From Candidatus Cybelea palsarum (GTDB lineage Bacteria > Vulcanimicrobiota > Vulcanimicrobiia > Vulcanimicrobiales > Vulcanimicrobiaceae): a DNA stretch of 36,577 nucleotides. This document shows positions 1 to 36,577 of this stretch, piece after piece (position 1 is the first letter of the stretch; the number at the start of each line of letters is the position of its first letter). Both the position numbers and the translations under genes were made by a program. Under the pieces are notes generated by a model. That model was not told the DNA's origin and searched no databases. It saw only the letters and a list, made by a program, of their open reading frames with translations. The stretch spans positions 1 to 36,577 of the forward strand of contig PMUK01000199.1 of assembly GCA_003166915.1 (NCBI GenBank). The letters run 5' to 3'.

Positions 1-65
1 TCGATGACCGGCACGTCTTTGAAATCGCCGATGTCGGGAACACGCACCTCGATCGTACTGCTCAT
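1..65 (-). CDS. aceF: Dihydrolipoamide acetyltransferase (PDH E2), N-terminal fragment
   Basis: Only the first 21 codons are in the window; the gene runs off the left edge. They read MSSTIEVRVPDIGDFKDVPV, the first strand and turn of a lipoyl domain as found at the start of E2 components. The ATG at 65-63 has AGGAG a few bases upstream on the minus strand. The gene lies 69 bases downstream of aceE in the same direction, as in the classic aceEF operon. The E2 would form the core of the pyruvate dehydrogenase complex and move the acetyl group to CoA. The family is clear from the neighbour and the motif, but whether it carries one or several lipoyl domains cannot be seen. Confidence 0.85.
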   Translation of the reverse strand, partial: MSSTIEVRVPDIGDFKDVPVI

Positions 66-104
66 CGCGCTCCTGCTTTTCGAAAGAGAGCGGAAATAAC
101 TTGC

Positions 105-125
105 GGGCGGCGGCTGCCGCCGTCC
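105..125 (-). other. Strong GC-rich stem-loop between aceE and the E2 gene
   Basis: Bases 105-114 pair with 116-125 (one G-U pair), giving an almost perfect GC palindrome in the 69-base spacer between the aceE stop (135) and the E2 start (65). There is no following U-run on the minus strand, so it does not look like a full intrinsic terminator. It could be a partial attenuator, an mRNA-stabilising or processing hairpin that sets the E1:E2 ratio. The structure is seen directly; the role is inference. Confidence 0.5.
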
Positions 126-134
126 GCCGGTTCT

Positions 135-2804
135 TTACACATCGATCGGGTTGCGCTTGTTCGGATCGATCTCGTACTTTTTGAGTGCCTTCTGCACGGT
201 CGAGGCCGGTAGCGTTCCATCCTCGGCGAGCGCGTGCAGCGCCGAGAGGGCGACGAAATGGCGATCGACCTCGAAGAAAGCGCGCAGCTTGCGGCGGAAA
301 TCGCTGCGCCCGTAGCCGTCGGTTCCCAGCGCGACGTAGCGGCGTCCGACGTAGGGACGAATCTGTTCGGCGAAGGTCCTGATGTAATCGGTCGATGCAA
401 CGCCGGGACCCTGACGATCGCGCAGGCACTCCTCGACATACGAGAGGCGCGGTTTCTCTTCGGGATGCAGGAGATTCCAGCGACGCGCCGCGACGCCGTC
501 GCGCTGGAGCGCGTTGAAGCTCGTTACGCTCCAGACGTCGCTGCTCACGTTCCACTCATTGGCGAGCAGATCGGCGCCGGCGAGAACTTCGCGCAATATC
601 GCGCCGGATCCGAATAATTGCACGCGCTGATCTTTCCTGCCCGGTCTGCCCCCATCTCGCAGCAGGTACATGCCGCGTAGGATTCCGTCGCGCGCGTCAG
701 GGGGCATCGCCGGGTGAATGTAGTTCTCGTTCATCAGGGTGATGTAGTAGTAAACGTCTTCCTGCTCGGCGAGCATGCGGCGCAATCCGTCTTGGATAAT
801 CACCGCCAGTTCGTAGGAGTACGTGGGATCGTAGCTGCGGCAGTTTGGAATGAACGAGGCCGCGACTTGGCTGCTGCCGTCCTCGTGCTGCAATCCTTCA
901 CCGTTGAGCGTCGTTCGACCCGACGTCGCGCCGAGCAAGAATCCGCGCGTGCGGCTGTCACCCGCGGCCCACGCAAGATCGCCCACGCGCTGAAAGCCGA
1001 ACATCGAGTAGAAGATGTAGAACGGAATCATCGGGCGGTCGTGATTGGAATACGATGTCCCGGCGGCGATCCACGACGAGATCGCGCCGGCTTCGTTGAT
1101 GCCTTCCTGGAGAATCTGACCGAGCTTGTCCTCGCGATACCACATCAGTTGTTCGGCATCTTGCGGATTATAGAGCTGTCCGACCGACGAGTAGATCCCG
1201 AGCTGGCGGAACATCCCCTCCATGCCGAACGTCCGCGATTCGTCGGCAACGATCGGAACGACGCGCGCTCCGATTTCACGATCGCGCGCGACCGTATTGA
1301 GAACTCGCACGAACGCCATCGTGGTGGAGATGCTGCGATCGCCCGTCCCCTGCAGTTGCGCGTCGAAGGCGGTCAAGTCGGGAACCACCAGTGCTTGCGA
1401 TTTACGGCGGCGCTGCGGCACGCTTCCGAGCGCCTCCATGCGCCCACGCAGGTAGCGCATCTCCGTAGAATCTTCGGTGGGCTTGAAGAACGGAACCTTG
1501 TCCGCGGAGATCGCGTCGTCGGAGATAGGCAACGCGAAGCGATCGCGGAAGGTTCGCATCGCTGCCAGCTCCATTTTCTTGGCTTGATGCGCGATGTTCT
1601 GAGCCTCGCCGGCCTCACCCATGCCGTAACCCTTAATCGTCTTGGCGATAACGACCGTCGGCTGGCCGCGGTGTTCGCAGGCCGCCTTATATGCGGCGTA
1701 CACCTTGACCGAATCGTGGCCGCCGCGCTGCAGCGCCCAAATCTCGTCGTCGGTCCAGCCTTCGACCAGCGCTTTGGTCTCGGGATAGCGGCCGAAGAAC
1801 TCGTCGCGCACGTATTTGCCGTTGCGCGACTTGAACGTTTGATAATCGCCGTCGACGCACTCGTTCATCAGCTGCATTAGCTTGCCGCCCGAAGCCGAGG
1901 CGAGTAGCTGGTCCCAGCGGCTGCCCCAGATAACCTTGATGACGTTCCAACCCGCGCCTCTGAAGACGCCCTCGAGCTCTTGGATGATCTTCCCGTTGCC
2001 ACGCACCGGACCGTCGAGGCGCTGCAGATTGGCGTTGACCACCCAGATCAGATCGTCGAGCCGCTCGCGGCCCGCCAACGAGATCGCGCCGAGGGACTCG
2101 GGCTCATCCATCTCGCCGTCACCGACGAAGGCCCAGACCTTGCGCCCCGCTGCGTCGATGAGTCCGCGATCGTGCAGATAGCGCATGAAGCGCGCTTGAT
2201 AGATCGACATGATCGGTCCCAGGCCCATCGAGACCGTCGGGAACTGCCAGAAGTCCGGCATCAGCCACGGATGGGGATACGACGAAAGGCCCTTGCCGTC
2301 GACCTCCTGGCGGAAGTGTTCGAGCTGCTCTTCGGTGATGCGACCCTCGAGGAAAGCCCGCGCGTAGACGCCGGGCGAGGAGTGGCCTTGGAAGAAGACG
2401 AGGTCGCCGCCGAACGTTTCGCTCGGCGCGCGAAAGAAGTGGTTGAAGCCGACGTCGTAGAGCGTCGCGGCGGAGGCAAAACTCGCAACGTGCCCGCCGA
2501 GTTCGGAGCTGACCTTGTTTGCGCGCACCACGGTCGCAAGCGCGTTCCAGCGCACGATATGACGCAGCCGCGCTTCGAGTTCGCGGTCGCCGGGCATCGC
2601 CGGCTGCTGATCGACCGGAATGGTGTTGACGTACGGCGTCGTCGGGCCCAGTGATACGTGCGCGCCGGCCCGCTGCGCTTCATCGACGAGCGCCGAGAGC
2701 AGCTCCCGGGCGCGCCCGGGCCCTTCGACGGTGAGGACCCCTCGCATGGCCTCCAGCCACTCGCGAGTCTCTTGGGGATCGGGGTCGGGGGCGAAGCTAG
2801 TCAT
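135..2804 (-). CDS. aceE: Pyruvate dehydrogenase E1 component, homodimeric type
   Basis: The 889-residue product matches the usual length of the single-chain bacterial E1 (about 887). It decarboxylates pyruvate with thiamine diphosphate and reductively acetylates the lipoyl group of E2 in the cytoplasm. The N-terminus aligns with the DPxETRxWLxA pattern of AceE. The TPP/Mg motif GDGEMDEP begins at residue 228 with the closing VVNAN near 257-259, and the later DESRTFGMEGMFRQ segment carries the E1 catalytic-domain glutamate. The ATG at 2804 gives the family-standard N-terminus. An ATG at 2816, four codons upstream with GGACGG before it, is an equally possible start. The frame stays open to about 3305, but that extension is antisense to the TPP riboswitch and thiC and is not protein-like. 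It is divergent from thiC and followed by the E2 gene. Confidence 0.95.
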   Translation of the reverse strand: MTSFAPDPDPQETREWLEAMRGVLTVEGPGRARELLSALVDEAQRAGAHVSLGPTTPYVNTIPVDQQPAMPGDRELEARLRHIVRWNALATVVRANKVSSELGGHVASFASAATLYDVGFNHFFRAPSETFGGDLVFFQGHSSPGVYARAFLEGRITEEQLEHFRQEVDGKGLSSYPHPWLMPDFWQFPTVSMGLGPIMSIYQARFMRYLHDRGLIDAAGRKVWAFVGDGEMDEPESLGAISLAGRERLDDLIWVVNANLQRLDGPVRGNGKIIQELEGVFRGAGWNVIKVIWGSRWDQLLASASGGKLMQLMNECVDGDYQTFKSRNGKYVRDEFFGRYPETKALVEGWTDDEIWALQRGGHDSVKVYAAYKAACEHRGQPTVVIAKTIKGYGMGEAGEAQNIAHQAKKMELAAMRTFRDRFALPISDDAISADKVPFFKPTEDSTEMRYLRGRMEALGSVPQRRRKSQALVVPDLTAFDAQLQGTGDRSISTTMAFVRVLNTVARDREIGARVVPIVADESRTFGMEGMFRQLGIYSSVGQLYNPQDAEQLMWYREDKLGQILQEGINEAGAISSWIAAGTSYSNHDRPMIPFYIFYSMFGFQRVGDLAWAAGDSRTRGFLLGATSGRTTLNGEGLQHEDGSSQVAASFIPNCRSYDPTYSYELAVIIQDGLRRMLAEQEDVYYYITLMNENYIHPAMPPDARDGILRGMYLLRDGGRPGRKDQRVQLFGSGAILREVLAGADLLANEWNVSSDVWSVTSFNALQRDGVAARRWNLLHPEEKPRLSYVEECLRDRQGPGVASTDYIRTFAEQIRPYVGRRYVALGTDGYGRSDFRRKLRAFFEVDRHFVALSALHALAEDGTLPASTVQKALKKYEIDPNKRNPIDV

Positions 2805-2860
2805 CGCTGCCGTCATTTCCGTCCGGCGAGCGCATCTCTTCCAAAGGCACCCGCCTGCCT

Positions 2861-2879
2861 GGGAAGAACCGCACTTCCC
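2861..2879. promoter_or_regulatory. Perfect inverted repeat in the aceE/thiC divergent region
   Basis: GGGAAG at 2861-2866 and CTTCCC at 2874-2879 form a perfect 6-base dyad with a 7-base spacer. It lies between the aceE start and the thiC riboswitch, where both promoters must be. It could be an operator for a dimeric regulator or an RNA hairpin at the 5' end of the thiC leader. It does not match the enterobacterial PdhR site as I know it. The dyad is seen; the function is inferred. Confidence 0.35.
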
Positions 2880-2886
2880 GCGTATA

Positions 2887-4649
<1,763 letters not shown>

Positions 4650-4652
4650 AGA

Positions 4653-5147
4653 ATGAAGCCGTGCGCGGTGCTCTTCGATCGTGACGAAACGATCGTGGTC
4701 GACGTGCCATTCAACGGCGATCCGAAGCGCGTCGAGCCGGCGCCGAACGCGCGCGCACTGCTCGACCTTCTGCGCGCCGCCGGCTTGCCGCTGGCCGTCG
4801 TGAGCAACCAGAGCGGCATCGGTCGCGGATTCATCACGCACGAAGCGGTCGATGCCGTCAATCGTCGCGTGGACGAGCTGCTTGGCCCCTTCGCCGGATT
4901 CTTCGTCTGCCCGCATTCCCCGGAGGATGAGTGCGAGTGCCGCAAGCCCAAGCCGAAACTGATTCTCGATGCGGCGCGGGCGCTTGGCGTGGACCCGGCG
5001 TGCTGCGTGGTCGTGGGCGATCGCGAGAGCGATGTCGAGGCGGCGCGAAACGCCGGCGCAATCCCGTTACGGGTCGATGGAACCGACGGTTTGGCCGCGG
5101 CGGTCGAACGTATTCTTTACTGGGTTGAGGGGCCTTCGAGCCAATAG
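4653..5147 (+). CDS. HAD-IIIA phosphatase, GmhB-like
   Basis: The 164-residue HAD hydrolase resembles D-glycero-D-manno-heptose 1,7-bisphosphate 7-phosphatase. Motif I is FDRDET (Asp9 nucleophile, Asp11 acid/base). Motif II is SNQSGIGRG from Ser51. The GmhB-type zinc site CPH...CECR (Cys86, His88, Cys94, Cys96) is followed by KPK, and motif IV is GDRESD (Asp123, Asp127). The usual Gly after the second Asp of motif I is Glu12 here. It starts three bases after thiC and is probably co-transcribed. No heptose genes are nearby, so the substrate is uncertain: another sugar phosphate or histidinol phosphate is possible, and a link to thiamine phosphates is only suggested by position. The 3' end overlaps the convergent lytic transglycosylase gene by 31 bases. 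Confidence 0.85.
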   Translation: MKPCAVLFDRDETIVVDVPFNGDPKRVEPAPNARALLDLLRAAGLPLAVVSNQSGIGRGFITHEAVDAVNRRVDELLGPFAGFFVCPHSPEDECECRKPKPKLILDAARALGVDPACCVVVGDRESDVEAARNAGAIPLRVDGTDGLAAAVERILYWVEGPSSQ

Positions 5148-5758
5148 GCGAGGTCGGCTCCACGAACTGGTGGCGTGACGGCGTAGGCGTTGGCCGGAAG
5201 ACGAACGGTTTTCGAAAGGCGCTGCCAAGTTTCCAATACCCGCACGACGTAGTTCTGCGTTTCATCGAACGGCGGAATGCCGCCGTACTCGCTCACGGCT
5301 CTCGGCCCGGCGTTGTAGGCGGCGAAGACGAGATCGTAGTGCTTCGTTCCAAACCGTCCGAGTAAGCCGCGAAGGTAACGCGCCGCACCGGAGATATTCT
5401 GCGCTGGGTCGTGGGGGTTAACGCCGAGCCGCGCCGCCGTACCCGGCATCAGCTGTCCGAGCCCAATGGCGCCAGCGCGCGAAAGGGCGTGCGTGTGCCA
5501 GCGGGATTCGACCGTAACGATGGCCACGAGCATGTTGGCATCGATGCGCCAGCGTACCGCGTTGAGCAGCACGCGGCGCGCGAGATCGCGGCTCTGCCAC
5601 CGCGGGAGCTGCGGATTGATGTGGCTCAGAACTCCGGCGTAGACGGCGACGGCAATGGGCGTGGCGGGTACCGCTCGATTGGCCGCTTGCGTCGGAAGCA
5701 GCAGGGGCCCTATCGAAAAGCCGACCGTAGCCAGGAGGCTCAGAATAGTCCTGCGCAT
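5117..5758 (-). CDS. Secreted lytic transglycosylase, SLT domain
   Basis: The 213-residue protein has a signal peptide (RR start, hydrophobic run to about residue 22, likely cut near TQA-AN). A family 1 SLT domain follows. Catalytic Glu84 lies in TVESRW, followed by GAIGLGQLMPGTA, NISGAARYL and AYNAGP, the usual four motifs. It would cleave peptidoglycan between MurNAc and GlcNAc in the periplasm. The ATG at 5758 begins the signal peptide; a longer open frame upstream is not protein-like. No good Shine-Dalgarno sequence precedes it. The C-terminus is read through a near-palindrome that also encodes the end of the convergent HAD gene. Confidence 0.92.
   Translation of the reverse strand: MRRTILSLLATVGFSIGPLLLPTQAANRAVPATPIAVAVYAGVLSHINPQLPRWQSRDLARRVLLNAVRWRIDANMLVAIVTVESRWHTHALSRAGAIGLGQLMPGTAARLGVNPHDPAQNISGAARYLRGLLGRFGTKHYDLVFAAYNAGPRAVSEYGGIPPFDETQNYVVRVLETWQRLSKTVRLPANAYAVTPPVRGADLAYWLEGPSTQ
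5118..5146. terminator. Near-palindrome at overlapping 3' ends, possible bidirectional terminator
   Basis: About 11 of 14 base pairs form (counting two G-U pairs) around a centre at 5132, on either strand. The element lies wholly within the 31-base overlap of the convergent HAD and transglycosylase genes, where a bidirectional terminator would be expected. It lacks a clear U-run, so it may act by Rho-assisted or collision-based ending. Structure seen, role inferred. Confidence 0.4.
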
Positions 5759-5908
5759 ATGGGGCGGGTGGGTTCGCGTCGCGCTCTCGCCGTCCTTCTG
5801 TTCCTGTTCATTGTAATGTGTGGATTGATCGCGTGGTCTCAGTGGTATGCAATTCACGTGAACGTTCCGATGTATCAAGCGAAGCACCGGGCCGCACCCG
5901 CACATTGA
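5759..5908 (+). CDS. Possible small single-pass membrane protein
   Basis: This 49-codon frame encodes a basic N-terminus (MGRVGSRR), a hydrophobic helix of about 20 residues (ALAVLLFLFIVMCGLIAW) and a short polar tail. That layout is typical of small membrane proteins. Its ATG directly abuts the divergent transglycosylase start (CAT/ATG, 5756-5761). No Shine-Dalgarno sequence sits at proper distance; AGGAGG at about 5732-5737 is too far upstream. It lies just before the BNR gene pair. It may be a real leaderless gene or a chance frame. No family recognised. Confidence 0.3.
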   Translation: MGRVGSRRALAVLLFLFIVMCGLIAWSQWYAIHVNVPMYQAKHRAAPAH

Positions 5909-5943
5909 TTCGCGATGCTTTGATTTAAAGAAGAGGTTTGGAG

Positions 5944-8900
5944 TTGATCGTTCCCTTGCTGCTTGCGACGTCGCTCTACGCTGCAAATCCCGTCGCATCA
6001 CCTTTGCCGGCGTCGCCGCTGCCTCCGAGGCCGGCGGCATCGGTTTCCCCGTCGCCGTCACCCTCGCCCACGGCAACGCCTGGGCCTCCGTTTGCAAACA
6101 TGACCTGGCGTGAAATCGGTCCCGCCGGCGGCGGAGGACGCGTTGCGGCGGTTGCCGGTTCGGCGACGGATCCCAAACTCTATTACGTCGGCGCCGCGGG
6201 CGGCGGAGTTTGGAAATCGGCCAATGGCGGGCAAACGTGGGCTCCCGTCTTCGACGATCAAGACGTTGCCGCAATCGGTGCGGTGACGATCGATCCAACC
6301 GACAACGACACGGTCTGGACTGGAACGGGCGAAGGTAATCCGCGCAATGACGTGAGTTATGGCAACGGCGTTTACAAGACGACCGACGGCGGCGACCACT
6401 GGACCAACACCGGCCTCAAGGAGACGAAGTACATCACCCGGATCGTCGTGGACCCGCGCAATCACAACCACGTCGTCGTTGCCGCATTGGGCGACACTTT
6501 CAGCGACAGCCCGCAGCGCGGCATTTACGTTACCGACGATGGCGGAAAAACGTGGAAGCAGACGCTCTCCGTCGGGCCGGAAAGCGGCGCATCGGACCTC
6601 GCCATGAACCCCCAGGATCCCAGCGTGCTCTACGCCGGCATCTGGAAGTTCCAGCGCCGGCCGTGGACGTTCGTCAGCGGCGGAGAAGAGGACGGCATCT
6701 ACAAGTCGACCGACGGCGGCGCGACTTGGACGGAGCTCGTGGGACACGGTCTACCGGCGAGTCCGATGGGGCGCATCGGCTTAGCGGTCGCGCCGAGCGA
6801 CGGCAACCGCGTCTACGCGGTGATTGAATCGAAGGCCGGCGTGCTGTGGCGATCCGACGACGGCGGCGCCAACTGGACGATGGTCAGCGACAACTCGTCG
6901 GTCGACGCACGCCCCTTCTACTTCTCGCACGTCGCGGTCGATCCGAAGAACGCCGACCGCGTCTACGCGGTCTCCTTTCAACTTATGCTAAGCACGAACG
7001 CCGGAAAAACGTTCAAACCGATCGCGCCGTCCGTGCACGTGGATTATCACGCTATTTGGATCGCACCGAACGACCCGTCGCGCATCATGACCGGCGAGGA
7101 CGGCGGCTATGCCCTTACGCTCGACGGCGGCGAGAACTGGTTCTTCTCGGCCAACTTGCCGATCGGCCAGGTCTACCGCGTCGGACTCGGCAACGATAAT
7201 CCATATACGGTTTGTGCCGGTCTGCAAGACAACGGTGCCTGGTGCGGCCCTTCGAACTCGCTCGATCCTTCCGGCATTCAGAACAAGGCGTGGATCGCTT
7301 CGTCAGGCGGCGACGGCGAATGGAGCATTCCCGAACCCGACGATCCGAACTGGCTCTGGTCGGACTCCCAGAACGGTTCGCTTACCGTTTACAACCGCGT
7401 GACGCAAGATCAGTGGTCGGCACAGCCCTACGTTCAGACGGGTAAAGAGTCGTGGGAACTCGCGACGAGCAAGTATCGATTCAACTGGGAATCGCCGATC
7501 GCATTCGACCCCTGGCGCAAGAATGTTGCCTGGTTCGGCGGCAGCGTCGTCTTCCAAACGACCGATCGCGGAAGATCCTGGCGCGCGATCAGTCCCGACC
7601 TCACGCGCAATCTCAAAACGCATCAGCAGCCCGCAGGCGGCCCGATCACGAACGACGTTTCCAGCGCGGAATACAGCGACACGATTCTCGACATCGAAGG
7701 CTCGACGAAAACCAGGGGCGAGATTTGGGTCGGCACCGACGACGGGCTGGTTCAGCTGACACGCGATGCTTCGACAGGCTCAGCACAGGCTCACTGGAAA
7801 AATGTGACGCCTCCGGGAGCGCCCGAGTTCGCGCGCTTTGCGACGGTCGCGCCCTCGACGCTCGTCGCGGGGACCGCGTACGCGATCGCCGACGGACATT
7901 ACACCGGCGACAATGCGCCGTACGCCTTCGTCACTCACGATTACGGCAGCCACTGGACGAAGATCGTCGCCGGCCTGCCGGCCAATCAGTGGGTTCGGGC
8001 GATTCGGCCCGACATCAGAAATCGCAACATCGTCTATCTCGGCACCGAAGAAGGGATGTGGATTTCGTTCGATGGCGCAGCGAACTGGCAATCGTTCAAA
8101 AACGGCCTGCCCCCTGTTTCCGTGCACGACATTCGGTTACAGCCGCAATACGACGACCTCGTGATCGCGACGCACGGGCGAGACGTCTTTATCATGGACG
8201 ATATGACTCCCGTGCAACAGCTTATGGAAGCGGTCGCGCAAAAAAGCCGGCTCTTTGCGCCGCCGGTAGCCTACGAGTGGTCGTTACATCCCAACGACGA
8301 TGGCGTCTACACGAACTTCGCGGCGGACAACCCGCCGTACGGCGTGGCGATCACCTTCTATCAGGCGCAGCCTCAAAAAGATGCGCCCAGAATCGACGTC
8401 CTCGACAGCTTCGGTCGCGTGATACGCACGATCTCCGGCACTCACAAAGTCGGTGGTAAGGACCGCCCCTACGTTCCGAACAAAGCCGGCTTGAACCGTT
8501 ACACGTGGGATTTCAACGTCAACGGTCCGGTAAAGTGGAACGGCGCGACGCAGGACTTTCTCAACCCCGCGACCGGACCGGGAGTCGTACCGGGGCTCTA
8601 CTCCGTGCGCTTGACCCTCTCGGGGCGAACGTACCTGCAGCGTGTCAAAGTCGAGCCGGACCCGCGTTCGGTGTTCGCGCAGGCCGAGTATCAGCGCAGC
8701 TTCGACGAGTCGATGCGTCAGATGTCCCACCTATCGCAGATCAACACCGTGCTCAATACGCTCGACGACCTCAAGAAGTCGATCGATACCGCGCTTGCCG
8801 CTGCGAAGAAGGCGAATAATGCCGCGTTAACGGCCAAGCTCGAGGACGCGTCGAAGGCGCGGCAGACGCTCTTTAGTTCGCTCGCCGTGAACGTTCGAGG

Positions 8901-9138
8901 TGAGGGTACTGAGGACGAGACGGCATTGCACGAAGACATTCTCGGCGCGTTTCAGACCGCGCAAAACCTCATCACGCCGGCCGTAGTGAACTTCCTGTCG
9001 CGCGTCGACGTGGAATACCGCAACGGTATAGACGGCTACGATGCGTTCGTGACCGGCGTATTGCCGGGTATTAACACGGCGTTACAACAAGCGGGCATGA
9101 AACCGCTGTCGCCCGCCAAAGAAGTAAAGGCGCTGTAA
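5944..9138 (+). CDS. Secreted BNR/Asp-box (VPS10-like) repeat protein, first of a tandem pair
   Basis: The protein has about 1064 residues: a signal peptide (IVPLLLATSLYAANP), a Pro/Ser-rich linker to about residue 45, then a long beta-propeller region full of Asp-box turns such as SANGGQTW, TTDGGDHW, TDDGGKTW, STDGGATW, SDDGGANW, THDYGSHW. After about residue 780 come an Ig/FlgD-like segment and a helical tail. Relatives are annotated as sialidase-like or sortilin-like glycosyl hydrolase repeat proteins, usually without a proven activity. I chose TTG at 5944 because GAGG at 5933-5936 lies 7 bases before it; the TTG at 5938 is too close. One Asp-box is interrupted by a repeat element at 7769-7793. 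The stop overlaps the next gene's start (TAATG). Substrate unknown. Confidence 0.85.
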   Translation: MIVPLLLATSLYAANPVASPLPASPLPPRPAASVSPSPSPSPTATPGPPFANMTWREIGPAGGGGRVAAVAGSATDPKLYYVGAAGGGVWKSANGGQTWAPVFDDQDVAAIGAVTIDPTDNDTVWTGTGEGNPRNDVSYGNGVYKTTDGGDHWTNTGLKETKYITRIVVDPRNHNHVVVAALGDTFSDSPQRGIYVTDDGGKTWKQTLSVGPESGASDLAMNPQDPSVLYAGIWKFQRRPWTFVSGGEEDGIYKSTDGGATWTELVGHGLPASPMGRIGLAVAPSDGNRVYAVIESKAGVLWRSDDGGANWTMVSDNSSVDARPFYFSHVAVDPKNADRVYAVSFQLMLSTNAGKTFKPIAPSVHVDYHAIWIAPNDPSRIMTGEDGGYALTLDGGENWFFSANLPIGQVYRVGLGNDNPYTVCAGLQDNGAWCGPSNSLDPSGIQNKAWIASSGGDGEWSIPEPDDPNWLWSDSQNGSLTVYNRVTQDQWSAQPYVQTGKESWELATSKYRFNWESPIAFDPWRKNVAWFGGSVVFQTTDRGRSWRAISPDLTRNLKTHQQPAGGPITNDVSSAEYSDTILDIEGSTKTRGEIWVGTDDGLVQLTRDASTGSAQAHWKNVTPPGAPEFARFATVAPSTLVAGTAYAIADGHYTGDNAPYAFVTHDYGSHWTKIVAGLPANQWVRAIRPDIRNRNIVYLGTEEGMWISFDGAANWQSFKNGLPPVSVHDIRLQPQYDDLVIATHGRDVFIMDDMTPVQQLMEAVAQKSRLFAPPVAYEWSLHPNDDGVYTNFAADNPPYGVAITFYQAQPQKDAPRIDVLDSFGRVIRTISGTHKVGGKDRPYVPNKAGLNRYTWDFNVNGPVKWNGATQDFLNPATGPGVVPGLYSVRLTLSGRTYLQRVKVEPDPRSVFAQAEYQRSFDESMRQMSHLSQINTVLNTLDDLKKSIDTALAAAKKANNAALTAKLEDASKARQTLFSSLAVNVRGEGTEDETALHEDILGAFQTAQNLITPAVVNFLSRVDVEYRNGIDGYDAFVTGVLPGINTALQQAGMKPLSPAKEVKAL
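7769..7793. repeat. Dispersed palindromic repeat copy inside the first BNR gene
   Basis: CTTCGACAGGCTCAGCACAG begins at 7769 and continues GGCTCA-like to 7793. It is a variant of the element at 12201-12257. Compared with the downstream paralogue, it adds about 15 bases in frame: the paralogue reads TRDGGSHW where this gene reads TRDASTGSAQAHW. Confidence 0.65.
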
Positions 9139-12100
9139 TGCTGGTTTCGACGATACTCTTTGCGGCCGCGGCGTACGCGAATCTGTCGTGGCGTTCGATT
9201 GGACCGGCGATCGCGGGCGGCCGCGTCGCCGCGGTGGCGGGAACGCCGCAAGACGACCAGCTCTACTATCTCGGAACCGCCGGCGGCGGCGTGTGGCGCT
9301 CGGTCAATGGCGGTGCGACGTGGCAGCCCGTCTTTGAAAAGCAGGCGGTTTCGGCAATCGGCGCGGTCGCCATCGATCCGACCAACGAGCGCGTCGTCTG
9401 GGCGGGAACCGGCGAGGCGAACCCGCGCAACGACGTCAGCTATGGCGACGGACTCTACAAATCGAGCGACGGCGGAAAGACGTGGCGGCGCGCCGGCTTA
9501 GCCGGCGTTTGGAGTATCTCGCGCATCGCAATCGATCCGCGCGATTCACGCCACGTCGTCGTCGGCGCGTTCGGTGATCCGTTCAAAGATTCAACGAATC
9601 GCGGCGTCTACGTCACGTTTGATGGCGGAGAAAGGTGGAGCAAGTCGCTCTATCTCAGTCCGGCGAGCGGTGCGAGCGACGTTGCGATCAATCCGGTAGA
9701 TCCAAAGATTGTCTACGCTGGCATGTGGCACTTTCGCCGCGTTCCTTGGACCTTCACCAGCGGCGGCCCCGACGGCGGGCTCTATAAATCAACCGACGGT
9801 GGCCGTAGGTGGAGAAAGCTTAACGGCCACGGATTGCCGCAGGGGTTCACCGGTCGTATCGGCTTGGCGATTGCGCCCAGCCGTCCGAGCCGGATCTTTG
9901 CGCTCATCGAAGCGGCGGGTGGAATTCTATGGCGCTCCGACGACGCCGGCGCGCGCTGGAAAATGATCAGCGGCGATACGCTCGTCGATCAGCGTCCATT
10001 TTACTTCACACACATTGCCGTCGACCCGAAAAATCCCAATCACGTCTACGCGGTTTCGGAGATGCTCTCCGAGAGCAAAGACGGCGGCCGCAAGTTCAAG
10101 GAGATCGCCAAGGACGTTCACGTTGACTATCACGCGATCTGGATCGCTCCCAACGATCCCAAGCGGATCATCACCGGTGAAGATGGCGGATTCGCGCTTA
10201 CGAGCGACCTCGAACACTGGTCGTTTTCCCGGAATCTAACGATCGGCCAGATCTATCACGTCGGTCTCTCCAACGAAAACCCGTACACTGTCTGTGCGGC
10301 CTTCCAGGACAACAACGGTTTTTGCGGTCCGTCGAACTCGCTCGACGACGAAGGCATTCTCAACCGCCATTGGATCAACGTCGTCGGCGGCGACGGAATG
10401 TGGACGGTTCCCGACCCAATCGACCCGAATTATATTTGGGCCGATTTGGAGGACGGTGCGGTCACTCTTTTCGATCGCAGGACCGGCGTCAGCCGCTTCA
10501 TTCGTCCGTACGACTCATTTCCCGGGAGTTTTCTCGGGCCGTTTGACTTGAGCAAAGCCGCGTACCGCTTCAATTGGGATTCACCGATTGCATTTGCCCC
10601 TTGGGACGGCCACGTTGCGTGGTTTGGCGGGAACGTCGTGTTTGCGTCGACCGATCGCGGCGAAACGTGGCGGCCGATCAGCCCGGATCTTACGCGCAAT
10701 ATTAAGGAGCACCAGCTGCCCTCCGGAGGGCCGCTGGCGAAGGACGTCTCCGGCGCCGAGTACTCCGACACGATCCTCTATATGGAGGGTTCCTCGATAG
10801 ACCAGGGTGAGATTTGGGTTGGAACCGACGACGGCTACGTGCAAATGACCCGCGACGGAGGGTCGCATTGGCAAAACGTTACACCGCCCGGAGCGCCGCA
10901 GTTCGCGCGCTTCGAAACGGTCGCGCCGTCGCCGTTGGTCGCCGGAGCGGCGTATGCGATTGCGGATAACCATCGCGTGGGAGACTACGCTCCCTACGTT
11001 TACGTCACGCACGATTACGGCGCGCACTGGACGAAAATCGTCGATGGACTTCCAGGGGATCAGTACGCGCGCACGATCCGTCCCGATACTCGCAACCCGT
11101 ATCTGCTCTACGCGGGAACGGAGAACGGTCTTTGGGTTTCGCTCGACAACGGCGCTCGCTGGCAAGATTTCCGAATCAATCTGCCTGCAGTCTCGGTGCG
11201 GGACATCCGGATCCAACCCCAATTCAACGACTTGGTCATTGCGACGCACGGACGCGACGCATGGATTCTCGACGACCTCGACTCCCTGCAACAGCTCGGC
11301 AATGCAGAGCGCGCCGGCGCCATGCTCTTCGCACCGCGAATAGCCTACGAGTATCACTACCATTCCAACGATCCCGGAATCTACACACAGTTCGCGGGCG
11401 ACAATCCGCCAAAGGGTGCGATCGTAGATTTTTATCAGACGGCGCGGCAGAAAAAAGCGCTTTCGTTGCAAATTCTCGATGCCGGCGGCACCGTCATTCG
11501 GACCGTGAGCGGCACGCATAAGGTAAAGGGCAAAGAAGAGCCCTACGTCCCCAACAAAGCCGGCATCAACCGTTACGTTTGGGATTTTACGGAGGACGCG
11601 CCGGCGAAATGGCATGGCGCCGCGCGTGAAGAGTACCAAGGGCCCAAGACGGGCCCGACCGTCGTGCCGGGAACGTATACCGTTCGCTTAGCGCTGGGTG
11701 CGCAAACGCTGACGCAAAGGGTTACGGTGAAGCCCGACCCGCGCGACCAATGGACGCAACAGCAGTACGAATCCGGTTATGCTTTCGCGCGCAAGTATTC
11801 GACGATCTACGGAAAGATCGACGAAGTTCTCAACAACCTCGACGCGATCAAGAAGTCGCTGACGCGCGTCGCGGCATCGGCGAAGAACGATGCAGCGATT
11901 GCAAGCCAAGTAACCGCGGCTTCGCAGAGCTGGGGCCCGGTCTTCGCCGCATTCACCGCCGACTACAAGAACGATGAGGATTCGATCCAGCGCGGTGGTG
12001 CGTTGCGCGAATCGATTCCGCGCACCGGCTTTGGCGGTCCGCAGCTTCCGCCAACGGCGGAGCAGCTCGATTATGCGAAGCGCTTCGATGCCGCGTACGC

Positions 12101-12212
12101 CGCGGCGGTTGCGCAGTACAACGACTACGTCGGACTGCTTTCGCCGCTGCAGGGTGCCTTGAAGAATGCCGGCATCAAGCCGGTCGACGGCGCAGCACCC
12201 GTGTCACCCTGA
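9138..12212 (+). CDS. Secreted BNR/Asp-box (VPS10-like) repeat protein, second of a tandem pair
   Basis: The 1024-residue paralogue of the upstream gene is collinear along nearly its whole length. It has a short signal peptide (MLVSTILFAAAAYA), then directly the propeller without the Pro/Ser linker. Asp-box turns include SVNGGATW, SSDGGKTW, STDGGRRW, TRDGGSHW, THDYGAHW and SLDNGARW. The C-terminal region has the same GTHKV...YVPNKAG.NRY.WDF block as its partner and a helical tail with extra residues. The ATG overlaps the preceding stop by one base, so the pair is translationally coupled. The last codons (VSP, stop) are supplied by a repeat element. The role is unknown; secretion and a carbohydrate- or peptide-binding propeller are the best guesses. 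Confidence 0.85.
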   Translation: MLVSTILFAAAAYANLSWRSIGPAIAGGRVAAVAGTPQDDQLYYLGTAGGGVWRSVNGGATWQPVFEKQAVSAIGAVAIDPTNERVVWAGTGEANPRNDVSYGDGLYKSSDGGKTWRRAGLAGVWSISRIAIDPRDSRHVVVGAFGDPFKDSTNRGVYVTFDGGERWSKSLYLSPASGASDVAINPVDPKIVYAGMWHFRRVPWTFTSGGPDGGLYKSTDGGRRWRKLNGHGLPQGFTGRIGLAIAPSRPSRIFALIEAAGGILWRSDDAGARWKMISGDTLVDQRPFYFTHIAVDPKNPNHVYAVSEMLSESKDGGRKFKEIAKDVHVDYHAIWIAPNDPKRIITGEDGGFALTSDLEHWSFSRNLTIGQIYHVGLSNENPYTVCAAFQDNNGFCGPSNSLDDEGILNRHWINVVGGDGMWTVPDPIDPNYIWADLEDGAVTLFDRRTGVSRFIRPYDSFPGSFLGPFDLSKAAYRFNWDSPIAFAPWDGHVAWFGGNVVFASTDRGETWRPISPDLTRNIKEHQLPSGGPLAKDVSGAEYSDTILYMEGSSIDQGEIWVGTDDGYVQMTRDGGSHWQNVTPPGAPQFARFETVAPSPLVAGAAYAIADNHRVGDYAPYVYVTHDYGAHWTKIVDGLPGDQYARTIRPDTRNPYLLYAGTENGLWVSLDNGARWQDFRINLPAVSVRDIRIQPQFNDLVIATHGRDAWILDDLDSLQQLGNAERAGAMLFAPRIAYEYHYHSNDPGIYTQFAGDNPPKGAIVDFYQTARQKKALSLQILDAGGTVIRTVSGTHKVKGKEEPYVPNKAGINRYVWDFTEDAPAKWHGAAREEYQGPKTGPTVVPGTYTVRLALGAQTLTQRVTVKPDPRDQWTQQQYESGYAFARKYSTIYGKIDEVLNNLDAIKKSLTRVAASAKNDAAIASQVTAASQSWGPVFAAFTADYKNDEDSIQRGGALRESIPRTGFGGPQLPPTAEQLDYAKRFDAAYAAAVAQYNDYVGLLSPLQGALKNAGIKPVDGAAPVSP

Positions 12213-12257
12213 GCCCTTCGTCCTTCGACTGCGCTCAGGACAGGCTCTGTCGAACGG
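12201..12257. repeat. Palindromic repeat supplying stop codons to two convergent genes
   Basis: The element contains GTGTCACCCTGAGCCCTTCG (12201-12220), then CCTTCGAC, CTCAGGACAGGCTC and GTCGAACGG, with CTTCGAC/GTCGAAC inverted ends. The TGA at 12210-12212 ends the plus-strand BNR gene. The TGA read on the minus strand at 12237-12235 ends the serine hydrolase gene. It may also act as a bidirectional terminator through its hairpins. Other copies lie at 7769, 12392 and 17773. Confidence 0.75.
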
Positions 12258-13104
12258 GGAAAAGTCGCCGCAAGAACGTTTCGTGCCGGAACGATGCGCT
12301 CGCGCCGAAATGTACGACCGTCAGATCGAGCGACGGGATCAGGTAAAGCGCTTGGCCTGCCGAGCCGCTCGCGTAGTCGAGATCCTTCGGCGTCCTGAGC
12401 GCAGTCGAAGGGCGAGCGCCAAGCCACCAGCCCAGGCCGTAGTGCGCATTAGGCGGAGAGCCCTCGAAGCAAGGCGCGAGAACGTCGCGCAGGCGCGCGA
12501 CGTAGCGTCCGTATGCAAGCCAGTCCAAGGCGCAGAGTGATGCGCCCGTTGGCAGCGGATGCGTTCCGTCCTTTAGGCTGCGCCAGCTCGCCACCCGGAC
12601 GCCCGCCGGGTCGAGAACGCGCTCGCGCAGATAATCGTGCGGCGTGAGCTTGCGATCGGCGAGCTTGCGTGCGAGCACGGCGCCAAAGACTTGAAACGGA
12701 ATGCCGCCATACGTAAACCGCGAGCCCGGCTCGTTTTTCAGCGGCGTCGCTAGGGCGCGCTCGTACTCCGGAACGGCCGCACCCAAGCCGCCGAAACCAA
12801 AGCCGGCCGTAAGCGAGAGCAGCATGCGCAAGGTGACGCGGCGCTTCCATGGATCGTCGCGCCACGAGGCAAATGTCGCAGCGACCGTTTCGTCGAGTTC
12901 GAGCAATCCATCGTCGCGCGCGCAGAGCGCCGCGGGGCCCCAAAAGCTCTTCGTTCCGCTGTAAAGCAAATGCGGTTTCTGCTCGCCAAAAGCACCGCCG
13001 TACTCCTGCGCGACGATCTGGTCGCCGAGCGCAATAAGGATCGCATGCAACGCGTGCGTGCGGGCGTATGCGAGCGCAGCCGGAATCTCGATCTCGAGCG
13101 CCAT
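12235..13104 (-). CDS. Serine hydrolase, class C beta-lactamase/DD-peptidase fold
   Basis: The 289-residue protein has the SxxK motif as SGTK (Ser49, Lys52). The second motif is Tyr132 in TYGG, where the common form is YSN/YxN. No clear KTG/HxG box is visible; GSAGQ near residue 247 is the likely counterpart. There is no signal peptide, so it is probably cytoplasmic or unconventional. The family includes esterases, DD-peptidases and beta-lactamases, and the substrate cannot be told. Residues 232-238 (PSTALRT) and the last residues (VRQSLS) are encoded by two inverted copies of a dispersed repeat, so the native C-terminus has been altered. It starts 38 bases from the divergent sugar porter. 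Confidence 0.8.
   Translation of the reverse strand: MALEIEIPAALAYARTHALHAILIALGDQIVAQEYGGAFGEQKPHLLYSGTKSFWGPAALCARDDGLLELDETVAATFASWRDDPWKRRVTLRMLLSLTAGFGFGGLGAAVPEYERALATPLKNEPGSRFTYGGIPFQVFGAVLARKLADRKLTPHDYLRERVLDPAGVRVASWRSLKDGTHPLPTGASLCALDWLAYGRYVARLRDVLAPCFEGSPPNAHYGLGWWLGARPSTALRTPKDLDYASGSAGQALYLIPSLDLTVVHFGASASFRHETFLRRLFPVRQSLS
12392..12411. repeat. Inverted 20-base copy of the dispersed repeat inside the serine hydrolase gene
   Basis: The bases here are the exact reverse complement of 12222-12241 (CCTTCGACTGCGCTCAGGAC). The copy lies in frame and encodes PSTALRT in the hydrolase. The two inverted copies are about 150 bases apart and bracket the last part of the gene, so they could also pair in the mRNA. 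Confidence 0.85.
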
Positions 13105-13142
13105 TGGAGGAGCGTTCGCACGCCGCTTGCAAAAGCGCCTGC

Positions 13143-14468
13143 ATGAGAGGGTACGTTCTGCTCGTAGCGTCGATCGCAGCGCTGGGAGGCTTGCTCTTCG
13201 GCTACGATACCGGCGTGATCTCCGGCGCGATCCTTTTCATTAGCAAGCAGTTTGCGCTGGACAACCGGCTCCAGGCTTTTACAATTAGCGTCGTCTTGAT
13301 AGGCTGCATCGGCGGCTCGGCCGTCTCAGGGTCGGTGGCCGACCGCATCGGCCGGCGGCCGACGCTTTTCGGAGCCGGCGTTATCTTCTTGCTCGGCGCG
13401 CTGCTTTCGGCCCTAGCGGGAGACGAGGCGATACTGCTCTGTGGGCGTTTCGTCGTCGGTCTCGGGATCGGCTTGAGCTCGGTCGTGGCGCCCCTCTACA
13501 TCTCCGAGGTCGCGCCTGCGCCGGTGCGTGGCGCGTTGGTTTCGCTCTACCAATTCGCGATAACGATCGGCATTCTCGCGGCATACATCGTCGATTACCT
13601 GCTCGCGGGCGGCGCGCAGTGGCGCTGGATGTTAGGCCTCGCCGTCATTCCGTCATTGATCTTGATGGGTGGAATGATTCGCATGCCGGAGAGCCCGCGC
13701 TATCTGTTCAAGGTTGGACGCGACCCTCTCGCTCGTGAGGAACTGCAACGCATTTACGAAGACGAAAGCGCCAGCGAACGTGAAGAAGCTTCCATTTTGG
13801 AGAGCCTGAAAGTCAAGCGCGGCGGTCTGCGTGCATTACTGAGCCCGGCGATCCGGCCGGCGCTCTTCATCGGCATCACGCTGGCGGTTTTGCAGCAGGT
13901 CACCGGAATCAACTCAGTCATCTATTATGGACCACGCATCTTCGAGATGGCAGGCGTCGGATCTGACGCAGCCTCGATTTTGGCGCAGTCGCTAGTCGGC
14001 TCCGTAAACTGCGGGATGACGCTCGTCGCGATTTTCTTTGTCGATCGCATCGGACGTAAGCCGTTGCTCTATGCCGGGCTCACCGGCATGTTCGTGGCAC
14101 TGACCGTCATGGCGTACGCGTTCTCGCAACCGCATCTCTCGGGTTCGCTCGCTGCGATAGCGCTCGTCAGTATGATGGTCTACGTGGGCAGTTTTGCATT
14201 TAGCTTCGGCCCCATTCTTTGGCTGCTGATCGCCGAGATCTTTCCGCTACCAGTGCGTGGAACCGGGATGTCGGTTTCGACGCTGGCCAACTGGGTGGGA
14301 AATTTCGCGGTTTCGCAGTCCTTTTTGACGATGGTCGAGCGTCTAGGAAGCCCGGTGACGTTCGGTGTCTATGCGTTGCTCTGCATCGTGACGATCGTCT
14401 TCGTGCGCGCGATGGTCCCGGAAACGAAGCAGGAGCTGCTGGAAGAAGTACGCGTTGGCGCGGCTTAG
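13143..14468 (+). CDS. Sugar porter family MFS transporter
   Basis: The 441-residue, 12-helix major facilitator has the full sugar-porter signature set: GYDTGVISGA near the N-terminus, DRIGRRP in the loop between helices 2 and 3, PESPRYL after helix 6, QQVTGINSVIYYGP in helix 7, DRIGRKPLL between helices 8 and 9, and PETKQ at the end. Such proteins carry hexoses, pentoses or inositol, usually with protons, across the inner membrane. The ATG at 13143 gives MRGYVLLVASIAALGG; the longer open frame upstream is antisense to the serine hydrolase. There is no clear Shine-Dalgarno sequence. The next gene's TTG start lies 14 bases inside its 3' end. The substrate is not identifiable. Confidence 0.93.
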   Translation: MRGYVLLVASIAALGGLLFGYDTGVISGAILFISKQFALDNRLQAFTISVVLIGCIGGSAVSGSVADRIGRRPTLFGAGVIFLLGALLSALAGDEAILLCGRFVVGLGIGLSSVVAPLYISEVAPAPVRGALVSLYQFAITIGILAAYIVDYLLAGGAQWRWMLGLAVIPSLILMGGMIRMPESPRYLFKVGRDPLAREELQRIYEDESASEREEASILESLKVKRGGLRALLSPAIRPALFIGITLAVLQQVTGINSVIYYGPRIFEMAGVGSDAASILAQSLVGSVNCGMTLVAIFFVDRIGRKPLLYAGLTGMFVALTVMAYAFSQPHLSGSLAAIALVSMMVYVGSFAFSFGPILWLLIAEIFPLPVRGTGMSVSTLANWVGNFAVSQSFLTMVERLGSPVTFGVYALLCIVTIVFVRAMVPETKQELLEEVRVGAA

Positions 14469-15993
14469 CATCGTTATACCGGTCTACGACAACTGGTGGC
14501 TCACCGCGCGGTGCTTGAGCGAGCTGGACCGGCTGCAGCGAGCCGGTTCGGCGAGTTTCGAAACGATCGTGGTCGATAACGCCTCGACCGACGAAACGCC
14601 CGAAGCGATTGCCGCTTTCCCGTGGGTGCGCTATCTCCGCCACGAGACGAACCGCAACTTTGCCGGAGCGTGTAACGCGGGCGCGCGCATGGCCGAGGCG
14701 CCGCTCGCGCTCTTTCTCAACAACGATGCCTATCCGGTCGGCGACGCCCTGACGCCGCTGGTTGCGGCCTTCGACCGGCCCGAGGTCGCCATTGCGGGCG
14801 GAGCGCTGTTCTTCGAGGACGGCGTGACGCAAGCGGCGGGGCTCGTCCTGTTGCGCAATGCGCACTGGCACTATTCGTGTCGCAATCTGCCTTCGTCGCT
14901 CGACGGCGTGACCACGTCTCGCGATGCGTTGGCCGTGTCGGGTGCGGCCATGGCCGTGCGCACGGAATGGTTCCTCGAGGGCGGTGGATTCGACGAGTCG
15001 TTCGTCAACGGCTTTGAGGATGTCGACCTTTGCCTGCGAGCGCGCGAACGAGGCGCCGCAATTGCATATGTTGCCGAGGCTCGTTTCGCGCACTATGAAG
15101 GCGCTTCAGCGGGTCGATTCGATCGAGAACGGGAGAACGAGGAGCGCTTCTATCGACAGTGGGCTTCGCGCCTGGCGCCTCTGCCGCGAACGCAACGCGG
15201 CGAAGTCGGAGCAATAGCGATGCCGGAAAACGCGCATGAAGAACCATTGCTCGCGGCGGCGCGCGTGGACCTCGCGGCTGCGCTACGCGCCTTCGGCCAT
15301 CCGGTCGTGCGTAGACCGTTGCGACGCCGTGGTTGGTTCGATCCGCGATTTCGGCAGGCCGCGTCGATCGAGTGGTTTTCGCGAGAAGTTTCGCAGCCGG
15401 GAATCAGGATCGAGCGTCGTGCGAAGACCTTTCCTTCGATTCGCACGCTCGGCGCGATCGACATCGAGGTTCCATGGCTTCCTTGTGCTTCGGCCGATAG
15501 CGTCGCCGCTTGCGCGGTAAGCCGCTCGGACGATCCGTCGTGCACCACCATCGGACTCGCCGGCGATGCTGATGATTTTCACGACGTTGACCTGGGCTAT
15601 CCGGTCGTGCGAATTACACAGGAGATGCTGCTCGGCCAAGGGGAGCGCGTGCCCGTTGCCTGTGTCGTTCATTGCGGCTTGACCGACGACGCCGCGTTCG
15701 GCAACGTGTTGCTGGGGCAAGCCGGGCTTCCGGCCATCGCGCTTTCCAACGAGGGATTGGGCACCATCTTCGCCGCCGACGTCGCCATTTTCGCGCAGCG
15801 CTCGGAGTTACGGGGTGCAGTTGCTCGTTTTGTCAACGGTGCTCCGCGAGACTCGTACGGCCATCTTGTCGCGGCCGACTCGCGACGCCGTTTCTCCCCT
15901 CGCCGAAGCGCGATTCGCGTCGTGGATTTGCTTTGTGCGGCTCGCTTTGGTTTGGAGCGGCCCGCCACCGTACGAACGAATACACCCCTTTAG
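14455..15993 (+). CDS. Family 2 glycosyltransferase with an extra C-terminal domain
   Basis: The 512-residue protein starts with a GT-A domain: LSIVIPVYDNW at residues 4-14, VVDNASTDET near 39-48, a nucleotide-sugar/metal motif LFLNNDA (Asp91), and GGFDESFVNGFEDVDLCLRARERG with the usual ED catalytic pair. Residues from about 250 to 512 resemble a worn GT-B-like half (LSNEGLGTIFAADVAIFAQRSELRGAVARFV near the end), but no catalytic motif is clear. The start is TTG at 14455, with GGAAGAAG about 6 bases upstream; it overlaps the sugar porter by 14 bases. It probably adds sugars to a surface polysaccharide or lipid. Its stop abuts the convergent hyuB stop as the palindrome TAGCTA. Confidence 0.85.
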   Translation: MARLSIVIPVYDNWWLTARCLSELDRLQRAGSASFETIVVDNASTDETPEAIAAFPWVRYLRHETNRNFAGACNAGARMAEAPLALFLNNDAYPVGDALTPLVAAFDRPEVAIAGGALFFEDGVTQAAGLVLLRNAHWHYSCRNLPSSLDGVTTSRDALAVSGAAMAVRTEWFLEGGGFDESFVNGFEDVDLCLRARERGAAIAYVAEARFAHYEGASAGRFDRERENEERFYRQWASRLAPLPRTQRGEVGAIAMPENAHEEPLLAAARVDLAAALRAFGHPVVRRPLRRRGWFDPRFRQAASIEWFSREVSQPGIRIERRAKTFPSIRTLGAIDIEVPWLPCASADSVAACAVSRSDDPSCTTIGLAGDADDFHDVDLGYPVVRITQEMLLGQGERVPVACVVHCGLTDDAAFGNVLLGQAGLPAIALSNEGLGTIFAADVAIFAQRSELRGAVARFVNGAPRDSYGHLVAADSRRRFSPRRSAIRVVDLLCAARFGLERPATVRTNTPL

Positions 15994-17574
15994 CTAGGTC
16001 GCACCGGACTTGCCATAGCCGCCGCCGCCCGGGGTTTGAACGGTCAGCACGTCTCCCGGCTCGAGCGACAGACTCGTCTTTGCGGCGATGCGCGTTTCGG
16101 TTCCGTCGTGCTTCAAGGTATGCCGACCGCAAGCGCCCGATTCTCCGCCATGCGCCCCAGGTGGGCGCAGCGTGTGACGATCCGCGAGGAGCGTTGCTTG
16201 TGCGGTACCTTCCGTGAGCTCGATCGCGCGGATCAGACCGTTGCCGCCGCGGTGCCGGCCCGCACCGCCGGTGCCTTCCGCGATTTCGTAGCGCGTGATG
16301 CGCAACGGATACTCGCGTTCGACAGCTTCGATCGGAGTGTTGAGCGTATTGGTCATGTGGCAGTGGATGGCGTCGACGCCATCAGCGCCCGGACGCCCGC
16401 CCGAGCCGCAGCCGTTGGTTTCGTAGAAGGCCCAGGTTCGCCCGTCGGGCCGCGTTCCGCCGAGCATCACGTTGCTCATCGTGCCGCCGCTGCAGGCCGG
16501 CACGCGCGCGGGAGCGGCGCATGCCAACGCTTGCAGGACGACCTCGGCGTTGCGCATGCTGGTCTCGACGTTGCCGCCCGAGACGGGTGCGGGACGGCGC
16601 GGATTGAGCAACGTGCCTTCGGGCACGCGCACTTCGACTGGGCGAAAACAGCCTTCGTTCATTGGAATCGTGGAATCGGTGACGGCGCGCAGCGCATAGT
16701 GGACGCCGGAAAGCGTCACGCCGAACACGGCATTGAGCGGAGCGGTGAGTTGCGCGGAGGTTCCCGAGTAATCGAGCAGTGCGCTGCCATCGCGCAGCTC
16801 CAGCCGCAATGCGATCGCGATGCGCGGCTCGCCGCGGCGATCTTCCAGATAGTCCGTCGCGTGGAAAACACCGTCGCCGATCTTACGAAGCGCAGCCCGC
16901 ATCGCTCGCTCGCTGCCGTCAAGCGCGCGCGCGACTGCCTCGTCGAACGTTTGCGCGCCGTAGCGGCTCACAAGCTCGAGCAGGCGTCGTTCTCCGGTGT
17001 AGTTGCCGGCGATCTGCGCCCGAAGATCCCCGCTGCAAGCATCGGGCGTTCTCGAATTCGCGCGAAAGAGCGCGACCGTCTCGGCAACGACACGATCTTC
17101 GCGCATCAAACGCATCGGTGGAACGACGACGCCTTCGGCAAAGAGGTCCGCCGCATCGGCCGGCATCGAGCCCGGCGCCGCGCCGCCGACGTCCGCGTGA
17201 TGCGCCTTATTGGCGGCGAACCCGGCCAGTCGCCCTCCGTCGAAGATCGGCCGCAACAGCGTCACGTCGTTGAGATGAGTGCCCGTCACGTAGGGATCGT
17301 TCGCAACCCACATCTCGCCCTCGCGAACGCCGCCGTGTTCGCGCGCAATGATCTCGAGCATGCGTTTGAGCCCCCACGGCAGCGAGCCAAGGTGCACTGG
17401 AATGTGCTCGGCTTGCGCGATCAAACGGCCGTCGCGGTCGAAGAGCGCGCAGGAATGGTCGAGCCGCTCTTTGATGTTCGGCGAGTAGGCGCTATTGCGC
17501 ACGGCAAGGCCCATCTCTTCGCTCGCATATACGAGCGCTGCGCTGACGATCTCTGCCACTATCGGATCGATCAT
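15994..17574 (-). CDS. hyuB: Hydantoinase B/oxoprolinase family protein
   Basis: The 526-residue large subunit of the N-methylhydantoinase/5-oxoprolinase/acetophenone carboxylase family begins with the typical MIDPIVAEIVSAALVYASEEMG. It has conserved blocks SPNIKERLDHSCALFD, DPYVTGTHLNDVTLLRPIF, HHADVGGAAPGS and GGGGYG at the end. With HyuA it would carry out ATP-dependent opening or carboxylation of a cyclic amide or ketone; the substrate is unknown. The start overlaps the hyuA stop (ATGA, 17574-17571), so the two are coupled. A long open frame on the opposite strand is a shadow caused by high GC. Confidence 0.93.
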   Translation of the reverse strand: MIDPIVAEIVSAALVYASEEMGLAVRNSAYSPNIKERLDHSCALFDRDGRLIAQAEHIPVHLGSLPWGLKRMLEIIAREHGGVREGEMWVANDPYVTGTHLNDVTLLRPIFDGGRLAGFAANKAHHADVGGAAPGSMPADAADLFAEGVVVPPMRLMREDRVVAETVALFRANSRTPDACSGDLRAQIAGNYTGERRLLELVSRYGAQTFDEAVARALDGSERAMRAALRKIGDGVFHATDYLEDRRGEPRIAIALRLELRDGSALLDYSGTSAQLTAPLNAVFGVTLSGVHYALRAVTDSTIPMNEGCFRPVEVRVPEGTLLNPRRPAPVSGGNVETSMRNAEVVLQALACAAPARVPACSGGTMSNVMLGGTRPDGRTWAFYETNGCGSGGRPGADGVDAIHCHMTNTLNTPIEAVEREYPLRITRYEIAEGTGGAGRHRGGNGLIRAIELTEGTAQATLLADRHTLRPPGAHGGESGACGRHTLKHDGTETRIAAKTSLSLEPGDVLTVQTPGGGGYGKSGAT

Positions 17575-19631
17575 TTCACAGTCTTCTCCAAGACCAGTAC
17601 GTCGGCATCCGCCGTCAACGACCACTGCGGCGCGACGTACGTCGTGCAGTCGTACTCTTCGACGATTGCCGGCCCCTCGATACGTTCGCCTTCTTTGAGC
17701 CCCGCACGTTGCAAAACGGGAACGTTGATGAAAGAACCATCGACCCAGACGCGACGCGTGTCCTCGCGTCGTCCTTCGACGGAGTAGGGAGTCGAAGGGC
17801 TGCGGGTGACACTGGGAGACAGCGCGCCCACGCCCGTTAGGCGCGCGTTTATCAGTTCGACGATCTCGCTGCGAACGTCGTAACCGTAGCGAGCGCGGTG
17901 CGCGTCGTGAAAACGCTGCGCGATCGATTCGGGTGAATCGGCGTGATCGATCGTCAGCTCGAAACTCTGTCCGCGATAGCGAGCGTCGTATTGTCGCCGA
18001 AAGGCAATCGTTTGCTGTTGCACGCCTTGTTCGATCAGCGAGGCCCCGGCGCGTTCCTCGCGCTCCTCGAACCAGCGTTGCAACGCGGTTTGATCCACCT
18101 CGCCGGTCGACCGAAGCACGGCAAGAACGTCGCTGGTGTGAAGGTCTGCCTCCAGCAAACCGAGCGCGGAGAAAAGCCCCGGATGCTGCGGGACGACGAT
18201 GCGCGCAATCCCCAACTCGTCGGCCACCGCGCAGGCATGCAACGGACCCGCGCCGCCGAAGGCGACCAGCGCGAACTCACGCGGATCCAAGCCGCGCTCG
18301 ACGGTGACAATCCGCAACACTTTCGCCATTGCGTGATCGATTAGTCTGACGATGCCTTCGGCCGTCATTTCGAGGCTCAACGACAAGGCCGGGGCGAGGC
18401 GTTCGACGGCGGACCGGGCACGCGCCGCGTCGATTGGAAATGCTCCGCCGAGCAATGCTTCTTGATTCAAACGGCCGAGCACGACGTTCGCGTCGGCAAC
18501 CGTAGGTTGGTCGGAGCGGCCATAACAGGCCGGCCCGGGATCCGCGCCCGCTGAGAGCGGACCAACGCGCAGCGAACCGGCATCATCGAGCCACGCGATG
18601 GTGCCGCCTCCCGCGCTCACTTCTGCCAGGTCGACGAACGGAAAGCGAACCGGATAGCCGCTGCCTTTGATCGCGCGGCCGCTGTGCGTTGCGCCGGCGG
18701 CTTCGAACTCCCCAACGACTTGGGCGACCCCATCCACGATGGCGCCGGCTTTCGCAGTCGTTCCGCCCATATCGAACGAGAGCAGGCGTGCAATGCCAAT
18801 TCGGCGGCCGAGCGCCGCCGCGGCCATTGCGCCGCTTGCGGGGCCACTCTCGATCAAGGCCGCGGGTCGCGAGAGAATCCCCTGCGCCGCAAGGCCGCCG
18901 TCGCTGCGCATAACGTAGAGCGGCGCGTCGATGCCGGCAGCCCGGATCGCTATGACGAGACGTTCGAGGTAGCTTTCGACGATTGGCGCGAGCACCGCGT
19001 TGACGACCGTGGTCGAGCAGCGCTCGTACTCACGGTACTGCGGATCGACCTGCGACGAGATCGTCACGCGCATTCCCGGAAGGGCGGCAGAGATGGCCTT
19101 CGCGATGCGCCGCTCGTGCGCGTCGTTCGCATACGAGTGCAGCAGGCATATCGCGGCCGCCGCCACATCGCGTTCGCGTAGCTCCTCGCACAGACGCTCG
19201 ACGTCGCTCTCGTCCAGCGCCTGGAGTACGTTCCCCTGAAAATCGACGCGCTCTCGCACGGTCAACCGGTCGCTGCGTGCCACCAGCGGCCGCGGCCGTT
19301 CGACGAACAGGTTGTAAAGCGTGCTTCGATTTTGACGGCCGATCTCGATAACGTCGCGAAAGCCGTACGTCGTGACGAGCGCGATGCGCGGAAGCTCGAG
19401 ATTCATCTGGCCGAGCAGCGCGTTTGTAGCGATCGTCGTCGAATGTGCGAGCAGCTCGATCCGCGGCGGCTCCTCATAGTCCGCTAAGATTGCGGCAAGA
19501 GCTTCGACGACCGCGCGATGCGGTTCCCGCGGAGTGCTTGCGACTTTGCGCGTGACGATTCGTCCGCTCCAGGATTCGGCGGCGGCGAGATCGGTGAACG
19601 TTCCGCCGACGTCGATCCCGACGCGGAGCGT
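17571..19631 (-). CDS. hyuA: Hydantoinase A/oxoprolinase family protein, start codon unusual
   Basis: The ATP-binding subunit has the phosphate-1 motif GIDVGGTFTD at its N-terminus (codons from about 19619 down), AHSTTIATNALL, GPASGAMAAAALG, FDMGGTTAK and GGAGPLHACAVADELG. Together these cover the whole family length of about 686 residues. All of this is in one open frame. Between the in-frame TGA near 19714 and the GIDVGG block there is no ATG, GTG, TTG or CTG. Near-start candidates are ACG 19631, ATA 19664 or ATC 19616. The first ATG lies after residue 75 and would remove the ATP motif. I place the start at ACG 19631 by family length; this is uncertain. A palindromic repeat lies within the C-terminal codons at 17773-17798. 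Confidence 0.85.
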   Translation of the reverse strand, partial: TLRVGIDVGGTFTDLAAAESWSGRIVTRKVASTPREPHRAVVEALAAILADYEEPPRIELLAHSTTIATNALLGQMNLELPRIALVTTYGFRDVIEIGRQNRSTLYNLFVERPRPLVARSDRLTVRERVDFQGNVLQALDESDVERLCEELRERDVAAAAICLLHSYANDAHERRIAKAISAALPGMRVTISSQVDPQYREYERCSTTVVNAVLAPIVESYLERLVIAIRAAGIDAPLYVMRSDGGLAAQGILSRPAALIESGPASGAMAAAALGRRIGIARLLSFDMGGTTAKAGAIVDGVAQVVGEFEAAGATHSGRAIKGSGYPVRFPFVDLAEVSAGGGTIAWLDDAGSLRVGPLSAGADPGPACYGRSDQPTVADANVVLGRLNQEALLGGAFPIDAARARSAVERLAPALSLSLEMTAEGIVRLIDHAMAKVLRIVTVERGLDPREFALVAFGGAGPLHACAVADELGIARIVVPQHPGLFSALGLLEADLHTSDVLAVLRSTGEVDQTALQRWFEEREERAGASLIEQGVQQQTIAFRRQYDARYRGQSFELTIDHADSPESIAQRFHDAHRARYGYDVRSEIVELINARLTGVGALSPSVTRSPSTPYSVEGRREDTRRVWVDGSFINVPVLQRAGLKEGERIEGPAIVEEYDCTTYVAPQWSLTADADVLVLEKTVK
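17773..17798. repeat. Dispersed palindromic repeat copy inside hyuA
   Basis: CCTTCGAC (17773-17780) and GTCGAAGG (17791-17798) form a perfect 8-base dyad around a 10-base spacer, followed by GGGTGACACTGGG. Read in reverse, the latter matches the GTGTCACCC start of the element at 12201. In HyuA it encodes an inserted-looking Ser/Pro/Thr stretch (SVTRSPSTPYSVEGRRED) just before the conserved RRVWVDG segment. Confidence 0.7.
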
Positions 19632-19647
19632 ACCTGGGGCGGAGGTG

Positions 19648-20067
19648 CTAAAACGTAAGGTTATATCTACCGTTTGCGAGGTTGCAGTCTTCGTTTCCGG
19701 GCGGCGACGGGGAAGTCATCCGGATGCTAAAGTTGAAGGTTGTCGTGTTAGTGCCTGCATCCGCCGCGCGCTGCCAGACGTACGAAAACGTGTAAGATTG
19801 ACCCGGCGCCAGCGGCGGCACTCCGCGATCCTCTAAGCGGACTCCGTTTTGATAGATGTCGACGAACTGCAGGACGTTTGATGCCTGCCTCTGATTTCCG
19901 AGATTGGTGACTCTGCCGACCAGCGTGTAGTGGTTGACCGAGCCGTCGTTGGTGACGTTCTGAACTTTTACCGACGTAATGGCGGGGTCGGCGCCCGCGC
20001 AGCTGGCCGCGGCAGCGTTTGCGGAAAGCGTTGCGAGAAGGACGACGACTAAAATCATGGTGCGCAT
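19648..20067 (-). CDS. Secreted small protein with CARDB/APHP-like fold, copy 2
   Basis: The 139-residue protein has a signal peptide (MRTMILVVVLLATLSANAAA) and one Ig-like domain with the look of CARDB/APHP adhesion modules: VGRVTNLGN, SNVLQFVDIYQNG and GVPPLAPGQSYTFSYVW. Two cysteines, one just after the signal peptide and one in NEDCN near the end, are kept in the paralogue and probably form a disulfide. Its stop is 17 bases before the assumed hyuA start, and it follows the paralogue at 20097-20519, so all four genes may be one transcript. Either ATG 20067 or 20058 could start it; neither has a strong ribosome site. Function unknown. Confidence 0.75.
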   Translation of the reverse strand: MRTMILVVVLLATLSANAAAASCAGADPAITSVKVQNVTNDGSVNHYTLVGRVTNLGNQRQASNVLQFVDIYQNGVRLEDRGVPPLAPGQSYTFSYVWQRAADAGTNTTTFNFSIRMTSPSPPGNEDCNLANGRYNLTF

Positions 20068-20096
20068 AGTGTGAGAGTACCCTTCAAGAGCGAGTT

Positions 20097-20519
20097 TTAA
20101 AAGCGGATATCATAGCTATCGTTGGCGGGATTGCAGTCGTTGAGTGTGACGGGCAGCGGCGCCACCCCGCGAAGGTGAAAGGTCAGCGGCGTCGTCCCGC
20201 CGCCAGCATCGACTGAGCGGTTCCAAACGTAGGCGACGATATACGATTGGCCGGGCGCCAGCGGCGGAACTCCTCGATCGTCGAGACGGTTTCCGTACTG
20301 GTTAATGTCAACGAGCTGCAAGACATTTGAACCTTGCATTGCGCCCCCGACGTTCGTCACGGTTCCGACCACGCGATACTTGTTGAGGAACCGAGTCTTG
20401 GTAACGCTCTGCACCGACACCGACGTCATGGCCAGATCGGGCCCTGCGCATGTGGAGGCCGCGGCAACAACTGGTGCTTGTGCGAGGATGAAAAGGGTGA
20501 CGGTTAAGACGCGAATCAT
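20097..20519 (-). CDS. Secreted small protein with CARDB/APHP-like fold, copy 1
   Basis: The 140-residue paralogue of the gene at 19648-20067 has a signal peptide (MIRVLTVTLFILAQAPVVAAAS). It shares the patterns TSVSVQSVT, VVGTVTNVG, SNVLQLVDINQYGNRLDDRGVPPLAPGQSY (in parts) and the paired cysteines (STCAG, NDCN). AGGAGGGAG lies about 5 bases before the ATG at 20519, the best ribosome site in this block, so this is likely the first gene of the unit. A single Ig-like exported domain suggests binding or surface display. No specific function can be named. Confidence 0.78.
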   Translation of the reverse strand: MIRVLTVTLFILAQAPVVAAASTCAGPDLAMTSVSVQSVTKTRFLNKYRVVGTVTNVGGAMQGSNVLQLVDINQYGNRLDDRGVPPLAPGQSYIVAYVWNRSVDAGGGTTPLTFHLRGVAPLPVTLNDCNPANDSYDIRF

Positions 20520-20630
20520 GCGAGCTCCCTCCTGGAATCAAGCGTACTGCCGCTCCTATACCCGGCGGCATCCTCTGGTATTCAATGCGAGCAGGCGAAA
20601 CAATCCCTGCTCGACTCGCGTAAGAGCATC

Positions 20631-22361
20631 ATGACGCACCGAGCTCTTGCCGCTCTCCTGGCGGCCGCATTTCTGGTCTGCCCGCCGCTGCGGGCCCCCG
20701 CTCAAGGCTCGCCGAGTGCGCAAATCTCGGCCCTTCAGCTCCAATCGATCGCCGATTTCTTGGCCGCGGACCCCGAGGCCGCGACCTTCCTCGGCGACTA
20801 CAGCCACGATGGCGACTGGAGCGATCCGACGCCGGCGGGCACCACCCACATAAGGCAGCTCCTCGCGAGCTACGGACGTAAGCTCGACGCCATAGATATG
20901 GCGGGAGCGACGCTCCAGGATCGCAACGACGTTCGCGTGATGCGCGCCTTCGCCGTGGGGCAGCTCCGGCAACTAGCCGAGCTGGAGGCTGGGAAGGACC
21001 CGTCCGGACCGCCGATGACCGTCCTCGGCGCGGTCTTCACGATGATCCTCCACAAGGACGAACAGGACCCGGCGGTTTGGTGGGATCACATGATCTCGCG
21101 GCTGGAAAAGGCCCCGGGGTGGATGGCCGCGCAGCGCCCGCAGATTACCCATCCGGGACGTCTGCAAGCCGAGGTCGCCGTCAAAGAACTGGCGATGGCG
21201 CCGGCCCTCTTCAACTACATTTTGACGCCGATGGCCGCGCAGCTCCCGGCCGATCAAAAGGCGCGCTTTGAAAAGGCGCGCGACGCAGTAGTTGCGGCGA
21301 TGACCGAATGGACCAAATGGATGAGCGATAACGCGGCGAGCTGGCCGATCAACTACGAGATGGGTGCGCAAGCCTACAACGCCATGCTCCGCGACGAGCT
21401 GCTCTTGCCGTACGACGCCGATCAGATTGCCGCCATCGGGCGCAAGACGCTCGACGCAGCCATCGTGCAAGAGCGCGAAATTCAAGCCGAGGCGAAGGCC
21501 AAAGGCGTCAACCTCTCGGATCCGGTACAGGCCGCGGCCAACGGCGGCGGAATGACCCCGGCTACTAAAGATGCGCAGTTCGCATTCTTTCAGGCGCAAC
21601 TCGATACGCTACGCGCCTTCATTGCCGACAAACGCATCGTGACGGTGCCGGCGTATGTCGGCGAGATGAAGATCGAGGAGACCCCGGCATTTCTTCTGCC
21701 GATCCTTCCCGGCGCATCGATGAATCCGCCGCCGATTCTCTCAAAGGAAGTCAACGGCGTCTATTTCGTTCCGCCGCCCAATCCCCAGATGGCCAAGGCC
21801 GCGGCAGCGGGCGCAATCTTCGAAGACTTCGATCGCGATCGGGTCTTGATGACCAGCGGACACGAAGGCTTCCCAGGGCACTTCTTGCAGCTTTCGATCG
21901 CCAAACACAATCCCGATCCGGTGCGCCGCTTCTCTTTCGACGGCGTCTTCGCCGAAGGCTGGGCTTTTTATGAAGAGGCATTGCTCGAACGTGACGGCCT
22001 TTATGGTAGCGATCTCGATGGGCGCTACGCCGTCGCGCAATTCGAGCGCCTGCGCGGCGCCCGCGCTATCGTCGATACGAAACTCGCAACCGGAGAATGG
22101 GGCTTCGAGCGCGCGGTTGCATGGTTCGAAGCGAATGCCGGCGTCGATCGCGCGACAGCGCAAGGAGAAGTGAGCCGTTTTGCGCTTGGTCCTGGACAAG
22201 CGTTCGACTATGCCGTCGGCAAGACGCAGATCGAGGCGCTGCTCGTACAATACAAGGCGAAGAAAGGCAGTGCGTTCGATCTGCAGGCCTTCCACGACGA
22301 TCTGCTCTCGCACGGCACGGTTCCGGTGAGCATCGTCGCAAGCGAAATGCTGGCCGAATAG
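20631..22361 (+). CDS. DUF885 family secreted protein, probable metallopeptidase-like
   Basis: The 576-residue protein has a signal peptide (to about residue 25, APA-QG). The DUF885 hallmark HEGFPGH occurs at residues 411-417 (His411, Glu412, His417), with a likely metal-binding and acid/base set, followed by GWAFYEEALLER and, near the C-terminus, GPGQAFDYAVGKTQIEALL. These proteins resemble zinc peptidases in motif, but few have been tested. It most likely acts in the periplasm or outside the cell. The ATG at 20631 begins the signal peptide; the ribosome site is weak. The next gene starts 11 bases after its stop in the same direction. Confidence 0.87.
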   Translation: MTHRALAALLAAAFLVCPPLRAPAQGSPSAQISALQLQSIADFLAADPEAATFLGDYSHDGDWSDPTPAGTTHIRQLLASYGRKLDAIDMAGATLQDRNDVRVMRAFAVGQLRQLAELEAGKDPSGPPMTVLGAVFTMILHKDEQDPAVWWDHMISRLEKAPGWMAAQRPQITHPGRLQAEVAVKELAMAPALFNYILTPMAAQLPADQKARFEKARDAVVAAMTEWTKWMSDNAASWPINYEMGAQAYNAMLRDELLLPYDADQIAAIGRKTLDAAIVQEREIQAEAKAKGVNLSDPVQAAANGGGMTPATKDAQFAFFQAQLDTLRAFIADKRIVTVPAYVGEMKIEETPAFLLPILPGASMNPPPILSKEVNGVYFVPPPNPQMAKAAAAGAIFEDFDRDRVLMTSGHEGFPGHFLQLSIAKHNPDPVRRFSFDGVFAEGWAFYEEALLERDGLYGSDLDGRYAVAQFERLRGARAIVDTKLATGEWGFERAVAWFEANAGVDRATAQGEVSRFALGPGQAFDYAVGKTQIEALLVQYKAKKGSAFDLQAFHDDLLSHGTVPVSIVASEMLAE

Positions 22362-22372
22362 CAGAAGCGTCG

Positions 22373-23194
22373 ATGAGGAGCACGAACGCCTTCGCGTACG
22401 AACGTTTTCGTTCGTTGCACGAACGCCAAACGGCGTTCATTATGCCTAATGCATGGGATGGCGCGTCGGCGGTTTTACTCGCGCGCGCGGGATTCGAAGC
22501 GCTGGGCAGCACGTCGCTCGGCTTTGCCTTTTCGCTCGGCCGTCAAGACGGAATTCACGCCGTAACGCGTGACGAGGCCGTAGCGCATGCCGAATTCTTG
22601 GGGCGCGCCAGCAGCCTCCCGATTAACGGCGATCTCGAAGATGGATTCGGTGCGGATCCGCAGGAATGCGCCGCGACGGTTCGCGCCGGCATCGAGGCGG
22701 GTTTGGCCGGTCTTGGCATCGAGGACACGACGGCCGACCCCGCGCATCCGGTTCACGATTTCGACGATGCGGTTGCGCGCGTTCGCGCCGCAGCGCAGGC
22801 TGCGACCGGCCGCATCCTGTTGACGGGCCGCACCGATAACTATCTTCACGGTCGTTCCGATCTGGACGATACCATTCGGCGTCTCGTCGCCTTCGCGCAA
22901 GCCGGCGCCGACGTGCTCTACGCCCCCGGCTTACCGGACATGGATGCGATCCGCGCCCTCGTAGCTGCTGTGGCGCCCAAGCCCGTCAACGTGCTCATCG
23001 GCCCGAGCAAACCGGTACCGCTGGCAGAGCTAAGTGCGGCCGGCGTGCGCCGCGTGAGCGTTGGCGGTGCACTCTATCGAAGTGCCATGACGTCGCTGGT
23101 CGAAACGGCTCGCGCGTTGCGCGACGGAGACCTGTGCGTCTTTCGCGGCGCCATCTCCGGCAGCGAGATTTCGGGGCTCCTGCCTAAAGCGTAA
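22373..23194 (+). CDS. Isocitrate lyase/PEP mutase family protein
   Basis: The 273-residue TIM-barrel protein carries the superfamily pattern AFIMPNAWDGASAVLLARAGFEALGSTS, the metal-binding NGDLEDGFG, LGIEDTT and LLTGRTDNYL, and ends with AGVRRVSVGGALYR. The Cys-containing KKCGH loop of true isocitrate and methylisocitrate lyases is absent. It belongs to the broad C-C or P-C bond-cleaving group (oxaloacetate hydrolase, phosphonopyruvate hydrolase or carboxyvinyl phosphonate-like), without an assigned substrate. I start it at the ATG at 22373; the frame extends further upstream only as a shadow of DUF885. A hairpin follows it at 23214. Confidence 0.88.
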   Translation: MRSTNAFAYERFRSLHERQTAFIMPNAWDGASAVLLARAGFEALGSTSLGFAFSLGRQDGIHAVTRDEAVAHAEFLGRASSLPINGDLEDGFGADPQECAATVRAGIEAGLAGLGIEDTTADPAHPVHDFDDAVARVRAAAQAATGRILLTGRTDNYLHGRSDLDDTIRRLVAFAQAGADVLYAPGLPDMDAIRALVAAVAPKPVNVLIGPSKPVPLAELSAAGVRRVSVGGALYRSAMTSLVETARALRDGDLCVFRGAISGSEISGLLPKA

Positions 23195-23213
23195 GCGCAC
23201 TTTCGATTCGGAA

Positions 23214-23228
23214 GCCCCGCAAGCGGGG
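23214..23228. terminator. GC hairpin after the PEP mutase family gene
   Basis: GCCCCGC at 23214-23220 faces GCGGGG at 23223-23228. This gives a tight, perfect GC stem with a very small loop, 20 bases after the stop codon. There is no U-run, so it is a weak or Rho-assisted terminator at best. Confidence 0.45.
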
Positions 23229-23242
23229 TACAAGCCGCCTCA

Positions 23243-23341
23243 ATGGTCAGCCGAATCCATAAATTCTTCTCAATTCTAGGGCCCAGCCTCATTACCGGCG
23301 CGACGGCGGCCATGTTTTACTTCTTGGCCCGTGGTTCGTGA
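23243..23341 (+). pseudogene. Possible remnant of an NRAMP-type metal transporter
   Basis: A 32-codon frame reads MVSRIHKFFSILGPSLITGA and then TAAMFYFLARGS, stop. The FF.ILGP.LITGA string resembles the first residues of NRAMP-family divalent metal transporters (usually LGPGLITGAADDDPSG). The rest of a gene of about 400 codons is absent. The remaining residues could be a joined C-terminal piece or out-of-frame sequence. It sits in the 185-base gap between the PEP mutase family gene and the M48 gene. It could equally be a short chance frame. Confidence 0.3.
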
Positions 23342-23379
23342 AAGGAAAGCCGGTTCGCATCGTCAGACTCACTTAGAAC

Positions 23380-24855
23380 GTGCAGCCACTGTTTACCGGA
23401 CCACATTCTTTGCGAGAGCCGTCCGAGCGGCTCGCCTTCTGGCTGACCGGGCTGGGCGCGTTCCCGGCGGCGCTGCTGATCGGCTACGTGCTTCACGAAT
23501 CAATCGGCGCCTCGCAAGTCGCGCTCTTTATCGTTATTGCGATGCTCTACGTGACGCTCGCGCGCGGACGCCTTCTCGGTTCGAGCGTACGCATCCATCA
23601 GAGGCAATATCCGCGCGTCTTCTCGATCGTGCAAAATGCCGCTGCAGCACTCGAGATTCCGACGCCGCTAATCTTCGTGCGCGAGGACAACTTCGTTCCC
23701 GCCGTTGCGCTTGGCCTGGGTCAACCATATGCGCTCGTGCTCTCGAGCCACTGGATCGAGCTCTTCTCCGACGACGAGCTGGCCTTTGTGATTGGTCGAG
23801 AGCTCGGTCATATCGCGGCCGGTCACACGCGCTTTCACTCGTTGTTGAGCGTCAATGGCAACGAAAACCCGTTGATCTCGCTGATTTTCGGCGGCTGGCT
23901 TCGGCGCTGTGCGCTCACGTGCGACAAAGTCGGACTGCTCTGTTGTGGCTCGCTCGATGCGGCGATTGGGGCGCTGGGCGTCGCAACGTTTCACGCGTTT
24001 GGCCGGCAGGTCGATTATCAGGCATTTGCCGAGCAGCGCGCGGAGATCGCGACCGACTCGGTCCTGCGCTGGGGCGAGTGGCTGAGCAGCGAGCCCTATG
24101 CAACGCAGCGAATCGCTTCGATGCGCCGGTTCATCACGTCACAGTCGTATCTGGACGCGCAGGCCTGGTTCGTTCGCGAGCGCGGTGAAGCGCCCCCGGC
24201 GCTCGTGCTTCCGGGTGAAGCGACGGTCACTCCGCGAGATTGCGCCGGCTGGTGGCGGCGCTTCGCCGCCGCCGGCATCGATGCGGTCGTGGTTATCGCG
24301 ATCGTTACGTCCTTTGGCGGCAGTATCGCGCCGGTCGCGCGCCAGTCCGAGACAAATATAGCCGTCACTCCGGGCAACGTTACCGCCTCGGTCCCGGGGC
24401 TGGGCGCAATTACGATCCGTGGTAAAACGCACGCGGTCGCGACGGTCGGATCGCCATCTCCCCCGCCGAGCACTAAATGGCGTTGGGAAAATCCGGCAGA
24501 AAGGGTTCTCGGCGGAGACGACGACCTCAGCCGCTCCGTCAACACGATACTTACAACTGTGGGGCAGGCAATCCGCCATCTCGGCTTCTTCTTCTGGTAC
24601 CCTGTTTATCTAGCGTTGCTCGTAATTTTCGCTGGTCAGACCTTCGGGATGATGATTACCGGTTTGCGCGTGGTAACGACCGACTTTCGCAAGCCGAGCG
24701 TCGGGCGTACGATTTGGCGCTACATCATCGTCTTCTTGGTTTGGTGGCTTATCGTGGCGCTGAGCTTCTTTTGGCGCCGGATTCTGCTGCACGATCGGTT
24801 GACGAAGACGCGCGTCGTGAAGGTCGAGCGTGTCATCACTAGGGTTCCGACGTAA
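23380..24855 (+). CDS. M48-like membrane peptidase homologue fused to an RDD domain
   Basis: The 491-residue membrane protein has two N-terminal hydrophobic helices (about 19-60), an M48-like domain and a C-terminal RDD domain. The RDD part has RFAAAGIDAVVV near 290, then a long polar insert, then GMMITGLRVVTTDFRKPSVGRTIWRY and two helices. The zinc motif reads RELGHIAAGH (residues 140-149): the first His of HExxH is Arg140 (CGA at 23797-23799), while Glu141 and His144 are kept. A downstream EQRAEIATD may hold the third ligand. It may be an inactive or atypical peptidase. The start is GTG at 23380, with a weak ribosome site. The 3' end overlaps the convergent CsgG-like gene by 17 bases. Confidence 0.8.
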   Translation: MQPLFTGPHSLREPSERLAFWLTGLGAFPAALLIGYVLHESIGASQVALFIVIAMLYVTLARGRLLGSSVRIHQRQYPRVFSIVQNAAAALEIPTPLIFVREDNFVPAVALGLGQPYALVLSSHWIELFSDDELAFVIGRELGHIAAGHTRFHSLLSVNGNENPLISLIFGGWLRRCALTCDKVGLLCCGSLDAAIGALGVATFHAFGRQVDYQAFAEQRAEIATDSVLRWGEWLSSEPYATQRIASMRRFITSQSYLDAQAWFVRERGEAPPALVLPGEATVTPRDCAGWWRRFAAAGIDAVVVIAIVTSFGGSIAPVARQSETNIAVTPGNVTASVPGLGAITIRGKTHAVATVGSPSPPPSTKWRWENPAERVLGGDDDLSRSVNTILTTVGQAIRHLGFFFWYPVYLALLVIFAGQTFGMMITGLRVVTTDFRKPSVGRTIWRYIIVFLVWWLIVALSFFWRRILLHDRLTKTRVVKVERVITRVPT

Positions 24856-25789
24856 CCGACAGCCGTACCGCGGCGGTCCCGGATACGACGTGCCCGACCG
24901 ATGCACTCGGACTGACCGTATCGATCTGCAGCCGGCCGACATTTTCGTCGACGTGCAGCGATGCATGCGTCGTGGGATCGACGAGCGACTTCACCTTCAC
25001 GATATCGAACATCTGGCCCACCTGTACGCCGGCATTGGAGCCGATGTTGATGATGATGCTCCTTCCGTCGACGGCGGCGATCTGTCCGCGCAGCGCCGGT
25101 GCCGCCGGGCCCGAGTCGAAGCGGCTGGGATCGATTGTGGAGGCGATCTTCGCAGCCTCATCGTCAATGAGATGGCCCATGTCGCTGTTGACGAACTGCT
25201 CGTTGCTATAGGAGCCCGCCACGGAGCCCGAGAATCCGCCGGCGTTCCAGGACGTGCCCGAGCGTGATTCCTCGTCGGAGAAGCTCTGAACGATCTGGCC
25301 GGTCTTCGCGTCGATCACGCGCACCGCGACTTTGATCGTCACGCGATGGGTCGAGACTCCGCCCGCGGCCGCTCCAAAGACGCCAGGTAGAAGACTTCCC
25401 GCATTCGCTCCGCTCGCGCCGGTCTGGTCGAGCTGGAGGATGTTCCCGGTTATCAAGTACCGCGAGCCGACGAGGTGCCCAGCCCGAATGGCCGTCTCGG
25501 GATCGACTTCGCCGCTTGCACCGAGCTGGTGCTCGCCCAGGGTTGAGCTGAGATGCGTGCGGTCGAGCACGTTGAAGCGTCCGTCGTTGACCATCCGATC
25601 GGTGAGGAGGTCGCTCAGCGCCACGCCTGGCTCGAAGGAACCGTACGAATCCGAAGTGAGGCCATGAGTCGAGAAGTCCAGGACGGCGATGGAGGGTCGC
25701 GGACCCGCCCCGGCCTGCGCAGCCAATCCCCAGACGGGCGCGCACGCCAAGGCGGCGGCAATAAGAAAGGGCGACAAATGTTTAAGCAC
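24839..25789 (-). CDS. CsgG-like secreted protein
   Basis: The 316-residue protein has a signal peptide (hydrophobic run LSPFLIAAALACAPVWGLAAQA) and a CsgG/curli-assembly domain. Residues IAVLDFSTHGL, ALSDLLTDRMVNDGRFNVLDRTHLSSTLGEHQL, GHLVGSRYLITGNILQLDQTG and VAVRVIDAKTGQIVQSFS follow the family pattern. The last 90 residues form a beta-rich domain (GQIAAVDGRSIIINIGSNAGVQVGQMFDI) that may bind or fold separately. CsgG proteins form outer-membrane pores, but many distant relatives are simple periplasmic proteins. No curli genes are near. The GTG at 25789 suits the signal peptide; a longer frame reaches 25870 but would run into the SRAP gene start. Confidence 0.8.
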   Translation of the reverse strand: MLKHLSPFLIAAALACAPVWGLAAQAGAGPRPSIAVLDFSTHGLTSDSYGSFEPGVALSDLLTDRMVNDGRFNVLDRTHLSSTLGEHQLGASGEVDPETAIRAGHLVGSRYLITGNILQLDQTGASGANAGSLLPGVFGAAAGGVSTHRVTIKVAVRVIDAKTGQIVQSFSDEESRSGTSWNAGGFSGSVAGSYSNEQFVNSDMGHLIDDEAAKIASTIDPSRFDSGPAAPALRGQIAAVDGRSIIINIGSNAGVQVGQMFDIVKVKSLVDPTTHASLHVDENVGRLQIDTVSPSASVGHVVSGTAAVRLSVTSEP

Positions 25790-25844
25790 GAGCCCATTAT
25801 GCCACAACGGCGGCTCGCTCGGATATGGCGAAGGGGAAGTAAGT

Positions 25845-26456
25845 ATGTGCGGTAGATTTACGCTCACCAAACCGCAGGCGCTTCCCGCCGCGTTTCCGCA
25901 GTTTCGCTACCCGGAGTTCAGCGAGACGCGGCTTCCCCGCTATAACATCGCACCGACACAGGACGTGCTAGGTGTCCGCAACGACGGGCGTGGCACCGCT
26001 GAGGTGATGCGTTGGGGTGTGCGCGGTCGCATCAACATTCGCGCCGAATCGATTGCGGCGCGGCGCAGCGCCGTCGCGCGACGCTGCATCGAGTTTGCCG
26101 ATGGGTTCTACGAATGGCGCGACCGCCGACCGTTTTACTATACGCTGCGATCGGGCGAGCCGTTCGCCTTCGCCGGTCTTTGGGAGCCCAGCAATGGTCT
26201 GGCGGCGTGCGACGTGGTGACTTGCCGCCCGAACTCGCTCGTCGCTGCGGTGCACGATCGCATGCCCGTCATCCTTTCCGGGGATGGCGTCGCGCTTTGG
26301 CTCGACCCCGAGCCGCTACCGGCCGACGCGGCCGGGGCGATATTGCGCCCGCTCGACGCCGCGCTCATGGCCGTGCGCGAAGTGTCGAGGCGGGTCAATA
26401 ACGCGAACTACGATGCGGCCGAAGTTCTCGCGGCTGCCGAGCCGCGTTTGTTTTGA
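25845..26456 (+). CDS. SRAP domain protein (abasic-site crosslinking, HMCES/YedK-type)
   Basis: The 203-residue protein begins MCGRF, so Cys2 becomes the N-terminal nucleophile once Met is removed. In this family it bonds covalently to abasic sites in single-stranded DNA and shields them. The other landmarks are NIAPTQ at 34-39, RINIRAES (Asn64, Arg66, Glu68), ADGFYEW (Glu90) and HDRMPVIL (His137). The loop between the RWGVRG strand and INIRAES is about ten residues shorter than in YedK. It is flanked by unrelated genes. AGGGGAAG lies about 6 bases before the ATG at 25845. It overlaps the convergent membrane-protein gene by 49 bases. Confidence 0.93.
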   Translation: MCGRFTLTKPQALPAAFPQFRYPEFSETRLPRYNIAPTQDVLGVRNDGRGTAEVMRWGVRGRINIRAESIAARRSAVARRCIEFADGFYEWRDRRPFYYTLRSGEPFAFAGLWEPSNGLAACDVVTCRPNSLVAAVHDRMPVILSGDGVALWLDPEPLPADAAGAILRPLDAALMAVREVSRRVNNANYDAAEVLAAAEPRLF

Positions 26457-27106
26457 ATGAGCACGACGCCGGTTGCAATCAGCCAGGCCGCCGCGGGCAG
26501 CGCGCCGACGATACCGGGGCCGGCGCCGCCGGGCGCCATTGCACCATACGAGAAAAAGATCGAGAAGGTCGCGAGTGTCGCGCCGAACGACGCGACATAT
26601 CCCAGCGTCGCGAGCCACTGCGGCGCAGAGTCGTGACGTCGGATGCTATGCGCCGCGGCAAACAGGAAGATCGCGACGGGAGCGTAGCCGAGACCACCTT
26701 GCACAAAGACGAAGGCGTCGAAGATGCCGGCGAGTCCGTTGGCCGTAAATGCGTCGGGTGGAAGATAGACTGCCGCAATCTCCAAGCACGCCGCCCACAA
26801 CGAGCTCGCCGCCATCACGACGCCGGCGATCAACGCAAAGGTGGGAAGCCCCTCTTGACGCCCCGGCGCGGCTATCAAATAGCTGCGAAATCCGACCAAA
26901 AACCAGAGAAAGAAAGCCACCGCGGGAAAGGTGAACCACGCACCCCACAGGAGCGCAAACCGGTGTTGATCGAATGCCAGCGCGGCATCGGAAGGCTTCA
27001 GATCCATCCCCGGCATGCCGCTGTTAAGGAATGTAACGATGACCAGAACGGCGACGTAACAAAGGACGGACCAGCCGGCAGAGCGCTCTGCGTGCACGTT
27101 TTCCAT
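26408..27106 (-). CDS. Multi-pass membrane protein, unknown
   Basis: The 232-residue protein has six probable helices (about 12-28, 50-75, 88-110, 128-155, 165-190, 195-215). It has short loops and a basic C-terminal tail (NKRGSAAARTSAAS). The layout resembles DUF4386-like proteins, but no signature can be confirmed. Its 3' end is antisense to the end of the SRAP gene. The ribosome site is weak. Downstream of the convergent SRAP and upstream of the ArnT-like operon, no partnership is indicated. Confidence 0.65.
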   Translation of the reverse strand: MENVHAERSAGWSVLCYVAVLVIVTFLNSGMPGMDLKPSDAALAFDQHRFALLWGAWFTFPAVAFFLWFLVGFRSYLIAAPGRQEGLPTFALIAGVVMAASSLWAACLEIAAVYLPPDAFTANGLAGIFDAFVFVQGGLGYAPVAIFLFAAAHSIRRHDSAPQWLATLGYVASFGATLATFSIFFSYGAMAPGGAGPGIVGALPAAAWLIATGVVLIQNKRGSAAARTSAAS

Positions 27107-27158
27107 AGGCGCCTACGTCACGCCATAAATGAAGGAATTCCTTCATTTCCGCCGGGTG

Positions 27159-28703
27159 CTAGAGGCCGTAGTACTTGAACGCCGGCCACATCGCGGCCAG
27201 TGGAACGCGAGGGTGCGTGCAGAGATAAACCGGCAGGGGACCCTCGAGCATCCAGCGGTAATCGTTGCGGTAGACCGCGATCTGGCGAACGTTGCCGAAC
27301 CAGCGCAGCAGCAGCCAATAATCGGTTGCGCCGACGGCTAAAACCGAACGACCGCTATAGCCGCGTGTGCCCCAGAGGTAGTAGGAGTTGTTCGGGCTGA
27401 TGACCGTCGGTAAGCCGTAGCGCGGCCCGTAGTAATCGAGGGCTCCGGCATAGGCGTAGCGGTCGGCAAAGACCGCCGTGATCCTGCGTTGCGATGCCGG
27501 CAGCGACCAATACGCGCCCGCGACGGTTTGCGTCATCGTCTTCCAGCCGAGTTGGTCGGCGAACATCGGATTGATCAGGTGACTCTTGCCGTCGGGCGGC
27601 GCGGGGCGGCTCAGACCGATTGCACGCTCGTACGCCATGTACTCGGGAAGCGGCAGGATGGGAAGCGAGAGCGGAAACATCGGCAAGCCGGCGACGAAGG
27701 TCGTCGCGAGGAGTGCGATCTTTAAGCGCAACGACCTCGCGCGTATCGCGCCTTCAATTGCCACGGCGCCCGCCGCGAAGAGCGCCGGATAGAAACCTTG
27801 GATATAGTAGCCGCGGCCAATGCTCGCAACGAGCAGTCCCAACAACAAGAGATAGGCAACCATTAGATATCGGTATGCCTTTTCACGCCACAGCCAGACC
27901 AGTCCCCAAACCCATACCGGTGCGAAGAGCGGATTTTGGTACATGAACTGCAGTGCGAACATGTAACGCGCGTTGATCAACCGGTTCGGCGATTCATCGG
28001 CCATGCCGTTACGAAGCGCGTGGCGGTTGAGCTGATCGTTGTGCAGCACTTCGAGCATGGGGAAGCCGTGACGGATTTGCCAGAGCGCATTGGGCATTAC
28101 CAGCAGTGCGGTCAACAGTACGCCGAACAATAGCCAGCGCGACCGCAGGAGATTGGCGTGGCCGGTCAGCAGCAATCCGATCACCAAAGCAAAGGCACAC
28201 GCAGCGATCGAATATTTCGCATACATCGCGAGTGTCACGACCAGAGCGATCGGGATGTAAAGACGGGTGTCTTGCGTCTTGACCAGCCGAATCGTTAAGT
28301 AGATCAAAACCGTCCACGCCGCCGGCGAAAGAAGCTCCGTGGAAAGGCCGTAAGCAATCCCGACCAATCCAGGGGCCAGGACGATTGTTAACCCCGTCAA
28401 CGCTTGCGCAAACGCGCCCCCGCGCAGCTCGCGCGCAATCGCACAACCATAGAGCACCGTGACGCCCGATAGTATCGCGGGGAGAAAGCGCAGCCCCCAC
28501 ACCGGATACCCCAGCGGCGCCGTCAGCCAGGTGACGAACGGCGCGAGCGGCGGCTGGTCCACGTATCCCAAGGCCAAATGCTTCGCGCAGTCGATGAAGT
28601 AGAGCTCGTCGCGATAATATCCGAACCGGTGACAGACGGCGAGATGCAGCGCGGTGGTGGCAAGTGCCAGCACGTACGCGCTTGTATGAAGCCGAAGCTT
28701 CAT
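27159..28703 (-). CDS. ArnT/PMT-like integral membrane glycosyltransferase
   Basis: The 514-residue protein has about 11-12 membrane helices and the N-terminal acidic motif YYRDELYF (Asp32, Glu33) in the first periplasmic loop, followed by DQPPLAPF. This is the signature of the GT39/GT83 group, which moves sugars from polyprenyl-phosphate donors. The last 120 residues form a periplasmic domain with many aromatics (RDELYF...DYYGPRYGLP, YYLWG). Its ATG overlaps the stop of the upstream membrane-protein gene (ATGA at 28703-28700), so the two are coupled. The acceptor is unknown; lipids or surface proteins are possible. Confidence 0.88.
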   Translation of the reverse strand: MKLRLHTSAYVLALATTALHLAVCHRFGYYRDELYFIDCAKHLALGYVDQPPLAPFVTWLTAPLGYPVWGLRFLPAILSGVTVLYGCAIARELRGGAFAQALTGLTIVLAPGLVGIAYGLSTELLSPAAWTVLIYLTIRLVKTQDTRLYIPIALVVTLAMYAKYSIAACAFALVIGLLLTGHANLLRSRWLLFGVLLTALLVMPNALWQIRHGFPMLEVLHNDQLNRHALRNGMADESPNRLINARYMFALQFMYQNPLFAPVWVWGLVWLWREKAYRYLMVAYLLLLGLLVASIGRGYYIQGFYPALFAAGAVAIEGAIRARSLRLKIALLATTFVAGLPMFPLSLPILPLPEYMAYERAIGLSRPAPPDGKSHLINPMFADQLGWKTMTQTVAGAYWSLPASQRRITAVFADRYAYAGALDYYGPRYGLPTVISPNNSYYLWGTRGYSGRSVLAVGATDYWLLLRWFGNVRQIAVYRNDYRWMLEGPLPVYLCTHPRVPLAAMWPAFKYYGL

Positions 28704-29818
28704 ACCGTATTCGTGGTCGTTTGCGATCCTGCGAGAAAGAGTTGGCTGATGCAAAGGCCGACGATCCCTGCTTCGACGATCGACCCAAAGACGAAGCTGG
28801 CGTCCCACCACGTTCCGCCGAACATTGGAACGGCGAGCGCAAAGTACGCCGCCAAATACGCCGAAGGAACCGCGAAGCCCAGGGCTCGAAAGGCGTTGGG
28901 ATTACGGACCGTTGGGCGCAGCTTGGCAACGAGAAAATCTCCGACGAGCCCAGCGGCGATTGAGGCCAGCACGACGAGCAGAAGCTCTTTGAGATCGCTG
29001 CTGAGCTCGCCGCCGATCCACAGTTTTTCGACCACGCACAGAACGATGAGGGCGCCGAAGGCCAGCCGCCTGCCGGCGCAGACGTAAAGGACCGCCGCCC
29101 CGAGCAGCAGGCTCTGCCAAATCACGATCGCGATTTCGAGCGCTTGCCTGTAGAAAAGGAAGACCGAAAGAACGAACTGTTCGCGCGGGAACGCGACCTG
29201 CGCCAGTGGATGATCGCGCATCAACGCCTCCGGATAGAAGCCGTACTGCGTGACGAACTGAATGATTTCAAAAGCGAGCCCGAGCGAAATCAGCATCGGA
29301 AGCTGTTGGACCAGGCGCGTGCTTTGCGGACGCGCGAGCGCGCTGCGCACGGGGCCGGTAATTAAGAAGAAGAGGCCGGCGAGCAGAAAGAGATGCGGTG
29401 GGCTGAGAAGCAGATCGAGCTGGTGCTCGAACCCAAAGACCGAGTGCCAGACGACGTCGAGTGCGCCTCCCACCAACAGTGCTGCGACGCCGACGACGCT
29501 CTGTGAATAGCCGGCGGGAATCGCCTTCCAAAAGGAGCCGGCGCGCCGATAGTTACTCCAAATAGTCGCGCTTAAGACCACGGCTGCAAAGACGGCGCCG
29601 CTGTACATCGTCATATGCCACGGATTGAGAAACGATTCGACCGCGAGAAAAAGATGCTGATGCGCATCGATGAAGAGGCCCGTCAGTATCCAGAGGCCCG
29701 CGAAGGTCGCCAGCCAATCGAGCCGGCTGGGCGAACCCAACGGCTCGACGACGACGTCGAGGCGGGGTAGGGAAGGCCCGGCTTCTGCTCGAGGGGAAAG
29801 CAAATCCATCAGCTTCAT
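28700..29818 (-). CDS. Histidine-rich multi-pass membrane protein of unknown function
   Basis: The 372-residue protein has about nine helices. Several histidines sit at helix ends: DAHQH (His53, His55), NPWHMTMYSG (His68), DVVWHSVFGFEHQLDLLLSPPHLFLL (in part; His125, His132, His142). The PWH..MYSG and D..WH..FG.E patterns occur in a widespread uncharacterised membrane family in soil bacteria (from memory, not checked). The arrangement suggests heme or metal binding within the membrane. ATG 29818 has only weak ribosome sequence; ATG 29809 is an alternative. It shares CATG (29816-29819) with the divergent lipoprotein start and is coupled to the ArnT-like gene. Confidence 0.75.
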   Translation of the reverse strand: MKLMDLLSPRAEAGPSLPRLDVVVEPLGSPSRLDWLATFAGLWILTGLFIDAHQHLFLAVESFLNPWHMTMYSGAVFAAVVLSATIWSNYRRAGSFWKAIPAGYSQSVVGVAALLVGGALDVVWHSVFGFEHQLDLLLSPPHLFLLAGLFFLITGPVRSALARPQSTRLVQQLPMLISLGLAFEIIQFVTQYGFYPEALMRDHPLAQVAFPREQFVLSVFLFYRQALEIAIVIWQSLLLGAAVLYVCAGRRLAFGALIVLCVVEKLWIGGELSSDLKELLLVVLASIAAGLVGDFLVAKLRPTVRNPNAFRALGFAVPSAYLAAYFALAVPMFGGTWWDASFVFGSIVEAGIVGLCISQLFLAGSQTTTNTV

Positions 29819-30287
29819 GTGTCGTGAGTCATCCTTCGATTCGCCTCGGAACCCTTTTCGTAGCGCACTTTCAACACTAGTGATCGGGGCGCTTTGTTGT
29901 GTTAGTGCGTGTTCTCCCAAACCGCTTGCCGTTCCGCCAAACCTCATCGTTTCGAGCAAAATACCGCAGGGGCTCCCGACTGCTCCGATCGCAGCGCCGA
30001 ACGCCCCGCCCCGGATCGTGCGCATCTGGTTTTCCACGCTGACGCTTCGGCCGGGTACGTGGTTCGACGGGACAATCGTGGGAAGCAGCAACGTTGCGTC
30101 GGTCGAAGTCCGCACGGCCGCCTTTTCGATCAACAGTACGCAGGTAGCGCCCGGCATCTACCATTTTCACATGCGAGTGCTTGAATTGCCGCCGCTCTCA
30201 CGGCGGCATTCGTACGAGCTCTATATCATCGCGCGGAATACGCCTGGCGACGAAACGGTCGAAGAGGCTCCGCTGCGCGTAGAGTGA
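29817..30287 (+). CDS. Putative lipoprotein with Ig-like domain
   Basis: The 156-residue protein has an N-terminal helix ending in lipobox VSAC (Cys32), so it is likely lipid-anchored, and a short proline-rich segment (SPKPLAVPPNL). Next is a beta-rich domain: FDGTIVGSSNVASVEVRTAAFSINSTQVAPGIYHFHMRVLELPP with its segments, ending YELYIIARNTPGDETVEEAPLRVE. It resembles Ig-like or FN3-type folds. The ATG at 29817 shares bases with the divergent start. The multicopper oxidase begins 64 bases after its stop in the same direction. Function unknown. Confidence 0.65.
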   Translation: MCRESSFDSPRNPFRSALSTLVIGALCCVSACSPKPLAVPPNLIVSSKIPQGLPTAPIAAPNAPPRIVRIWFSTLTLRPGTWFDGTIVGSSNVASVEVRTAAFSINSTQVAPGIYHFHMRVLELPPLSRRHSYELYIIARNTPGDETVEEAPLRVE

Positions 30288-30320
30288 CTCGCCCGCTCGA
30301 AAGCGGCCGGCCATTCGTCC

Positions 30321-30333
30321 GGTCTGAAAGACC
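30321..30333 (+). other. Small perfect hairpin between the lipoprotein and multicopper oxidase genes
   Basis: GGTCT (30321-30325) pairs with AGACC (30329-30333) across a GAA loop. It lies in the 64-base spacer, 19 bases before the oxidase start. It may shape translation of the oxidase or be chance. It does not match a known copper-regulator site. Confidence 0.2.
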
Positions 30334-30351
30334 AGGGTACGCGTCCGAGCG

Positions 30352-31779
30352 ATGAGGCGTAACGAGTTTCTGCGGGCGGCCGCCGGCACGCTGGCGATAG
30401 TTTCGCTACCTCGGGTGACGCAGCGCGCGCTAGCAAGCGACGTCGTGGATGTCACGCTGCGCTCGGCACCTCTTCGGTTTTCACCCGGGGCGGGTTTGCG
30501 CTTTTTAGGGCTGGCGTACAACGGTACGATTCCCGGACCGCTCCTGCGCGTCGCGCACGGCCAGCGCATTCGCGTTCGCTACGCAAGCGACGTCGGAGTA
30601 CCGACGAGCATCCACTGGCACGGGATGCTTCTGCCCAACGCCATGGATGGCGCCGCCGGCATCACGCAACCCGCGGTGCCGTTTGGTGGCGAGTATCTGT
30701 ACGATTTCGTGCCGGGGCCGCCCGGCACGCGCTGGTATCACGACCACGCGTTGAGCTTGGCCTCCGCGCGAGGGCTCTTCGGGATGTTCGTCGTCGAGGA
30801 TCCGAACGACGAGCCGGCCGACCGCGAGTTTGCGCTCGTCTTTCACGACGTGCCGAAGTGGAGTTCGCTGGGCGCGGCGGAGCGCGGCGTCAGCAACGCG
30901 CCGATGACCGATCCGATGGTATCGGGCGAGAGCATGCAAACGATGCATCGTAGCATGGGCGATGAAGTCGCCTACGTCGCCCATTGCATCAATGGCGCGA
31001 GTTATCCGCACGGCAAGACGCTTGCGATCCGCAGCGGCGATCGCGTTCGTCTGCGCATGCTCAACGCGAGCCCGACGCAGACTCGCTACGTGCGACTTGC
31101 GGGACACGAACTCGTCGTGACGCACGCCGACGGCAATCCTCTCGCGCAGCCAACGACCGTTGACGTGCTGCGTATCGGCGCCGGGGAACGATACGACGCG
31201 TACTTCGAAGTGCGCAAGCCGGGGGCGTTCCTGCTGCAAGGTATTTCTGCCGATCCACTCGAGTCGCAACAGGCCGTTCTCCTGTATACCGAGGGCATGG
31301 AGAATGCCCCGCCGCACAGCGAGCCGCAGATGCTCGGCGGTATGCGCGTCTTTAGCTACGAGGCAGCCGGCGGTGTCGGGGCGCAACCGAAGTCGCCCCT
31401 GGGCGCGCCGCCGGCGTACGATCTCGCGCTCGGCGGAGGGGGCTGGGAAAATCCGCAATGGACGATCGATGGCAATGTCTGGCCGAACACGCCAAAGCTG
31501 CGCGTGCGTCGTGGCGAACTCGTGACCGTGCGCTTTCGCAACACCAGCGACATGGACCATCCGATGCACCTGCACGGCCACATCTTTGCACTGACGGAAG
31601 TCAACGGGGTGCCGTTGTTGCGCCCACTCGCTAAAGACGGCTCGCTCGTTTCTGCAAACGGCGGCACTGCGACGTGGCAGTTTACCGCTAATTCATCACC
31701 CGGGCGCTGGTTGCTGCACTGTCACAACGAGATCCACATGATCGGCGGCATGATGGCGGAGGTCGTCTACATAGGCTGA
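30352..31779 (+). CDS. Multicopper oxidase (laccase-like)
   Basis: The 475-residue, three-cupredoxin-domain oxidase has all four copper-binding segments: HWHG (88-91), WYHDH (128-132), HPMHLHGH (403-410) and HCHNEIHMIGGM (456-467, with Cys457, His462 and axial Met467 for type 1 copper). An N-terminal export signal starts MRRNEFLRAAAG, close to a twin-arginine motif though with an extra residue. A Met-rich stretch near 195-215 (PMTDPMVSGESMQTMHRSM) resembles copper-binding loops of CueO-type enzymes. It would oxidise Cu(I) or phenolics with oxygen in the periplasm. The 3' end overlaps the convergent BrkB-like gene by 13 bases. Confidence 0.95.
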   Translation: MRRNEFLRAAAGTLAIVSLPRVTQRALASDVVDVTLRSAPLRFSPGAGLRFLGLAYNGTIPGPLLRVAHGQRIRVRYASDVGVPTSIHWHGMLLPNAMDGAAGITQPAVPFGGEYLYDFVPGPPGTRWYHDHALSLASARGLFGMFVVEDPNDEPADREFALVFHDVPKWSSLGAAERGVSNAPMTDPMVSGESMQTMHRSMGDEVAYVAHCINGASYPHGKTLAIRSGDRVRLRMLNASPTQTRYVRLAGHELVVTHADGNPLAQPTTVDVLRIGAGERYDAYFEVRKPGAFLLQGISADPLESQQAVLLYTEGMENAPPHSEPQMLGGMRVFSYEAAGGVGAQPKSPLGAPPAYDLALGGGGWENPQWTIDGNVWPNTPKLRVRRGELVTVRFRNTSDMDHPMHLHGHIFALTEVNGVPLLRPLAKDGSLVSANGGTATWQFTANSSPGRWLLHCHNEIHMIGGMMAEVVYIG

Positions 31780-32618
31780 AGCCTTGCGCGATGCAGCGCG
31801 TAAACGTGCGTGAACTCCGCGCCGAAGAGCACGATCTGCGCCGAATAGTTTGCCCAGAGCAGAAAGACCACCAGCGAGCCGAAGGCGCCGTAAGCGGAGC
31901 CGATGCCAGCCCGTCCGAGATAGAATCCCAACAAGAACTGCCCGGCGACGAAGAGCAGCGCGGTTATGCCGGCTCCAATCCAGACGTCGCGCCAGGCGAT
32001 GCGCGCATCGGGTAGAAACTCGAAGAGCACCGCAAAGAGCAGCCAGACGATCGCGAACGAGAGTGCGGAGTCGGTGCCTTTCACTAACGTCGCTTGGTCG
32101 CCGAATGCGTGCGGTAGATAGGCCAAGACGGCGGTGAGCGCGGCGTCGGCAATGACGGAGAGCAGCAGCAACGCCGCAACGGCCAGCATCATCACAAAGC
32201 TCACGGCGCGCCGGCGAATGGTCTGCCAGATCCCCATTTTCTGCGGTGTCACATCCCACGTGGTGTTCAGCGCGAACTGTAGCGAACCGAACAGACCAAG
32301 CGCCGCGATCACGAAAAACGCCCACCCCGCGATTTGCGCGATGAGGCCCTGCCGCGGCTGACCGAGTGTCGCGGAGACGATTTGGCGCACCGCGACGGTC
32401 TCGGGCCCAGGCAAGCGACTGTAAATTTCGTTGATGGCACTCTGGTGGCCGTGCAGGAACGCGCTGGCAATTGCGACGGCGACGATAATCAGTGGAGCAA
32501 CGGCGAACGCAGCAAAATAGGCAAGGGCGGCGGCAAGCCACTGCGAGTTATGCCGCTGATACGCCGCCCACGTTGAGCGCAATAGGGGGAGCCAGGCCGA
32601 GACGCTCGGTACTTTCAT
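31767..32618 (-). CDS. YihY/BrkB family inner membrane protein
   Basis: The 283-residue protein has six membrane helices and the family start pattern RHNSQWLAAALAYFAAFAVAPL (in parts), then LFGSLQFALNTTWDV near 115 and GSAYGAFGSLVVFLLWANYSAQIVLFGAEFTHVY at the end. The ATG at 32618 (MKVPSV) is used; the frame extends 31 codons further, but that part overlaps the GYD gene upstream region and is not conserved-looking. TGAGG lies just before the start. BrkB proteins were named after a serum-resistance gene and are now mostly of unknown function. It is divergent from the GYD gene over 47 bases. Confidence 0.9.
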   Translation of the reverse strand: MKVPSVSAWLPLLRSTWAAYQRHNSQWLAAALAYFAAFAVAPLIIVAVAIASAFLHGHQSAINEIYSRLPGPETVAVRQIVSATLGQPRQGLIAQIAGWAFFVIAALGLFGSLQFALNTTWDVTPQKMGIWQTIRRRAVSFVMMLAVAALLLLSVIADAALTAVLAYLPHAFGDQATLVKGTDSALSFAIVWLLFAVLFEFLPDARIAWRDVWIGAGITALLFVAGQFLLGFYLGRAGIGSAYGAFGSLVVFLLWANYSAQIVLFGAEFTHVYALHRARLQPM

Positions 32619-32665
32619 TGCCTCAGTCTTCCCACACGCAAACGCCACCATCAGGAGGGTATCCG

Positions 32666-32986
32666 ATGCCGAAGTATTTGATTCACGCGTCCTACACGGC
32701 CGAAGGGGCAAGAGGCCTATTGAAAAGCGGCGGCACCGCGCGCCGCAGAGCCGTCGAAGAGCTGCTGACGCCGCTCGGCGGAAAGCTCGAAGCCTTTTAC
32801 TTCACCTTCGGTGACGAGGATGCAATCCTCATTATCGATCTTCCCGATCAAGTCGCTGCCTCGGCCATCGGTTTGGCCGTGAGCGCTTCGGGTTCGATGC
32901 GGACGAGGTCGACCGTCCTCATACCGCCTGAAGAGGTCGACGAGGCGATCAAGAGGCCCGTCAAATTCCATCCGCCGGGGGAGTAA
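32666..32986 (+). CDS. GYD domain protein
   Basis: The 106-residue alpha/beta protein has the GYD-family pattern: MPKYLIHASYTAEGARGLLKSGGTARR, then EELLTPLGGKLEAFYFTFGDEDAILIIDLPD (in parts), as in many small cytoplasmic proteins of unknown function. The fold is ferredoxin-like, similar to dimeric stress-response barrels. AGGAGG at 32653-32658 is 7 bases before the ATG, a strong ribosome site. It stands alone, divergent from the BrkB-like gene. Confidence 0.88.
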   Translation: MPKYLIHASYTAEGARGLLKSGGTARRRAVEELLTPLGGKLEAFYFTFGDEDAILIIDLPDQVAASAIGLAVSASGSMRTRSTVLIPPEEVDEAIKRPVKFHPPGE

Positions 32987-33071
32987 ACAACGGTCGAGGT
33001 GCCGCGGCGTTCGGTTTCCCCCAGACACGTGCAACCGTACGACAGCGCGGCATCTCAGACCGTATGAACCG

Positions 33072-34337
33072 ATGCTATCCCCAAGGCATGAAGAAAGCGT
33101 GAATCGCCCGGCTCGGGCCCGCGGCCCTGCGGCCGCCGTCTTCTCGCTGCTCGCGATCGTCGGGTGCTCAGAGGGTCTGCCGGGGGGTGCCGCATTCCCG
33201 CCGGGCACCGCGGCCGTTCATGGCTCCGTGCCTTCGCGAAGCGTCACGAAGGCATACGAGTTCCTTCGTCTGATGATGGACGAGTACGCAACGGGTTCGA
33301 CGAGGCGGCTCGTGCGTAGCTACGCCAACGGCAAGCTGAAGACCCTGCCCGACGCCTTTAGCTACGACGATGCACTCTTGATCGATGCAATGCTAGCGGC
33401 GACGCCAGACGACATCGCGCGAGCGAAAGTTGTTGGCAACGCGTTTCTCTATGTTCAGGCGTACGACCCGGCCGGCGACGGCCGCGTGCGCGCCGCCTAC
33501 GGGCCCAAACCATTGAAGAGCCCGTGCGACATCAAAGTCGACGGGAGCGCCAGCGATTTGGGCGACAATGCTTGGGTTGGGCAAGCGTTGGTTCAGCTCT
33601 ATGCCAAGACGTCCGACGCTGCATATCTGAAAGGTGCGCTCGAGATTGCGACGTGGATACAGAAAAACACGTACGATACGCGTGGAAGTGGCGGTTACAC
33701 CGGCGGCTATACCTCTGGCGGGGAGAAGATCAAGTGGAAATCGACCGAGCATAATATCGATACCTACGCGTTCTTCACAATGCTTGCGACCGAATCGGGC
33801 GAGCGCCGGTGGACCTCCCGCGCATCTTGGGCGAAGAGATTTGTTGCCTCGATGTGGAGCGAGCGCGCCGGCCGCTTCTACGTCGGGACTCTCAACGACG
33901 GCGTCACTCCGAATAAGCCCTTTAAGCCGGAGGACGTGAACTCGTGGAGCTATCTTGCCTTCCAGAACCCGGCATGGGCCACCGCTCCGAGCTGGGACGT
34001 CACCCATTTGGCTGCAAGTAAGAGCGGCTTTAGCGGTGTAAGCTTTTGCAGCGGCGATCGCTCGGGCGTGTGGTTCGAAGGCACGGCTCATCTCGCGGAT
34101 GCCCTCGAACTGCGCAACCAATCCGGCGACCAATCCCTAGCGCAAACCTATCTCGACGACATCAAATACGCGCAGACGAACGGACGCAACGCGGATGGTC
34201 TCGGTATTATCGCCGCCTCGATAAACGGCTTGAGCGATTGCGACGGGGATAAGTATTTTGCATCACTCCATGTGGGCGCAACGGCCTGGTACATCATGTC
34301 GACCAGCGGCGCCGACCCCTTCGTGATCCTCCCGTAG
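33072..34337 (+). CDS. Lipoprotein with probable alpha/alpha-barrel glycosidase domain
   Basis: The 421-residue protein has a lipobox (AIVGC, Cys32 from this start). It then has repeated helical-hairpin patterns with aromatic and Asp residues: AYEFLRLMMDEYATG, DNAWVGQALVQLYAKTSD, GGYTGGY, STEHNIDTYAFFTML, DVNSWSYLAFQNPA and GVWFEGTAHLADALEL. These resemble six-hairpin glycosidases and related polysaccharide-active enzymes, but no confident family or catalytic pair can be assigned. A GTG at 33099 would give a shorter signal peptide (MNRPARARG) and is a good alternative start. It probably works at the outer membrane or periplasm on a polysaccharide. The GNAT gene starts 5 bases after it. Confidence 0.7.
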   Translation: MLSPRHEESVNRPARARGPAAAVFSLLAIVGCSEGLPGGAAFPPGTAAVHGSVPSRSVTKAYEFLRLMMDEYATGSTRRLVRSYANGKLKTLPDAFSYDDALLIDAMLAATPDDIARAKVVGNAFLYVQAYDPAGDGRVRAAYGPKPLKSPCDIKVDGSASDLGDNAWVGQALVQLYAKTSDAAYLKGALEIATWIQKNTYDTRGSGGYTGGYTSGGEKIKWKSTEHNIDTYAFFTMLATESGERRWTSRASWAKRFVASMWSERAGRFYVGTLNDGVTPNKPFKPEDVNSWSYLAFQNPAWATAPSWDVTHLAASKSGFSGVSFCSGDRSGVWFEGTAHLADALELRNQSGDQSLAQTYLDDIKYAQTNGRNADGLGIIAASINGLSDCDGDKYFASLHVGATAWYIMSTSGADPFVILP

Positions 34338-34342
34338 CCGTC

Positions 34343-34798
34343 GTGCACACTCGCTCCACGCGACCTGACGGCTTCGTCATCAGCACGGATCCTGCGCGCC
34401 TCGACCTCGACGCGATCGAGCGGCTTCTGCGAAGCAGTTACTGGGCCTCAGAACGTTCTCGTGCTTCCATCGAACTTTCGATAAGTAACTCCCTCTGCTT
34501 CGGACTCTATGAAGTGCGCAGCGGACGGCAGATCGGCCTGACGCGCGTCGTTTCGGATTACGCCACGTTTGCGTGGCTCTGCGACGTTATCATCGAGAAA
34601 GAGTACCGTGGCAGGGGACTGGGAACGTGGATGATGGCGGTGGTGCTTGGAGATCCGAACGTTCGTCACGTCGGCCGTTGGATTCTCGCCACATTGGACG
34701 CACATAAGTTGTACGAGCGCTACGGCTTCACGCCGATGGCGCACGCCGACCGCTGGATGGAGCGGATCCGATCGAAAACCGACTGCACCCAGCGCTAA
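34343..34798 (+). CDS. GNAT family N-acetyltransferase
   Basis: The 151-residue protein has the acetyl-CoA motif A EYRGRGLG (residues 87-94), a preceding strand WLCDVIIEK, and a C-terminal AHKLYERYGFTPM typical of GNATs. The start is GTG at 34343, five bases after the lipoprotein stop, so the two genes are probably co-transcribed. The substrate is unknown. Confidence 0.9.
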   Translation: MHTRSTRPDGFVISTDPARLDLDAIERLLRSSYWASERSRASIELSISNSLCFGLYEVRSGRQIGLTRVVSDYATFAWLCDVIIEKEYRGRGLGTWMMAVVLGDPNVRHVGRWILATLDAHKLYERYGFTPMAHADRWMERIRSKTDCTQR

Positions 34799-34844
34799 CG
34801 CAAACTGCCATACATCTGGCACTCAGACGGGCTACGATGGCATC

Positions 34845-35417
34845 ATGGAGCGGGAGCAATACGCAGTCATTGACGTTGAGACGACCGGATTTAGCGCCAC
34901 TCACGATCGGATCGTCGAGGTTGTGTGCGCGCTGATCGACGGCGAGCGGATCGTTGGGCGTTGGGCGACGCTGGTAGACCCTGGCATCGCGATTCCATCG
35001 TATGCGACTGCGGTCCATGGCATCACCGACGACATGGTGAGTGGCGCACCGCGCCTAGGACGGGCTCTCAAACATTTGCGGCGGCGCTGCAAAGGCCGGG
35101 TCGTGGCGGCGCATTGCGCGCGATTCGACCTTTCCTTCGTGGGGCCATCAGTCGGACGGAAGGGTCTCTGTACGATGCTGCTCGCGCGAGCGCTGTTTCC
35201 CGAAGCGCTAAACCATAAGAATCAGACCCTGCGGCGATTCCTTGACATCGATCGGGCCGCCGACGAAGAATTTGAGGCGCATCGTGCCCTTAGCGATGCG
35301 CTGGTCAGCGCGCACATTCTCATCGCATGCCGTCGCCGCTTTCGCGCCCGCTACGCAGCTGAATCCTGGAAACGTTTCACTCGCCGAAATGCCTTTGTCG
35401 TTCTGAAATCGCGCTGA
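34845..35417 (+). CDS. DEDDh 3'-5' exonuclease (DnaQ-like)
   Basis: The 190-residue nuclease has Exo I DVETTGF (Asp10, Glu12), Exo II HCARFDLSFV (Asp95) and Exo III HRALSDA (His146, Asp151). This is the complete DEDDh set, and VHGITDDMV is as in the polymerase epsilon group. It is a stand-alone proofreading-type or RNA/DNA-trimming exonuclease rather than part of a polymerase. The ATG at 34845 has a weak ribosome site. It follows the GNAT gene by 46 bases. Confidence 0.93.
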   Translation: MEREQYAVIDVETTGFSATHDRIVEVVCALIDGERIVGRWATLVDPGIAIPSYATAVHGITDDMVSGAPRLGRALKHLRRRCKGRVVAAHCARFDLSFVGPSVGRKGLCTMLLARALFPEALNHKNQTLRRFLDIDRAADEEFEAHRALSDALVSAHILIACRRRFRARYAAESWKRFTRRNAFVVLKSR

Positions 35418-35652
35418 TTCCCGAACCCGCCGAGCGCACCTTAGCCGTGCCCCCTGGTGACGTTCCGGTTTAGAGCTTGTCGGCTTTGGGAAAGTCGAGG
35501 CGGGGGTTCATTTGTCCATGCGCTACGGTCTTTGTTGCTAGTACAGGCGAACCGGTGACTTCTTTCTCCGGCTCGCCGCGTTCAATTACGCCTTCAATCG
35601 ATTCGACGGCGAGTAAGCGACGCTGATGCCCGAGCAGTCGCGAGGCTACGCT

Positions 35653-36577
35653 ATGGACCACGAGCGCATGCTGCGTATGCTTGCCGACTCCGTTCCGCAA
35701 ATCATCTGTACGGCGGGTCCCAACGGCAAGATCGACTACTTCAATCGACGTTGGTTCGAGTTCACCGGCTTGGGTGAAGCGCAGACGTTTGAGGACGACG
35801 GTTGGTTGCAGGCGTTTCATCCCGACGACCGGGTCGCCGTCGAAGCCGGATGGCGCGCCGCCGCTCAAGACGGCAGCGACTTTTCGGTTGAGGCCCGACT
35901 CCGCTCGCAAACCGGTGAGTATTATTGGTTTCTCGAGCGCGCGGTGGCCGTGCACGCGCAAAACGGTTCGGTCATTCGCTTCTTCGCGACGGCGACGGAC
36001 ATCAATGACCGAAAACGCCTGGAAGAGCGCGAGAGATTTCTCTCGCACGTGAGCGAGGTTCTCGCTTCGACGCTCGAAGCTCGAGAGGTGCTGCAAAAAA
36101 TTACCGAGCTCTGCGTGCCGAAGTTTGCGGATTGGTGTCAGGTGCAATCGCTCTCCCCTGAGGACGAACTGGTTGTGGAAGCGGTGCGCCATAGCGATCC
36201 CGAGTTAAACAAACGCTTGGAGAATTTGGTCGGGCGCAGCGTCATTGTTCGCAACGCATTCTTCGGGTCGCCGCAGGTGCTGCGTCAGGCGCAGAGCCGA
36301 GCGCTCGATCATGAAGCGACGCTGCGCGTCGTTCGTGAGAACGTTCCCGATCCGGAGGATCGAGCGATCTACGAAGAGGCCGGCCTGGGCACCGCGCTGA
36401 TCGTGCCGATGGTCGCGCACGGCCGCACTCGGGGCACGTTGCATCTCGTTAATATAGATCCCGCCTCGTGCCGCTCCGGGCTCACGCTCGAGGTTGCCGA
36501 AGAACTGGCACACCGGGCCGCACTCGCCATCGACAACTCGCGCCTGTACGAGCGCGAGCAACGCGTCGCCTCGACCC
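35653..36577 (+). CDS. PAS-GAF signalling protein, N-terminal fragment
   Basis: The first 308 codons are in the window; the frame is open at the right edge. A PAS domain (ADSVPQIICTAGPNGKIDYFNRRWFEFTGL, in parts) with a PAC segment ends near residue 118 (ATATDINDRKRLEERE). A coiled linker follows, then a GAF domain from about 130 to 297 (VPKFADWCQV, GTALIVPMVAHGRTRGTLHLV, AHRAALAIDNSRLYER). This order is usual before a histidine kinase or a SpoIIE/PP2C phosphatase; which one cannot be seen. The ATG at 35653 has GAGG 7 bases upstream, making it better than the ATG at 35626. Confidence 0.88.
   Translation, partial: MDHERMLRMLADSVPQIICTAGPNGKIDYFNRRWFEFTGLGEAQTFEDDGWLQAFHPDDRVAVEAGWRAAAQDGSDFSVEARLRSQTGEYYWFLERAVAVHAQNGSVIRFFATATDINDRKRLEERERFLSHVSEVLASTLEAREVLQKITELCVPKFADWCQVQSLSPEDELVVEAVRHSDPELNKRLENLVGRSVIVRNAFFGSPQVLRQAQSRALDHEATLRVVRENVPDPEDRAIYEEAGLGTALIVPMVAHGRTRGTLHLVNIDPASCRSGLTLEVAEELAHRAALAIDNSRLYEREQRVAST

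Follow-up and report, generated by a model that had tools for sequence, protein, structure and literature searches.

Stop codons replaced by a dispersed REP-like palindrome in a Candidatus Eremiobacterota genome

The closest described systems to the repeat considered here are the GTAG and CGTC REPs, the Rickettsia palindromic elements (RPE) and the REPs of Escherichia coli. GTAG REPs often supply a TAG stop codon. REPs also lie near both 3' ends of convergent genes, most of them less than 20 bp from both ORFs, and in-frame copies are present in genes of other bacteria, DnaE2 included (Di Nocera et al., 2013, PMC3733652). CGTC REPs are defined by a CGTC or TGTC tag, an 8-9 bp stem starting with AT, a loop of 4-5 and a CCA tail, and have no dedicated transposase (PMC3733652). 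RPE, as described in PMC3733652, are inserted in frame in conserved protein genes and add ~8-16 residues. According to the summary in PMC12306157, E. coli REPs lower translation when they lie no further than 15 nt from a stop codon.

The window analysed here, a stretch of 36,577 nucleotides from a Candidatus Eremiobacterota genome (G000; 3.36 Mb, 249 contigs, 94.8% complete), carries a repeat of comparable nature. As with GTAG and CGTC REPs, its family consists of short dispersed palindromes found near gene 3' ends and between convergent genes, with some copies in frame, including one in DnaE2. Unlike GTAG REPs, it has a different sequence, bears no GTAG tag and is accompanied by no RAYT in the genus; moreover, GTAG REPs give the stop from the tag, whereas the TGA of the window family lies in the arm or the core. 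CGTC or TGTC is often found ahead of its stem; the stem does not always start with AT, and no CCA tail is seen. Kinship to the CGTC superfamily is possible. The family resembles RPE in its in-frame insertions, which likewise add ~8-16 residues, yet belongs to another phylum and is prominent in stop donation. Its copies can lie 15 nt or less from stop codons, as E. coli REPs do, but here the stop is often inside the element. Since 3'-end, in-frame and stop-donating REPs were reported by Di Nocera et al. (PMC3733652), the kind is already known; the repeat itself is a new family among REP/RPE-like elements, in a family of Eremiobacterota.

The core of the element, CTTCGACTNCGCTCAGG, is present in 50 exact copies in G000 and in 72 at one mismatch or fewer, against 1 match for a reversed control pattern, and a BLAST search with 12180-12275 (96 bases) returned 43 matches in this genome, the best with 93% over 46 bp. 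The window holds two exact cores, where 0.23 would be expected at two mismatches or fewer. Copy number and controls reject a chance resemblance. The original prediction was therefore right to call the element REP-like; it is a well-documented dispersed palindrome of the window genome and is by no means restricted to this locus. In other copies, the basic unit is approximately TGTCATCC-TTCGACTGCGCTC-AGGATGACA and the composite form is TGTCATCCTGAGCC-CTTCGACTGCGCTCAGGACAGGCTC-CGTCGAAGGATGACA, of which the window copy is a degenerate version with an extra CTTCGTC. The CTTCGAC and GTCGAAC ends first ascribed to it fit loosely, its outer arms TGTCACCC and GAACGGGG being degenerate where better copies have TGTCATCC...GGATGACA.

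Among congeners, the strict core ranges from 0 to 143 exact copies, and it is almost absent outside the genus. A wider form, CCTGAGC-N0-5-GTCGAAGG, is frequent across numerous genera of this family, with up to 251 copies, and hardly occurs in the phylum's other families; its reversed control matched 0 or 1 times per strand. Tandem arrays of ~30-33 bp units are common in the high-copy congener G007 (L145, L147, L150, L153, L154, L160, L161), where several contigs end at or near element copies, so that copy numbers in this genome are probably underestimated. Rfam gave no match at the repeat element; elsewhere in the window, at 2887-2994, it recognises a TPP riboswitch (RF00059, 65 bits) directly upstream of thiC (2985-4649). 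A text search of the literature with the DNA strings of the repeat and its peptides found no relevant paper.

At the window locus, with region sequence GTGTCACCCTGAGCCCTTCGTCCTTCGACTGCGCTCAGGACAGGCTCTGTCGAACGGGG, the two convergent genes have their TGA stops within one repeat, as originally proposed (Table 1). The best relatives of the BNR gene come from Candidatus Eremiobacterota MAGs, mostly from soil (isolate names such as palsa_1517).

Table 1. Features of the repeat and its neighbouring genes, in window coordinates
Feature	Position	Strand	Basis
Degenerate composite copy of the palindromic repeat, ~54-59 bp form	12201..12259		genome matches and copy alignment
Left arm TGTCACCCTGAGCC; first 7-8 bases coincide with the ancestral BNR codons GTG TCA CC	12202..12215	+	
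Core CTTCGACTGCGCTCAGG	12223..12239	+	50 exact and 72 one-mismatch genome copies, control 1
Right arm GGCTCTGTCGAACGGGG, degenerate	12243..12259	+	
Stop codon (TGA) of the second BNR/Sortilin-Vps10 gene, at its ancestral position; TAA/TAG in repeat-free relatives	12210..12212	+	
TGA stop of the serine hydrolase, supplied by the repeat core	12235..12237	-	
Hydrolase C-terminal PVRQSLS, repeat-coded; relatives end in FR or LR before the stop	12238..12258	-	
Second core copy, in frame within the hydrolase gene	12394..12410	-	
BNR/Sortilin-Vps10 repeat protein, 1024 aa	9138..12212	+	Pfam PF15902, PF02012
Beta-lactamase-fold serine hydrolase, 289 aa	12235..13104	-	Pfam PF00144

Repeat-free relatives make the ancestral state of this locus readable. 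In L065 and L066, the BNR and hydrolase genes overlap by 9 bp tail to tail: the BNR gene ends GTG TCA CCT TAA or GTG TCA CCG TAG, and the hydrolase TGA is read from the strand opposite the BNR serine codon TCA. The BNR C-terminus is GTGTCACCTTAA in L065 and GTGTCACCGTAG in L066, and the ~60%-identical BNR of L098 also closes with PVSP. Because repeat-free relatives keep VSP, this end is ancestral, and the claim that it is repeat-coded is rejected; in the window ORF, which closes GTG TCA CCC TGA, only the last codon (TGA for TAA or TAG) could derive from the repeat. The window shares TGA as its BNR stop with L063 and L064, and a different repeat piece follows it in each of the three. The claim fares better for the hydrolase, whose tail in the window, FLRRLFPVRQSLS (FPVRQSLS), is not found in relatives, where the protein ends in FLRRLFR, LLR or similar; its last residues and stop (PVRQSLS, TGA) are supplied by the repeat. 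Compared with the repeat-free L065, the window has gained ~49 bp (12211-12259, with ambiguous indel ends). At the second core copy, the hydrolase reads ARPSTALRTPKD in the window versus AR-NSPKD in L064. The same hydrolase loop carries independent in-frame inserts, PSTALRT in the window and FDSAQDK in the more distant congener L072.

Replacement of stops by the repeat recurs across the genome, as seen in stretches sampled around repeat copies, with genes called by our own dicodon model rather than a published caller. In G000, 13 genes extend into a core and terminate no more than 60 nt from it; 10 of these share one TGA, read antisense to the core, and have VSS, VSP, MSS, SLSS or SLS as their tails (binomial p = 2.9e-6 against 1/6 expected). 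Random insertions simulated in the last 33 nt of genes gave 0.169 for this class, and the count of in-frame TGAs suggested by the original prediction thus turned out in its favour. The genomes G006 and G007 each contribute 2 of 5 genes; the pooled 14 of 23 (p = 2.3e-6) include genes orthologous to those of G000 and are not independent, and the test is small (13 genes in G000, 5 in each of the two others). For 7 of the 10 stop-donated genes, hydrolase included, repeat-free relatives have a different C-terminus, and to this extent the element does fix gene ends, the BNR stop keeping its ancestral position. Compared with orthologs in the congener G003 and in G016, the proteins with and without the repeat end, respectively, in NGLRAVSS versus NGLRAAEAA or TGLRAAAA (L021), FSKLMVSS versus FSKLTET (L022), SPSPPVSP versus SPSPTQ (L031), EKEPLLPVSS versus EKEPVEV (L033), NVAMSS versus STAAVRA (L055) and LASRMSS versus LASS (L032). 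At L022, the stops of the two convergent genes originally overlapped in a shared TTAG, and here too the insertion parted the genes. In L021, L022 and L031, the original stop is still present a short way downstream.

Although 91% of the sequence is coding, just 25 of 76 copies lie inside CDS. Judged by spacer length, the 51 copies outside CDS are over-represented at convergent junctions (19 observed, 9.4 expected, p = 0.001) and under-represented at divergent ones (4 observed, 12.2 expected). A stop codon lies 15 nt or less from 20 of them, where 8.9 would be expected (p = 2e-4). As an imperfect palindrome of 20-40 bp, present in high copy and mostly outside genes, the element has the general features of a REP. 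It also inserts in frame within conserved protein genes in the manner of RPE (ArgB, DnaE2 and the L038 protein), and the peptides PSTALRT, PERSRR, LSAVEG and FDCAQDD (also FDCAQD) within conserved proteins are repeat-coded. By eye, we take several of the proteins with in-frame copies to be a DnaE2-like polymerase, DinB, PurA, ArgB, SufS, DapF and riboflavin synthase. Several in-frame segments are absent, shortened or different in a congener: in G003, the segment is absent from ArgB and the L038 protein and shorter in DnaE2, and the argB empty site reveals a clean 24-bp insertion. The DnaE2-like gene of L024 (5381-8569, core at 7080) holds a composite copy in frame, where G003 carries a shorter unit of the repeat. 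MITEs are defined by terminal inverted repeats with a target-site duplication; the ends of the present element are palindromic, and the few empty sites aligned show no consistent duplication.

We consider it highly probable that the window repeat belongs to a dispersed family of non-autonomous REP/RPE-like palindromes filtered by selection, and that it donates the hydrolase stop. The element measures ~30 bp, with a consensus near CTTCGYCC-TTCGACTNCGCTC-AGGRTGACA, besides composite forms of ~54 bp, and would have spread within the Eremiobacterota family by a mobilising machinery. A search for a RAYT/Y1 transposase (PF01797) as the mobilising enzyme found none in 18 genomes of the genus, several of them incomplete, while the control was positive in 5 of 14 genomes; RAYT is accordingly rejected as mobiliser within the genus genomes searched, and the GTAG flank is absent from the position consensus of 244 copies. 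In a dense genome, surviving copies would be those leaving proteins usable: copies in intergenic spacers, directly at the 3' end of a gene or, in frame, within tolerant loops. One phase, antisense to the core, reads xTG TCA YCC TGA, so that a gene entered near its end receives V/M/L-S-S/P and an immediate stop; this phase dominates 3'-end insertions and is probably the least disturbing at a gene end. At the window locus, the insertion turned a 9-bp tail-to-tail overlap into a 22-bp spacer, keeping the BNR end and moving the hydrolase stop into the repeat. We infer that the phase bias stems from such a purifying filter rather than from targeted insertion or benefit.

Were insertion targeted to stop-codon or TGTCACC-like sequences, the phase bias would instead reflect target choice. 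The ancestral GTGTCACC at the BNR end equals the element's arm in sequence, different repeat pieces sit at this same spot in three genomes, and the empty sites of L057 and L033 are also element-like; nevertheless, clean empty sites, for instance argB in L205, lack TGTC, and the surviving stops of L021, L022 and L031 place the insertion upstream of them. We regard targeting as unlikely. There is likewise a low probability that the element acts as a translational regulator, its hairpin stalling the terminating ribosome as proposed for E. coli REPs located 15 nt or less from a stop. The excess of copies at this distance and the published rule (as described in PMC12306157) agree with such a role, but with the TGA inside the stem the ribosome must open the hairpin before stopping, and purifying selection predicts nearness to stops as well.

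The original prediction had also envisaged a two-way cassette, kept between convergent genes and stopping translation and transcription on both strands. The enrichment at convergent junctions and the parting of overlapping genes at the window locus and L022 speak for it, as does a hairpin with a covarying stem: a good fold is obtained for the 30-mer on either strand (-12.3 kcal/mol, z about -3.3), and the Y-R stem pair (TC/AG) covaries in three of three genomes (Fisher p <= 3.3e-4 each). The fold of the window copy is, however, unremarkable (z -1.3 and -1.1), no terminator-like site is present at 11900-12700 of the window, and beyond the stem the T content equals background; of 488 element ends, 2 have a T-rich tail. 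An intrinsic terminator, meaning a GC-rich hairpin followed by a T tract, is thereby rejected; as many copies also lie within coding genes and the BNR stop position is older than the repeat, we hold the cassette to be very improbable. Quite improbable, too, is a recurrent adaptive 3'-end module, whose phase-locked TGA would be selected for uncoupling overlapping genes and standardising ends (x-S-S/P-stop plus hairpin).

What close relatives provide here is direct before-and-after evidence of a short palindrome replacing stops and rewriting C-termini, predominantly with a single orientation and phase, and turning overlapping convergent genes into separated ones. Stop donation by GTAG REPs had been noted in passing; the present case adds readable ancestral states and a strong orientation-phase bias. 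It also places a REP-like family without known transposase in the Eremiobacterota, and carries a warning for annotation, as such stretches of these proteins as PSTALRT, PERSRR, LSAVEG and FDCAQD come from the repeat. If the adaptive-module reading were true, the element would influence how transcripts or proteins terminate, or how mRNA decays, in a large part of a bacterial family that is uncultured.
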